Positions 1 to 64,000 of a stretch of 64,000 nt of DNA are shown here, in pieces. Position 1 is the stretch's first letter, and every line of letters begins with the position of its first letter. The stretch is taken from the NCBI GenBank assembly GCA_020073165.1, contig JAIQFP010000008.1, positions 62,001 through 126,000 on the forward strand. The letters are read 5' to 3'. The DNA comes from Terriglobia bacterium (GTDB taxonomy: Bacteria > Acidobacteriota > Terriglobia > Terriglobales > Acidobacteriaceae). The notes beneath the pieces were generated by a model that worked only from the letters and a program-made list of their open reading frames with translations, did not search any database and was not told where the DNA came from. The translations under genes and the position numbers were made by a program.

Positions 1-43
1 CACCTCACCGCGAAGAGCGGCCGGATGACAAACTGCGAGCATC

Positions 44-2167
44 ATGCTGGAAGGCATCCAGTCACCCGCACAAGCGACCTACTGGTTGGTCTCAGGACAA
101 ACCCTGTTCCTGGTGATTCACCTTCTGGGCCTGGCGTGCTTCGCCTACATCGTGGCCAGGCGCTTGACGCCGCTGTTTCGGGCGCAAAGTGATTTCCGTT
201 TTGATCGGCCATTCACCCGCCTAGGGAAGGTGCTGAAATTCTGGCTGGGACAGTGGCGGCACCCGCGCTACCGCGCCGCAGGAATCATGCATATCCTGAT
301 TTTTGCGGGCTTCATTTTGCTGGCGACACGTGCCTTCTCACTCGTCCTGGGGATCGCGGACCGCGTGGCGCTGCCCGAAGGCATCGGCCACCTATACGAC
401 ATTATTAAGGACTACGCCACCACTATTGTCTTCGTCTGCATGGTGATCGCCGCCGGGCGCCGCCTGGTCTTCAAGCCCGCCCGCTACGCGGTGCCCGCAC
501 GCTACGGCAAGGCCCACACGGCGGACGCTATCTTCCTTCTCGCGCTCATTGCCCTGCTGATGGTGGGTGACAGCCTGTTCGCCGCCAGCAAAGCCGCCTT
601 TCAGACCCGCCTGGGACAGCCCGTGGACTTCCTGGCAGTGCTCTCGCTGCCCTGGATGTTGAAGAACGTTCTTCTCTCGGCTTCATTGCCGACGCTTCAG
701 CACCTTCACCTCGGCGGCTTCCTTGCGCATGATCTGACCTTCTTCTTTCTACTGTGCTACCGGCCCTTCGGCATTCAGTTCCACGTGGAAACCTCTTTAT
801 TCACTGTCTTCTTCGCCAAGCTGGACCGCGGGACTCTAAAGCCGGTTAGGTGGGATGTTTCCGACGAGCACCTCGACCAGGTGAAATCGTTCGGGGTGAA
901 GACATTCGAAGACTTCACCTGGAAGCACATGCTGGATTTCTATTCTTGCGCCGACTGCGGCCGCTGTTCCGATAATTGCCCGGCCAACGCGGTAGGTAGG
1001 CCGTTGTCCCCGAGGTTCATCACCATCAAGGCCCGGGACTACGCCTTCCAGCACTACCCGATGCTCGGCAAGGCGGGCAATGGCAAGGCGCTGATCGGCA
1101 ACCTCTATACAGAGGATGAAATCTGGTCGTGCACCACCTGTGGCGCGTGCGAAGAGGAATGCCCGCTGCTGGTCGAGTACATCGACAAGATTGTAGACCT
1201 GCGCCGCGGCATGGTGGATGACGGCAACGTTCCGCAATCCCTGCAGAAACCCCTGAAGGCGCTCGAGAGCCGTGGCAATCCCTACGGCAAGATGGAGAAG
1301 AAAAAAGTCGACTGGACCAGGGACAGAGAGTTTCAGCAGACCTGCGACGTCAAGATCCTCGACGGGAAGAACGGCGCTGACACACTCTACTTTGTCGACA
1401 GCATCACCTCCTACGACGACCGCATGCAGGCGATCGGCCGGGCTACGGCAAGGATTCTCGACCATGTGGGAACAAGTTTCGGAATCCTGGGCGCCGCAGA
1501 AAAAGACAGCGGTCATGATGTCCGCCGCTTCGGCGAAGAGACTCTCTTCATGGCCCTGCGTGACCACAACGTGAATGCCATCAAGGACTGCGGAGTTAAA
1601 CGGATCGTCACTGCCGATCCTCACGCTTACAACGCGCTGAAGCACGACTACAAAGATGTACCACCGGTGGAGCACATCAGCCAGGCAATCGCCCGCGAAG
1701 TGAAGGCCGGTAAGATCAAGTTCAATCCTGTCGAGAATGGAAACGTCTACACCTATCACGATCCCTGCTATCTGGGACGGCATAACCAGGTCTATGACGA
1801 CCCCCGCGATGTCCTCGACGCCATCCCCGGGTTGAAGCGGGTCGAGATGACCCGCTCCCGCGACCGCTCGTTCTGCTGCGGCGGCGGCGGGCTGATGTTG
1901 TTCTACGAGCCCAAAGAAGATCAGCGCATCGGCGTGAAGCGGGTGCAGATGGCCGCCGAGGCCGGTGCCAATGTGATCGTAACGGCCTGCCCGTTCTGCA
2001 TGGTGAATATAGAAGATGCCATCAAGGTTGCAGGTCTGGAAGGAAAGATGACCGCCATTGACCTGGCGGAACTGGTGGACCAACAGATCGCGCGGGAGCC
2101 ACAAGCAGTTGTGGAAGGGCACGGCTTCAGCCGTGCCGTCAGAGCGCGCCAAGACTCGGGGCTTTAG
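44..2167 (+). CDS. Membrane Fe-S oxidoreductase, EtfD/FadF-like (ETF:quinone electron transfer)
   Basis: Predicted 707-residue membrane protein that would pass electrons from reduced ETF to the quinone pool. The N-terminal ~280 residues hold about five hydrophobic segments resembling the nitrate-reductase gamma/HdrE-type b-haem domain. Two ferredoxin-type Cys clusters follow (first CADCGRC starting at Cys302, then CTTCGACEEECP), and then two heterodisulfide-reductase CCG domains (HDPCYLGRH, FCCGGGG, ACPFCM). Only 41 bp separate it from etfB, and etfA and an acyl-CoA dehydrogenase come next, which supports the ETF role. The last ~20 codons and the TAG stop lie in a palindromic repeat, so the C-terminus looks extended by repeat DNA. 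A generic HdrD-like Fe-S reductase is the alternative. Confidence 0.88.
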   Translation: MLEGIQSPAQATYWLVSGQTLFLVIHLLGLACFAYIVARRLTPLFRAQSDFRFDRPFTRLGKVLKFWLGQWRHPRYRAAGIMHILIFAGFILLATRAFSLVLGIADRVALPEGIGHLYDIIKDYATTIVFVCMVIAAGRRLVFKPARYAVPARYGKAHTADAIFLLALIALLMVGDSLFAASKAAFQTRLGQPVDFLAVLSLPWMLKNVLLSASLPTLQHLHLGGFLAHDLTFFFLLCYRPFGIQFHVETSLFTVFFAKLDRGTLKPVRWDVSDEHLDQVKSFGVKTFEDFTWKHMLDFYSCADCGRCSDNCPANAVGRPLSPRFITIKARDYAFQHYPMLGKAGNGKALIGNLYTEDEIWSCTTCGACEEECPLLVEYIDKIVDLRRGMVDDGNVPQSLQKPLKALESRGNPYGKMEKKKVDWTRDREFQQTCDVKILDGKNGADTLYFVDSITSYDDRMQAIGRATARILDHVGTSFGILGAAEKDSGHDVRRFGEETLFMALRDHNVNAIKDCGVKRIVTADPHAYNALKHDYKDVPPVEHISQAIAREVKAGKIKFNPVENGNVYTYHDPCYLGRHNQVYDDPRDVLDAIPGLKRVEMTRSRDRSFCCGGGGLMLFYEPKEDQRIGVKRVQMAAEAGANVIVTACPFCMVNIEDAIKVAGLEGKMTAIDLAELVDQQIAREPQAVVEGHGFSRAVRARQDSGL

Positions 2168-2171
2168 CCCC
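2118..2171. repeat. Palindromic interspersed element at the end of the Fe-S oxidoreductase gene
   Basis: Two adjacent hairpins: GGCACGGC-ttca-GCCGTGCC at 2118-2137, an 8-bp perfect stem, and GGGGCT-tt-AGCCCC at 2158-2171. The second contains the TAG stop of the upstream gene. A related GGGGCTAAAGCC motif occurs near 31358. There is no T-run, so this looks more like a REP/BIME-type repeat than a terminator. Confidence 0.6.
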
Positions 2172-2208
2172 TGCGGTGTAAGTGTCGATCCGAGCAGCGG
2201 AGGGGAAC

Positions 2209-2997
2209 ATGGAAATTCTAGTCTGCGCACGAAGGGTACCTGACACATCCGAAAACGAGATTGAACTCAACAGCACGGGAAACGACATCGAACGCGACGA
2301 CCTCGTTTATTCCATCAACGAATGGGACAACTATGCGGTCGAAGAGGCCCTGCAGATCACGGCCAAGGTTGGCGGCAATGTCACTGTGGCCACCATCGGC
2401 AGCGAGGAGGACGAGGAGATTCTGCGCCGGGAGATGGCCATGGGGGCGCACCATGGCGTGCTCATCAACGATGGCGCCTTCACCGGATCCGACGGCCATG
2501 GCATTGCTACTATCCTGGCAGCCTTCGTGCGCAAGGGTCATTACGACCTGGTGCTGACCGGAGTGCAGGCCGAGGACGGCGGCGCCCAGGTCGGCGGCAT
2601 GTTGGCGGCCATGCTCGACTATCCCTTCGCGTCCCTGGTCAATTCCATCGAAGTCCTCGACGGCAAGCTGAAGATCAGCCGCGAAATCGCCGGCGGCAAC
2701 CGCGAGATCAACGAGATTGATCTGCCCTGCGTGCTCTCCATCCAGACCGGCATCAACGAGCCCCGTTATGTCGGCATGCGAGGCATTCGGCAGGTGGCGT
2801 CCATTCCGATTCCCACCCCCAGCGCCTCGGACCTGGGAATCGATCCCGCGACCGTGGGTGCAGCCGCCGCGAAGGTGAGACGGGTGGACTACTTCCTGCC
2901 CGCGCTGGGCAAAGGCGCCGAGATACTGCAAGGCAGCCGCGAAGAAAACATCGACAAACTCATTGAGTTAGTGGCAGCCAAAGGAGGGTTGAAATAA
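2209..2997 (+). CDS. etfB: Electron transfer flavoprotein, beta subunit
   Basis: A 262-residue EtfB, partner of EtfA in the FAD/AMP-carrying heterodimer that accepts electrons from acyl-CoA dehydrogenases. It begins MEILVCARRVPDT, the usual EtfB opening, and has the AVEEALQI and LTGVQAEDGGAQVGG segments typical of the family. The ATG at 2209 is chosen over an in-frame GTG at 2182 because GGAGGGG lies just upstream and because the family N-terminus begins here. The TAA stop overlaps the etfA ATG by one base, so the two are translationally coupled. Confidence 0.95.
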   Translation: MEILVCARRVPDTSENEIELNSTGNDIERDDLVYSINEWDNYAVEEALQITAKVGGNVTVATIGSEEDEEILRREMAMGAHHGVLINDGAFTGSDGHGIATILAAFVRKGHYDLVLTGVQAEDGGAQVGGMLAAMLDYPFASLVNSIEVLDGKLKISREIAGGNREINEIDLPCVLSIQTGINEPRYVGMRGIRQVASIPIPTPSASDLGIDPATVGAAAAKVRRVDYFLPALGKGAEILQGSREENIDKLIELVAAKGGLK

Positions 2998-3983
2998 TGG
3001 CCCGCATCTTTGCTTACATCGTGCACAAAGCCGGGATGGTGGATGATTCCGCAGCCGAACTGCTGGCCGCCGCCAGGAAGATCGATCCCGCCGCCGCGCC
3101 TACGGCCATTGTCACCGGCTGGGGAACGGACCTTGATACGGTTTGCACTACCCTCCAATCTTCGTACGGAGAGGTATGGAAAATTGCCGCCGAACCCCTT
3201 GCTTATCCCAACGCCGAATTGATCCGCAAAGCCTTGGTCAAGGTCCTCCCGCAGGGCAGCATTTTGCTCGTCGCCCACGAGCATTTCGGGATTGATCTGG
3301 CTCCGGGGCTTTCCATCAAGCTGAACTCAATGTTTGTCTCTGATGTGCTTGGCATTGAAGGAGTTGATAATACAGCCCTCAAAGTCGTCCGCCAGGAATT
3401 CGGCGGGCAGGTGAGTGCGCATGTCCGCTGCGACATTTCATTAGGCGCGGTGATCACCGCCCGCCCCGGCGCATTCAAGCCGCTGGAAAGTACTCCCATC
3501 AACGGCTTCGTGCTCGACAAATCGCCCGAAGTTGGCGCTCTCGCCGCGGGACGGCGTTATCTGGAGACCGTCGTCGCCGAGGCGGGTGATGTGGACATCA
3601 CCAAACACAACGTCCTGGTTTCCATCGGCCGCGGCATTCAGGAAAAAGACAATGTCGCAATTGCGCAGGAACTGGCCGACGCGCTCGGTGCGGCGGTGAG
3701 CTGCTCGCGACCCGTGGTTGACGCCAAGTGGCTGGAGAAATCCCGCCAGGTGGGCACCTCCGGGAAAACCGTCAAGCCCAAAGTCTATATCGCTTGCGGC
3801 ATCAGTGGCGCCTTCCAGCACCTGGCTGGCATCAAGGGTAATCCTTTCATTGTCGCCATCAACAAGAACCCCAAAGCTCCCATTTTTCAGGTAGCCGACG
3901 TCGGAATTGTCGACGACCTTCTGGAGTTCTTGCCCGAATTCACCAACAAAGTCCGCGAAATGCGAACCGTTGCAGCAAAGTGA
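2997..3983 (+). CDS. etfA: Electron transfer flavoprotein, alpha subunit
   Basis: A 328-residue EtfA. The C-terminal FAD-binding domain is clear ([16 protein letters not shown], then [12 protein letters not shown] and [10 protein letters not shown]). An AAAGGAGGG ribosome site precedes the ATG, which overlaps the etfB stop. It would shuttle electrons from the acyl-CoA dehydrogenase encoded 10 bp downstream to the membrane Fe-S protein encoded upstream of etfB. Confidence 0.95.
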
Positions 3984-3993
3984 GGACACGCCA

Positions 3994-5673
3994 ATGATCG
4001 CAGCCAAAACGCTGAAGCTAAGTTTGAAATCGCTCCGAGACTTCGCCAAGAAGCGCCTGCCCGACGAGGTTCTGATCGAACTGGACGAACGCGATGAATG
4101 CCCGCTGGAGATCATCCAGGACATGTGCAGCCCGGACAAGCTGGGCATTCAGCTGCTGTTCATTCCCGAAGAGTTCGGAGGCATGGGCGGCGGCACCTTC
4201 GACGTGTATTGCATATGCGAAGCGATGGCGGGGATTGATCTGGGGGTTGCGACCAGCCTGTTCGCTACCTTCTTGGGCAGCGATCCCATCACCGTCGGCG
4301 CCACTCCGGAGCAGAAGAAACTCTGGCTGAGCCGCATCGCGGACGAGGGCGTGCTGTTCGCCTATGGCGCCACTGAGCCAGAAGCGGGCAGCGATCTGGG
4401 AGCTTTGAAGACCACCGCGGACCGCGTCATGCAGGACGGCAAGGTCGTCGGTTACAAGATCAACGGTGCAAAACAATGGATCAGCAACGGTGGCATAGCC
4501 GACCTCTACACCGTTCTGGCGAACTCACCCAGCGGGCCCTGCTGGTTCGTGGTGGAAAAGGGTGCAAAGGGTTTCACTCACGACGAACCAGAAGACAAGC
4601 ACGGCATTCGTCTCAGCAACACGGCAGCCCTGGCTTTCAACGACGTCTTTGTTGATGCCGACCGGCTCATCGGCGGAGTTGAAGGCCAGGGTTTGACTCA
4701 GGCGCAAGCCGTATTCGGCTACACGCGCCTGATGGTCGCAGCGTTTGGGCTTGGGGCCGGCTGGGCCGCGCTCGACCGCGCCATCCCGTATTCCACGAAA
4801 CGTATCCAGGCCGGGGCGCCGCTCTCGGAAAAGCAGGGATACACCCACAAGCTGATTGTGCCGCACGTGGTGCACCTGGAAGCTGCCCGCTCCTACATCG
4901 AAGAAACCGCTGAACGCATCGACGCCGGGGTGGAAGGCAGTTTGAACACCGAAGGCGCCATTGCCAAGTACATGGCAACGGAAGCCGGCAATGCCGCCGC
5001 CGAAGCCAGTATCCAGGCCCTCGGCGGCTACGGTTACACCCATGAATACATGGTGGAGAAGATCAGCCGCGACGTTCGCATCACCACCATCTATGAAGGC
5101 ACCTCCGAAATTATGGAGATGACCATCAGCCGCGACCGCTGGCAACTCCACCTGAAGACCCGTGGGCAGCATTATCACGACGAAGCGCGCAAGTTCGAAG
5201 CGCTGCACGCGCAGCATCCGGAGGTGGGCGCAAATATCGCGGCACTGAGTCTGCATGCACTGGCAGAAGTTATGGAGAAAGCCCGCATCGGGCGTCTCAC
5301 GCGCTATCAGCACATCCTCCTGCGCCTGGGCGAGTTGATCGCCTACGCCGAGTGCGCAGGCAGCCTATCGCGCCGTGCCGCGTTGATGGCGGATGGCAAG
5401 CTCAATGAGAAAGCCAACCGGCGCTTCGACGCAACGGCGTTGGCGGCGCTGAGCCGCGTCTTCGCCCGCGAGGCCGCGCTCAAGGTTGCCGAAGAAGGGC
5501 TGCGCCTGGTGGCCGGCGCCAGTGCCGTGAGCGATACCGAGATGACCGCATTTGAAACCAATTTGGGGATGCTCGCCATTCATCGCACGCAGGCGGGTCT
5601 GATTGCGGACATGGATTACATAGCCGACGTCCTCTACAACCGCGCGGCGAAGCACACAGAGCTAGCCGCCTAA
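3994..5673 (+). CDS. Acyl-CoA dehydrogenase with C-terminal extension
   Basis: A 559-residue FAD-dependent acyl-CoA dehydrogenase, forming an alpha-beta double bond in an acyl thioester with electrons going to ETF. N-terminal, middle ([26 protein letters not shown]) and C-terminal domains are present. The catalytic base is probably Glu368 in [10 protein letters not shown]. About 150 residues of helical extension follow, as in FadE-like members of 550-600 residues. The ATG at 3994 follows GAGGACACG and lies 10 bp after the etfA stop; an upstream in-frame start at 3907 would run inside etfA and is unlikely. The substrate could be a free acyl-CoA or a product of the giant synthase next door; the sequence does not decide. 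Confidence 0.92.
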
Positions 5674-5748
5674 CGTTCAGCAATGTCTGACCAGCATCCG
5701 GCTCTCTCTCAGGGCCGGGGACCTCTTTTAGACGCAGGAGCCTCACTC

Positions 5749-14676
<8,928 letters not shown>

Positions 14677-14713
14677 GTTGGAAGGCCGTGACGATCCGTT
14701 AAACGGAGGGCGT

Positions 14714-17700
14714 ATGCAGCACGAATTTCAGCGCGTGGCGATCGTCAATCGCGGCGAAGCCGCCATGCGTTTTATCCACGCGGCCCGCGAGTTCAATCAA
14801 GAGCACGACACGTCGCTGTGTACCATTGCGCTGTTCACCGACCCCGACCGCCACGCCATGTTTGTCCGTGAGGCGGACGAGGCGGTGTCTCTTGGTGCCG
14901 CCCAGATCATCGACCCAAGCACCCAGCACCCCAAGAGCAGTTACGTAGACTACGGCCGGCTCGAACAGGCGTTGGCGGAGGCGCGCGCGGATGCGGTCTG
15001 GGTGGGATGGGGCTTCGTCGCCGAGCACGCGGAATTCGCCGACCTTTGCCGTGAGCTCGGCATCGTGTTCATCGGCCCGGATGGGGATGTGATGCGGAAA
15101 CTGGGCGACAAGATCGCCTCCAAGCTACTGGCCGAACAGGCGCAGATCCCGGTCGCGCCCTGGAGCGGCGGGCCAGTCGAAACCCTCGCCGACGCTGTGC
15201 ACCATGCCGAGCGCCTGGGCTATCCCCTGATGATCAAGGCCACCGCCGGAGGCGGCGGTCATGGGATTCGCCGGGTGAATTCGGCGGACGATCTGCCACG
15301 CGCCTTTGAGAGCGCCCGCAGCGAAGCCTTCAAAGCCTTCGGCAACCCCACCGTTTTCATGGAGCAACTGCTGCAGAGCGCCCGCCACGTCGAGGTCCAG
15401 ATCATCGCTGACCACTACGGGACAACCTGGGCCGCCGGAGTGCGTGACTGCACCATCCAGCGCCGCCACCAGAAAATTCTCGAAGAGGCGCCCTCGCCCG
15501 CGCTTTCTCCCGAACAGGATCTGCATCTGCGGGAGGCCGCCGTGCGCCTGAGCCAGGCCGCCGGCTATCACAACGCCGGCACCGTGGAATTCTTGTACCA
15601 GCCAGAAACTCAGCGTTTCTCGTTCATGGAGATGAACACCCGGCTGCAAGTCGAACACCCGGTGACGGAATGCACGACCGGGCTCGATCTGGTCAAGCTG
15701 CAGATTCACGTCGCGCGCGGCGGCCACCTGGAAGGAGAACCGCCTCGCACCACTGGCCATGCCATCGAAGTGCGTCTGAATGCGGAAGATCCGGATAACG
15801 GTTTCGCTCCTGCCCCGGGCGCCATCGAGCGCTTTCGGATCCTGATGGGGCCAGGGGTGCGGATCGACACCGGTGTGGGGGAGGGCGATTCCGTCCCCGC
15901 GGAATTCGATTCCATGATCGCCAAGATCATTGCCTACGGTCACAACCGGAAAGAAGCTCTTTCCCGGCTGCAGCGTGCGCTGCGCGAGAGCGTCGTGGTC
16001 ATCAAAGGCGGAGCCAGCAACAAGGCGTTCCTCCTGGAATTGCTGAACCGCCCTGATGTGCAACAGAGCGCAGTCGATATCGGGTGGCTGGACCGCCTGG
16101 CGGCCAGCGGCGGGCACGTCTCCCGGCGTTACGCCGACGTGGCTGTGGTGGCCGCGGCGATCGAAGCCTACGATGCCGAGTTGGCCATCGAGCAGGCGCA
16201 GTTCTACGCGTCGGCCGTGCGTGGGCGGCCCCAGGTCCGCAGTGGCGTAGGCCGGACCGTGGCACTGCGCTATCGCGGGCATGCCTATTCGCCCAGGATT
16301 TATCGCCTCGGCCCCCGCCAGTACCGGGTTGACGTCGATGGCTCGCGCGTAGACATCCACATCGACCGGTTGGGTCAGTTTGAATATTGGCTCACCGGCT
16401 TTGGGCGGCGCTTCCACGTCGTCTCCGTGGTCCAGGGACTGAGCTACGTGATCGAGGTCGATGGCGTCTCGCACCGGATTGATCGCGATGACGGCGGTGT
16501 GGTACACGCACCGGCCCCGGCAGTCGTGGTTTCCATTGCGGTGAAGCCGGGCGACACCGTGGCGGCCGGGGATCGCCTGGCCGTGCTCGAAGCCATGAAA
16601 ATGGAAATGCAGGTAGTCGCTCCATTTGCTGGAAAAGTCCGCTGCGTAATGACCATACCCAACGTGCAGGTTGACACCGGGGCCCCGCTCTTACAACTGG
16701 ATCCCGCCGCCGATGACGAAACCGTGGCCGCCGCCGAGCGAGTGGCATTTGGCAAGTCGCTGGTTTCAAGCGGCAACGGCAAGTCGCTTCCTTCCCGTTG
16801 CCGCCAAAACCTGCGGGAACTCCGCCAACTCGTACTGGGTTTCGACGTGGACCCGGCGCACACCGCGCGGCTGCTCGCTGACTGGAGCCGCAATTGCCCT
16901 GCGGATAGCGACGAAATAAGGCAGGCCGAAGAAGAGATCCTCAACATCTTTGTGGATATCTGTTCTTTGTTCCAACGCCAACCGGAGGTGGACGATCCTA
17001 CCAGCGGAGAAGCGCCCAGCGCCGAGTCTTACCTCTTCTCCTACCTGCGCATGCTTGAGACGCGAGGCGAGGGGCTGCCGCCAGCCTTTGTCGATGCGCT
17101 GCGGCGGGCGCTGGCTCATTACGGCGTGACCACGCTGGATCGTTCACCCGAACTGGAAGAGACCCTGCTCTGGATTTACAAATCACACCAGCGGGTTGAG
17201 CAGCAAGTCGCTCCGATTCTGGTTGTGCTCGAGCGGCGCCTGCAGCGCGTCGAAGCCTTGGCGCCGCATGCTGGCGAGTCCTTCCGCACTCTCCTCGACC
17301 GCATGACCTCCATCACTCGCGGGCTCTTTCCCACGGTCAGCGACTTGGCCCGGGAAGTGCGTTATCGCTACTTCGATCACCCCTTGTTTGAGCAGGCACG
17401 GAAGCAGGTCTATACGCAGGCCGAGGAACACCTCGCCTATCTTGCCTCCAATCCCAAGGCCGCAGACCGCCGCGAGCGAATACGCGCGCTGGTCGAATGT
17501 CCGCAGCCCCTGGTGAGCCTGTTCGCCGGCCGCTTCGCGGGCGCGACGCCCGCCTTGTGCCAACTGATGTTGGAAGTACTCACCTGGCGATACTACCGGA
17601 TTCGCATGCTCATGGACTTTCGTTCTCAAGCGGTAGACGGACACTGCTATGCCTCCGCCGAGTACGATCACGAGGGCAAGCGTATTCACGTCTTTACCAC

Positions 17701-20329
17701 CCACGCCGATTATGCCCAACTCTCCGCCACGGCGCGGAAGCTGTTTCCTCTGATCGCAGAAGTGCCCCCCGATCACGATATCGTGATCGATTTCTACGTC
17801 TGGCATTCCGGCTCATTGAGCGATCCGGAGACCACGCAGCAGGAGGTTCGGTCCATGCTCCACCAGACCGGATTCCCCCGCTCCATCCGGCGCATCGTGG
17901 TGGCCGTCGGCAGCCCAGGCCGCGGCCAGGGCATGGGCGGCATGCAGCACTTCACCTATCGCCCCAGCAACGACACCTACGAAGAGGAGAAGCTCTATCG
18001 CGGACTCCACCCCATGATGGGGAAGCGTCTCCACCTCTGGCGGCTCAACAATTTCAACATTGAACGCCTGCCCTCGGTCGAAGATGTTTACCTGCTCCAC
18101 GGCGTCGCCCGCGATAATCCAAAAGATGAGCGGCTGTTCGTTTGTGCGGAAGTGCGCGATCTAACGCCCGTGCGCGATGAGGCCGGTCGCATTGTGCAAT
18201 TGCCTCATCTGGAGCGCATGCTGATGGAAGCCCTGGCGAGCATACGGCTGTTCCAATCGCGGCGCCCGCTGCGGGAGCGCCTCTATTGGAACCGGATCCT
18301 GCTTTACGTGTGGCCGCCGCTCAATCTGAAGCCGGATGAACTGCACGATATTGTGCACCGACTGGCTCCAGCGACCGAAGGCCTGGGCCTGGAGCAACTG
18401 GTCGTCCGCGCCCGCATTCCCAGTCCGGAGACTGGCGAGTTGCGCGATATGGTGGTCCGCATCTCGAGCCCGGGCGGCAGTGGTTTGCTCATCACCTTCC
18501 GGCCAGCCAACAAACTGCAACCGATGAGACCCCTGACAGAATATGAACAGAAGGTCGTCCGTATGCGCCAGCGCGGGCTCCTCTACCCCTACGAAATCAT
18601 CAAAATGCTGACCCCCGCTCCGGCAGACACGCGGGCTGAATTTCCTCCCGGCGATTTTGTGGAGCACGATCTTGGCCCGGACGGCCGCCTGGTTCCGGTT
18701 GATCGCCCCCACGGCCAAAACAAAGCCAACATCATCGCTGGCGTCATCCGCAGTTTCACCCCCAGGTATCCCGAGGGTATGACCCGAGTCATGTTGCTGG
18801 GAGACCCCAGCAAGGATCTGGGCGCCTTAGCCGAAGCCGAATGCCGCCGCATTATCGCGGCTCTGAGTCTGGCCGAAGAAAAGGGTGTTCCCCTGGAATG
18901 GTTTGCCATCTCGGCGGGCGCCAAGATCTCCATGGAGAGCGGAGTGGAGAACATGGATTGGATCGCCGCTGTTTTGCGCCGCCTGGTTCTATTCACGCAA
19001 GCAGGCGGAGAAGTGAACTTAGTGATTGATGGCATCAATGTTGGCGCACAACCCTACTGGAACGCTGAGGCCACCATGCTCATGCACACCCGGGGCATCC
19101 TGGTCATGACGCCCAGGGCCGCGATGGTGCTCACCGGCAAGCGCGCCTTGGACTACTCGGGCAGCATCTCCGCCGAGGACAACCAGGGCATTGGCGGCTA
19201 CGATCGCATCATGGGTCTCAATGGCCAGGCCCAGTACTGGGCCCGCGATATTGATGACGCCTGCCACATCCTCATGCGCCACTACGACCACACCTACCTG
19301 GCCCCGGGTGAACGATTCCCCCGTCGGGCCCTCACCACCGATCCCACCGACCGGGACGTGCAGGCCTACCCGCACAATAAGAACCACGAGGATGGCTTCA
19401 CGCTGGCTGGGGAGATCTTCGCCGACGAAACCAACCCCGGGCGCAAGAAATCCTTCGATATTCGTAAAGTGATGATGGCGGTCGTGGACCAGGACCATCC
19501 TCCTCTGGAGCGCTGGCCGGGCATGCGGGCGGCGGAGACCGCAGTCGTGTGGGATGCTCATCTCGGCGGCTACCCGGTGTGCCTCATTGGCATCGAATCC
19601 CGGCCGGTGCCGCGTTTGGGATTTGTCCCCGCGGACGGGCCGGATCAATGGTACGCCGGCACGCTGTTCCCGCTCTCCTCGAAGAAGGTGGCCCGCGCCA
19701 TCAATGCGGCGAGCAACAACCGGCCGGTAGTGCTGCTGGCCAATCTCTCGGGCTTCGATGGCTCGCCGGAGTCTATGCGCAAGCTGCAGTTGGAGTACGG
19801 CGCCGAGATCGGAAGGGCGGTCGTCAACTTCAAAGGTCCTATGATCTTTTGCGTGATCTCCCGCTACCACGGCGGTGCTTATGTGGTTTTCTCCCGGGCC
19901 TTAAATGAAAACCTCGAAGTGGTGGCTCTGGAAGGAACCTACGCTTCCGTGATTGGTGGTGCCCCGGCGGCGGCTGTGGTCTTCGCCAGCGAAGTCGAAG
20001 CCCGGACTCGCAAAGATGCGCGCCTGGTGGCCCTGAACCAGGCGATCGCCCAGGCCGAAGGCGTGGAGAAAGGCCGCCTGCGCGCCCAGTTTGACGAGCT
20101 TTTCAAAGTCGTACATTCGGAAAAGCTGGGCGAGATGGCCGATGAGTTCGACCGCGTGCATAGCGTGCAGCGAGCTCTCAAGGTCGGCGCACTCCACCAG
20201 ATTATTCCACCCGCGGACCTTCGTCCTCATCTCATCCATGCCATCGAACACGCGCTGGAAAAGTATGGACAACCGAAAACCGAGGAGCTTGCAGCCCAGG
20301 AATCTGAAGCGATAGTCAGTGCTGCGTAG
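14714..20329 (+). CDS. Single-chain acetyl-CoA carboxylase-like enzyme (biotin carboxylase-BCCP-carboxyltransferase)
   Basis: About 1871 residues. The biotin carboxylase occupies ~1-450 (VAIVNRGEAAMRF, ATP-grasp loop KATAGGGGHGIRR, EMNTRLQVEHPVTE). A biotinyl domain follows with EAMKMEM, biotin Lys629. A long central region leads to fused carboxyltransferase halves (~1200-1830; ISAGAKISMESG, GIGGYDRIMGLNGQAQYW, NLSGFDGSPESM, GGAYVVFSRAL). This is the layout of eukaryotic ACC, whereas most bacteria use separate AccABCD. The ATG at 14714 has ACGGAGGG just upstream; an in-frame TTG at 14678 is less likely. Placed 37 bp after the synthase, it would supply malonyl-CoA, matching the malonyl-type AT. 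Another acyl-CoA as substrate cannot be excluded. Confidence 0.9.
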   Translation: MQHEFQRVAIVNRGEAAMRFIHAAREFNQEHDTSLCTIALFTDPDRHAMFVREADEAVSLGAAQIIDPSTQHPKSSYVDYGRLEQALAEARADAVWVGWGFVAEHAEFADLCRELGIVFIGPDGDVMRKLGDKIASKLLAEQAQIPVAPWSGGPVETLADAVHHAERLGYPLMIKATAGGGGHGIRRVNSADDLPRAFESARSEAFKAFGNPTVFMEQLLQSARHVEVQIIADHYGTTWAAGVRDCTIQRRHQKILEEAPSPALSPEQDLHLREAAVRLSQAAGYHNAGTVEFLYQPETQRFSFMEMNTRLQVEHPVTECTTGLDLVKLQIHVARGGHLEGEPPRTTGHAIEVRLNAEDPDNGFAPAPGAIERFRILMGPGVRIDTGVGEGDSVPAEFDSMIAKIIAYGHNRKEALSRLQRALRESVVVIKGGASNKAFLLELLNRPDVQQSAVDIGWLDRLAASGGHVSRRYADVAVVAAAIEAYDAELAIEQAQFYASAVRGRPQVRSGVGRTVALRYRGHAYSPRIYRLGPRQYRVDVDGSRVDIHIDRLGQFEYWLTGFGRRFHVVSVVQGLSYVIEVDGVSHRIDRDDGGVVHAPAPAVVVSIAVKPGDTVAAGDRLAVLEAMKMEMQVVAPFAGKVRCVMTIPNVQVDTGAPLLQLDPAADDETVAAAERVAFGKSLVSSGNGKSLPSRCRQNLRELRQLVLGFDVDPAHTARLLADWSRNCPADSDEIRQAEEEILNIFVDICSLFQRQPEVDDPTSGEAPSAESYLFSYLRMLETRGEGLPPAFVDALRRALAHYGVTTLDRSPELEETLLWIYKSHQRVEQQVAPILVVLERRLQRVEALAPHAGESFRTLLDRMTSITRGLFPTVSDLAREVRYRYFDHPLFEQARKQVYTQAEEHLAYLASNPKAADRRERIRALVECPQPLVSLFAGRFAGATPALCQLMLEVLTWRYYRIRMLMDFRSQAVDGHCYASAEYDHEGKRIHVFTTHADYAQLSATARKLFPLIAEVPPDHDIVIDFYVWHSGSLSDPETTQQEVRSMLHQTGFPRSIRRIVVAVGSPGRGQGMGGMQHFTYRPSNDTYEEEKLYRGLHPMMGKRLHLWRLNNFNIERLPSVEDVYLLHGVARDNPKDERLFVCAEVRDLTPVRDEAGRIVQLPHLERMLMEALASIRLFQSRRPLRERLYWNRILLYVWPPLNLKPDELHDIVHRLAPATEGLGLEQLVVRARIPSPETGELRDMVVRISSPGGSGLLITFRPANKLQPMRPLTEYEQKVVRMRQRGLLYPYEIIKMLTPAPADTRAEFPPGDFVEHDLGPDGRLVPVDRPHGQNKANIIAGVIRSFTPRYPEGMTRVMLLGDPSKDLGALAEAECRRIIAALSLAEEKGVPLEWFAISAGAKISMESGVENMDWIAAVLRRLVLFTQAGGEVNLVIDGINVGAQPYWNAEATMLMHTRGILVMTPRAAMVLTGKRALDYSGSISAEDNQGIGGYDRIMGLNGQAQYWARDIDDACHILMRHYDHTYLAPGERFPRRALTTDPTDRDVQAYPHNKNHEDGFTLAGEIFADETNPGRKKSFDIRKVMMAVVDQDHPPLERWPGMRAAETAVVWDAHLGGYPVCLIGIESRPVPRLGFVPADGPDQWYAGTLFPLSSKKVARAINAASNNRPVVLLANLSGFDGSPESMRKLQLEYGAEIGRAVVNFKGPMIFCVISRYHGGAYVVFSRALNENLEVVALEGTYASVIGGAPAAAVVFASEVEARTRKDARLVALNQAIAQAEGVEKGRLRAQFDELFKVVHSEKLGEMADEFDRVHSVQRALKVGALHQIIPPADLRPHLIHAIEHALEKYGQPKTEELAAQESEAIVSAA

Positions 20330-20364
20330 TCAGCCAGGCGCTCTGGCGTCTGTGGTGGAGAGAT

Positions 20365-21144
20365 ATGACGGAAGTGTATTGGCTCGAACAAGCCGACACG
20401 GACATGCCGGCGGAGAATGATTGGCTCAGCGCGGGAGAAATGCTCCGCCTCAACAGCATGCGTGTTGCCAAGCGCCGCGCCGACTGGCGCCTGGGGCGCT
20501 GGACCGCCAAACGTGCGGTGTCAATCTACCTGGACCTGCCGAGCCATGCTCCTGCCCTTGCCGACATAGAAATCCTCCCGGCGCCGTCGGGCGCGCCAGA
20601 GGTTCTTCTGGCCAACCACCCGGCGCAGGTCGCTATCTCAATCAGCCACCGCGCCGGGGTGGCCGTTTGTGCTGTAGGGCCCTCGGGCGTGGCGCTGGGT
20701 TGTGATCTGGAGATGATCGAGCCGCGTAGCGACGCCTTTGTCGCGGACTACTTCACTGCGGAAGAGCAAGCTTTAGTGGCGAGGGCGTCCGCAGCAGAAC
20801 GGAGCCAGCTCCTGGCTCTGCTTTGGAGTGGGAAGGAGAGCGCGCTTAAAGCCTTGGCTGAGGGGCTGCGACTCGACACGCGCTGTGTGACAGTTTGCCC
20901 CTTCGAGCAAGGCCTGGGCAACGATGAAGACTGGTGGATAGACAATCCACGTCGTCCCCTGCCTTCAGGCTACGGCCTCAATCGCTGGCGCCCGCTGCAG
21001 GCTCGTTGCACCAACGGCCCGGTCTTCCACGGTTGGTGGCAGCACACAGACAGTTTATTGCGTACCGTCGTCGCCGCTCCGCCACCGGTGCCCCCGATTC
21101 TCTTAAAGAACCCCGCTGACCAGTCCGCAATGCCGCTTCCGTAG
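20365..21144 (+). CDS. 4'-phosphopantetheinyl transferase, Sfp type
   Basis: A 259-residue Sfp-superfamily enzyme that would move phosphopantetheine from CoA onto carrier domains. The two family signatures are clear: GCDLEMIEPRS (Mg-binding acidic residues) and WSGKESALKAL. An SISHRAG segment sits upstream of the first signature, as expected. It is the last gene of the synthase run, 35 bp after the carboxylase, with GGAGAG before its ATG, so the synthase ACPs are its likely targets. That makes the Thr at all four ACP sites more intriguing. The TAG stop borders a 22-nt palindromic repeat. Confidence 0.92.
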   Translation: MTEVYWLEQADTDMPAENDWLSAGEMLRLNSMRVAKRRADWRLGRWTAKRAVSIYLDLPSHAPALADIEILPAPSGAPEVLLANHPAQVAISISHRAGVAVCAVGPSGVALGCDLEMIEPRSDAFVADYFTAEEQALVARASAAERSQLLALLWSGKESALKALAEGLRLDTRCVTVCPFEQGLGNDEDWWIDNPRRPLPSGYGLNRWRPLQARCTNGPVFHGWWQHTDSLLRTVVAAPPPVPPILLKNPADQSAMPLP

Positions 21145-21165
21145 AGACGCAGCTGGCCGCGTCTC
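21144..21165. repeat. 22-nt palindrome, copy 1 (GAGACGC...GCGTCTC)
   Basis: GAGACGC and GCGTCTC arms (7 bp, perfect) around an 8-nt GC-rich centre, starting on the last base of the PPTase stop codon. A second copy differing at three central positions lies at 28299-28320. No T-tract follows. Confidence 0.7.
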
Positions 21166-21270
21166 CCGCGCAGCCCACCCGAACAATCGTGGTGGTGCCG
21201 CGGCCCTGCGTCACTCAAGATCAGATTTTCCGCAGACCATGAAGCCCACGAGTCGGTGCCCGCCCGCCGT

Positions 21271-21681
21271 TCAAACCGCCATACGGCGGCTGTCCCCTTC
21301 CTTTTGGGCCAGGTAGCGCATCAGGATGTCGCGCAGGGAGATCAGACCTTTCAGTTCCTTGCCATCCATGATGAGCAGGTGGCGGAATCCGAATTCACGC
21401 ATCAGGAACAGGCAGTCTTCCACCGAATCCTGCACGCTCACATACTTGGGATTGGCGGTCATCACCTCGGAGATCTTGGTGGTTCCGGGCATGCGGCCCA
21501 GCGCCACCACGCGGTTCATGACATCGCGCTCGGAAAAGATGCCCACCAGTTCCCCGTTCCGCAGCACGGGCAATGCCCCGATGTGGTGTTCCATCATGAA
21601 ACGCGCGGCCTCCAGCACCGTGCGGTCGGCTTCGATGGAGTAAACTCTGCGGTCTTTTACCAGATCGTAGGCTTGTGCCAT
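21271..21681 (-). CDS. Tandem CBS-domain protein
   Basis: A 136-residue protein made of two CBS motifs (about 8-65 and 72-130), recognisable by EADRTVLEAARFMMEHHIGALPV-like and VSVQDSVEDCLFLM-like openings and by GIFSERDVM and GLISLRDIL closings. Stand-alone CBS pairs bind adenine nucleotides and often sense energy state. No partner domain is fused. It is transcribed convergently with the lipid-synthase run, and the neighbours give no further hint of its target. Confidence 0.9.
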   Translation of the reverse strand: MAQAYDLVKDRRVYSIEADRTVLEAARFMMEHHIGALPVLRNGELVGIFSERDVMNRVVALGRMPGTTKISEVMTANPKYVSVQDSVEDCLFLMREFGFRHLLIMDGKELKGLISLRDILMRYLAQKEGDSRRMAV

Positions 21682-21826
21682 AAAGCTGCTCCTTGCGGAA
21701 AGTAAAACCAGGTGGAACGCGTCGGACAGCCGGCCCCACGCCGGCAGGAAAGTTGCACCACTCTATCACGTCCAGAGGGGGACCGAGAAGGAGCCCCAGG
21801 CGCGCCGCGGGAAAAACGCTTGAATG

Positions 21827-22864
21827 TTATCGGTTCGGGGCCAGATACCGTTTCTTATAGTAGGCCTGCACCTGCAGCGTGGGAGACGGAGTCACCTGCA
21901 CCTTGATCTTCCTCCACTTGCCGTCACGGGCTCGATTACTGGGCCGATAGCCGAGCAGGTACTGCGTGCGCATTTCGCGGCTGATGCTTGCGGCGATTTC
22001 CGGCAACTTCTCCAGGCTGGTGGCGGTCAGCGTACGGCCCCCGGTGGCATCGGTGATCTCGCTCAGCCACCGCTTGCCCATGAACTCCTCGAAGGATTTG
22101 AACAACAAGGCATCGAAGATGCCGATGGCGTAAACCTCGACACCGGATTCCTGCAGCAGGCTCTTGATTTCCCCGAGCCGGTAGCGACTGTGATTGTCAC
22201 CCCCATCAGAGATGATGAGAATCGCTCTGCGCTCGTAACGCGCGGAATGCAGGTGGGTAACGGCGAGGTAGATGGCGTCCAGCAGCGCGGTCTGCCCGTC
22301 GGGCTTCACGGCGGCCAGCCTGCGCTCGATGTCCTCGATGGACTGGGTCGAAGTGGCCAGCACGCGAGGCTTGTCGGCGAAGGTGACCACGCAGTAATCG
22401 TCCTGCGCGTTCGCGTTTCTGAAAAACTGCTCCACCGCCTCGCGCTCGGTGACGAACTTGTTGCTCATGCTCCCACTCAGGTCGAGGACCAGACCGATTG
22501 AGATGGGAGCATCTTCCGCTGAGAAATCACGGATCTCCTGTCGCCGTTCATCCTCAAACACGCTGAAATCTTTCCGCTCCAGACCTAGGACGGGTCGGTT
22601 CCGGCCGTCGGTTACAGTCACGGGAACCAGCACGCGATCGACTTCCACGTGCAGGGCTTTCGCGTGCGGCAGCAACAAACCACGCTCACTCGTCGGGAGT
22701 GGGGACAGCGCTATGGTCTGGTCCAGTAGGTTGCGTGGCGCTACGTGGACTTCATCCGTATTCTGCGAGTGGGCGACCGCTGCCCACAGAAGGGTTGTCA
22801 CGCAGAGCAAGACCTGCGGACCAAGGCGCAAGGAGAAACCAGCGGTAACCGGGAGCCTGAGCAT
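21827..22864 (-). CDS. Secreted VWFA-domain protein (acidobacterial type)
   Basis: A 345-residue protein. The ATG at 22864 (start of MLRLPVTAGFSLRLGP) is preferred over an upstream in-frame ATG at 23044 because it opens a signal peptide (LLCVTTLLWAAVAHS) and has GGGTGGGG upstream. The mature part has a short beta region (VTVTDGRNRPVLGL) and then a von Willebrand A domain with an intact MIDAS (DLSGSMS), ending at a YLLGYRPSNRARDGKWRKI segment. This matches the VWFA-related domain expanded in Acidobacteria. It is probably periplasmic or extracellular; the ligand is unknown. Confidence 0.85.
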   Translation of the reverse strand: MLRLPVTAGFSLRLGPQVLLCVTTLLWAAVAHSQNTDEVHVAPRNLLDQTIALSPLPTSERGLLLPHAKALHVEVDRVLVPVTVTDGRNRPVLGLERKDFSVFEDERRQEIRDFSAEDAPISIGLVLDLSGSMSNKFVTEREAVEQFFRNANAQDDYCVVTFADKPRVLATSTQSIEDIERRLAAVKPDGQTALLDAIYLAVTHLHSARYERRAILIISDGGDNHSRYRLGEIKSLLQESGVEVYAIGIFDALLFKSFEEFMGKRWLSEITDATGGRTLTATSLEKLPEIAASISREMRTQYLLGYRPSNRARDGKWRKIKVQVTPSPTLQVQAYYKKRYLAPNR

Positions 22865-23040
22865 GGACCCCACCCTGAGACGCGGGCGGATGGTAGCACA
22901 GCTTGGTGGCAGGTCTTGAAAAAAGTTTTCCTGGGGGGGCAGAGTCGAAAGACTCTGGTCAAACTCCTGCTGGAGGCGGGTTTGGGCGGAAAGGCAGAAC
23001 CCGACGGTCGCCTCCCGGCGACCGCCTTTAACTCCCGTTC

Positions 23041-23475
23041 TCACTGCAAATGGTTCAGCCGTGAGGTTGTGTCTGCTGGCTTGCTGTCTTCACGCGGGGT
23101 CATGGTGACCACGCTGTATTCCCGCTCTTTGTCGTCCAGGTCCTCCGACCGCAGGATCATCTTGTCCCTGTCCAGGCGGAACATAGCGATGCCCCCGACC
23201 GGCAGCAGCACGGGGTGCTTTTCGTCCCGGGGTCGAATGCGGAAGACCATACGATCGCTCTGCACGATGTATTCCTGACAGAGCAATTCTTGAGTTTTCT
23301 TATCACCCCGGTCAGTGCCGAGCATTTCGTCGGCAAAACTCTTACTGCTGTTTCCGGCGACGCCGCACTGCACCGAGTCCATCTGCAGCAACACGCCGCT
23401 CAGGTAGTGCTTTCGTTCCCTGGCATGGGCCAAAGATATGAGCAGAACTACGGCAAGAAAGATCCTGGTTCGCAT
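23041..23475 (-). CDS. Small exported protein of unknown function
   Basis: A 144-residue protein with an N-terminal signal peptide (MRTRIFLAVVLLISLAHARE). The mature part is charged and contains two Cys (MDSVQCGVAG and ELLCQEY) that could pair. I do not recognise a family. It lies upstream of the VWFA gene on the same strand, so the two may be co-transcribed. Confidence 0.6.
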   Translation of the reverse strand: MRTRIFLAVVLLISLAHARERKHYLSGVLLQMDSVQCGVAGNSSKSFADEMLGTDRGDKKTQELLCQEYIVQSDRMVFRIRPRDEKHPVLLPVGGIAMFRLDRDKMILRSEDLDDKEREYSVVTMTPREDSKPADTTSRLNHLQ

Positions 23476-23758
23476 GCACCATACCCCTGCGCAGCCTGGT
23501 AAGGGTGAAAGTGCGCTCCAGGGTGCGCCATCCTCAGGAAGCTATTGTTTTATGGAGACGGCCCTTGCGGAAGGTCACGCCAGTAATTGGCCAGTCGTAA
23601 CCAAGGCCATAGCGAGGGGGAAATTGCAATTGCCCGTGCTAACCCACCTGTCATCTGCTATCTTCTTGCTTCGCCAGTGAATGCGTAGCTGGTAGCTCTG
23701 CCATCACGTACTCGGTGTCGGTTTGCCAGCCACCGTAACAATTGGAGTTCGGACCCCA

Positions 23759-25108
23759 ATGCCCAATCCTGTGCCCATGCCTCACGCCGTCCGTCCTGAG
23801 CCGAGCCGGCTGTACCGCTGGATGGTCTTGATCTTCATCAGCCTGGCGATGTTCGGAAATTATTACGTCTACGACTGCATCGAGCCGGTTGCCGACCTAC
23901 TCTCCAAGCAACTGGGCTTTTCTAACTCCAACATCGGGCTGCTGCAAGGCATCTATAGTCTTCCGAACGTATTCATGGTGCTGGTTGGTGGTTACATCGT
24001 CGACCGCATCGGCACCCGGAAAGCGATCTTTATCTTCGGCACCATTTGCTTAATCGGTGCGGCGGTCACTCCACTTTCTGGAAGACTGCTTTTGTTTCCC
24101 GTCAACCTGGGAAGCATTCACCAGACCTTCTCGTTCCCGGTTATGGCCCTGGGACGCCTGATCTTCGGCTTAGGCGCCGAATCGCTTATCGTGGCCGTAA
24201 CCACCGCGACGGCTAAATGGTTTCGCGGCAAGGAACTGAGCTTCGCGTTCGGGATCAACCTGATGATCGCCCGCTTCGGCACCTGGCTGGCGCAGAACTC
24301 GCCGACCTGGGCCCGGCCCGCCTATTCGACCTGGCAGACACCGCTGTGGATTTCCGTGGCATTCGGCAGCTTGTGCGTCGTCGGCGCTCTGGTGTACTGG
24401 GTGATGGAGTCCTATGCCGAAATGAAGATGGACCTCAAGCACCAGGGGTCTACCGATAAAGTGGTGTGGAGCGATCTATCCAAGTTCGGAGTGTCGTACT
24501 GGTACATCGTTGCCCTTTGTATTGTCTTCTATTCCGCCATCTTTCCTTTTGAGACCTTTGCCATCAAGTTCTTCATCGAAGCCCACGGCACCAGCCGCGA
24601 GCTAGGCGGATTCCTGCTCAGCATCCTGACTGCTTTCACCATGTTCGGGACGCCGGTATTCGGGCTGTTCGTAGACAAAGTGGGTAAGCGCGCTCTCCTG
24701 ATGATGCTCGGGTCGGTGCTGTTGATCCCGGTTTACCTGATGATGGGTTACACCCAGGTGAGCCTGTACGTGCCTATGGCCATGATGGGGGTCGCCTTCT
24801 CGCTGATCCCGGCGGTGATGTGGCCATCTGTGGCTTACATCGTGGATCAGTCCAAGCTGGGGACCGCCTATGGACTCATGACCATGATCCAGAACATAGG
24901 CTTATTCGGTTTCAACGTCCTGGTCGGCTGGGCCAATGACCATGGCCATGCCAGCGCGTCCAATCCGGCAGGCTACCACCTGGGGATGTGGATCTTCTCT
25001 ATTCTGGGATTCCTGGGAGTGTTTTTCGCCTTCCTTTTGCGCCAGAGGGAAACTGGGCCCCACGGGCACGGGTTGGAGACGATTACCACCGCCTCGGCAA
25101 GCGCTTAG
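23759..25108 (+). CDS. MFS transporter (MFSD1-like)
   Basis: A 449-residue major facilitator with about 12 hydrophobic segments. The first contains FGNYYVYDCIEPVADLL and the loop after helix 2 is GGYIVDRIGTRK, the MFS motif A region; a second such loop (FGLFVDKVGKRA) lies mid-protein. The GNYYxYD opening recalls the MFSD1 subfamily, implicated in dipeptide transport in eukaryotes, but the bacterial substrate cannot be read from sequence. The ATG at 23759 is used with TTGGAG upstream; a second ATG lies six codons later. It appears monocistronic. Confidence 0.88.
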   Translation: MPNPVPMPHAVRPEPSRLYRWMVLIFISLAMFGNYYVYDCIEPVADLLSKQLGFSNSNIGLLQGIYSLPNVFMVLVGGYIVDRIGTRKAIFIFGTICLIGAAVTPLSGRLLLFPVNLGSIHQTFSFPVMALGRLIFGLGAESLIVAVTTATAKWFRGKELSFAFGINLMIARFGTWLAQNSPTWARPAYSTWQTPLWISVAFGSLCVVGALVYWVMESYAEMKMDLKHQGSTDKVVWSDLSKFGVSYWYIVALCIVFYSAIFPFETFAIKFFIEAHGTSRELGGFLLSILTAFTMFGTPVFGLFVDKVGKRALLMMLGSVLLIPVYLMMGYTQVSLYVPMAMMGVAFSLIPAVMWPSVAYIVDQSKLGTAYGLMTMIQNIGLFGFNVLVGWANDHGHASASNPAGYHLGMWIFSILGFLGVFFAFLLRQRETGPHGHGLETITTASASA

Positions 25109-25366
25109 CCTGGGTTTGGGCTGTGGGGCTTTGGGATCCAGACGGCATACCAGCGCGACCAACGGGTTGACGAGCTTCGGTCCGGCCCTTTAGGCTGCGC
25201 AAGTGGGTACCAAAGTCACCTGACGGTGATAACGGGCTATCCCCAAAGCAACCATGGATTTCCATTGCGGTTCCAGGCCGACGCACAACTCACCCCAGGA
25301 ACTGCAGGCGGTACAACGAAAAGACATTTACGCCGCATCTGACTTAGTGCGGCCGGAAAAGGCGAC

Positions 25367-25969
25367 TTGACGGACGCGAAGAAACCACAGGGCGACCGGC
25401 TTTCGGAAGCAGAGGCGATTGAGCGAGCCAAGCAGGGCGAGGCAGAATCCTTCGAGGTCCTGTACCACCTGCATAAGCGTCGCGTGTATTCCTTATGCTT
25501 GCGCATGACAGCCAACACCGCGGAAGCCGAGGACTTGACTCAGGAAGCTTTCCTGCAGTTGTTCCGCAAGATCGCCACCTTTCGCGGCGAGTCGGCCTTC
25601 TCCACCTGGTTGCACCGCATGGCGGTCAACGTCGTGCTGATGCACCTACGCAAGAAGGGGCTCCCGGTGGTTCCGCTGGAAGACACCATCGAGAGCGAGG
25701 AAGAAGCTCCCAGGAAAGAGTTGGGAGCACCGGATGCGCAGTTGGCCGGATCGGTGGACCGGCTTCAACTGGAGCGCGCGATTGCAAACTTGCCGCCGGG
25801 ATACCGGTCGGTTTTCGTATTGCACGACGTGGAAGGGTATGAACATAACGAGATTGCCGCAATGGTCGGATGTTCCATCGGCAACAGCAAATCACAGTTG
25901 CACAAAGCGCGGATGAAATTGCGCGAACTCCTCAAAACGAGCAGAGCTGAAAAAGCCGGCAGGCCGTAG
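25367..25969 (+). CDS. ECF-type RNA polymerase sigma factor
   Basis: A 200-residue group 4 sigma factor. Region 2 ([17 protein letters not shown], then [14 protein letters not shown]) and region 4 ([35 protein letters not shown]) are clear and joined by a short acidic linker. The start is a TTG preceded by AAAAGG; no in-frame ATG fits. The gene 37 bp downstream encodes a zinc-type anti-sigma factor and the next a DUF4097-like exported protein, so this is probably a self-contained envelope-stress regulon. Confidence 0.92.
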
Positions 25970-26006
25970 AGGAGTTGGGAACAGCGGTATCGGGGGGAGA
26001 GGTAGC

Positions 26007-26753
26007 ATGAACTGTGCAGAGTTTCAGCGAGTTCTGCCAGACATCATCGGGGGCGGCCGCAGTGCCGAACAGGAAGGGCATCTGACTTCGTGTTCCGCCT
26101 GCTCTGGTCTGGTTTCAGACCTCAACACCATTTCTCAGCAGGCCCGGCTGTTGCAGGCGTCGGAGGAACCCAGCCCGCGGGTGTGGAGTTCCATCCAGGT
26201 CGCGCTGCAGCAGGTGCAATCGGACCTGGATCTGATTGCTGAACAGGCCTGGTCTCTGCAGGCGTCGGAGGAACCCAGCCCACGGGTATGGAATTCCATC
26301 GAGATTGCCTTGCGGCAGGAGGGGCTGATTCGTCAGCCCCAACGGGACCCCGTTCTAGCCCCCAGGTCCTGGGGCTGGACCCGGGCGTGGCTGATGCCGG
26401 TCGCGGCAGCCTTCTTGGTCGCCTTTAGCCTGATCATCTATCAGCGGGTACCGAACCGGACTGCGCTTTCGGCACAGCCCGGATCCACACCCAACTTTCT
26501 GGCTGGTTTGCCGCCGGTCATGACCCCTGGTACGAGCGAGGATGACCAGCTGTTGGAAACGGTCGCGTCCCGCGCACCGGCCATGCGGGCCACCTACGCA
26601 GCCAATCTGGAGAGTGTGAACGACTACATCCGCGATGCGGAAGAGTCGGTTAAGAGCGATCCCAACGATGAAGAAGCCCAGCAATACCTGATGGCAGCCT
26701 ACGAGCAGAAGGCCATGGTTTATGAGATGGCTTTGGACCGTTCTCTGCCATAA
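26007..26753 (+). CDS. Membrane-bound zinc anti-sigma factor with internal duplication
   Basis: A 248-residue protein. The N-terminal anti-sigma zinc motif is H25-x3-C29-x2-C32, and a single transmembrane helix lies at ~127-146, so the N-terminus should be cytoplasmic and hold the sigma factor encoded just upstream. Residues ~37-106 are two tandem 35-residue units, each containing LQASEEPSPRVW. The C-terminal part is helical with many acidic residues and probably lies in the periplasm. GGGGGAGAGG precedes the ATG. The duplication makes the linker between zinc motif and membrane longer than it would otherwise be. Confidence 0.85.
   Translation: MNCAEFQRVLPDIIGGGRSAEQEGHLTSCSACSGLVSDLNTISQQARLLQASEEPSPRVWSSIQVALQQVQSDLDLIAEQAWSLQASEEPSPRVWNSIEIALRQEGLIRQPQRDPVLAPRSWGWTRAWLMPVAAAFLVAFSLIIYQRVPNRTALSAQPGSTPNFLAGLPPVMTPGTSEDDQLLETVASRAPAMRATYAANLESVNDYIRDAEESVKSDPNDEEAQQYLMAAYEQKAMVYEMALDRSLP
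26115..26324 (+). repeat. Tandem 105-bp duplication inside the anti-sigma gene
   Basis: Units 26115-26219 and 26220-26324, both opening Ser-Asp-Leu and both carrying a 44-nt stretch (26152-26195 and 26257-26300) with very few differences. The period is exactly 35 codons, so the frame is kept. The high identity suggests a recent event or gene conversion. Confidence 0.85.
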
Positions 26754-26799
26754 TATGCGGTCAGCAGTCCGGGAGTTATTCGCAGGGGAGGCAACAACG

Positions 26800-27648
26800 A
26801 TGCGCACCAGGCAACGCGCCGCAAGAATTGTCGCAGTGGCAATCGTTGCCGCAGTGGCTTTGGGTGCCGGCCCGGCCCGCAAAGAATACCGCTACACCGT
26901 GCGCCCCCGCTCCAGCATCACGATCACCAACCAATACGGTCCCATTTCTGTGAAGCCTGCTCCCGGCAACCAGGTGCTGGTGACGGCTACGGTTCACTCC
27001 GATAAGGTCGAGGTTGACCAAAGTCAGAGCGGCAACCGGGTAGACATCCTTTCTCATCTGCTCCCCGGGGCCAACTCCGACAACGGGCGGGTCGAGTACG
27101 AAGTGCAGGTGCCTCCCGACGCCAGCGTGACCCTGCATTCCACTACCGGCCCGCTGAGTGCCGAGAAGCTGCACGGAGATGTAACCGTGGAAGGGGCTAC
27201 CGCCCATGTTGACGTACGCGATATCAGCGATGCCCATGTCCACGTCCGCACTCTCAATGGCCCGGTCATCCTGACCAATATCCAGGACGGGCACGTAGAA
27301 ATCACCTCAGTCAGCGGCGACGTCACCCTGAACTCTGTCAGTGGCCCGCTGGTGCAGGTCAACTCCAGCAGCGGCAAGATCCATTACGACGGCGACTTCG
27401 GCGCCGGGGGCGAGTACTTCCTCACCAGCCACAGCGGTGATATCGAGGCTACCGCCCCAGGCGACGCCTCGATTGATGTCACCGCTCGGTCCATCCGGGG
27501 ACACGTGGAGAACGACTTCCCCTTGGAGCCCAAGCACACACCCTTCGTCATCAAGGCGGGGAGTGCCTTCGCGGGTACGGTCGGCCGGGCCGCTTCTGCG
27601 GTCAAGCTGCTTTCCTTCAGTGGTAAAATCCACCTCAAGAAACGCTGA
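26800..27648 (+). CDS. Exported DUF4097-like beta-repeat protein
   Basis: A 282-residue protein with an N-terminal hydrophobic signal (RIVAVAIVAAVALGAG). The rest is a ladder of short beta strands with SVSGDVTLNSVSG-like and NGPVILTNIQDG-like repeats, as in DUF4097/adhesin-like proteins that often sit beside ECF sigma and anti-sigma genes. The ATG at 26800 follows CAGGGGAGG; an upstream in-frame ATG at 26722 would overlap the anti-sigma gene. It is likely periplasmic or surface exposed. Its biochemical role is not known to me. Confidence 0.8.
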   Translation: MRTRQRAARIVAVAIVAAVALGAGPARKEYRYTVRPRSSITITNQYGPISVKPAPGNQVLVTATVHSDKVEVDQSQSGNRVDILSHLLPGANSDNGRVEYEVQVPPDASVTLHSTTGPLSAEKLHGDVTVEGATAHVDVRDISDAHVHVRTLNGPVILTNIQDGHVEITSVSGDVTLNSVSGPLVQVNSSSGKIHYDGDFGAGGEYFLTSHSGDIEATAPGDASIDVTARSIRGHVENDFPLEPKHTPFVIKAGSAFAGTVGRAASAVKLLSFSGKIHLKKR

Positions 27649-27695
27649 AAAATCTGGCCGGGCGTGGTTCGCAGCACTCCGGCAATCCGGCACGT

Positions 27696-28271
27696 ATGAG
27701 GACCAGACCCGGTTCCGTCCGCGAGGCCAAGTTGCCTGCCCGTGAGCCTGTGCCGGGGGCCAGGGTCGTATTCCTGGTGGGATTCATGGGCGCCGGCAAG
27801 ACCTGTGTCGGGCAAGCCTTGGGCCGGCAACTGGGTTGGCAGTTCGAAGATCTCGACGACCGCATCCAGGCTCGGGAGGCACAAACCATCGCGCAGATCT
27901 TTCGCTCGGCCGGGGAAGCGGCATTCCGAGTTGCGGAGCACCAAGCCATCCGCGAATTGCTCTCGGGCCTTGGAGCATCTCACCGGGTTGTCGCCTTGGG
28001 TGGAGGAGCATTTGCCCTAGCGGAGAATGCAGCGCTTCTGGAAGCCACCGGATTCCCCATCGTCTTTCTGGACGCCCCCGTCGAGGAACTGTGGCGGCGT
28101 TGCCAGCAGCAAGCCTTGGAGCGTCCGTTAAGCCGGGACGCACCGCAGTTTCGGGAACTATATGCAGCCCGCCGCCCCCATTACCTTCGTGCTGGCCTAA
28201 GGGTTGAAACCAGCGGCAAACCGATTGAAACTATTGCTGCAGAGGTGGCAAGCCGCCTTCGGCTGCGATAG
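27696..28271 (+). CDS. aroK: Shikimate kinase
   Basis: A 191-residue P-loop kinase phosphorylating shikimate at the 3-OH in chorismate synthesis. Walker A is GFMGAGKT, the shikimate-binding acidic pair is in EDLDDRI, and the GGGAF loop and the RPLSRD lid region are present. About 23 residues precede the family's usual start and no good ribosome site fronts the ATG at 27696; initiation at a downstream GTG near 27750 is possible. No other shikimate-pathway gene is nearby. Confidence 0.9.
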   Translation: MRTRPGSVREAKLPAREPVPGARVVFLVGFMGAGKTCVGQALGRQLGWQFEDLDDRIQAREAQTIAQIFRSAGEAAFRVAEHQAIRELLSGLGASHRVVALGGGAFALAENAALLEATGFPIVFLDAPVEELWRRCQQQALERPLSRDAPQFRELYAARRPHYLRAGLRVETSGKPIETIAAEVASRLRLR

Positions 28272-28298
28272 ACCGGTTCTAGGAAGACATTGTCTGTC

Positions 28299-28320
28299 GA
28301 GACGCGGCTAGCTGCGTCTC
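28299..28320. repeat. 22-nt palindrome, copy 2 (GAGACGC...GCGTCTC)
   Basis: Same arms as the copy at 21144-21165, with three central substitutions. It lies between aroK and the next gene and ends just before that gene's AAGGAG ribosome site, so a hairpin here could affect its translation. Confidence 0.7.
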
Positions 28321-28332
28321 AAGGAGTCATAG

Positions 28333-29070
28333 GTGAACCTAAGAAGCGCATTACTCGTCGGAGCCTCTTTGTTGCTGCTGAGTGCAGGCGCAGCTGCGGA
28401 AACAGGCAAAGAAAAGGAAGCGCCCGGCGTGGTGGATTCGGGTTCGTTTGGCATCTTCGTGGGCGGACGCCGGGTAGCCACGGAAACCTTCTCGGTTCAC
28501 GGCCAGCCCGGAGGAACGAACATCATCACCTCCCAGCTTAAAGAGGATGGCGGCGCTGCGGCCCAGACTTCGGAACTGCAAATTACCTCGACCGGCGTTC
28601 TCGTGCGCTACGAATGGCGTGAACTCGCTCCCGGCAAAGGCCAATTGGAGATCACCCCGAAGAATGACTTCCTGGTGGAGCGCATCACCACCAACCCCGG
28701 AGATAAGCCCGCCGAGCAGCCTTTCCTCATGCCGAACACTTCGGTGGTGTTGGACAACAATTTCCTGATCCAGCGTGAGGTGCTGGCGTGGCGATACCTG
28801 GCATCCAGCTGCGCCACGGAGAAAGGCCAGATGCGTTGCACTGCGGCCCAGTTCGGGGCGATTGTGCCGCAGGATCGCACCTCTGCGCGCTTGACCATGC
28901 AACCTGTCGGCGAAGAAAAGATCACGATCCGCGGCGCTGAGCGGCAACTGCTTCGAATCAACCTGAAGGGCGAGGATGACGAGTGGGGTTTGTGGCTGGA
29001 TCCTCAGGACCACTACAAGCTGATACGCGTCGTCAAGTCCGGGGAAAATTCGGAAGTGGTGCGCGACTAA
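28333..29070 (+). CDS. Exported protein of unknown function
   Basis: A 245-residue protein with a clear signal peptide (LLVGASLLLLSAGAAAE). The GTG start at 28333 has AAGGAG upstream. The mature protein has FGIFVGGRRVATETF and later a pair of Cys (SSCATEKGQMRC), suggesting a disulfide in a periplasmic beta-rich fold. No catalytic motif is seen. It may form a short unit with the downstream membrane protein, 13 bp away. Confidence 0.65.
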   Translation: MNLRSALLVGASLLLLSAGAAAETGKEKEAPGVVDSGSFGIFVGGRRVATETFSVHGQPGGTNIITSQLKEDGGAAAQTSELQITSTGVLVRYEWRELAPGKGQLEITPKNDFLVERITTNPGDKPAEQPFLMPNTSVVLDNNFLIQREVLAWRYLASSCATEKGQMRCTAAQFGAIVPQDRTSARLTMQPVGEEKITIRGAERQLLRINLKGEDDEWGLWLDPQDHYKLIRVVKSGENSEVVRD

Positions 29071-29083
29071 GGCGGCGAGTAAC

Positions 29084-30175
29084 TTGCTGTCCCTGATTGA
29101 CACACGTACGTCACGGGTTCTGTTCACGGTGCTGCTGTTCGCGCTGGCGCTGGGGTTTCTCTACGTCGCCCACCGCACCCTGATCGCGTTCCTGTTCGCG
29201 ATCTTCTTTGCTTACCTGGTAGATCCCGCCGTGGGACGGATCGAGAAGTGGGTCCGCGGCCGGGGCCGCGCCATCGCCCTGATCTACCTGCTGCTGGTAG
29301 TGCTGGTGGGGGCCTTTTTCTTTTTTGTGGGGCCGCAAGTCGCGCGCCAGGCCCAGCGGCTCAGTGAGTCCTTGCCCACTCTGCTGACCAAGGTGAGCAG
29401 CGGCGATATCGCCGAGCAATTCGGACAGGAGCACGGCTGGAGCCGCAATACCATTGAGCCGGCAAAGAAACTCCTGCAAGACCACAAAGGCCAACTGACG
29501 GACTTCGCTCAGCGGGCTGGCTTGAAGGTAGCGGAATTGGCCCAGCAAGCTTGGCTGCTGGTGGTGGTGCCGATTCTGGCTGCTTTTTTCCTCAGGGACG
29601 GGCGTTTCTTCAAAGAAGTCCTGCTTTCCTTTGTCAATACCCGCCCGCAACGTGAGTTCCTGGACGGGGTGCTGGGCGACCTGAATCAGATGCTGGCGCA
29701 TTTCATCCGCGCCCAGCTGACGCTGGCGGCTCTTTCCTGGCTGGCCTACACCGCCTTCATGGGAGTGACCCGGGTTCCCTACGCGCTGGTGCTGGGTACC
29801 GCCGGCGGAATCATGGAGTTCATTCCCGTCGTCGGACCGCTGGTCGCAGGCTTGCTCATCATCGGAGTGGCGCTGCTGATGAGCTATCCTCACTGGCTGC
29901 TGCTGCTCGTTTTTCTGCTGGCGTGGCGGATGGTCCAGGATTACGTGGTTTCCCCGCGCATTATGGGAAAGAGTATGGAACTGCATCCCCTGGCAGCAAT
30001 TTTTGGGGTCCTGGCAGGCGGTGAGATGGCAGGCGTGCTGGGCGTTTACTTGTCCATCCCGGTTATGGCAAGCCTGCGAATCGTGTGGCGACGCTGGCGC
30101 CTCTACGCCGAGAAGAAGCGCTTCGGCCCGCTCAACGAGTATTCCTTCGGAACCGAGATTACTCCGAGGCGATAG
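29084..30175 (+). CDS. AI-2E/PerM family membrane permease
   Basis: A 363-residue membrane protein with about eight hydrophobic segments in the AI-2E arrangement: two N-terminal helix pairs, a soluble stretch (~90-150), then a C-terminal membrane core containing GVTRVPYALVLGTAGG, EFIPVVGPLVAG and DYVVSPRIMGKSMELHP, the family's most conserved parts. The start is TTG with GGCGGCGAG upstream. Family members export various small molecules or act as ion antiporters; the autoinducer name should not be taken as function here. Confidence 0.9.
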   Translation: MLSLIDTRTSRVLFTVLLFALALGFLYVAHRTLIAFLFAIFFAYLVDPAVGRIEKWVRGRGRAIALIYLLLVVLVGAFFFFVGPQVARQAQRLSESLPTLLTKVSSGDIAEQFGQEHGWSRNTIEPAKKLLQDHKGQLTDFAQRAGLKVAELAQQAWLLVVVPILAAFFLRDGRFFKEVLLSFVNTRPQREFLDGVLGDLNQMLAHFIRAQLTLAALSWLAYTAFMGVTRVPYALVLGTAGGIMEFIPVVGPLVAGLLIIGVALLMSYPHWLLLLVFLLAWRMVQDYVVSPRIMGKSMELHPLAAIFGVLAGGEMAGVLGVYLSIPVMASLRIVWRRWRLYAEKKRFGPLNEYSFGTEITPRR

Positions 30176-30179
30176 GGTT

Positions 30180-30207
30180 CCCACAACCGAGAACCGGGAA
30201 CCGAGAA
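30180..30207. repeat. Heptamer array A: four 7-nt units (CCGAGAA type)
   Basis: Units CCCACAA, CCGAGAA, CCGGGAA, CCGAGAA in direct tandem, directly after the AI-2E gene. This is one of four arrays in the window with exactly four heptamers. Confidence 0.75.
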
Positions 30208-30231
30208 CTGCAAGTCACAAGAGACACGCTG

Positions 30232-31248
30232 CTACCCCGCCCCCACCGCGCTTTCCAGCTTCACCTGCCGCAGGAACTCCGCTGCGGCTTCCGGTAGAAC
30301 GGTATTGATGAACATCCCCGAACCCAGTTCGAACCCCGCTACGCGAGTGAGCCGCGGAATCACACTCACGTACCAGTGGAAGTACTTCACCCCAACGCAC
30401 TCAGCGGGCGCGCTGCGAATGGTGTAGTTGAAGTCCGGGTTTTCCAATCCCCTATAGAGTTTTGCCAGCACCGCGCGCAGGGTGCGGGCCAGGTCTGCAA
30501 TCTCGGCGGCGCTTATGTCCCCGAAGCTCGCCATGTGCCGCCGCGGATAGATGTGAGTGCAGAACGGCGTCGGCGAAGCGAACAACTCCATGGCGACAAA
30601 GTGCTCCGTAGTCATGACGATGCGCTTCTGTTCTTCCAGTTCTTCTTCCACCATCTGGCAGATCATGCATTCCCCGTATTCGTCGTAGTGGCTGAGCGCG
30701 TGCTGGAACCGCTCGCGCACCTGCTGCGAGATGACCGGGGTAGCGATTAACTGGGAATGAGGATGCTCCAGGCTGGTACCCGCATCCCGGCCGTGATTCT
30801 TGAAAATGGTGATGTGGGCAATCCGCGGATCGTGGCTGAGTTCGATGTAGAGGGTCCGGTAGATGCGCAACACGTCGGCCACCTGCGCGTCGCTCATCAG
30901 CGCGGTGAACTGGGCGTGGTCGGGCGTCTCGATCACGACATCATGCACGCCAAAGCCGTTAATAGTGCGGCGAGAGCGATGAATCGTGCGGGTGGGCTCG
31001 ATGTCTCGCGCCAGCGCTGCGAACCGGTTCGGCACCACCCGCACTTGCCAGGATCCGTTGCCGTCGGGCACCCGCAACACTTCCGGCGGAGTCTTGCTCT
31101 CGTTTCCCGGGCAGAAGGGGCAAGTCTCCACAAATGACGCAACCGGGTTGGCTGAACGATGAACGATCATGTCTTCAGGCCGCTTAGCCCGCTCGGTGGC
31201 GATGATGACCCATTCCTTGGTCAGGAAATTCTGGCGCAGCTCCGGCAT
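30232..31248 (-). CDS. galT: Galactose-1-phosphate uridylyltransferase
   Basis: A 338-residue GalT-family HIT-like enzyme exchanging UMP between UDP-glucose and galactose-1-phosphate. Seen: Cys43 and Cys46 of CPFCPG (Zn site), the active HPHSQ motif at 162-166 (nucleophile His164), and the C-terminal HWYVSVIPR segment. It begins MPELRQNFLTKEWVIIA, as expected. No galK or galE is nearby, so a role in nucleotide-sugar interconversion for envelope polymers, or a related adenylyltransferase activity, is possible. It is transcribed against the downstream lysine cluster. Confidence 0.88.
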   Translation of the reverse strand: MPELRQNFLTKEWVIIATERAKRPEDMIVHRSANPVASFVETCPFCPGNESKTPPEVLRVPDGNGSWQVRVVPNRFAALARDIEPTRTIHRSRRTINGFGVHDVVIETPDHAQFTALMSDAQVADVLRIYRTLYIELSHDPRIAHITIFKNHGRDAGTSLEHPHSQLIATPVISQQVRERFQHALSHYDEYGECMICQMVEEELEEQKRIVMTTEHFVAMELFASPTPFCTHIYPRRHMASFGDISAAEIADLARTLRAVLAKLYRGLENPDFNYTIRSAPAECVGVKYFHWYVSVIPRLTRVAGFELGSGMFINTVLPEAAAEFLRQVKLESAVGAG

Positions 31249-31354
31249 ATTAGCTCCTCTCGTTCTCTATCGGCAGCGCTTCAATTCGCTCCAGTTAGGC
31301 TCCGGGCTCTAGGCAGGGACCGACCTGTTGGAACCTAAGCCCAGAGCCAGCATC

Positions 31355-31383
31355 CCAGGGGCTAAAGCCTCGAGCCCAGAGCC
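31355..31383. repeat. GGGGCTAAAGCC-type repeat upstream of asd
   Basis: CCAGGGGCTAAAGCC followed by CGAGCCCAGAGCC, with similar GGCTC/GAGCC pieces on both sides. The motif is close to the hairpin at 2158-2171. It lies within the asd upstream region. Confidence 0.4.
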
Positions 31384-31408
31384 TGTTGTAGAATCCGAGA
31401 CAATACCC

Positions 31409-32461
31409 ATGCAGACCAAGATCTCCGTAGGAATCCTGGGCGCCACCGGCATCGTCGGCCAGCGCTTTGTCCAAATGCTGGAGCACCATCCCTGGTTCGA
31501 AGTGGCCTGGCTGGCAGCTTCTGATCGCTCTGAAGGCAAGCCTTACATTGAAAGCGCGCGCTGGCGCTTGAAAACGCCGATCCCTGCTGCCGTGGCCCAT
31601 ATGCGCGTGTCACCGGCCCAACCGGACAACGCGCCCAAGATCATTTTCGCCGCTCTTGACGCCGCCATCGCCACCGAACTCGAACCCCGCTTTGCCGAAG
31701 CCGGGTGTGCTGTCATCACCAATTCCAGCGCCTTGCGCATGCAAAAGGACGTGCCCCTGGTCGTCCCCGAAGTCAATCCCGATCACATCAAGTTGCTCGA
31801 GTGTCAGGCTTGGCGGCGTCATTCCGGGGGCTTCGTCGTAACCAACCCCAACTGCTCGGCCATCGGGCTGGTCATGGCCCTTGCTCCATTGGAACAGCGA
31901 TTCGGCATTGAGACTGTGATGGCCGTCACCATGCAGGCCGTGAGCGGCGCCGGCTATCCCGGGGTGGCTTCGCTCGACATCCTGGGCAATGTCATTCCCT
32001 ATATCTCAAAAGAAGAAGAGAAGATGGAGGAAGAAACCCGCAAGCTGCTCGGGCGGCTCGCCGGCTCGGCCATCGTGCCCGCGGATTTTGCCATGAGCGC
32101 CCAGTGCAACCGTGTAGCTGTGGAAGACGGGCACATGGAATCGGTTTCGGTGAAGTTCAAGAAGAAGGCCCGGCCCGAGGAGATCATCGCTGCCTGGAAT
32201 GAATTCCGCAGCGTGCCCCAGGAATTGCACCTGCCCAGCGCCCCCGAGCAGCCGGTTAAGTACTCCGCCGTGACCGACCGGCCCCAGCCCCGCCTCGACG
32301 CCGACTGCGGCCACGGCATGACCGCAACGGTGGGACGCCTGCGCCCCTGTGGCGTGCTGGACTGGAAATTCACTGTGCTGTCCCACAACGTCATTCGCGG
32401 CGCCGCCGGAGCGGCTTTGCTCAATGCCGAACTACTGAAGGCACAGGGATATCTGGGATGA
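31409..32461 (+). CDS. asd: Aspartate-semialdehyde dehydrogenase
   Basis: A 350-residue enzyme reducing aspartyl-4-phosphate to aspartate semialdehyde with NADPH. The N-terminal nucleotide loop is ILGATGIVGQRF and the active Cys149 is in TNPNCSAIGL, a form typical of the archaeal/fungal-type branch. The ATG at 31409 starts the family's usual MQTKISVGILGATG; an in-frame TTG at 31328 would add repeat-derived residues and is rejected. TAGAAT 14 bp upstream could be a -10 box, which would leave a very short leader. First gene of the lysine cluster. Confidence 0.94.
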   Translation: MQTKISVGILGATGIVGQRFVQMLEHHPWFEVAWLAASDRSEGKPYIESARWRLKTPIPAAVAHMRVSPAQPDNAPKIIFAALDAAIATELEPRFAEAGCAVITNSSALRMQKDVPLVVPEVNPDHIKLLECQAWRRHSGGFVVTNPNCSAIGLVMALAPLEQRFGIETVMAVTMQAVSGAGYPGVASLDILGNVIPYISKEEEKMEEETRKLLGRLAGSAIVPADFAMSAQCNRVAVEDGHMESVSVKFKKKARPEEIIAAWNEFRSVPQELHLPSAPEQPVKYSAVTDRPQPRLDADCGHGMTATVGRLRPCGVLDWKFTVLSHNVIRGAAGAALLNAELLKAQGYLG

Positions 32462-32522
32462 AGCTGCGCGCATGGAATCAGCAGCTCACGTCTACAACGG
32501 AGACACCAAGGAACCTCCACCA

Positions 32523-33896
32523 ATGATCGTCATGAAATTCGGCGGCACTTCGGTGGAGGACGCCCAGGCGATTACGCGCGCCGCTGGCATCGTTAAAGCC
32601 CGCCTGCCGCAAAAGCCAGTGGTAGTGGTTAGTGCTATAGCCAAAGTGACTGACCAGTTGCTGGCCATGGCCCGTGCCGCCGGGGCCGGAGACCGCGACA
32701 CCGCCCTCAAAGTTTCCCGCGGCTTGCGCGAGCGCCACTACAACGTTGCCGGCGAACTGCTGGGCACGGGTATCTTCACCCAGTTTCACAGTGAACTGGA
32801 AGCTGACTTCGATGCCCTGGATGAACTGCTGCGCGGCATTGCCGCAGTGGGCGAATTGACGCCACGCACCTCCGATCACGTGGCTTCCTACGGCGAACTG
32901 CTGTCCAGCAAGATCGTTACAGCGGCATTCTCCGCACGCGGGCTCGACGCTAGCATGGTGGACTCACGCCAGTGCATCGTGACCGACTCCACCCACATGC
33001 GTGCCGCACCCTTGTTCGAGGACACGAACCAACGCCTGCAGTCCACGCTGCCGCCGCTGCTGGCTGACAATCGCGTGCCCGTCATGGGCGGCTTCATCGG
33101 CGCCACCAAGGCAGGGGTGACCACGACCATCGGACGCGGCGGCTCGGATTTCTCCGCCGCCATCGTGGGCGCAGGCCTCGGCGCCGAGCGCATCGAAATC
33201 TGGACCGACGTGGATGGCATGCTGACCACCGACCCCAACCTGTGCCCGGAGGCCAAACGCATCAAAGTCATCAGCTTTGACGAAGCGGCGGAACTGGCCT
33301 ACTTCGGCGCCAGAGTGCTGCACCCCGCCACCGTGCTCCCAGCGGTGCAGAAGAATATCCCGGTGTACATCTTGAATTCCCGCAATCCGAGTTGCGAAGG
33401 AACTCGGATCACCACCCGCGCCCCCCACTGCCGGAACATTTTCAAGGCTATTGCCGTCAAGAAGCGAATCACCATCGTGGACGTGGCCGCGCCCCGCATG
33501 CTGCTGGCCCACGGCTTTCTGAAAGCCATCTTTGAGGCCTTTGACCGCCACCGCGTACCCGTGGACGTAGTATCCACATCCGAAGTGAGCGTATCGCTCA
33601 CGGTAGACTCCAACGAATCCATTCCCGCACTCGCGGCCGATCTGGCCAAGCTGGCGGATGTAAAGTATGAGGGTCGCAAGGCTATCGTCTGCCTGGTAGG
33701 AGATAATCTGCGGGAGACACCCGGAGTCGCCGGCCGCGTGTTCGCCGAGCTGGCCGATGTAAAAATTCGCATGATTTCGCAGGGCGCATCGGAAATCAAT
33801 CTGACGTTCGTGATCGAAGAAGATGCCGTGCCCGGAGTAGTGCAGCGGCTGCATAAGACGTTTTTCTCGGACCTGGATCCGGAAGTGTTCGCGTAG
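32523..33896 (+). CDS. lysC: Aspartate kinase
   Basis: A 457-residue aspartokinase making aspartyl-4-phosphate. KFGGTSVEDA near the N-terminus, GRGGSDFSAA in the nucleotide-binding lobe and two C-terminal ACT segments (FDRHRVPVDVVSTSEVSVS and VKIRMISQGASEINLTFVI) are seen. It is monofunctional, with no homoserine dehydrogenase domain, and probably feedback-sensitive through the ACT pair. It starts 61 bp after asd, too short for a lysine riboswitch. Confidence 0.95.
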   Translation: MIVMKFGGTSVEDAQAITRAAGIVKARLPQKPVVVVSAIAKVTDQLLAMARAAGAGDRDTALKVSRGLRERHYNVAGELLGTGIFTQFHSELEADFDALDELLRGIAAVGELTPRTSDHVASYGELLSSKIVTAAFSARGLDASMVDSRQCIVTDSTHMRAAPLFEDTNQRLQSTLPPLLADNRVPVMGGFIGATKAGVTTTIGRGGSDFSAAIVGAGLGAERIEIWTDVDGMLTTDPNLCPEAKRIKVISFDEAAELAYFGARVLHPATVLPAVQKNIPVYILNSRNPSCEGTRITTRAPHCRNIFKAIAVKKRITIVDVAAPRMLLAHGFLKAIFEAFDRHRVPVDVVSTSEVSVSLTVDSNESIPALAADLAKLADVKYEGRKAIVCLVGDNLRETPGVAGRVFAELADVKIRMISQGASEINLTFVIEEDAVPGVVQRLHKTFFSDLDPEVFA

Positions 33897-33915
33897 TGCA
33901 GGCTCAAGAGCGATG

Positions 33916-34006
33916 AACCGCAAAGATCGCAAAGGTTCCGCAAAGAACGCAAAGAAAGTCTTCACCTTCGCGTACTTTGCGGCCTTTCTTCGCGAACTTT
34001 GCGGTT
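33916..34006. repeat. Inverted repeat with GCAAAG submotifs, between lysC and dapB
   Basis: Perfect outer arms AACCGCAAAG (33916-33925) and CTTTGCGGTT (33997-34006). The left half carries four GCAAAG motifs in tandem and the right half their complements. It could fold as a long imperfect hairpin. No T-tract is present, so it is more likely a mobile or REP-type repeat than a terminator. Confidence 0.7.
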
Positions 34007-34023
34007 AAAGGTTTCCCCACACC

Positions 34024-34704
34024 ATGAACATCCTAGTCCTGGGCCGCGGCAAGACCGGATCGCTGGTGGCAGACGTCGCCCGCAAGCGTGGCCACTCGGT
34101 TAGTGTCATCCACGCGGCAGAGAATCCGCAGGGCAAAGCACTGACTGCCGCAAAACTTGCGGACGTCGACGTCGTCATTGATTTCACCACCCCCGCAGCC
34201 GTGCTCCCTAACATTGAGGCCTGCGTCCGCGCCAATAAGAATATGGTGGTCGGCACCACCGGCTGGTATGAAGACGTCCCGAAGGTCCGGAGAATGGTCG
34301 AAACCAGCGGCACCGGCTTCCTGTACGCCGCCAATTTCTCCGTCGGCATAAACCTTTTTTTCGACGTCGCCCGCACCGCCGCCGTGGCCTTGCAACATCA
34401 GTACTTCGGCCAGATTTTTGAGCGTCATCATGCCCAGAAGAAAGATGCCCCATCCGGCACCGCCGTCAAGCTTCAGCAAGCGGTAAAAGAGGCCTGTGGC
34501 ATGGAACTGGAAATCACTTCGTTTCGCGAAGGTGACGTGGTCGGCATGCACGAACTGGTGCTGGATTCGCCCAACGACACCATTTACCTCTGCCATGACG
34601 CCAAGTCGCGCCGAGGCTTTGCCGAAGGCGCAGTACGCGCCGCCGAGTGGCTGGCAGGCAAGAAGGGATTCTTCGATTTCAAGGATGTTTGGAAGGAGCT
34701 GTAG
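34024..34704 (+). CDS. dapB: 4-hydroxy-tetrahydrodipicolinate reductase
   Basis: A 226-residue DapB reducing the DapA product with NAD(P)H. The N-terminal loop is LGRGKTGSL, and the active segment is ERHHAQKKDAPSGTA with the His-His and the Lys expected. The protein is shorter than the ~265 residues common in proteobacteria but matches short forms. Its leader contains the GCAAAG inverted repeat. Confidence 0.92.
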   Translation: MNILVLGRGKTGSLVADVARKRGHSVSVIHAAENPQGKALTAAKLADVDVVIDFTTPAAVLPNIEACVRANKNMVVGTTGWYEDVPKVRRMVETSGTGFLYAANFSVGINLFFDVARTAAVALQHQYFGQIFERHHAQKKDAPSGTAVKLQQAVKEACGMELEITSFREGDVVGMHELVLDSPNDTIYLCHDAKSRRGFAEGAVRAAEWLAGKKGFFDFKDVWKEL

Positions 34705-34774
34705 TCAGTAGGAAGCTCGGGTCTGGAACCAGCGCGTGCCCGGGCTACATCGCACCATTCCCGGCCACGGACCG

Positions 34775-34802
34775 CTGACTCCTGACTACTGACTCCTGAC
34801 TA
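34775..34802. repeat. Heptamer array B: (CTGACTM)x4
   Basis: Units CTGACTC, CTGACTA, CTGACTC, CTGACTA in perfect tandem, ending 25 bp before the dapA ATG. It is the reverse complement, phase-shifted, of the unit in the array at 61981-62008. Confidence 0.85.
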
Positions 34803-34827
34803 CCTGTTTTTGAGCTATCTTATTGTC

Positions 34828-35955
34828 ATGCAACTCCGTGGATGTGGCACCGCTCTTGTAACTCCCTTTCATCAGGACGGCTCTATCGACGAGGCCGCCC
34901 TGCGCAACCTGGTCGCGTGGCAGGTGGAGTCGGGAATTGGTTTCCTGGTTCCCTGCGGCACCACCGGCGAAACGCCCACCCTTTCACATGACGAGTGGCT
35001 GCAGGTCATCGACATCACCGTCGAAGTCGTGGCCGGGCGCGTGCCAATCCTGGCCGGCGCTACCTCCAACTCCACGCATGATGCCGTGGAGAAAGCCAAG
35101 GAGGTTGCGACCCGTCCGGGCGTGAACGCGATCCTGACTGCTTCGCCCTACTACAACAAGCCCACCCAGGAAGGACAGTACCGCCATTTCCGCGCCATTG
35201 CCGAAGCGGTCGACAAGCCGCTGATCCTCTACAACGTGCCGGGACGCACCGGCGCCAACATTGAACCGGCCACTCTGGCCCGGTTGGCGGAGCTCCCGAA
35301 CATCGCAGGCGTGAAAGAAGCTAGCGGCAACATGGCCCAGATCGCCGAGGTCTGCAACGTGGTGCCCGAGCACTTCCTGGTCTTCTCCGGAGACGATGCC
35401 ATCACCCTGCCGGTGATTGCGCTCGGCGGAGTCGGAATCATTTCGGTAGCGTCCAACGAAATCCCGCACGAAATGGCGGAAATGACCCGGGCCGCACTGA
35501 ATAACGATTGGGACACGGCACGGCGCATTCACCGCAAGTATCTCGCGTTGATGCAGGCCAACTTCATCGAGTCCAACCCGCTGCCGGTGAAAGCGGTGCT
35601 GGCCATGATGGGCAAGATCGAAGAAGCGTACCGCCTGCCCCTGTTGCCCATGCGGCGTGACACCCGCTCCCGTCTGCAGAAAGTCGTGACCGAAGCCGGA
35701 CTGGTGACCAAGCCCGTGGCCCCGGCAGCGGAAGTGGTTGACTTCTACATTTACGAGAACTGGCTCGCCGGACCGCACAAGATCGTCGTGCACCGCTCCA
35801 CCTGCGGGCAATGCAACCACGGCAAAGGCCGCCCCGCAGGCCACGACGCCAACCACGCCCGCTGGCACGGCCCATACACGACGCTTCCGGAAGCCCGCCA
35901 GGCCGCCCATGACATGACCAACGTGCTGATCCGCAGCGAGTGCAAGTGCGTCTAG
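34828..35955 (+). CDS. dapA: 4-hydroxy-tetrahydrodipicolinate synthase with extra C-terminal Cys-rich domain
   Basis: 375 residues; the usual DapA is ~290-300. Residues 1-298 are a complete TIM-barrel DapA condensing pyruvate with aspartate semialdehyde: CGTTGE (~43-48), Tyr135 in LYNVPGRTG and Schiff-base Lys163 in GVKEAS. Residues ~301-375 form an added domain with VHRSTCGQCNHGKG and a terminal SECKCV (Cys326, Cys329, Cys372, Cys374), which looks able to bind a metal. I recall similar small CxxC-HGKG domains as stand-alone or fused modules, but know no function. The ATG at 34828 begins the family's MQLRGCGTALVTPF; an in-frame TTG six codons upstream is possible. The reading frame is continuous across the junction. 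Confidence 0.93.
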   Translation: MQLRGCGTALVTPFHQDGSIDEAALRNLVAWQVESGIGFLVPCGTTGETPTLSHDEWLQVIDITVEVVAGRVPILAGATSNSTHDAVEKAKEVATRPGVNAILTASPYYNKPTQEGQYRHFRAIAEAVDKPLILYNVPGRTGANIEPATLARLAELPNIAGVKEASGNMAQIAEVCNVVPEHFLVFSGDDAITLPVIALGGVGIISVASNEIPHEMAEMTRAALNNDWDTARRIHRKYLALMQANFIESNPLPVKAVLAMMGKIEEAYRLPLLPMRRDTRSRLQKVVTEAGLVTKPVAPAAEVVDFYIYENWLAGPHKIVVHRSTCGQCNHGKGRPAGHDANHARWHGPYTTLPEARQAAHDMTNVLIRSECKCV

Positions 35956-36032
35956 GAATTTCAGATTGCAGATTTGGGAGAACAGTGGCGACAGCTGCAA
36001 ATTTGAAATCTAATATCTGCAATCTGAAATTC
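35956..36032. repeat. Perfect 18-bp inverted repeat between dapA and dapD
   Basis: Arms GAATTTCAGATTGCAGAT (35956-35973) and its exact reverse complement (36015-36032), separated by 41 nt. The right arm ends 22 bp before the dapD start. It is AT-rich compared with its surroundings. It could be a small mobile repeat or a transcript hairpin. Confidence 0.85.
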
Positions 36033-36054
36033 AATCCTCTATACTTCCCTTCGC

Positions 36055-36885
36055 ATGCATCCCCTGCAGCCTGCCATCGAGCGCCTCGCCTCCCTCGGCG
36101 AGGTGGAGCGCAATCCCGAAGCGCGCCAGACCTTTTTCGCCTTCCGCGATGAGCTTACCCAGGGCAAAATCCGCGCGGCCGAAAGGATCAACGGCCAGTG
36201 GGTGGTCAACACTTGGGTGAAGCAGGGCATCCTGTTGGGATTCCGCCTGGGCGAACTGGCCGAGATGGGCGATGCGGCGCTTCCTTTTGTTGATAAAGAC
36301 ACCTTCCCCGCCCGCCACTTCACAGTTGCCGACCGGGTGCGCGTCGTGCCCGGCGGCTCTTCGGTACGCACCGGCGCGTACGTCGCGCCCTCAGTCATCT
36401 GCATGCCGCCCATGTTCATCAACGTGGGCGCATACGTGGACGAAGGCACTATGGTGGACTCGCACGCGCTCGTCGGCTCCTGTGCCCAGATAGGCAAACG
36501 CGTCCACTTGAGCGCTGCGGCGCAGATCGGAGGTGTTCTCGAACCGATCAACGCCGCGCCCGTAATCATCGAAGACGACGTCCTGGTTGGCGGCAACTGT
36601 GGCATCTACGAAGGTACGCTGGTGCGGGCCAAGGCGGTTCTGGGAGCGGGGACGATCCTGACCCGGTCCACGCCACTCTACGACATCGTCCGCGGGCAGG
36701 TGTGCCGGGCGACGGAGGAGAAATCACTCGAAGTCCCCGAGAATGCCGTCGTCGTGCCCGGGTCGCGCGCCGTGAAAAAAGGCCAAGCCGGAGAGTGGAA
36801 CCTGTCGCTCTACACTCCGGTAATTGTGAAATATCGCGACGAGAAAACCGACCGCAGCATTGAACTGGAAGATTGGCTGCGTTGA
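36055..36885 (+). CDS. dapD: 2,3,4,5-tetrahydropyridine-2,6-dicarboxylate N-succinyltransferase
   Basis: A 276-residue acyltransferase that succinylates tetrahydrodipicolinate. An alpha-helical N-terminal domain ([20 protein letters not shown]) precedes a left-handed beta-helix of hexapeptide repeats ([28 protein letters not shown]). Its presence means this organism uses the succinylase branch of the DAP pathway. It completes the asd-lysC-dapB-dapA-dapD cluster; dapC, dapE and dapF are not in the window. Confidence 0.94.
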
Positions 36886-36890
36886 TCTTC

Positions 36891-36913
36891 CGTAGCGCCG
36901 GCGTCTCGCCGGC
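36891..36913. repeat. 23-nt repeat copy 1 (CGTAGCGCC...TCTCGCCGGC)
   Basis: Identical over 23 nt to 40078-40100 and similar to 41103-41125. The internal GCCGGC-like arms can form a small hairpin. It sits five bases after the dapD stop. Confidence 0.8.
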
Positions 36914-36928
36914 ACACTGGGCTGAGCT

Positions 36929-37576
36929 TCACTCCACATCCACGCGTAACTTCCCGTCTAACGATTCCACTCGAATCTGCTGGAGTCCCTCTATCACCGC
37001 ATCCGCTTCCTGCAGCTCCGAAACCGGGTAGGTGCTGGGCAGTGCGATCACTTTCATCCCGCCGGCATGCGCCGCGCGAATGCCTGCCGGCGCATCTTCA
37101 ATCACCAGACATTCTTCCGCATTCATGCCCAGCAGTTCGGCGCCCTTCAGAAACGGTTCCGGATCGGGCTTGCCTTTCACCACTTCATCAGCGGACACCA
37201 GCACACGCGGGACGGGCAGATTGCCTAGCCGCAAGCGAGACATAGCCAGGTAACGAGTGCCCGACGTGACCACGCCCCAGCAGCCATCGGGTAGGGATCT
37301 GACCAGGTCGCCCGCGCCAGGCATCACCGTCACTCCTTCTGTATCGGCGGCTTCGCGCTGTTCCAGTTTGCGGACTTCTGATTCGGCGGGAAGATGCGGC
37401 GCCAGCAGACGAACCACTTCAACCGTACGTCGTCCATGCGCGATCTGTAGCACCTTCTCCGGATCAATCCCGTTTCCCTTGGCCCAAAGGCGCCATTGCC
37501 GGGCGACGGAGGGCGTGGAGTCTACGAGAACCCCGTCGAGGTCGAAGAGGATGGCAGAGCACAGAAAGGTCTGCAT
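36929..37576 (-). CDS. HAD-superfamily phosphatase (phosphoglucomutase/sugar-phosphatase-like)
   Basis: A 215-residue HAD hydrolase. Motif I is FDLDGVLVDS (nucleophile Asp12, Asp14), motif II is in VVTSGTR, motif III Lys in VKGKPDPEPF and motif IV in VIEDAPAGI. An inserted helical cap follows motif I, as in GPP/beta-phosphoglucomutase-type members that act on small sugar phosphates. It is convergent with dapD. The substrate is not predictable. Confidence 0.88.
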   Translation of the reverse strand: MQTFLCSAILFDLDGVLVDSTPSVARQWRLWAKGNGIDPEKVLQIAHGRRTVEVVRLLAPHLPAESEVRKLEQREAADTEGVTVMPGAGDLVRSLPDGCWGVVTSGTRYLAMSRLRLGNLPVPRVLVSADEVVKGKPDPEPFLKGAELLGMNAEECLVIEDAPAGIRAAHAGGMKVIALPSTYPVSELQEADAVIEGLQQIRVESLDGKLRVDVE

Positions 37577-37583
37577 TACTCGA

Positions 37584-38294
37584 TCAGGATAACAACTTCA
37601 TGGAAGCATCGATGGCAGGGATGGCATTCGGCCCGCTGAGCAGGCGGTTGCGCACTTCCAAATGACGCCGCCGAAAATGGGCGCGCGCGCGCCCGCCCCA
37701 TGCGTGCACGAAGTAGTAATTCAGCCCAGCGCCGATAAGCGAGCTGGCGATGGGGATGAGCCGCCCCGCCCACTTCTCCACCACTTCCCCGCTGGCCTGC
37801 GCCGCAATGCGCTGGATAACCTTGGGCACGAACCGGTTAACCACTTCTTTCTCCAGCAGCTCGCGGCTGATGTCCACCCCGGCGGCGCTGGCAGCAGCAA
37901 TCCACAGTTCCGCGGTCTCCTCGTCGGTGTTGTACTCGAAACCGTACAGCAGGCTCAGCTTCTGAATGGTGCGCATGGTGATGCCGGCCAGAATGCTGAG
38001 GTCGGGAACCATGGTCACGATCCCGCCCAGGCCCAGCCCCGCACCCTCCGCCGCCGCCATCTTCATTCCGCCGCGAATCACGCGGGCAGCCAGATCGTCC
38101 AGCAGACTGATCTCTACCGAATACACGCCCTGAAAGCTGGTGATGGGCAACCCATACGCCGCCCGCAGTTGCAGCAGAAAATTGGAAGGATTCACGCGGA
38201 CGGTCTGGTAGGCACGCTGGAACCCGGTGACAATGGCTCCCTCGACCCGCCGCCGCAGCCAGGATTTGTGAATCTGCGCACCCATCTGAGACAA
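37584..38294 (-). CDS. EcsC family protein
   Basis: A 236-residue protein with the EcsC layout: a Gly/Ala-rich amphipathic stretch (AAAEGAGLGLGGIVTMVPDLSILAGIT) followed by ELWIAAASAAGVD and a second hydrophobic region (RLIPIASSLIGAGLNYYFVHAW). It is likely membrane-associated. Only 7 bp separate it from the downstream HAD gene, so they are probably co-transcribed. The molecular function is not established for the family. Confidence 0.8.
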   Translation of the reverse strand: MSQMGAQIHKSWLRRRVEGAIVTGFQRAYQTVRVNPSNFLLQLRAAYGLPITSFQGVYSVEISLLDDLAARVIRGGMKMAAAEGAGLGLGGIVTMVPDLSILAGITMRTIQKLSLLYGFEYNTDEETAELWIAAASAAGVDISRELLEKEVVNRFVPKVIQRIAAQASGEVVEKWAGRLIPIASSLIGAGLNYYFVHAWGGRARAHFRRRHLEVRNRLLSGPNAIPAIDASMKLLS

Positions 38295-38356
38295 CCTTAA
38301 ACCAGAGCGGGCATAGGTGGGAAGGCAGTTCCCGGTCGCTTTTAGCTCTATCGCTC

Positions 38357-38384
38357 GGTACTGGGTACTAGGTACTGGGTACTA
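38357..38384. repeat. Heptamer array C: (GGTACTR)x4
   Basis: Units GGTACTG, GGTACTA, GGTACTG, GGTACTA in perfect tandem, 28 bp before the RNase J start, followed by GCTGTGTGCTAGC. Confidence 0.85.
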
Positions 38385-38411
38385 GCTGTGTGCTAGCATC
38401 AAGAGTCCCCA

Positions 38412-40076
38412 ATGCCAACTGGAAAACTGCATATCGTGCCCCTGGGCGGGCTGGGCGAGTTCGGAATGAACTGCATGGCCGTCCGCTGGGGCGACGACAT
38501 CATCGTCGTCGACGCCGGCCTGATGTTCCCCGAGGCCGAACTGCTCGGCGTGGACATTGTCGTCCCCGACATCTCCTACCTGATCGAAAACCGTCAGAAG
38601 GTGAAGGCCATCGTCCTTACCCATGGCCACGAGGACCACATCGGCGCCCTTCCCTGGATCCTTTCCGAACTCAACGTCCCCGTCTGGGGCACCGAGTTCA
38701 CCCTAGCCTACGTGGAAGACAAGCTGGAAGAGCACGGATTGCTCGACGACACCGACCTGCGCGAAATCAGGCCGGGGGAGCGGTTCAAGATTGGGCCCTT
38801 CACCATTCACCCGATCCAGGTCACCCACAGCCTGGTGGATTGCGTGGCCCTGGCCATCCATACACCGCTGGGCGTCATCATGCACACCGGCGACTTCAAG
38901 GTTGACCCAACGCCCACCGACAACAAGTTGTTCGACCTGCACGCCTTTGCCGAATATGGCAAGGAGGGCGTGCTGGCCCTTTTCCAGGATTCCACGAACG
39001 TCGAGCGCAAGGGCTACACGCCCAGCGAACGTGCGGTGCGGCGTAAGTTCGACGAAGTCTTCGCGCGCACCCAACGCCGTCTGTTCATTTCGTGCTTCTC
39101 GTCTTCGATTCACCGCATCAAGTTGACCGTTGACTTGGCCTTTGAGCACGGCCGTAAAGTCGCCTTCATCGGGCGCTCCATGAACAGTTCGGCCGAGATC
39201 GCCGAGGATCTCGGGTATGTCGAAATTCCCGAAGGCCTGCTGATCCATCCCGGCGAGATGAAGAATTACCCGCCGGAAAAAGTCTGCGTGCTGATCAGCG
39301 GCACTCAGGGCGAGCCTATGTCCGCGCTCTCCCGCGCCGCCGTGGACAACCACAAGCACGCCAAGATCGAGAAGGGCGACACAGTCGTGCTCTCGTCGCG
39401 CATCATTCCCGGCAACGAGAAGGCGATTTACCGGATGATCGATCACCTGTTCCGCCGCGAGGCGCACGTGATCTACGAAGACGGCACCTCACCCCCGGTG
39501 CACGTGAGTGGACACGCCAGCCAGGAAGAACTGAAGCTCATCATCAACCTGGTGAAGCCGAAGTATTTCATTCCCATTCACGGCGAGTACCGGCAACTCA
39601 AGCTGCACGCCGAACTGGCGCAACACATGCACGGCTCAGTGGGCAACGTCATGCTGCTGGAGAGCGGTGACGTCCTCGAATTTGACGAACTGGGCGCGCG
39701 TAAGGTGGGACGCGTTAACGTTGGCCGGGTCTGCATTGATTCCGGCTCGCGCACTGACGTGGTCGAAGACCTGATCATCAAGGACCGCCGGCACCTGAGT
39801 GAAGACGGCATCGTGCTGCCCATCATCGCCATCAACAAGCTGTCGGGCCGGGTGGAAACCTCGCCGGAGATCGTCACCCGCGGATTCGCCCCCGGGGAAG
39901 ACGGCTTCATGGACGGCGCCCGCCAGATCGTCACTCAGACCCTGGAACTGTCGAGCGAAGAGGAGAAGGCCGATTACGGCGTGATCAAGGAGAAAATTCG
40001 CGCGGACCTGAAGCGCTACATTTCGAAGCAAACGCAGAAGCGCCCGCTGATCATGCCGGTGATATTGGAGATCTAG
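38412..40076 (+). CDS. rnj: Ribonuclease J
   Basis: A 554-residue metallo-beta-lactamase/beta-CASP RNase with endo- and 5'-3' exonuclease activity. The zinc motif HGHEDH is at 71-76, further ligands are in HSLVDCVALAI and HTGDFKVD, and beta-CASP features include FISCFSSSIHRIK, FIGRSMN and SGHASQEELK near the end of the core; a C-terminal domain follows. It starts GKLHIVPLGGLGEFGMN, typical of the family. In this lineage it would be a main RNA decay and processing enzyme. Confidence 0.94.
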   Translation: MPTGKLHIVPLGGLGEFGMNCMAVRWGDDIIVVDAGLMFPEAELLGVDIVVPDISYLIENRQKVKAIVLTHGHEDHIGALPWILSELNVPVWGTEFTLAYVEDKLEEHGLLDDTDLREIRPGERFKIGPFTIHPIQVTHSLVDCVALAIHTPLGVIMHTGDFKVDPTPTDNKLFDLHAFAEYGKEGVLALFQDSTNVERKGYTPSERAVRRKFDEVFARTQRRLFISCFSSSIHRIKLTVDLAFEHGRKVAFIGRSMNSSAEIAEDLGYVEIPEGLLIHPGEMKNYPPEKVCVLISGTQGEPMSALSRAAVDNHKHAKIEKGDTVVLSSRIIPGNEKAIYRMIDHLFRREAHVIYEDGTSPPVHVSGHASQEELKLIINLVKPKYFIPIHGEYRQLKLHAELAQHMHGSVGNVMLLESGDVLEFDELGARKVGRVNVGRVCIDSGSRTDVVEDLIIKDRRHLSEDGIVLPIIAINKLSGRVETSPEIVTRGFAPGEDGFMDGARQIVTQTLELSSEEEKADYGVIKEKIRADLKRYISKQTQKRPLIMPVILEI

Positions 40077-40077
40077 C

Positions 40078-40100
40078 CGTAGCGCCGGCGTCTCGCCGGC
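40078..40100. repeat. 23-nt repeat copy 2 (CGTAGCGCC...TCTCGCCGGC)
   Basis: Exact 23-nt match to 36891-36913. It begins one base after the RNase J stop codon. Confidence 0.8.
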
Positions 40101-40126
40101 AACAACACCGCCCCGCGAAGCTGGGG

Positions 40127-41107
40127 TTGTTGAAATGGGAGAAGACCCTGATCGTCACCCTCAACGACATTCGCCAAGCCCAATCCCGCCTTCGTGGCGT
40201 CGCCCTGCGCACTCCGCTCCTCGAATCGCACATCCACCGCGACGACCGCAAACTTTACCTCAAGCCGGAGAACCTGCAGCCCATCGGCGCCTTCAAGCTG
40301 CGTGGCGCATACAACAAAATCGCCTCGTTCACCGACGAAGAACGCCGCCGTGGCGTGATCTCATACTCCAGCGGCAACCACGGACAGGGTGTCGCCTATG
40401 CGGCGCGGGCTATGGGCGTCAAAGCGATCATCGTCATGCCCAACAACGCCCCCGCGATCAAGCGCGAGGCCACCGCGTCCCTGGGCGCAGAGATCGTACT
40501 GGTGGGCCCGGGTAGCGATGAACGCAAGACCAAAGCCGAAGAACTGGCGGCACAGTACGGATACGTTATCGTGCCTCCCTATAACGACGAACAAATCATC
40601 GCCGGCCAAGGCACCATGGGCCTGGAGATCCTTGAAGACCTGCCTGAGGTGGAAACGGTTCTGGCACCGGTCGGTGGCGGAGGCATGATCAGCGGCATTG
40701 CTACCGCGATCAAGCTGAGCAAGCCGTCTGTGAAGGTGATTGGCATAGAGCCGGCACTGGCGGCGGACGCGCAAGCCAGTCTGCGGGCGGGCAAGATTGT
40801 TCAGTTCGCCGCTGAAGAAGTTACTCGCACCCTGGCCGACGGACTGCGCACCCAAAGCATCGGCCCTATCAACTTCGAGCACATACTCAAGTACGTGGAC
40901 GACATCGTCACCGTCAGCGAGGACGAGATTCACGAGGCCATGCGGCGGCTGGCACAGAATCCCAAAACAGTGGCGGAACCCAGCGGCTCGGTCGCGGTGG
41001 CCGGATTCCTCTTCCATCGCGATCAGCTGCCGAAAACAATGCTGAACGTAGCGGTGATCAGCGGAGGAAACATCGAGCCACAAATGCTGGCGGAGATCAA
41101 GCCGTAG
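40127..41107 (+). CDS. Threonine ammonia-lyase / serine racemase-like PLP enzyme
   Basis: 326 residues, fold-type II PLP enzyme. The PLP Lys57 lies in PIGAFKLRGAYN, SSGNHGQGVAYAA is the substrate-binding loop and VGGGGMISG the phosphate-binding loop. It lacks the C-terminal ACT domains of biosynthetic IlvA (~500 residues), so it resembles catabolic threonine deaminase or serine racemase. The start is a TTG (40127 or 40130); no in-frame ATG precedes the conserved region. Its stop codon lies inside the 23-nt repeat at 41103-41125. Confidence 0.88.
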   Translation: MLKWEKTLIVTLNDIRQAQSRLRGVALRTPLLESHIHRDDRKLYLKPENLQPIGAFKLRGAYNKIASFTDEERRRGVISYSSGNHGQGVAYAARAMGVKAIIVMPNNAPAIKREATASLGAEIVLVGPGSDERKTKAEELAAQYGYVIVPPYNDEQIIAGQGTMGLEILEDLPEVETVLAPVGGGGMISGIATAIKLSKPSVKVIGIEPALAADAQASLRAGKIVQFAAEEVTRTLADGLRTQSIGPINFEHILKYVDDIVTVSEDEIHEAMRRLAQNPKTVAEPSGSVAVAGFLFHRDQLPKTMLNVAVISGGNIEPQMLAEIKP

Positions 41108-41125
41108 CTGCGGTGTCTCGCCGGC
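41103..41125. repeat. 23-nt repeat copy 3, supplies the stop of the upstream gene
   Basis: CGTAGCTGCGGTG followed by TCTCGCCGGC; differs at a few positions from copies 1 and 2. The TAG at 41105-41107 is the stop codon of the threonine-deaminase-like gene. Confidence 0.7.
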
Positions 41126-41215
41126 CACATGGCTGCTGGTTCCGGGCCATCTTCCCCCTTCCCAGGTGTAGAATCACTAGTTCCGCTTTCATCCCTCAAC
41201 TTAGAGGTGCAATCC

Positions 41216-42682
41216 ATGTTTCCTGCGATACGGCGGCTCCTCGCCGCCACTTTCCTGTCTCTTCTCCTGATCACTGGAGCAATCGCCCAACCTGCCAGGA
41301 CCAGCCAACCTCCCAAGTTTTTCCCTTACGCCGTCCAGACCAAGACGCTGCCGAACGGCCTAACTATCCTTGTCATCCCCACCCCCGAGTTCAAAGACAT
41401 GGTCACCTACTCGACTGCGGTCTTTGCCGGGTCGGGGAAGGAAACAGAAAAGGGCAAAACCGGGCTGGCCCACCTGTTCGAGCACATCATGTTCCGCCAT
41501 GAGTACGGCGGTAAGCCGGGCGGCTACGACGAAGCCATCCGCCGCATGGGCGTGCACAACAATGCGTGGACCGATTACGATCTGACGTTCTACCACCCCA
41601 CCACTTTCTCGCAGAACCTGATCGGCCCTATTTCCCGCCCCGGTGGTCCCGTACCCGGTCTCATCGAACTGGAATCCTCCCGTTTCAAGGGTCTCACCCT
41701 CGACCGCAAGACCTTCGAGGTGGAAGCCGGAGCTGTGCTGGGCGAGTACCGCAGAGTGTTCTCCGATCCTGCCGAGAAGATGGTGGAAGACTTCTCCCCG
41801 GTGGCGTATCCCAGTCATCCGTACGGCCACACCGTGATCGGCTATCGCGATGACGTGGAGAACATGCCCAATGCCTGGGATTCGGCCTGGGAGTTCTATC
41901 ACAACTATTATGCCCCCAATGGCGTGGCAGTAATCGCCGTGGGCGACGTCGATCCGGCGACGATTTTTGCAGAAGCTGAGAAAAGGTACGCCGATTGGAA
42001 GCCTGCCCACCCGCCGCAGATTCCAGCGGAGCGGGCGCCCGACGGGCCCAAGCAGGTGCACGTGAAGTGGGAGGCCGATGTCTCGCCGCGGATCATCGTC
42101 GGTTATCACACCCCGGCCATGAAGCCAGGCAGCAAGGAGACTGCGGTCACTCAGATTCTGCCGGAACTGCTGGCCTCGCGCTCAGCGCCATTGTTCCAGA
42201 AACTGCGTTACCAGAAGCAGACCGTAACCAGTTTCGGCATCGAGGGCGGCCCGGAGTTTCTGCAAGCCACCGATCCCCACCTGTTGCTGCTCGACTCCGA
42301 GTTGATCCTGGAGCGCTTTCGCCAGGACGGCAACAACTATGTGGACGACGTGCAGAATGATGTGATCAGCGGCGTCGAAGACCTCAAGCACTTCTCCCGG
42401 CAGCCCAAGGCGTCCGAAACCCTGCGCGTCATCAAGAGCAAAGTGCGCAACGATTTTCTCGCTGGCTTGGACTCGACCGTGAGTATCGCGCAAGCGTTTG
42501 CGTGGTACTACCGATTCGACCACGATCCTCACGCCATTGACACCCTGATGCAGGGCATCGACTCGCTTACCCCAAAGGATGTGGACGCGTATGCGGCGAC
42601 TTACTTTACACCGCAGCGGCGGATCGTAGCCACGCTATGGCATGACCAGGACAGCGCCGCCGGCGCGCAGGAGGCGAAGTGA
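41216..42682 (+). CDS. M16 zinc peptidase, catalytic subunit (exported)
   Basis: A 488-residue insulinase-family protease. A signal peptide (LLAATFLSLLLITGAIAQ) is followed by the inverted zinc motif HLFEH at 86-90, with the distal Glu in EAGAVLGEYRRV. The ATG at 41216 follows AGAGGTG; the longer in-frame start at 41129 lacks a ribosome site and hides the signal peptide. It pairs with the next gene, which has the same fold without the zinc motif, the usual PqqL/ProcM-like heterodimer plan for periplasmic peptide degradation. Confidence 0.9.
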   Translation: MFPAIRRLLAATFLSLLLITGAIAQPARTSQPPKFFPYAVQTKTLPNGLTILVIPTPEFKDMVTYSTAVFAGSGKETEKGKTGLAHLFEHIMFRHEYGGKPGGYDEAIRRMGVHNNAWTDYDLTFYHPTTFSQNLIGPISRPGGPVPGLIELESSRFKGLTLDRKTFEVEAGAVLGEYRRVFSDPAEKMVEDFSPVAYPSHPYGHTVIGYRDDVENMPNAWDSAWEFYHNYYAPNGVAVIAVGDVDPATIFAEAEKRYADWKPAHPPQIPAERAPDGPKQVHVKWEADVSPRIIVGYHTPAMKPGSKETAVTQILPELLASRSAPLFQKLRYQKQTVTSFGIEGGPEFLQATDPHLLLLDSELILERFRQDGNNYVDDVQNDVISGVEDLKHFSRQPKASETLRVIKSKVRNDFLAGLDSTVSIAQAFAWYYRFDHDPHAIDTLMQGIDSLTPKDVDAYAATYFTPQRRIVATLWHDQDSAAGAQEAK

Positions 42683-44307
42683 TGAAAACCCAGTCGTCAG
42701 TCTTCGGCCGTCGGGCGTCCGCAATATTGATTGGCTTCATTCTGTTCTCGCTTCTGTTGCCGGCACAGACCGGCAAGGGGAAAGCAGAGCCGGTCCACCT
42801 GTTTGGGCCCAACCTGGTCACTCTTCCTTCTTCGTCGTCGCTGTACCAGATCCAGATCATGGTCCGGACCGGCTCGGCCGATGATCCCCCAGGCAAGGAA
42901 GGCACTGCCAACCTGGTGGCGCGCGCGCTGATCGATGGCGGTTTCGGCGACCCCAGGAATCCGGTCACCAAGGAAACGCTGGCGGAGATCACTCGCCCCT
43001 GGGGCGATGCCGCCACTCCTCAGGTCCTGGTGGATAAACAGGCCACGACTTTCTCCGTGACTGTCCCCCGCGACGCCTACCCCGAGTTCATCGCGCGCGT
43101 GTTGAAGCCTATGTTCACCCAGCCGCTCTGGCTGCAGGCGGAACTGGACCGGCTGCGGCGTGAGGCTTTAGCTGGCATCCAGTCAGGCCTGCGCTTTGAA
43201 GACGAGGAGTCGTTGGGACTGGCGGCGTTGGACAACTGGGTCATTCCGGGGCTGGGGCTCGACCACCTCACCCCAGGCACCGTGAAGGGTCTGGGAGCGA
43301 TCACCCGCGATGATCTGGCAAGCTTCTACAAGAGGTACTACCAGCGCGGGAACATGTTCGTGTCCACCAGCATCAACGACCAGGACCATCTGGCGGCCCT
43401 GACGCAAGCTCTGCCCGAGGGTGAGGGGGTTGCGCGGCCGATGTCGCTGGTGCGGGTAACGCCGGAGCCCGGTCGTCACGTGCTTATCATCACCCAGCCT
43501 AACGCCATCGCCACCGGACTGCACCTCGGATTTCCCATCCCCCTGGCTCGGGCCAGCGACGACTACTGGCCCTTGTTCGTGGGGAATGCCTACCTGGGCT
43601 TGCACCGCGACGAGTTTGGCAGGCTCTACGGCGAGATTCGCGAGGAGCGCGGTTACAACTACGGCGACTATTCGTACATCGAATATCTCTACGGGCGGCC
43701 ATTTTTTCTGTTTCCGCCGCCAACCACACCGCGCACGCAGGAGTACTTCAGCATGTGGATTCGGCCCGTCGGCCACTCCTACACTCACTTTATTATGAAG
43801 GCGATGACCGCCGAACTGGACCGCTTCGTCAAGGACGGGCTCACGCCCGGGCAGGTGGCGGAAGCCAAGATCAAGGCCCGTACCCTGTACCTCAATTACG
43901 CCGAGAGTCTGTCGCGCCAGCTCGGTTACCGGTTGGACGACATGTTCTACGGCATGAAGGACAACGGATATCTGCAGCAGATGCTGGCCAGGATTGACGC
44001 AGTCACGCCCGAGCAGGTGAATGCGGCCATCAGGAAATACCTGCAGGTGGAGAACCTGAAGTACGTGATTGTGACCAACGAAAGCCTGGGAGACAAATTG
44101 GCCGACGACATCGCCAGCGGGAACAACGTGACCCCGAAAACCCTGGCCGAGTATCACATCTCGGAACCAGTTCCGCCGGAGAAGAAGCAGATGCTGGAGC
44201 AGGATGAGCAGTGGAAGGCCTATCCGCTGAACATTCCACGCAGCAACATCCAGGTGTTCAAGGCAGCAGATATGTTCGAAAGTGGCCCCGCCGAGCCCGG
44301 TCACTGA
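42682..44307 (+). CDS. M16-like non-catalytic subunit (exported)
   Basis: A 541-residue M16 homologue with a signal peptide (AILIGFILFSLLLPAQ). The position of HxxEH reads EGTANLVARAL, so zinc binding is lost. The R/Y-type C-terminal site of M16 proteins is present (REERGYNYGDYSYIE). AGGAGG lies 7 nt before the ATG, which overlaps the stop of the catalytic partner by one base (TGATG), so the subunits should be made in equal amounts. Confidence 0.88.
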   Translation: MKTQSSVFGRRASAILIGFILFSLLLPAQTGKGKAEPVHLFGPNLVTLPSSSSLYQIQIMVRTGSADDPPGKEGTANLVARALIDGGFGDPRNPVTKETLAEITRPWGDAATPQVLVDKQATTFSVTVPRDAYPEFIARVLKPMFTQPLWLQAELDRLRREALAGIQSGLRFEDEESLGLAALDNWVIPGLGLDHLTPGTVKGLGAITRDDLASFYKRYYQRGNMFVSTSINDQDHLAALTQALPEGEGVARPMSLVRVTPEPGRHVLIITQPNAIATGLHLGFPIPLARASDDYWPLFVGNAYLGLHRDEFGRLYGEIREERGYNYGDYSYIEYLYGRPFFLFPPPTTPRTQEYFSMWIRPVGHSYTHFIMKAMTAELDRFVKDGLTPGQVAEAKIKARTLYLNYAESLSRQLGYRLDDMFYGMKDNGYLQQMLARIDAVTPEQVNAAIRKYLQVENLKYVIVTNESLGDKLADDIASGNNVTPKTLAEYHISEPVPPEKKQMLEQDEQWKAYPLNIPRSNIQVFKAADMFESGPAEPGH

Positions 44308-44313
44308 GTTTTC

Positions 44314-44349
44314 TTGTCATTCCGAGCGGAGATTCCCTCGCCATGACAA
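44314..44349. repeat. Short inverted repeat TTGTCAT...ATGACAA
   Basis: Arms 44314-44320 and 44343-44349, perfect 7 bp, enclosing TTCCGAGCGGAGATTCCC. The core resembles the GTCATTCCGAGCG-type interspersed repeat that I associate with acidobacterial genomes; a related GTCATCCTGAGT element lies at 46834. Confidence 0.55.
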
Positions 44350-44359
44350 CCCTGTGAAT

Positions 44360-45295
44360 ATGGCTGGAAAATCGAAAAACACGCGAATCCTGCCCCTGTT
44401 GCTGCTCCCCATCCTGGCCTTGCCGGCCTTGGCTGTCGAGCGTGCCACCACCGTGCGAGTGGCCTCGGTCTACCTCACGCCCGACAACACCTCCGCCAAG
44501 CTGGCCGATCTCGACCGCGGACGCGAAGTGATCGTCCTGGAAACCAGCCGGGACTGGCTGCACGTCGAGGCCAATCTCACCGAAGAGCGCACCGTCACCG
44601 GATGGATACTCGAGAAAGGCGTGGTCCGGCCCTCGACCCCGAACGGCGACAAGATCCTGTTCGGGGAAGCCGCCGATTGCGAGGACCAGGCCAGCCAAAA
44701 GCACGGACGCAGGGGTGCGGCCCAGGATGCTCTTTATCTCTACTACCGGGTCGCTGAGGAGTTCCCCAACTCGCCCTTGGCCGGAGAAGCCATGTACCGC
44801 TCCGCCGACATCCGCTGGCAGATCGAGAAGGCCGACGTCATGTCGCGGCCCTCAGCCAAGGAGCAGGACGCCTATCTGCGCGTGGGCATGAACGAAGAGT
44901 TCATGAAAGAAGTCATGAAGAAGTTCTCGGGCACCAAGTGGGCCGATCTGGCAGCATTCCACCTCATCGATAACAAGCTCTGCGGGGATTGGCAGGGCGC
45001 CTCCAAATGTCCCGAGAAAGAAGCGGATATCTACGAAAAGTACGCCCGGGAGCACCCTCAATCTCCGGCCACGCCAGAAGCGCTCTACGACGCAGCTTGG
45101 CGCCGCTCAGCGCTGATCGAAATCTACAAACAGGAAGACCAGGCCAAGAAGTCGGAAGAGTCTAAAGCCAAGGCCATGGCTCTCGCGCAGAGCATCGTGG
45201 CCCAGTATTCCCAGACCGACTGGGGTGCGCGCGCGCAACGACTTCTCTACCTGATGCAGCAGGACATCCCGACGTATGGGAACGCGACCGAGTGA
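44360..45295 (+). CDS. Exported SH3-like / TPR-like protein of unknown function
   Basis: A 311-residue protein. A signal peptide (ILPLLLLPILALPALA) is followed by a bacterial SH3-type segment (~30-90: VASVYLTPDNTSAKLADL, VIVLETSRDWLHVEA, TVTGWILEKGVV) and a helical, tetratricopeptide-like remainder (EEFPNSPLAGEAMYRSADI, REHPQSPATPEALYDAAW). It is probably periplasmic and peptidoglycan- or protein-binding. The ATG at 44360 is the first that exposes the signal peptide; the ribosome site is weak because the upstream DNA is repeat-derived. Confidence 0.7.
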   Translation: MAGKSKNTRILPLLLLPILALPALAVERATTVRVASVYLTPDNTSAKLADLDRGREVIVLETSRDWLHVEANLTEERTVTGWILEKGVVRPSTPNGDKILFGEAADCEDQASQKHGRRGAAQDALYLYYRVAEEFPNSPLAGEAMYRSADIRWQIEKADVMSRPSAKEQDAYLRVGMNEEFMKEVMKKFSGTKWADLAAFHLIDNKLCGDWQGASKCPEKEADIYEKYAREHPQSPATPEALYDAAWRRSALIEIYKQEDQAKKSEESKAKAMALAQSIVAQYSQTDWGARAQRLLYLMQQDIPTYGNATE

Positions 45296-45322
45296 AGTGG
45301 ACGCACCTGCCCCGGCCCGGCG

Positions 45323-45784
45323 CTACTTGTCATCCGGCACAGCTAAATCCTGGGAGGCGACCACCTGCCATTTGCCGTTTCTCTTCACAAAGATGTCGGT
45401 CCAGATGTAGCGGCCAGATTTCCCATTCTTCAATTTCCAACTCTCGCTTCCGTTGACGACTGCGGTCGTGCCGTAGAAGCGCATCTTGACGTCGTCCTCG
45501 TTCAGCCGATTGGACGCAACCTCGCTAGGCCCCTTGATCTCCGCGACTAAGTCGGCTTTCGTGACACGCTTTCCATCCGGCTCCGTGCCGAGGAAGTCGT
45601 CCGCGACAATGTGTTGCAGCGGCCCGGCATCGTTGGCAACATAAACTTGGACCCACTCGCGTTCGAGGCTCAGGATCTGCTCGCGGTCTTGACTGTTGCT
45701 GTCTTCCGCAACGGCGCAACCGTAAAAAACCACGGGGATGACCATCGACACCGCCAGCACCGCGAGCGCAATGTGTCTTTTCAT
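45323..45784 (-). CDS. NTF2-like (DUF4440/SnoaL-type) exported protein
   Basis: 153 residues. A hydrophobic leader ends at VFYGCAVAED, an imperfect lipobox-like site. The rest has the DUF4440 pattern: EQILSLEREWVQVYVANDAGPL, VADDFLGTEPDGKR and, at the end, VNGSESW and RNGKWQVVASQD. AAGGAG lies just upstream of the ATG at 45784, so the longer open frame to 45892 is rejected. Such proteins are often ligand-binding or of unknown role. Confidence 0.82.
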   Translation of the reverse strand: MKRHIALAVLAVSMVIPVVFYGCAVAEDSNSQDREQILSLEREWVQVYVANDAGPLQHIVADDFLGTEPDGKRVTKADLVAEIKGPSEVASNRLNEDDVKMRFYGTTAVVNGSESWKLKNGKSGRYIWTDIFVKRNGKWQVVASQDLAVPDDK

Positions 45785-45910
45785 GAGGTCGCTCCTTGGG
45801 GACAAGTCCGGACATTCTAGACGCGCAGGCAACATAACCGGAACCAAAATCGCAAGCATGCCGGCTGCTGATTTCTGCGATACTCTCTCCACTCACTCTC
45901 TGGAGGCAGA

Positions 45911-46807
45911 TTGAACGACTACCTGCTGTCGCTGGTCCTCGGGATCATCGAAGGCCTCACCGAATACTTGCCGGTCAGTTCCACCGCGCACCTGCGGATC
46001 TTTGAAGCGCTATTTCGCCACGGTATCCTCTCCGACCCCTACTGGAAAATGTACACCATTGTGATCCAGCTGGGCGCGATCCTGTGTCTGCCAATCTACT
46101 TCCGCTCCCGCATTGCCAAGTTCCTGTCTACGTTTCCGGCTGGGGAGCAGGGTGACCGCAACGTTTTGACTCATCCTCTGGGCCTGACGGCAATCGCGTT
46201 TGTCGTCACCGCAGTGCCGGCGTTCCTGCTGACCAAGGTCATCGGCAAGAACTTGGAGAGCCTCTACGTCATGGGCGGCTCGCTGTTGGTGGGCGGCATT
46301 GTGATGTGGATTGTGGACGCAATCAATGCGCTGGCCGAAGCCGCCGGGCCTGAGGCGCCGCCAAGCCGCGTCCATACCTGGAAGATGGAAGCCATGAGCC
46401 TAGGACAGGCCATCTGGATCGGCGCCTGCCAGATTCTATCGGCGGTCTTTCCCGGGACCTCGCGCTCTATGTCCACCATTGCAGCGGGTCAGTTGGCTGG
46501 CATGTCGCGTGCATCCGCACTGGAGTTCTCATTCTTCCTGTCGATTCCGACTATGGTGGTGGCCACGGGGTACGATCTGTTCAAGTCGCTGCGGGGCAAA
46601 GGCGAGAACCCCATCGGAGTCTCACAAATCGATGCGCACGGGTGGGCCCTGCTGACGATCGGATTTGTGGTTTCCTTTATCGTGGCCTACGGTTCCGTGG
46701 CCTGGTTCATGGCCTATGTCCGCCGCCGCGGGTTTGCCCCGTTCGCGGTCTATCGGATCATCATGGGAGTCTTGGTGCTGGCGTTCGCAGCCAAGCTGTT
46801 CGGGTAA
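45911..46807 (+). CDS. uppP: Undecaprenyl-diphosphatase
   Basis: A 298-residue membrane enzyme (BacA/UppP) recycling the lipid carrier for peptidoglycan. Both signatures are present: EGLTEYLPVSSTAHL near the N-terminus and PGTSRSMSTIAAGQLAG in the middle, with about eight membrane helices. The start is TTG with TGGAGG upstream. Single gene between a convergent NTF2-like gene and ftsK. Confidence 0.94.
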   Translation: MNDYLLSLVLGIIEGLTEYLPVSSTAHLRIFEALFRHGILSDPYWKMYTIVIQLGAILCLPIYFRSRIAKFLSTFPAGEQGDRNVLTHPLGLTAIAFVVTAVPAFLLTKVIGKNLESLYVMGGSLLVGGIVMWIVDAINALAEAAGPEAPPSRVHTWKMEAMSLGQAIWIGACQILSAVFPGTSRSMSTIAAGQLAGMSRASALEFSFFLSIPTMVVATGYDLFKSLRGKGENPIGVSQIDAHGWALLTIGFVVSFIVAYGSVAWFMAYVRRRGFAPFAVYRIIMGVLVLAFAAKLFG

Positions 46808-46833
46808 GCCTGGCAGCCTTCCCCTCTGAGCAC

Positions 46834-46869
46834 GTCATCCTGAGTGGCTGTTAGCCGCGAAGGATCTGG
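46834..46869. repeat. GTCATCCTGAG-type interspersed element
   Basis: GTCATCCTGAGT, then a GGCTGTTAGCC mini-hairpin, then GAAGGATCTGG, so ATCC and GGAT ends face each other. It resembles the GTCATTCCGAG element at 44314. It lies between uppP and ftsK. Confidence 0.45.
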
Positions 46870-46963
46870 CATGCAGTGCCGCGGACCGCGGTGACGCCAC
46901 TTGACTTCTTGGATAGCCTGCTCCGTCCTCAGAACTAACTGGATACCACCTTGATTTCCCTCA

Positions 46964-46992
46964 TTGTAGGATCGCCCGGTTCTTGTCATAAT
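46964..46992 (+). promoter_or_regulatory. Sigma-70-like promoter for ftsK
   Basis: TTGTAG (46964-46969), 17-nt spacer, CATAAT (46987-46992). It would start transcription near 47000, giving a ~60-nt leader to the ATG at 47061, and argues against translation from 46992. Confidence 0.5.
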
Positions 46993-47060
46993 TGTCTGGC
47001 TCTGGCCTCGTTCTGGCGTCGCAGGGATGGGTGTCCCCCTTGCGGCATGCATACGCCACC

Positions 47061-49421
47061 ATGAGGTACCTCTCACAGATCTTTGCCCCGACCAACAACC
47101 GCCGGCTCAATGAGCTGATCGGCTTTCTGTTGTGCGTCTCCGCGCTCCTCCTTGCCCTCGCGCTGGTTTCGTATTCTCCATTGGATCCTTCGCTCAACAG
47201 CGCCTCGGTGCTGACCGGCTCGCGGGTAGCGCGAAACTGGGTCGGCGTAGTCGGAGCTCTAATCGCCGACCTGATGCTGCAAGGTTTCGGGTTGGGTGCC
47301 TTTCTGCTGCCCATCTTCCCCGCCGTGCTGGGCATGCGCTGGTTCCGTTCGCGCAAGATCGCGTCACCCGTGGCCAAGTCGCTGGGCGCGATCTGGCTGG
47401 TGATCTTCGTCCCTGCCCTGCTGGCCCTCTTGCCCGGACACTTGCGCTGGCTGCACGCCGTCCCCATCGAAGGCCTGCTGGGACGAATCGTTGGAGACGT
47501 CCTGATCCATTACTTCAACCTCGCCGGCGCATATATCGTCTGCGCCAGCACACTGGCCGTGGCGTTGTATCTGTCGACGGCCTTCTCCTTCGCGGCTTTG
47601 CAGGTGTGGGCGCCCACGCGCTTCGCCTTTGCTATCGCCCTTTGGGATCGATGGAAGGATTGGCAGGAGGCACGGGCGAGAAGGAAGGCGCAGCAAGATC
47701 TGGAGAAACGTCGAGCTGCCAAGCCGGTCGTCACTACCCAGTTGGTGCCTGCCCGATCACCCGCGGCACCTCCAGCTCCGTTGCGAACCCCGGAACCGCT
47801 TCGCACGGGAATTGAGCGGATGACGGCTGAGGAACTGGGTGAAGAACCCCCGCCTCAGCACAGTCCCGAACCACAGGCTGCGCCCGAGGTCACCGAGCGC
47901 GCCGACAGCGGACAAAAGCCCAAGACCACCATGCCGCGCATCGCCGGCGGTTACAAGCTGCCGCCCAGCAGCTTGCTGCACCGTCCCGACGAGCAACAGG
48001 CCATCGATGCCGAGGAACTCAAGCTCCTGGCCCAGGTGCTAACCGACAAATACGCCGAGTTCGAGGTGCATGGGCAAGTAACGCAGATCAACCCGGGGCC
48101 GGTGGTTACCACCTTCGAGTTCAAGCCCGAGGCTGGGATCAAGTACAGCCGCATCACCAACCTCACTGACGACCTTTGCCTGGCGCTGAAAGCTGAGAGC
48201 ATCCTGATCGAGCGTATGGCCGGCAAGTCCACGGTGGGCATCCAGGTGCCGAACCGCGACCGTGAGATCATCTGGTTGCGTGAGAACCTGGAATCTCCCG
48301 AGTTCATCGGCTCAAAATCGAAGCTCACCCTCGCCCTCGGCAAGGACATCAACGGCCGCATCGTCACCGCTGACCTGAACGGCATGCCCCACCTGCTGAT
48401 TGCCGGCTCCACCGGAACCGGCAAGAGCGTGGCCATCAACGCCATGATCATGTCCATGCTGTACAAGGCGACGCCGGAGCAAGTGCGGCTGGTGCTGGTC
48501 GATCCCAAGCGCCTGGAGTTAGGCGTCTATGAGGGCGTGCCCCATCTGTACACTCCCATCATCACCGAGCCCAAGCTGGCGGCGATTGCGCTGCGCAATG
48601 CGGTGCGCGAGATGGAACGGCGCCTGAAGCTGCTTGCAGAAAAAGGCGTGCGCAATATAGATCAGTACAACAAGCTGTTCGATGAGGAGTCCACCCGCAG
48701 CCTGTTTGGCGATGATTCCGAGGACCGGCCCCTGCCTTACATCGTCATCATCATCGACGAATTGGCGGACCTGATGATGCTCGACTCTGGCAACGTGGAA
48801 GAATCAGTCACTCGCCTGGCGCAGATGGCACGTGCGGTTGGCATCCACCTGGTGCTGGCCACCCAGCGGCCTTCGGTGGACGTGATTACCGGGCTGATCA
48901 AGGCCAATTTCCCAGCCCGCATGTCGTTCCGGGTCGCGACCAAAGTGGACTCCCGCACCATTCTCGACGCCAACGGCGCCGAAGCCCTGCTGGGCCGCGG
49001 TGACATGCTCTACCTGCCGTCCGGCTCGGCTCGTGTGCACCGTTTGCACGCACCGTTGGTCACGGAGAAAGAAATCGCCGCCGTGGTGGAGTTCTGGCGC
49101 TCCCAGGGCACCGCCGAATACGAAGAAAAATTCTTGGAACCGCCCAAAGACGAACACCCAATGGGCGAACCGGGCTCGGAGGGCGACGACGAAGCCGAGA
49201 ACGACCCGCTCTATGGCGATGCCGTACGGTTGGTGGTGGAGTTCGGCAAGGCCTCCACTTCCCTGTTGCAGCGCCGGCTGCGTATCGGCTACGGCCGCGC
49301 TGCCCACCTGATCGACCTCATGGAGCGCGACGGGATCGTCGGCGCCGCCGACGGCCCCAAACCCCGCGAAGTGCTCAAGCGGCCGGATTGGCTCTCCGAA
49401 GTGGAAGAGTCGCTGCGCTGA
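47061..49421 (+). CDS. ftsK: DNA translocase FtsK/SpoIIIE
   Basis: A 786-residue septal DNA pump for chromosome segregation. Four N-terminal membrane helices (~20-190), a short Pro/Glu-rich linker (~230-300), the RecA-like motor with Walker A GSTGTGKS (Lys455) and Walker B IVIIIDELADLMM, and a C-terminal winged-helix gamma domain (LQRRLRIGYGRAAHLIDLME) that reads polar DNA motifs. The linker is much shorter than in E. coli. The ATG at 47061 opens the conserved N-terminus; the longer frame from 46992 starts in the promoter. Confidence 0.94.
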   Translation: MRYLSQIFAPTNNRRLNELIGFLLCVSALLLALALVSYSPLDPSLNSASVLTGSRVARNWVGVVGALIADLMLQGFGLGAFLLPIFPAVLGMRWFRSRKIASPVAKSLGAIWLVIFVPALLALLPGHLRWLHAVPIEGLLGRIVGDVLIHYFNLAGAYIVCASTLAVALYLSTAFSFAALQVWAPTRFAFAIALWDRWKDWQEARARRKAQQDLEKRRAAKPVVTTQLVPARSPAAPPAPLRTPEPLRTGIERMTAEELGEEPPPQHSPEPQAAPEVTERADSGQKPKTTMPRIAGGYKLPPSSLLHRPDEQQAIDAEELKLLAQVLTDKYAEFEVHGQVTQINPGPVVTTFEFKPEAGIKYSRITNLTDDLCLALKAESILIERMAGKSTVGIQVPNRDREIIWLRENLESPEFIGSKSKLTLALGKDINGRIVTADLNGMPHLLIAGSTGTGKSVAINAMIMSMLYKATPEQVRLVLVDPKRLELGVYEGVPHLYTPIITEPKLAAIALRNAVREMERRLKLLAEKGVRNIDQYNKLFDEESTRSLFGDDSEDRPLPYIVIIIDELADLMMLDSGNVEESVTRLAQMARAVGIHLVLATQRPSVDVITGLIKANFPARMSFRVATKVDSRTILDANGAEALLGRGDMLYLPSGSARVHRLHAPLVTEKEIAAVVEFWRSQGTAEYEEKFLEPPKDEHPMGEPGSEGDDEAENDPLYGDAVRLVVEFGKASTSLLQRRLRIGYGRAAHLIDLMERDGIVGAADGPKPREVLKRPDWLSEVEESLR

Positions 49422-49453
49422 CCTCGCGGATCCGATCGCGGTGCTGGACAAGC

Positions 49454-49480
49454 AAAAAAGGGCGACCCATGGTCGCCCTT
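49454..49480 (-). terminator. Rho-independent terminator of the outer-membrane protein gene
   Basis: On the minus strand: AAGGGCGACC, 3-nt loop, GGTCGCCCTT, then TTTT. The 10-bp stem at 49458-49480 is perfect and is followed by the T-run. It lies downstream of the minus-strand gene at 49504-49989 and may also stop ftsK transcripts in the other direction. Confidence 0.85.
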
Positions 49481-49503
49481 CTCAGTTCCGAACTCGTCCT
49501 CGC

Positions 49504-49989
49504 TTAGAACCGGAACATCAGTCCAGTCGAGACCCGCACGTTCTTGCTGCTGGTAACGCCGTTATCGTGGAACATCATCCAGTCAACCTGCGCCATACGG
49601 AAGGCAAACTTCTGGGCGCCCAGGTCCACGCCGCCACCGAACATCATCGTGAAAGCGGTATTGCCGAAGCCGCTGGACGAGAAGTGACTTCCGCCGAACA
49701 GGGCATGCGCAAACGGAGCCAGCTTGCCCTTATGGCTGGAGATGACTGGACCGCCAGTAAAGGTGGTGAGGCTGCCGCCTGACTTGTACGCACCGCTGAA
49801 GTCTCCGGTGACGCCGAGCCAATTGTTGAAGTAGTAGTTCACAGCACCGTTCCAGCCGTTCGCATTCAGCGACGGCTCCAGGTGGGTGAACTGGTAGCCG
49901 CCGAACACCTCACCTTTGGGCGTTTCTTGCGCAACTACCAGAAAGGAAAATAGGCAAACAAACAGGGCAACGCCAACCAACTTTCTCAT
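49504..49989 (-). CDS. Small outer-membrane beta-barrel protein
   Basis: A 161-residue OmpA/OmpW-like barrel. A signal peptide (VGVALFVCLFSFLVVAQ) precedes alternating strands starting EVFGGYQFTHLE. The C-terminus ends STGLMFRF, a terminal Phe as expected for BAM-dependent insertion. Strands such as GAVNYYFNNWLGVTGDF fit an eight-stranded barrel. It has its own terminator. Confidence 0.82.
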   Translation of the reverse strand: MRKLVGVALFVCLFSFLVVAQETPKGEVFGGYQFTHLEPSLNANGWNGAVNYYFNNWLGVTGDFSGAYKSGGSLTTFTGGPVISSHKGKLAPFAHALFGGSHFSSSGFGNTAFTMMFGGGVDLGAQKFAFRMAQVDWMMFHDNGVTSSKNVRVSTGLMFRF

Positions 49990-50526
49990 TATTTCAACTC
50001 CCCATGTGAAATTTGCACCTTGCGCCGCACATCTCAGCTGTCGTCAGACTCCGCTATTGGACAAGGTTGTCCTTCCCCAGCCAGAAGCGCTCAAGAACCG
50101 GAGCCTTTAGGTGCTCGAGGGATAGTCGAATTGATTCTGGCCAGACCGGCAAGTGACTGAAGTCCGGCAGCATTGCCCTTTAGTAACGGGTGGCGGCTCA
50201 CCTCTGCCAAGCTAGCCCTGTTGACTCGCCAGCCCTTGGTTGCCAGGCTTTACAATGCCGACAAGTCATTTTGTATCAATAACTAACACGAAAATCTGCC
50301 CCCGATCTTCCGACCCAGGTCACGCTGAGAAGTGACTCCCATCACAGCACCGGTTGGCAAGGAAAGATGAAACTTGCATCAGTTGGTGCAATGAGCTGCT
50401 GAGATTCTTTACAGGTCCTAAACGGGAGGTTTGCCAGTGGATAGTTTCGCAACAGTCAACTCGCAGGCTGCGAGCCGCCACAGCACTCATAAAACCCTAA
50501 TAAATCAACCGGAGAGGAAAGCAATC
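49990..50526. other. 537-bp gene-free stretch between the barrel gene and cytochrome c
   Basis: No convincing coding frame. It should hold divergent promoters. An AT-rich patch at about 50250-50300 (TACAAT, TTGTATCAATAACTAAC) is the likeliest promoter area, but I could not find a -35/-10 pair with good spacing, nor a GG-N10-GC sigma-54 site. A dyad at 50460-50474 lies near the cytochrome start. Confidence 0.5.
50460..50474. promoter_or_regulatory. Dyad CTCGCAG-g-CTGCGAG upstream of cytochrome c
   Basis: Perfect 7-bp arms around one base, 52 bp before the cytochrome c ATG. Possible operator or mRNA hairpin; no known regulator consensus is recognised. Confidence 0.3.
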
Positions 50527-50838
50527 ATGAAGACGACGAAGCTCGCGATGTTGGTCCTGACCATCGCGGTGGCCCTGTTCATCCTGATCCCCAGTCTGTC
50601 TTGGGCGGATGACGGTGCAACCGTTTACAAAAAGTGCGCTGCGTGCCACGGGGTGGATGGTGCGGGTAAGCCCGCAGCCAAGATCCCCAGCCTGATTTCC
50701 GACGAAGCCAAGAAGATGTCGGATGCAGACATGGCCAAGGCGATTACCGAGAAGCCCAAGCATGCCGGTATCGCCAAGAGCCTGACGCCTGACCAGGTAA
50801 AGATGGTGGTCAGCTACATCCGCAGCATCCAGAAGTAG
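50527..50838 (+). CDS. Small class I cytochrome c
   Basis: A 103-residue periplasmic mono-haem cytochrome. A signal peptide (LTIAVALFILIPSLSWA) is followed by CAACH (Cys37, Cys40, His41). Candidate axial Met residues lie in KKMSDADM and near VKMVVSYIRSI; the C-terminal helix is typical of the c6/c553 type. CGGAGAGGAAAG precedes the ATG at 50527. It lies upstream of the HybAB-like genes, and could be the soluble electron partner of that membrane complex. Confidence 0.9.
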   Translation: MKTTKLAMLVLTIAVALFILIPSLSWADDGATVYKKCAACHGVDGAGKPAAKIPSLISDEAKKMSDADMAKAITEKPKHAGIAKSLTPDQVKMVVSYIRSIQK

Positions 50839-51117
50839 ATTGGCTGTTGCCTTCTGCGCGCCGGCACTGCCTGTGGAGAACCTGTCCGCAGTGGCCGGGG
50901 AAAGAGGGTGGGTCGTGAAAGCAGCCGCCGCAATTGGGCGCATCGAACGGAGAACCCGCCGATCGGTAGCCACTCGGGAGGCGCCGCCCCTGTCCGCTTG
51001 CAGCGCCGCAACAGCCCGCCCGGGTCCTGATTCCCTCGGATCCGGGCATTTCTTCTTGGCCGGTCCTCCCAGGACGGAGTGGAAGTCCTATCTCGGAGTG
51101 ACCAGGAGACCACTGAC

Positions 51118-51900
51118 ATGAGTAAGGCACTGCTGTACGACGCGACCATGTGCATCGGCTGCAAGCAGTGTGAGCAGGCATGCGCCGCGCAAAACAAGCT
51201 CCGTTACGACGACGCCATCGCCTCCGAAGAACGGCAGTCCGACCACAAGTACACGGTCGTGCTTACCAAGAACGACAAGTTCATGCGCCGCTTGTGTATG
51301 AACTGCCAGGATCCCGCCTGCGTCTCGGTCTGCCCGGTGGGAGCGATGCGCAAGACCACGGCCGGCCCGGTCACCTACGACGCCGACCGGTGCATGGGTT
51401 GCCGGTACTGCATGGTGGCCTGCCCCTTCGGAGTTCCCAAGTACGAGTGGAACAAGGTCCTGCCCAAGGTGCAGAAGTGCACCATGTGCCCCGATCGCGT
51501 CGCCGCCGGCAAGCCAACTGCCTGCGCCGAAATCTGCCCCACTGGCGCCACCAAGTTCGGGGAGCGCGATGAACTGATCAACGAAGCTCAGCAGCGGATT
51601 CGCGACAACCCCGGCCAGTACGTCAACCATATCTATGGCCTGACCGAAGTCGGCGGAACGTCGGTTCTGCTCCTCTCCAGCGTGCCCTTCGAAGAGTTCG
51701 GCTATCGCACCGACCTCTCCAAAGATCCGCTGCCCATCCTCACTTACCGCGTGCTCTCCCGTATCCCGGACTTCGTTCCTCTGGGCGGAATGCTTCTGGG
51801 AGGCGTGTGGTGGATCACCCACCGCCGTGAAGAGGTAGCTGCAGCGGAAGGCCAAGGTCCCAGGCGGGACGCCGACGACCAGAAAGAGAGGACCCGATGA
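51118..51900 (+). CDS. HybA/DmsB-like ferredoxin subunit, 4x[4Fe-4S]
   Basis: A 260-residue electron-transfer protein with four Cys sets: 12/15/18/22, 60/63/68/72, 92/95/98/102 and 121/124/136/140. A C-terminal hydrophobic anchor (VPLGGMLLGGVWWI) is present, as in HybA. No Tat or Sec signal precedes MSKALLYDATMCIGCKQC, so it is predicted to stay on the cytoplasmic face unless carried by a partner. AGGAG lies before the ATG at 51118. The stop overlaps the HybB-like gene by 4 bp. No hydrogenase or molybdoenzyme catalytic subunit is in the window. Confidence 0.9.
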   Translation: MSKALLYDATMCIGCKQCEQACAAQNKLRYDDAIASEERQSDHKYTVVLTKNDKFMRRLCMNCQDPACVSVCPVGAMRKTTAGPVTYDADRCMGCRYCMVACPFGVPKYEWNKVLPKVQKCTMCPDRVAAGKPTACAEICPTGATKFGERDELINEAQQRIRDNPGQYVNHIYGLTEVGGTSVLLLSSVPFEEFGYRTDLSKDPLPILTYRVLSRIPDFVPLGGMLLGGVWWITHRREEVAAAEGQGPRRDADDQKERTR

Positions 51901-53066
51901 AGATCAAGTTCACTTTCTGGAAGCTGGTGTTCCTGTTCCTGATGGCGGCGGGTTTTTACGCCACCGTGGTGCGCTTCACCGAAGGCCTGGGCCCCTCCAC
52001 CAACCTCAGCGATCAGTTCCCCTGGGGCATCTGGATTGGCTTTGACGTGCTGTGTGGCGTCATGCTGGCGGCAGGCGGATTCACCCTCACCGCCGCGGTC
52101 CATATCTTTAACATCAAGCGCCTGCGCCCTATCGTACGGCCCACTATCCTGACGGCCTTCTTGGGATACGTCCTGGTCTGCGTGGCCCTGATGTTTGACT
52201 TGGGACGCCCCTACCGCATCTGGCACCCGCTCATCATGCGCAACCCGCATTCGGTGATGTTCGAGGTGGCCTACTGCGTCATGCTCTACACCACCGTGCT
52301 CTCCCTCGAATTTGCTCCCATTGTGCTGGAGCGCTTCAACCTTCAGAAGCCGATCAAGATCATCCGTGGAATTCTGGTTCCCCTGGTGATCGGTGGCGTA
52401 ATTCTCTCCACGCTGCACCAGTCCTCTCTGGGCACCCTCTATCTGATCATGCCGGAGAAGCTGCATCCCTTCTGGTACAGCCCGCTGCTGCCGGTCTTCT
52501 TCTTTATCTCGGCCATCGCCGTCGGGCTGGCCATGACGATCTTTGAATCTTCCATGAGTTCCAAGCACTTCGGCCGACAACTGGAACTGCCGATTCTCCA
52601 GGAACTGGGACGCGTGCTGGTGGTAGTGCTCTCCGTGTACGGCGTACTGCGTTTCGAAGACCTGTTGCACCGCGGTGTGCTCAAGCTGATGTTCCAACCA
52701 GGTTACGAGATGTATCTGTTCTGGCTGGAAATTGCGCTCAGCCTGATTTTGCCGCTCCTGCTGCTTGCACAGCGAAAAGTGCGCATGAGTGCCGGCGGAT
52801 TGTACGTCGCCGCCGTGCTGGTCGTTCTGGGCTTTATCACCAATCGCCTGAACGTCAGCATTACCGGTCTGGAGTCCGCGGCCGGCATGCATTACGTCCC
52901 CAAGTGGACGGAAATCGCCGTAACCGGCGCCATCATCGCCGCCGGTTTTGCCTTGTTTGGACTGGCGGAGCAGTATTTGCCCATCTTCCCTGCTGAGCAG
53001 CCTCAGCGCGCGCTCGAGAGGCAGTCAGCGATCGCTACCACGGTCTTGGAACATGCCGGAGACTGA
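51897..53066 (+). CDS. HybB/NrfD-family membrane subunit
   Basis: A 389-residue polytopic protein with about ten helices, closest in layout to HybB (long NrfD/PsrC family), which anchors a ferredoxin subunit and exchanges electrons with quinones. Features: DQFPWGIWIGFDVLCGVMLAAGG, LMFDLGRPYRIWHP, SSLGTLYLIMPEKLHPFWYSP. The start overlaps the HybA-like stop (ATGA). The 3' end overlaps the sensor kinase by 14 bp. Confidence 0.9.
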   Translation: MKIKFTFWKLVFLFLMAAGFYATVVRFTEGLGPSTNLSDQFPWGIWIGFDVLCGVMLAAGGFTLTAAVHIFNIKRLRPIVRPTILTAFLGYVLVCVALMFDLGRPYRIWHPLIMRNPHSVMFEVAYCVMLYTTVLSLEFAPIVLERFNLQKPIKIIRGILVPLVIGGVILSTLHQSSLGTLYLIMPEKLHPFWYSPLLPVFFFISAIAVGLAMTIFESSMSSKHFGRQLELPILQELGRVLVVVLSVYGVLRFEDLLHRGVLKLMFQPGYEMYLFWLEIALSLILPLLLLAQRKVRMSAGGLYVAAVLVVLGFITNRLNVSITGLESAAGMHYVPKWTEIAVTGAIIAAGFALFGLAEQYLPIFPAEQPQRALERQSAIATTVLEHAGD

Positions 53067-54726
53067 GCCAACTCGCAGCCGTTGGAAGCGCCTCACCAGC
53101 AGCCTGAGTGCCAAGCTGATTACAGCATTGCTCGTAGTCATGATCGGGATCTTCGGACTGCTCGGCTACCTGAATGTCCGGCTGCATCGGCAGCATCTGG
53201 AAACCTCGGTGCTGGGAAGCGCCGAGCGCGTCAGCGATGTCATCAAGCGCAGCACCACCTACTACATGCTGCGCAACGACCGCGACGGCCTCTATCAGAT
53301 GATGCAAACCATCGCCGATGAACCTGGCATGGTGAAAGTCCGCATCTTTGACAAGGACGGTCGTGTCAGCTACTCCACCGATTCAACCGAAGTCAGCCAC
53401 GTCGTAGACAAAGGAGCCGAGGCCTGCTACGGCTGCCATGCGCAGTCGCAGCCGCTGGCGCGTTTGAACCGTCCCGACCGCTTCCGCATCTACCGCAACG
53501 GCGGCGGACACCGCGTGCTGGGCATCATCACCCCCATCGAGAACCAGCCGTCGTGCGCCAATGCGGCCTGCCACGCCCATCCCGCCAGCCAGCAAATTCT
53601 GGGCGTGCTGGACACGAACATCTCGCTGGCCAAGGCGGACGCGCAGCTTGCTGCCAGCACCCTCAGCATGCTGATCTACACGGCCGGCGCCATGCTGATC
53701 GTCGCCCTGCTGAGCTGGATCTTTGTCTGGCGCGTGGTCGGCGAACCGATCAAGGCACTCAAGAGCGGCACCGAGCGCCTGTCTCAGGGTAATCTTGGAT
53801 TTCAGCTTGAGGTGCAATCACACGACGAGGTAGGCGACCTGGCGCAATCGTTCAACACCATGAGCCTGCAGCTGCGTGCCGCCAATGAGGAGATCGTCGC
53901 CTGGGCCAGGACCCTCGAAGATCGCGTGGACCAGAAGACTCGCGAACTCAAGCGCGCCCACGATCACATGCTGCATGTGGAAAAAATGGCTTCCATCGGC
54001 AAGATGGCCGCGGTGGTAGCGCACGAGATCAACAACCCGCTGTCCGGCATCCTGACCTACGCCAAGCTGCTCCGCAAGTGGCTGGACCGCGGCGAAACCG
54101 AAGGCGCCAAGCATGAGGAGGCGATGCAGTGCCTCGAATTGATCGCCGGGGAAAGCCGCCGTTGTGGCGACTTGGTCAAGAACCTTCTGACCTTCTCCCG
54201 CACCGCCCCCATGAATGTGGAGAGCACCGACTTGAACGCGGTCATGGACCGCAGCGTGCGCCTGGTCCAGCACCAGTTGGAGCTGAACGGAATCCAGTTG
54301 CAGCTCGACCTGGCCAATGACCTGCCCCCTGTACAGTGCGACCCTGCGCAGATCGAGCAGGTTGTGTTGGCTCTGGTGATGAATGCCATTGATGCCATGC
54401 CCCGCGGCGGCAACCTCTGGTTGCGCACCCGCATGAACGACACCCGCGATGAGGTCGAGATTCAGGTGCGGGACGACGGCACCGGCATCCCGGCAGACCT
54501 CCTGCCGCAACTGTTCGAGCCCTTCCTGACTACCAAGGAAAGTGGCCATGGCGTAGGACTGGGCCTGGCCATCAGCCGCGGCATCGTCGAACGCCACAAC
54601 GGCCATATTGAAGTCCAGTCCGAAGCCGGAAAGGGCACGATTTTTACCATCACGCTGCCGCTTGAAGCCGGCAGCCCGGTCGGCGCCGCCAGCGGCAGCG
54701 CCGCCACAGTTAGGAATGCGAGGTGA
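53053..54726 (+). CDS. Sensor histidine kinase with di-haem c-type periplasmic domain
   Basis: 557 residues. TM1 ~20-40, sensor domain ~41-202, TM2 ~203-228, HAMP ~229-282, a coiled coil, the HisKA phospho-acceptor His324 in VVAHEINNP, and an ATPase domain with DDGTGIPADLLPQLFEPF and GHGVGLGLAIS. The sensor domain contains CYGCH (125-129) and an atypical CX4CH motif with Cys168, Cys173, His174. Covalent haem would make it a redox, NO/CO or oxygen sensor at the periplasmic face. The ATG at 53053 overlaps the HybB-like gene; a longer frame from 52948 is rejected. Confidence 0.9.
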   Translation: MPETEPTRSRWKRLTSSLSAKLITALLVVMIGIFGLLGYLNVRLHRQHLETSVLGSAERVSDVIKRSTTYYMLRNDRDGLYQMMQTIADEPGMVKVRIFDKDGRVSYSTDSTEVSHVVDKGAEACYGCHAQSQPLARLNRPDRFRIYRNGGGHRVLGIITPIENQPSCANAACHAHPASQQILGVLDTNISLAKADAQLAASTLSMLIYTAGAMLIVALLSWIFVWRVVGEPIKALKSGTERLSQGNLGFQLEVQSHDEVGDLAQSFNTMSLQLRAANEEIVAWARTLEDRVDQKTRELKRAHDHMLHVEKMASIGKMAAVVAHEINNPLSGILTYAKLLRKWLDRGETEGAKHEEAMQCLELIAGESRRCGDLVKNLLTFSRTAPMNVESTDLNAVMDRSVRLVQHQLELNGIQLQLDLANDLPPVQCDPAQIEQVVLALVMNAIDAMPRGGNLWLRTRMNDTRDEVEIQVRDDGTGIPADLLPQLFEPFLTTKESGHGVGLGLAISRGIVERHNGHIEVQSEAGKGTIFTITLPLEAGSPVGAASGSAATVRNAR

Positions 54727-56084
54727 TGAACTTGAGCGCACAAGGCAAGTTGCTGATCGTAGACGATGAACTCAGCGTGCGCGACTCTCTGGCCAAGTGG
54801 TTTCACGAAGAAGGCTACGAAGTCGGCAGCGCCGAGAGCGCCAACGAGGCTTTGACCCGCATGGCGGAAGGCCGCTGGGACGCCGCGCTGGTGGACATCA
54901 AGATGCGTGGCACTGACGGTATCGAACTGCAACGCCGCATGCACGAGATCGACCCCGAACTGGTGGTCATCATGATGACCGGATACGCCTCGGTCGAAAC
55001 CGCCGTCACCGCTCTGAAAAATGGCGCCTACGACTACGTAACCAAGCCCCTCGACCCCGACGAAATCGCGCACCTGGTGAAGAAAGCATTAGCACACAAG
55101 CGGACTGAGAAAGAAAACGTCCTTCTGCGTGAAACCGTCGCCGAGGTGGCCCGGCCGGAGGAGATCGTCGGCCAGAGCGCCGCTATGGCCAAGGTGTTCG
55201 ACGCCATCGAAACTGTCGGCCCCACCGACGCCACCGTTCTGATCACCGGCGAGAGCGGCACTGGCAAGGAACTCGTCGCCCGCGCCATCCATCAAGCCAG
55301 CCCGCGCCGTTTTCATCCGCTGGTCGTGATTCACTGCGGCGCGCTGACCGAGACCTTGCTGGAGAGTGAACTGTTCGGCCACGAGAAGGGTGCCTTCACT
55401 GGCGCCCAGTACCGCAAGAAGGGGAAATTCGAAATTGCCGAGGGCGGCACGGTCTTCCTCGACGAAATCGGCGACATCAGCCTGAAAACCCAGACTGACC
55501 TCCTGCGCGTGTTGCAGGAGCACGAAATTGTGCGAGTGGGGAGCAATCAGCCCATCAAGGTGGATTTTCGCTGTGTTGCGGCCACCAACAGAGACCTGGA
55601 AAAGCTGATCGAGGAAGGCAAGTTCCGTCCCGATCTTTTCTACCGCCTCAACGTGTTCCGCATCGAACTGCCGGCCTTGCGCGACCGCCGCGACGACATT
55701 CCCGCGCTGGTCAACCATTTCGTGCACAAGTTCTCCCTGCAGATGAACAAGAAGATCAACCGGGTGGCCCCAGAAGCCATGAACCTGCTCCAGCAGCAAC
55801 CCTGGGCCGGGAATATTCGTGAACTGGAGAATGCAGTCGAGCGCGCCATGGTAGTGGCCCAGGAGCCGGAGATCAAAGAGCAGGACTTCGTGTTCAAGAG
55901 CACAGTTTCCAACGGTGGGCCGAAGAGCCTGGATGAGATGGAGAAAGCCCACATCCTGCGCGTGCTGGAGTCGTGCAGCTGGAACCAGACCCGGGCATCG
56001 GAGATTCTCGACATCGACCGGGTCACCCTGCATCACAAGTTGAAGAAGTACGGCTGGAGCAAACCGACCGTTGAGACTCGATGA
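54726..56084 (+). CDS. Sigma-54-dependent response regulator (NtrC family)
   Basis: 452 residues. Receiver domain with phospho-Asp57 in LVDIKM, AAA+ domain with Walker A GESGTGKE and the sigma-54 contact loop GAFTGA, and a Fis-type C-terminal helix-turn-helix ([20 protein letters not shown]). Cognate regulator of the di-haem kinase, whose stop overlaps its ATG (TGATG). It would activate sigma-54 promoters, possibly of this same redox module, although no clear GG-N10-GC site was found upstream of the cytochrome or HybA-like genes. Confidence 0.94.
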
Positions 56085-56614
56085 AGCATCTACAACTGCT
56101 GCCGATCGGGAAACTCGATGGCGGGTTGCTCATGGAGCTGGCTCCCGCCGTGGCGGACACGTTTCGCATGCCCTGCGAGATCCTGTCCCGCGCCCTTGAT
56201 CCCGAGTTCGCCTTTCACGGTGAGCGGCAACAGTACCACTCGTCCGAGATTCTGCAGCGTATGCAAAGCTTCCTCGCCCCCAACTCCTGGCGCGTGCTGG
56301 GAGTGGCTGCCGTGGATCTCTACATCCCCATCCTGACTTTTGTTTTCGGCGAAGCCCAGGTGGGCGGCCCCTGTGCCGTGGTTTCGCTGCACCGTTTGCG
56401 TCAGGAATTCTACGGGCTCCCAGAGGATCAGGAGATTCTGCGCTACCGCCTGGCCAAGGAAGCCGTCCACGAGATCGGACACACCTTGGACCTCACCCAC
56501 TGTGACGACTACCGCTGCGCCATGGCCCCCTCGCACGCAGTCGAGTGGATCGACCTGAAGGACAGCTCGCTGTGCGCCAGTTGTCAGAGCCAGATCCTCA
56601 CCAGCTCCGACTGA
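56081..56614 (+). CDS. Archaemetzincin-type zinc protease
   Basis: A 177-residue AmzA-like protein. The metzincin core is HEIGHTLDLTHC (His130, Glu131, His134, His140, Cys141) and continues with Cys146, Met148 and CASC at 165-168, giving the second structural zinc site of archaemetzincins. It overlaps the regulator gene by 4 bp, so it is made with the two-component pair. No signal peptide; cytoplasmic. The natural substrate of the family is unknown. Confidence 0.9.
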   Translation: MKHLQLLPIGKLDGGLLMELAPAVADTFRMPCEILSRALDPEFAFHGERQQYHSSEILQRMQSFLAPNSWRVLGVAAVDLYIPILTFVFGEAQVGGPCAVVSLHRLRQEFYGLPEDQEILRYRLAKEAVHEIGHTLDLTHCDDYRCAMAPSHAVEWIDLKDSSLCASCQSQILTSSD

Positions 56615-56623
56615 GCAGCATGC

Positions 56624-57007
56624 CTACTCCTTCACCGACAAGCCGGGATCGGCACTCATGGCCAGAGCCTCGCGGCTGACCGTGTATATGTAATCCTGGT
56701 CGGGCACGCCGAGCACGGGAGGACCAGAATCTATGAACCCTCGGGCAGGCACCGGAAAATCATGCTGCTCGTTGCCTAGCTCGTCGGCGAATGGAGTATC
56801 GTCGAAATGGATATTGAATGCCTTTCCTTTCGATATCCACCGCATCTGGTCTCCCTTTTTCTTCCGCAGGTTTACCCACTCGCAATCGACATCGCAATTA
56901 TCCCGAAGGCGCACGCTGATGGTGTCCCCGGGTACGCTGCGAAGGCTCTTCATCTTGCTTTTGTGGCTACGCTTTCTCCTGTGACTGCGCCCGCTCGCGC
57001 TTTTCAT
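56624..57007 (-). CDS. Basic-N-terminus protein of unknown function
   Basis: 127 residues. AAGGAGGG stands just before the ATG at 57007, strongly supporting this start over the longer frame from 57070. The first ~25 residues are Arg/Lys/Ser-rich (SGRSHRRKRSHKSKMKS). The rest is beta-rich (DTISVRLRDNCDVDCEWVNL, AFNIHFDDTPF, QDYIYTVS), loosely recalling cupredoxin-like small domains but without copper ligands. No function is assigned. Confidence 0.6.
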   Translation of the reverse strand: MKSASGRSHRRKRSHKSKMKSLRSVPGDTISVRLRDNCDVDCEWVNLRKKKGDQMRWISKGKAFNIHFDDTPFADELGNEQHDFPVPARGFIDSGPPVLGVPDQDYIYTVSREALAMSADPGLSVKE

Positions 57008-57066
57008 GTTCCCTCCTTGCTGCACGGCAGCCGGACTTGACTGTTCGTTTACGACCCTATCGTTTC

Positions 57067-59691
57067 TCAATGTCCTTGAAGCACCTGCTGAAAACGCGCT
57101 TCACTCTGCAAATGATCGAAGTCAGGAGTGCTGCTTATGAAACTAACCGGAACGCCCGCTGCCAACCCCTTCCTCAGCCACTCCAGCGTGTGCTCGGTAT
57201 CCCCGATGTGGTTGTAAACCAGCGCGGCGCGAAGACAAACGTCAGGGTCCTGGGGTGAAAGTGAGATCGCTTTCCCCAGACTCGCGAGCGCTTCATCCTT
57301 CTTGTCGATCATCGCCAGGTAGGTCGCACGATATGCCAACGTGGGCCCGTCCTTCGGATTCACTTTGAGTTTCTCGTCCGCGAGGCGAATGGCTTCACCA
57401 TACGCTTCACCAGCCTGTTGGCGCTTGCCCGGGGCCCAGTAATACGCGTCTCCCAAGTTGCCCCAAGTCAGCCAGCCGGTTTTGTCGATCTTTGCGGCCT
57501 CTTCAAAGTTACGCACTGCCTCGGCGTACTTCCGCATCATGAAGTAAGCCGTTCCCAGGTTCAGATATGGGTCCACAGTCGGGCGGATCGATACGGACTT
57601 CTCCAGCATACTAATCGCATCTGGGTACCGGGATTGGGCGACGTACACCGCCCCCAGGTTGGAATAGCCCCTGAAGTTGTCCGGTGACAGATTGATCACC
57701 TGCCTGAACATGCTGGCCGCATCGTCATAACGGGCTTGGTTGAAGTAGAAGAACCCCAGCGAATTGTAGACAGCCCAGTATTGGGGCCGCAGGCTGATCG
57801 CCCGCCGGTAGGTGGCTTCAGCCTCGGCTGGCTTATTCAGCTTTCGATAGGCATCGGCCAGGCCGCGAAACGCGTCATCGCTGGTGGGATCCAGTGTGGT
57901 CGCTTTCTGGAACTGGGCTGCTGCCTTCTCATATTCGCCGGTGGCCCGATACACCCTGCCCAAACAGGTGTAGCCGTCAGCCAAACCGGGCGCCAGGGCC
58001 ACAGCGTGATCGCAAGCGGAGCTTGCTTGGTTGATCCAGTCGCTGCCACGTTGCCCTTCCTGGTATCCCCGCCAGTAGGCTTCACCCAGCGCGGCATAGG
58101 CTTGTGCGTACTTGGAATCCAGCGTAAGGGCGCGATTGAAGGCGGAGATGGCGCTGTCGATGTTTTCCGGCTTGTGGTAGTCCAGCAGATATCCCCGTCC
58201 GCGGAGGTATTGATCGTGGGCCGAGGGGTTATCCGTCCCGTGCGCCGCCAGCACGACGCGGTCGTTGCTCTTGATTTCCAGGCCCAGCATGTCGAGCACG
58301 CCGCCCACTACCCGGTCTTCCACGGCGAAGGCATCGGCCACGTTGGCGTCCACCGTGTCGGCGTGGAGTTGCCGCCGGGTCTTGGCGTCCACCAGGCTGT
58401 AGGTGACCCGTACCTGATTGCCGGACCCGTGCAGGCTTCCTTCCAGGACCAGATTCACTCCGAAGTTGTTCCGGGCCTGCTCCACGCTGGTCACACCGTC
58501 GGCACGAATTTCGCTGGCGGGAACGACTTGCAAGGGGTAACTCCCGGTGAGCTGAGTGAGCTTTGCCGTCACCGTCTGGGTCAGCCCGTCGCACAATGCT
58601 TTAGTCCCAGGATCATCTCCAGTCGGAGCAAACGGCAGCACTGCCAACTGGGAGGGAGCAGAACTGCCCAACCCCAGCCATTGCCTGATCGGCAGTTGCC
58701 TGTATGCCACGATGGCAGCCAGGACCAGAACCACGGCGAGGTTCGCGGGGAGCCATTTTCTCGACTTGAACTTGCCGGACCTTCCCAAGGGCAGCGTAGG
58801 GGCGAGCTTGCTGGGGGTCAGCCCCGCCTGCACCAGACGAAGATCGTGTAGCAGTTCTCGCGCACTGGCGTAGCGTTGGCCCGGTTCCTTCGCCATCGCT
58901 TTACCGACCAGTACTTCCAGCCCCTCGGGAACGCCGGAATTGAAGATACGGATCGGCGTCGGTGTTTCTCGCCGGATTCGGTCGGTCGTGGCCACGAAGC
59001 TGCTGGCCAGGAAAGGATGATGCCCGGTCAGCATTTCGTAGAACACCACTCCCAGCGAGAACACATCGGCACGCCCATCAGGAACTTTTTCCAGCAGCAC
59101 TTCGGGCGACATATAGGCCGGCGTACCGCCCACAGTGCCGGAGCGATCCACGGTGGAACTCTGGTCGGAACGCGGCAGGTGCTTGGCCACGCCGAAGTCC
59201 AGGATTTTCACCTGGCCGCTGGTGGTCAGCATGATGTTTTCCGGCTTGATGTCGCAATGTACGATGCCGCGCTCATGTGCCGCCGCCAGCGCTTCCGCAC
59301 ATTGCGTGGCGAGTTCGAAGAACTGCTCCAGCGACATGGGCCGGCGCAACCGTTGCCGCAGGTTCTCACCCTCGACGTACTCCATGACCAGGAACATCTC
59401 GCCCTGTTCTTCGAGCACGTCGTAGAGGGAGGCGACATGAGCATCACTGAACCGCGAGGCGCGTTCGGCCTCCTGGAGGAAACGCTGCCGGTAGACCGCA
59501 TCGTCTCGCAGTCCCGGAGCCAGGCGCTTGACCGCCACTGTACGCTTCAGCTTGGTGTCCTCGGCGCGGTAGACCTCTCCCATCCCGCCTTTCCCCAGTC
59601 GCTCCCCGATGCGGAAGCGTCCCACCACCGCTCCAGAGATGGATTCCGGGGATACCGCCGATTTCGCCGAGGCTGGGTGGAACTCCGCCAT
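57067..59691 (-). CDS. Ser/Thr protein kinase with TolB-like and TPR domains
   Basis: 874 residues. PknB-type kinase at ~25-290: glycine loop GERLGKGGMGEVY, Lys55, catalytic Asp147 in HCDIKPEN and DFG at 165-167. One membrane helix (~317-332) leads to an outside TolB/FlgO-like domain (AVLPFAPTGDDPGTKALCDGL) and then about nine TPR units (~500-860; YAQAYAALGEAYWRG, GYSNLGAVYVAQSRY). This layout is common in Acidobacteria. The catalytic loop reads HCD rather than HRD, so it is a non-RD kinase, possibly not needing activation-loop phosphorylation. Confidence 0.92.
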   Translation of the reverse strand: MAEFHPASAKSAVSPESISGAVVGRFRIGERLGKGGMGEVYRAEDTKLKRTVAVKRLAPGLRDDAVYRQRFLQEAERASRFSDAHVASLYDVLEEQGEMFLVMEYVEGENLRQRLRRPMSLEQFFELATQCAEALAAAHERGIVHCDIKPENIMLTTSGQVKILDFGVAKHLPRSDQSSTVDRSGTVGGTPAYMSPEVLLEKVPDGRADVFSLGVVFYEMLTGHHPFLASSFVATTDRIRRETPTPIRIFNSGVPEGLEVLVGKAMAKEPGQRYASARELLHDLRLVQAGLTPSKLAPTLPLGRSGKFKSRKWLPANLAVVLVLAAIVAYRQLPIRQWLGLGSSAPSQLAVLPFAPTGDDPGTKALCDGLTQTVTAKLTQLTGSYPLQVVPASEIRADGVTSVEQARNNFGVNLVLEGSLHGSGNQVRVTYSLVDAKTRRQLHADTVDANVADAFAVEDRVVGGVLDMLGLEIKSNDRVVLAAHGTDNPSAHDQYLRGRGYLLDYHKPENIDSAISAFNRALTLDSKYAQAYAALGEAYWRGYQEGQRGSDWINQASSACDHAVALAPGLADGYTCLGRVYRATGEYEKAAAQFQKATTLDPTSDDAFRGLADAYRKLNKPAEAEATYRRAISLRPQYWAVYNSLGFFYFNQARYDDAASMFRQVINLSPDNFRGYSNLGAVYVAQSRYPDAISMLEKSVSIRPTVDPYLNLGTAYFMMRKYAEAVRNFEEAAKIDKTGWLTWGNLGDAYYWAPGKRQQAGEAYGEAIRLADEKLKVNPKDGPTLAYRATYLAMIDKKDEALASLGKAISLSPQDPDVCLRAALVYNHIGDTEHTLEWLRKGLAAGVPVSFISSTPDFDHLQSEARFQQVLQGH

Positions 59692-59817
59692 ACCAGGGTC
59701 TCAGGGAGAGATAAGAAGCTCCGACCGGAGCAGATTCTTGCTGCGCCGTGGCCCGGGCGGCCGCTTTGCGGCATCTTACTCCCGGTCTCTACTGCTAGCA
59801 AATCGTGGCAGATGGCG

Positions 59818-60639
59818 CTATTCGATGACCGACTTCATGCAAAACACGCTGCCCCCGGACTTCTCGAACTCCGAGGTGTCCACCACCACCGGTTCGAGGC
59901 CTTCCCGGGCCAGAATCGTGCTCAAATTGCTGGTCAGGCGGGGCGTAATGTAGCGTCCATTCGCCACAATCCCATTGCCCATGAACTGCAGCGCCTCTTC
60001 CCGGCCAAGTTCGTGGACCCGCTTCCAGCCCTGGCGGACCGCGGCCAGGGCGTCAGCCGAGTAGGCGCCCGGATAGATCAGCGCGGCCTCGTTATTCAGA
60101 GGGCAGAGACAGGTGTCGAGGTGATAGCAGTGGTCATCCACCAACTGCAGCAGGGTGACCTGGAACCCTAACTCCTTCATCGCCGCGGCAAACTTCTCCA
60201 CTCCGCCACGCGTAGAACGGAAGCCGTACCCTGCCCAGATCTTCGAATGGTCCGGATGCCACAGCAGGTCGCCCTGGCCCTCCAGGTACTCGCCCCGCAA
60301 GTCCAGGGCAATGATCTTGTACCCCTTATTCCGAAACCATTCCACGTAGAAGGGCACTTCCTTCTGCCGAATGAGGTGGCGCATTTCACTGGGAACAATG
60401 AACTTGCCTATCTTCTCGCTGTAGCCGATGAACACCTGGTTGGCGGCAAAGACCATGTCCTCCAGGTCTTTCACCGGCGCGATGATTTCCACCTTTACAC
60501 CTGATTCCTCCAGCGCCCGGCGCAACTTGTCCCATTGTTGCTGCGCCCGCACGCGATCGATGGGCAGGCGCATGTACGGGTTCTTCCGTTCCCGGACATC
60601 GAAGTAGGTCGGCGGGCACATCAGGACGCGCTTCGCCAT
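59818..60639 (-). CDS. DDAH/arginine-deiminase superfamily hydrolase
   Basis: A 273-residue guanidino-modifying enzyme. Family marks: DMVFAANQ (~61-68), EGQGDLLWHPD (~120-130), His173 in YHLDTCLCP, and the C-terminal nucleophile Cys267 in SGGSVFCMK. Members hydrolyse dimethylarginine or arginine to citrulline, or arginine to ornithine (dihydrolase type). Sequence alone does not decide among these. It lies downstream of ornithine aminotransferase and carbamoyl-phosphate genes on the same strand, so arginine or citrulline breakdown is a reasonable inference. Confidence 0.83.
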   Translation of the reverse strand: MAKRVLMCPPTYFDVRERKNPYMRLPIDRVRAQQQWDKLRRALEESGVKVEIIAPVKDLEDMVFAANQVFIGYSEKIGKFIVPSEMRHLIRQKEVPFYVEWFRNKGYKIIALDLRGEYLEGQGDLLWHPDHSKIWAGYGFRSTRGGVEKFAAAMKELGFQVTLLQLVDDHCYHLDTCLCPLNNEAALIYPGAYSADALAAVRQGWKRVHELGREEALQFMGNGIVANGRYITPRLTSNLSTILAREGLEPVVVDTSEFEKSGGSVFCMKSVIE

Positions 60640-60675
60640 AGGGAGTTGATGATAGCGTTTCCGACGGGCAGGCTT

Positions 60676-60693
60676 CCAGCGCAGAAGCGCTGG
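60676..60693. repeat. Hairpin CCAGCGC-agaa-GCGCTGG
   Basis: Perfect 7-bp stem, 4-nt loop, between the ornithine aminotransferase and DDAH-like genes. No T-run on either strand, so probably a REP-type palindrome or an mRNA stabiliser. Confidence 0.5.
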
Positions 60694-60746
60694 ACCATCA
60701 AGCTGGCCCAGCGCCTGACAGCTCGGGGATGTGGGTGTCTATCCGC

Positions 60747-61961
60747 TCAGTGCTTCTCAATCACCCTCTTGATCCGCTCAAACGCCCAGTCGATCTCTTC
60801 GCGCTTGATGACCAACGGAGGCGCCACCCGGATGACGTGGTCGTGAGTTTCTTTGCAGAGAATGCCTTCCTGCTTCAGCGCCTCGCAGTACGGCCGTGCC
60901 GGGCTATGCAGTTCAATTCCAATCCACAGACCTTTGCCGCGGACTTCCTTCAGGTCAGGGCTGCGCAGTGTCTGCAGCTTATCCAGGAAGTACGCCCCGA
61001 GCTCTGCAGAGCGTTCCACCATCCTCTCCTCGACCAGCACCCGCAGCGCTGTCCGCGCCACCGCGCAGCCCAGCGGATTACCGCCAAAGGTGCTGCCGTG
61101 ATCTCCGGGCTTGTACACCCCGAGAATTTCCTTGGAAGATAGCACCGCGGACACAGGGTAGAAGCCGCCCGCCAGCGCCTTGCCGACGATGAGCACGTCG
61201 GGGGTGATGCCTTCATGCATGTACGCGAACAGCTTCCCGGTGCGCCCCAGCCCTGACTGAATCTCATCGGTCATCAGCAGCACGTGGTTCGCGTGGCAGA
61301 TTTCAGCAGCCTCCTTCAGGAATCCCTTGGAAGGAATGATGATTCCAGCCTCGCCCTGAATTGGTTCCACCAGAAACGCGCAGGTGTTGGGCGTAATCGC
61401 CGCACGCAGGGCCTGCGCATCGCCGAAGGGGATGATCTTGAATCCCGGCGTGAAGGGTCCGAACCCGTCGCGATATTGCTCGTCAGTAGAGAAGCTGATG
61501 ATGCTGATGGTCCGCCCGTGAAAGTTATTGGCGCAGACGATGATCTCAGCCTTCCCGTCCGGGATGCCCTTTACCTTGTATCCCCACTTGCGGGCGGTTT
61601 TCACCGCGGTCTCGACCGCTTCGGCGCCCGTGTTCATGGGCAGCGTCATGTCGAAGCCGGTCAACTCATGCAGTTCCTTGCAGAGCAATGGAAGCTGGTC
61701 ATTGCGAAACGCGCGCGAGGTCAGCGTGACCTTGTTCGCCTGCTCCGCCAGCGTCTTCAGGATTTTGGGATGGCAGTGCCCCTGGTTCACGGCCGAATAC
61801 GCAGCCAGACAGTCCAGATACCGCTTGCTGTCGACGTCGTACACCCAGACGCCACCCGCGCGCTCGATGACGACGTCCAGCGGATGGTAGTTATGAGCTC
61901 CAAATTCGTTCTCCAGTTCGACGAAGTCGTGTGTGCGCAGAACCTCTTCTATGACCGGCAT
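60747..61961 (-). CDS. rocD: Ornithine aminotransferase
   Basis: A 404-residue class III aminotransferase turning ornithine and 2-oxoglutarate into glutamate semialdehyde and glutamate. Features: [16 protein letters not shown] at the N-terminus, [37 protein letters not shown] and the PLP-Lys loop [12 protein letters not shown]. These fit ornithine-oxo-acid transaminase rather than acetylornithine ArgD. AAGGAA precedes the ATG. It lies downstream of the carbamoyltransferase gene. Confidence 0.92.
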
Positions 61962-61980
61962 AAGTTCCTTTCGTGATAGT

Positions 61981-62008
61981 AGTCAGGAGTCGGGAGTCAG
62001 GAGTCAGG
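61981..62008. repeat. Heptamer array D: (AGTCAGG)x4 with inverted partner
   Basis: Units AGTCAGG, AGTCGGG, AGTCAGG, AGTCAGG. GTAGTCAGG at 61979-61987 pairs perfectly with CCTGACTAC at 62034-62042, and that right arm contains the TAG stop of the carbamoyltransferase gene (minus strand). Confidence 0.85.
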
Positions 62009-62038
62009 AAAACCATAGCGGTTGTTGCTGAATCCTGA

Positions 62039-63025
62039 CTACTGGTTCTCCAACAGCATGGTCAGCAGCGCCATCCGCACGTACAGGCCGTTGACTGCCT
62101 GACGGAAATAAAACGCCCTGGGATCATCGTCCACCGTTTTGTCCAGTTCGACGGTGCGCGGCAGCGGGTGAAGAATCATTGCGTCGGGCTTCATATGTCG
62201 AAGCACCGCGGAGTCGATCGCATAGCGTTTCAGGCCCTTGATATCCGCCACCCTCTCCGGTCGGATACGCGTCTGGTACACCACATCCACTTCCCCGATT
62301 ACCCGCTCAATTTCCGATTCCACCTCGTAGCGGATGCCATGCTCGTCCAGGTACTCCAGGATGTCCGGCTTCATCTGCATCTCGGGAGGGCTGACGAAGA
62401 AAATCTTTACCCGTTCGAATTTCGCCAGCAGGTAGGCCAGGGACCGCGCGGTACGTCCCCTGTCCAGTTCGCCGATGATGGCCACGCTCAGGCCGTCCAG
62501 CGGCCGCTCCCGGTAAATGGTGTACAGGTCGAGCAGCGCCTGCGTGGGATGTTGCCCGCCATTGCCATCGCCTGCGTTAATCACTGGAACCGGTGAAACC
62601 TGGGCCGCGCGCTTCGCGCCTCCCTCTTCGTGGTGGCGAATGACAATCACATCGGAATAGCTGCCGATGATGCGGATCGAATCTTCTACCTGCTCCGCTT
62701 CGATCTCGGAGGAAAACGCGCGTGCGTGCTCGGTGGACAGTACCCTGCCCCCCAGCCGGTGCATGGCCGCCTCAAACGAGAACCGCGTCCGGGTGGAGGG
62801 CTGGTAGAACAGCGTCGCCATGATTTTGTTCTGGTAGTCGAGGGTCCCGCCTCGCGCCACCACCCGTTCCATACCCCGCGCGCGGTTGAAGAGGTCCATC
62901 AACAGGGGAACGGTGAACTGCTGCGACTCGACCACGTGTCTCAATTTCATGTCACATCCCAGCTGCGATTGTAATGGCTGGGACTCAGTTGCCGGCTGGA
63001 CCGGAGTGAAGGCCATCTCGCGCAT
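62039..63025 (-). CDS. pyrB: Aspartate carbamoyltransferase-type (PyrB) transcarbamylase
   Basis: About 328 residues. Carbamoyl-phosphate loop PSTRTRFSFEAAMHRLGG, then INAGDGNGGQHPTQALLDLYTI, and near the C-terminus HPLPRTVELD and YFRQAVNGLYVRMALL. HPLPR points to aspartate rather than ornithine (HCLP) as acceptor. The ATG at 63025 has GGGAGG upstream, and GTG at 63031 is an alternative; both give ~25 extra N-terminal residues. A later ATG at 62950 would give a typical PyrB length. The start overlaps the carbamate kinase stop, so the two are coupled. Confidence 0.85.
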   Translation of the reverse strand: MREMAFTPVQPATESQPLQSQLGCDMKLRHVVESQQFTVPLLMDLFNRARGMERVVARGGTLDYQNKIMATLFYQPSTRTRFSFEAAMHRLGGRVLSTEHARAFSSEIEAEQVEDSIRIIGSYSDVIVIRHHEEGGAKRAAQVSPVPVINAGDGNGGQHPTQALLDLYTIYRERPLDGLSVAIIGELDRGRTARSLAYLLAKFERVKIFFVSPPEMQMKPDILEYLDEHGIRYEVESEIERVIGEVDVVYQTRIRPERVADIKGLKRYAIDSAVLRHMKPDAMILHPLPRTVELDKTVDDDPRAFYFRQAVNGLYVRMALLTMLLENQ

Positions 63026-63027
63026 GA

Positions 63028-64000
63028 TCACCGTCCTCCCACTTGGACTTCGACTTGCTTGCGCGACCGAATCGGTTCCGCATCGGCAAGTATGTGAGTG
63101 CCCCCCAATCCAGCGACGGCGCGGGTCAGGTATTCGTAGGAAGTAATAACTGCTTCCTTCCCGCCCTGGTGCAGGAACCGCAGCACCGACTCCACCTTGG
63201 GACCCATGTTTCCTGGCGGGAAGTGGCCGGCCTTGGCATGCGCTTCCAACTCCGTTGCGGTCACATAAGTCAGCGGCCGCTGCGCCGGCTTCTTGTAATC
63301 CAAATAGACAAAATCGGTGTCAGTCGATATGGCAAACACATCCACCCCTAGTTTCGATGCCAGTAATGACGAGGCGCGATCTTTATCGATCACCGCCTCC
63401 ACGCCTTGCAGCGCGCCGTTAGACCGGACTACCGGAATGCCCCCGCCGCCGCACGCGATGACCAGAACGCCAGCCTCGACCAAATCGCGGACTACCTCGA
63501 GTTCGACAATTTCGATGGGATCCGGTGAAGGTACGATCCGTCGGTAGCCGCGCGCCGCATCCTCCACAATCTGCCATCCGAACTGGCGCCTGCGTTCCTC
63601 AGCATCAGCCCGCGAATAAAACGGTCCAATGGGCTTGCTGGGATGCTGCATCGCCGGATCATCGGCAGACACCACGCATTGCGTCAGCACCGTCACCACC
63701 GGCACCTGTAAGCCCGCACGCGATAGCTCGTTGATCAGGGATTGTTGCAGCAGGTATCCGATTTCGCCCTGAGTTGAAGCATCACAAACATCGAGAGGAT
63801 GCCCGGGAACCTGGCTCGCCGCCCGTTCCGACCGAAGCAGAGCCGCTCCGACCTGGGGCCCGTTCCCGTGGGTAATGACCAAACGATAGCCGGCGCGGAT
63901 GAGGCCGACCATCTCCACCGACGTCCGTCGCGCGTTCGCCAACTGCTCCGCGACAGTACCCTTCTCGCCCGCCCGGATGAGCGAGTTACCGCCGACGGCA
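63028..64000 (-). CDS. arcC: Carbamate kinase (5' end beyond the window)
   Basis: At least 323 residues read to the window edge. The visible N-terminal part reads AVGGNSLIRAGEKGTVAEQ, the family's opening glycine-rich segment, so only a few residues are missing. Further marks: LVITHGNGPQVG, IACGGGGIPV and IDKDRASSLLASKLGVD. It makes ATP and carbamate from carbamoyl phosphate and ADP, or the reverse. It is coupled to the PyrB-type gene. With ornithine aminotransferase and a DDAH-like hydrolase downstream, it suggests arginine-derived carbamoyl-phosphate metabolism. Confidence 0.92.
   Translation of the reverse strand, partial: AVGGNSLIRAGEKGTVAEQLANARRTSVEMVGLIRAGYRLVITHGNGPQVGAALLRSERAASQVPGHPLDVCDASTQGEIGYLLQQSLINELSRAGLQVPVVTVLTQCVVSADDPAMQHPSKPIGPFYSRADAEERRRQFGWQIVEDAARGYRRIVPSPDPIEIVELEVVRDLVEAGVLVIACGGGGIPVVRSNGALQGVEAVIDKDRASSLLASKLGVDVFAISTDTDFVYLDYKKPAQRPLTYVTATELEAHAKAGHFPPGNMGPKVESVLRFLHQGGKEAVITSYEYLTRAVAGLGGTHILADAEPIRSRKQVEVQVGGR

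Follow-up and report, generated by a model that had tools for sequence, protein, structure and literature searches.

The window, a 64,000-nucleotide stretch of Terriglobia DNA, contains an asd-lysC-dapB-dapA-dapD cluster. In it, lysC (32472..33896, + strand) encodes an aspartokinase with ACT domains (Pfam AA_kinase and ACT_9), dapB (34024..34704, +) encodes dihydrodipicolinate reductase (Pfam DapB_N and DapB_C) and lies before dapA, and the gene after dapA (36055..36885, +) is dapD-like, encoding a tetrahydrodipicolinate N-succinyltransferase with Pfam THDPS_N_2 and hexapeptide repeats. The dapA gene (34828..35955, +) begins with an ATG at 34828, terminates with a stop codon ending at 35955, and encodes a 4-hydroxy-tetrahydrodipicolinate synthase of 375 amino acids with an additional C-terminal domain. 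DapA catalyses the first step dedicated to making lysine and the cell-wall precursor DAP, and is a well-studied enzyme and drug or herbicide target; its known control is through lysine bound at the tight-dimer interface.

The product scores 345.6 bits against the TIGR00674 dapA equivalog, above the curated cut-off of 206.15, and matches Pfam DHDPS (PF00701) with an E-value of 4e-91, although this match spans residues 3-289 only. Residues 1-298 (34828..35721, +) form a full DapA, their limit being given by the Pfam span and by the tail-less DapAs of the same family, which end near residue 298-300 where readable. Aligned to E. coli DapA, the window protein has all of T44, T45, Y107, Y133, R138 and K161 (E. 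coli numbering), and the same six catalytic residues are kept in 75 of 75 tailed DapA sequences; since these are intact, the tailed enzyme is probably active and, judged by its sequence, catalytically ordinary.

What distinguishes the window DapA from its tail-less relatives is a 71-residue, Cys-rich C-terminal domain (residues 305-375; 35740..35952, +), delimited by its fused relatives, a structure model and the lack of a family match, and joined to the barrel by a linker of approximately residues 297-304 (35716..35739, +). The original prediction described a full DapA running in frame to about residue 298 and then into an extra tail, with which the gene, the Pfam span and the TIGR00674 score all agree, and the motifs it listed (CGQCNHGKGRP, RWHGPYTTLPEARQAA and a terminal CKC, followed by V) are present as described. 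It placed the tail at 35725-35955; the Cys-rich tail is indeed there, but 35725 falls within the linker and the domain proper begins at 35740. The landmarks of the domain are Cys326, Cys329, Cys372 and Cys374, His322, and a WHGP motif at 346-349.

The association of DapA and tail is a true fusion, and is neither a sequencing error nor private to the window genome; both refuting conditions set by the original prediction thus fail. Scanning 84,980 species genomes located the tail at 44 loci of other assemblies, all of them titled Acidobacteria or Terriglobia, at 64-94% tail identity and in frame with DapA wherever the contig was long enough to read. Out of 398 genomes sampled from the same family, 116 matched a profile of the tail, and removal of ten weak or non-DapA matches left a DapA-type tail in about 106 of the 398, a count in which loci that were not fetched were assessed from score and frame length alone. 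Samples of approximately 300 and 400 genomes from the phylum gave convincing matches (E <= 0.001) in this family alone; genomes of other phyla were covered by a genome-contig scan with the window tail as a single sequence, which returned only Acidobacteria. Within the window's own genome there is no other convincing copy, the next-best match having an E-value of 0.12. Pairwise Nei-Gojobori dN/dS was 0.115 in the tail and 0.057 in the barrel, and the 25 codons that precede the tail (the linker) gave 0.325; these values are descriptive, since the pairs lack independence and synonymous sites approach saturation. On these sequence comparisons, the tail is under purifying selection. Among 49 distinct DapA tails, 48 retain all four Cys, the sole exception being a change of C to Y. 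An internal start giving a separate tail protein was considered and rejected, as the linker has no conserved start codon. That a sequencing frameshift had merged dapA with a separate small gene, for which we found no supporting point, was rejected given the identical in-frame join in 44 other assemblies, the purifying selection on the tail and the lack of a conserved start within the linker.

Each of 30 genomes without a DapA tail has one strong DapA ortholog, and no remnant of the tail was detected by motif downstream of tail-less dapA genes. On a tree of DapA from which the tail was omitted, tail state must change twice. The main tailed clade comprises 42 rows (SH-aLRT 98), and a second tailed group, the pair G300 and G304, lies beside G121 and G073; supports around this fork are 82-92, and both a single gain with losses and two separate gains fit. 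The linker is variable in sequence and short in most members, but in G300 and G304 (loci L104 and L105) it is longer by about 100 residues and has a high content of Pro, Ala and Glu, with the domain retained. The G304 DapA (L105:935-2365) has, besides its longer linker, Tyr where the second Cys would be, and so could show, as a natural variant, whether that ligand is required.

AlphaFold2 modelled the tail alone (30 sequences) with pLDDT 90.4 and pTM 0.80, predicting, in a numbering where query residue 1 is protein residue 298, a strand at 9-14, a strand at 21-26, a strand at 47-53, a helix at 56-65 and a strand at 71-74, with one Cys pair after strand 2 and the other after strand 4. The full-length run (pTM 0.74) gave the same elements at 306-371 and a pLDDT below 50 at linker residues 297-300, which is what a domain folding by itself on a flexible tether should give. 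Hence, the tail is predicted with confidence to form a small fold separate from the barrel.

This fold apparently has no name in the libraries searched, in keeping with the original description of a small CxxC module that could not be named. Residues 305-375 matched no family in Pfam, NCBIfam, PHROGs or the PDB sequences. Over 30 tail members the best E-values were 0.099 in Pfam and 0.078 in NCBIfam, neither significant; the best in PHROGs was 0.0093, for one tail member, with the window tail itself unmatched, and PDB sequences gave nothing. Foldseek searches with the tail model were likewise without significant match (best E 2.1 in the PDB and 0.31 in BFVD). Scattered, low-probability Foldseek matches to the GIY-YIG fold were set aside, and the idea of an Ada-like zinc domain found no support in the same searches. 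A search of one literature library found no paper on a fusion of DapA with a Cys-rich tail.

More distant relatives were sought in plasmid, phage and viral collections, and in these and in genomes of the family the domain proved to occur without DapA. Three standalone YENW...CxxC...WHGP proteins of about 70 residues (L101, L099 and L063), also unnamed in the libraries used, share the motifs of the DapA tails in the same order, and a profile-profile comparison of tails with standalone forms gave a probability of 99%. The first, in G408, another genome of the family, is a 72-residue protein (MDFYVYQNW...CRHC...WHGP...CPFC) ending in CxxC, in contrast to the CxC of the DapA tails, and the DapA of that genome is tail-less. 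The second, from an IMG/VR contig, is of similar size to L101 and shows 46% identity over 57 residues. In the sister lineage G121, whose own DapA has no tail, a predicted membrane protein (L106:3057-3929) encoded after a PilX-like gene has the domain at its N-terminus; this domain shows 32% identity across its full length, with the SEC(K/R)CV end included, and is succeeded by a basic stretch, one transmembrane-like segment and another domain. These standalone and membrane-protein relatives indicate that the domain is mobile rather than an outgrowth of DapA and, on sequence grounds, that it is a module which DapA has recruited.

The settings of these relatives are varied. The L101 domain (L101:1574-2234) immediately follows a PIN-domain (VapC-like) gene, with a recA-like gene upstream. 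On an IMG/VR contig (L142:523-7511) a standalone domain is flanked by a large primase-like protein bearing a CHC2-type zinc motif and by a 993-residue protein with a P-loop (GEPGGGKTTLL), which may be an NTPase belonging to a defence or mobile element. The L063 copy (L063:2492-2632), on Bradyrhizobium plasmid p186_1, is unannotated, interrupted by a stop and near an integrase gene. Both of two genomes of genus g213 (L100:1710-2288 and L102, - strand, approximately 1810-2170) encode a small protein containing a divergent version of the domain (LYAYEDRQ..HRHKLTIH.S.C..CNAG.GN...KWYGPF), and the genes around it are conserved. For these two and for L103, a weak relative without most of the four Cys, homology is judged from profile matches, at 7e-14 to 5e-5 per genome.

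The explanation we favour, which has an even chance of being correct, is that an otherwise ordinary DapA carries a flexibly linked, autonomous domain serving as a zinc-stabilised docking or regulatory module, and not as part of catalysis. Under this proposal one Terriglobia lineage of soil Acidobacteria would have added the small domain to DapA through a flexible linker; Cys326, Cys329, Cys372 and Cys374 would bind a single zinc ion at the core of the domain, which would be displayed on each subunit of the DapA tetramer and would bind a partner there. The arrangement of the four Cys in a CxxC and a CxC pair suggests a structural zinc site, four conserved potential ligands (Cys or His) being present as in small zinc-binding domains, and in one standalone relative the second pair is a CxxC as well; metal binding by the tail is therefore plausible from its sequence. 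Zinc is not strictly needed across the domain family, as indicated by the Tyr in G304 and by the loss of most Cys in L103. The free length of the linker and the occurrence of the domain without DapA suggest docking over a fixed coupling to the barrel. Points against the favoured explanation are that the neighbouring dapB, where readable, does not differ in type between tailed and tail-less genomes and that Foldseek returned no solved relative.

The tail might instead be an intramolecular regulator, sensing metal or redox state (zinc limitation, or thiol oxidation at CxxC and CxC) and changing DapA activity directly. Four near-invariant Cys, strong conservation of the tail and the fact that, in the genomes seen, the committed enzyme is the one member of the branch to be fused all accord with this, but a flexible linker varying by some 100 residues speaks against a fixed coupling to the barrel, and the C-to-Y variant retains the rest of the domain; we consider it unlikely. 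Rather unlikely, too, is a tail that merely stabilises, solubilises or helps oligomerise the enzyme, with neither partner nor signal: a small predicted fold at the C-terminus, restricted to the DapA of one lineage and dispensable to tail-less relatives, would suit such a role, but the YENW, WHGP and LIRSECKC motifs are conserved beyond the apparent need of a mere stabiliser and linker length is free. That the tail is a mobile, unnamed sensor or adaptor tying the entry step of DAP and lysine synthesis to metal or redox state, or to a membrane or envelope site, is distinctly doubtful, the envelope version drawing on the same domain in the membrane protein of the sister lineage. A selected, lineage-wide C-terminal domain would represent a different way to control or place the committed DapA step. 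Furthermore, an unnamed small domain family gains a well-understood host enzyme, through which its function becomes testable by simple assays.

Lysine feedback through the tail, as the original prediction entertained, is a very improbable function, and nothing links the tail to lysine. His or Glu at E. coli DapA position 56 marks lysine sensitivity, and Lys or Arg have been named as markers of insensitivity (PMC5109050). The window DapA has Trp at this position, outside both marker sets, as do 75 of 75 tailed DapAs; position 84 is mostly Asp, and no Rfam riboswitch occurs in the 64-kb window at the gathering threshold, all of which could be read as a tail conferring lysine (or DAP) feedback in place of the canonical allosteric site. 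However, 23 of 26 tail-less DapAs have the same Trp, so the state of position 56 does not track the tail, and the idea that the tail compensates for a lost canonical site was rejected. The ACT domains of LysC make that enzyme the likely site of classical feedback, which, with the independence of Trp from the tail, leaves lysine sensing by the tail unsupported; relatives of the domain also sit in proteins without known ties to lysine. An altered DapB was considered as a tail partner and rejected, since readable tailed and tail-less relatives all have the short form of DapB, with the same GRGKTG motif. The window DapB (34024-34704) has only 226 residues, and a GRGKTG nucleotide motif replaces the usual glycine-rich one.
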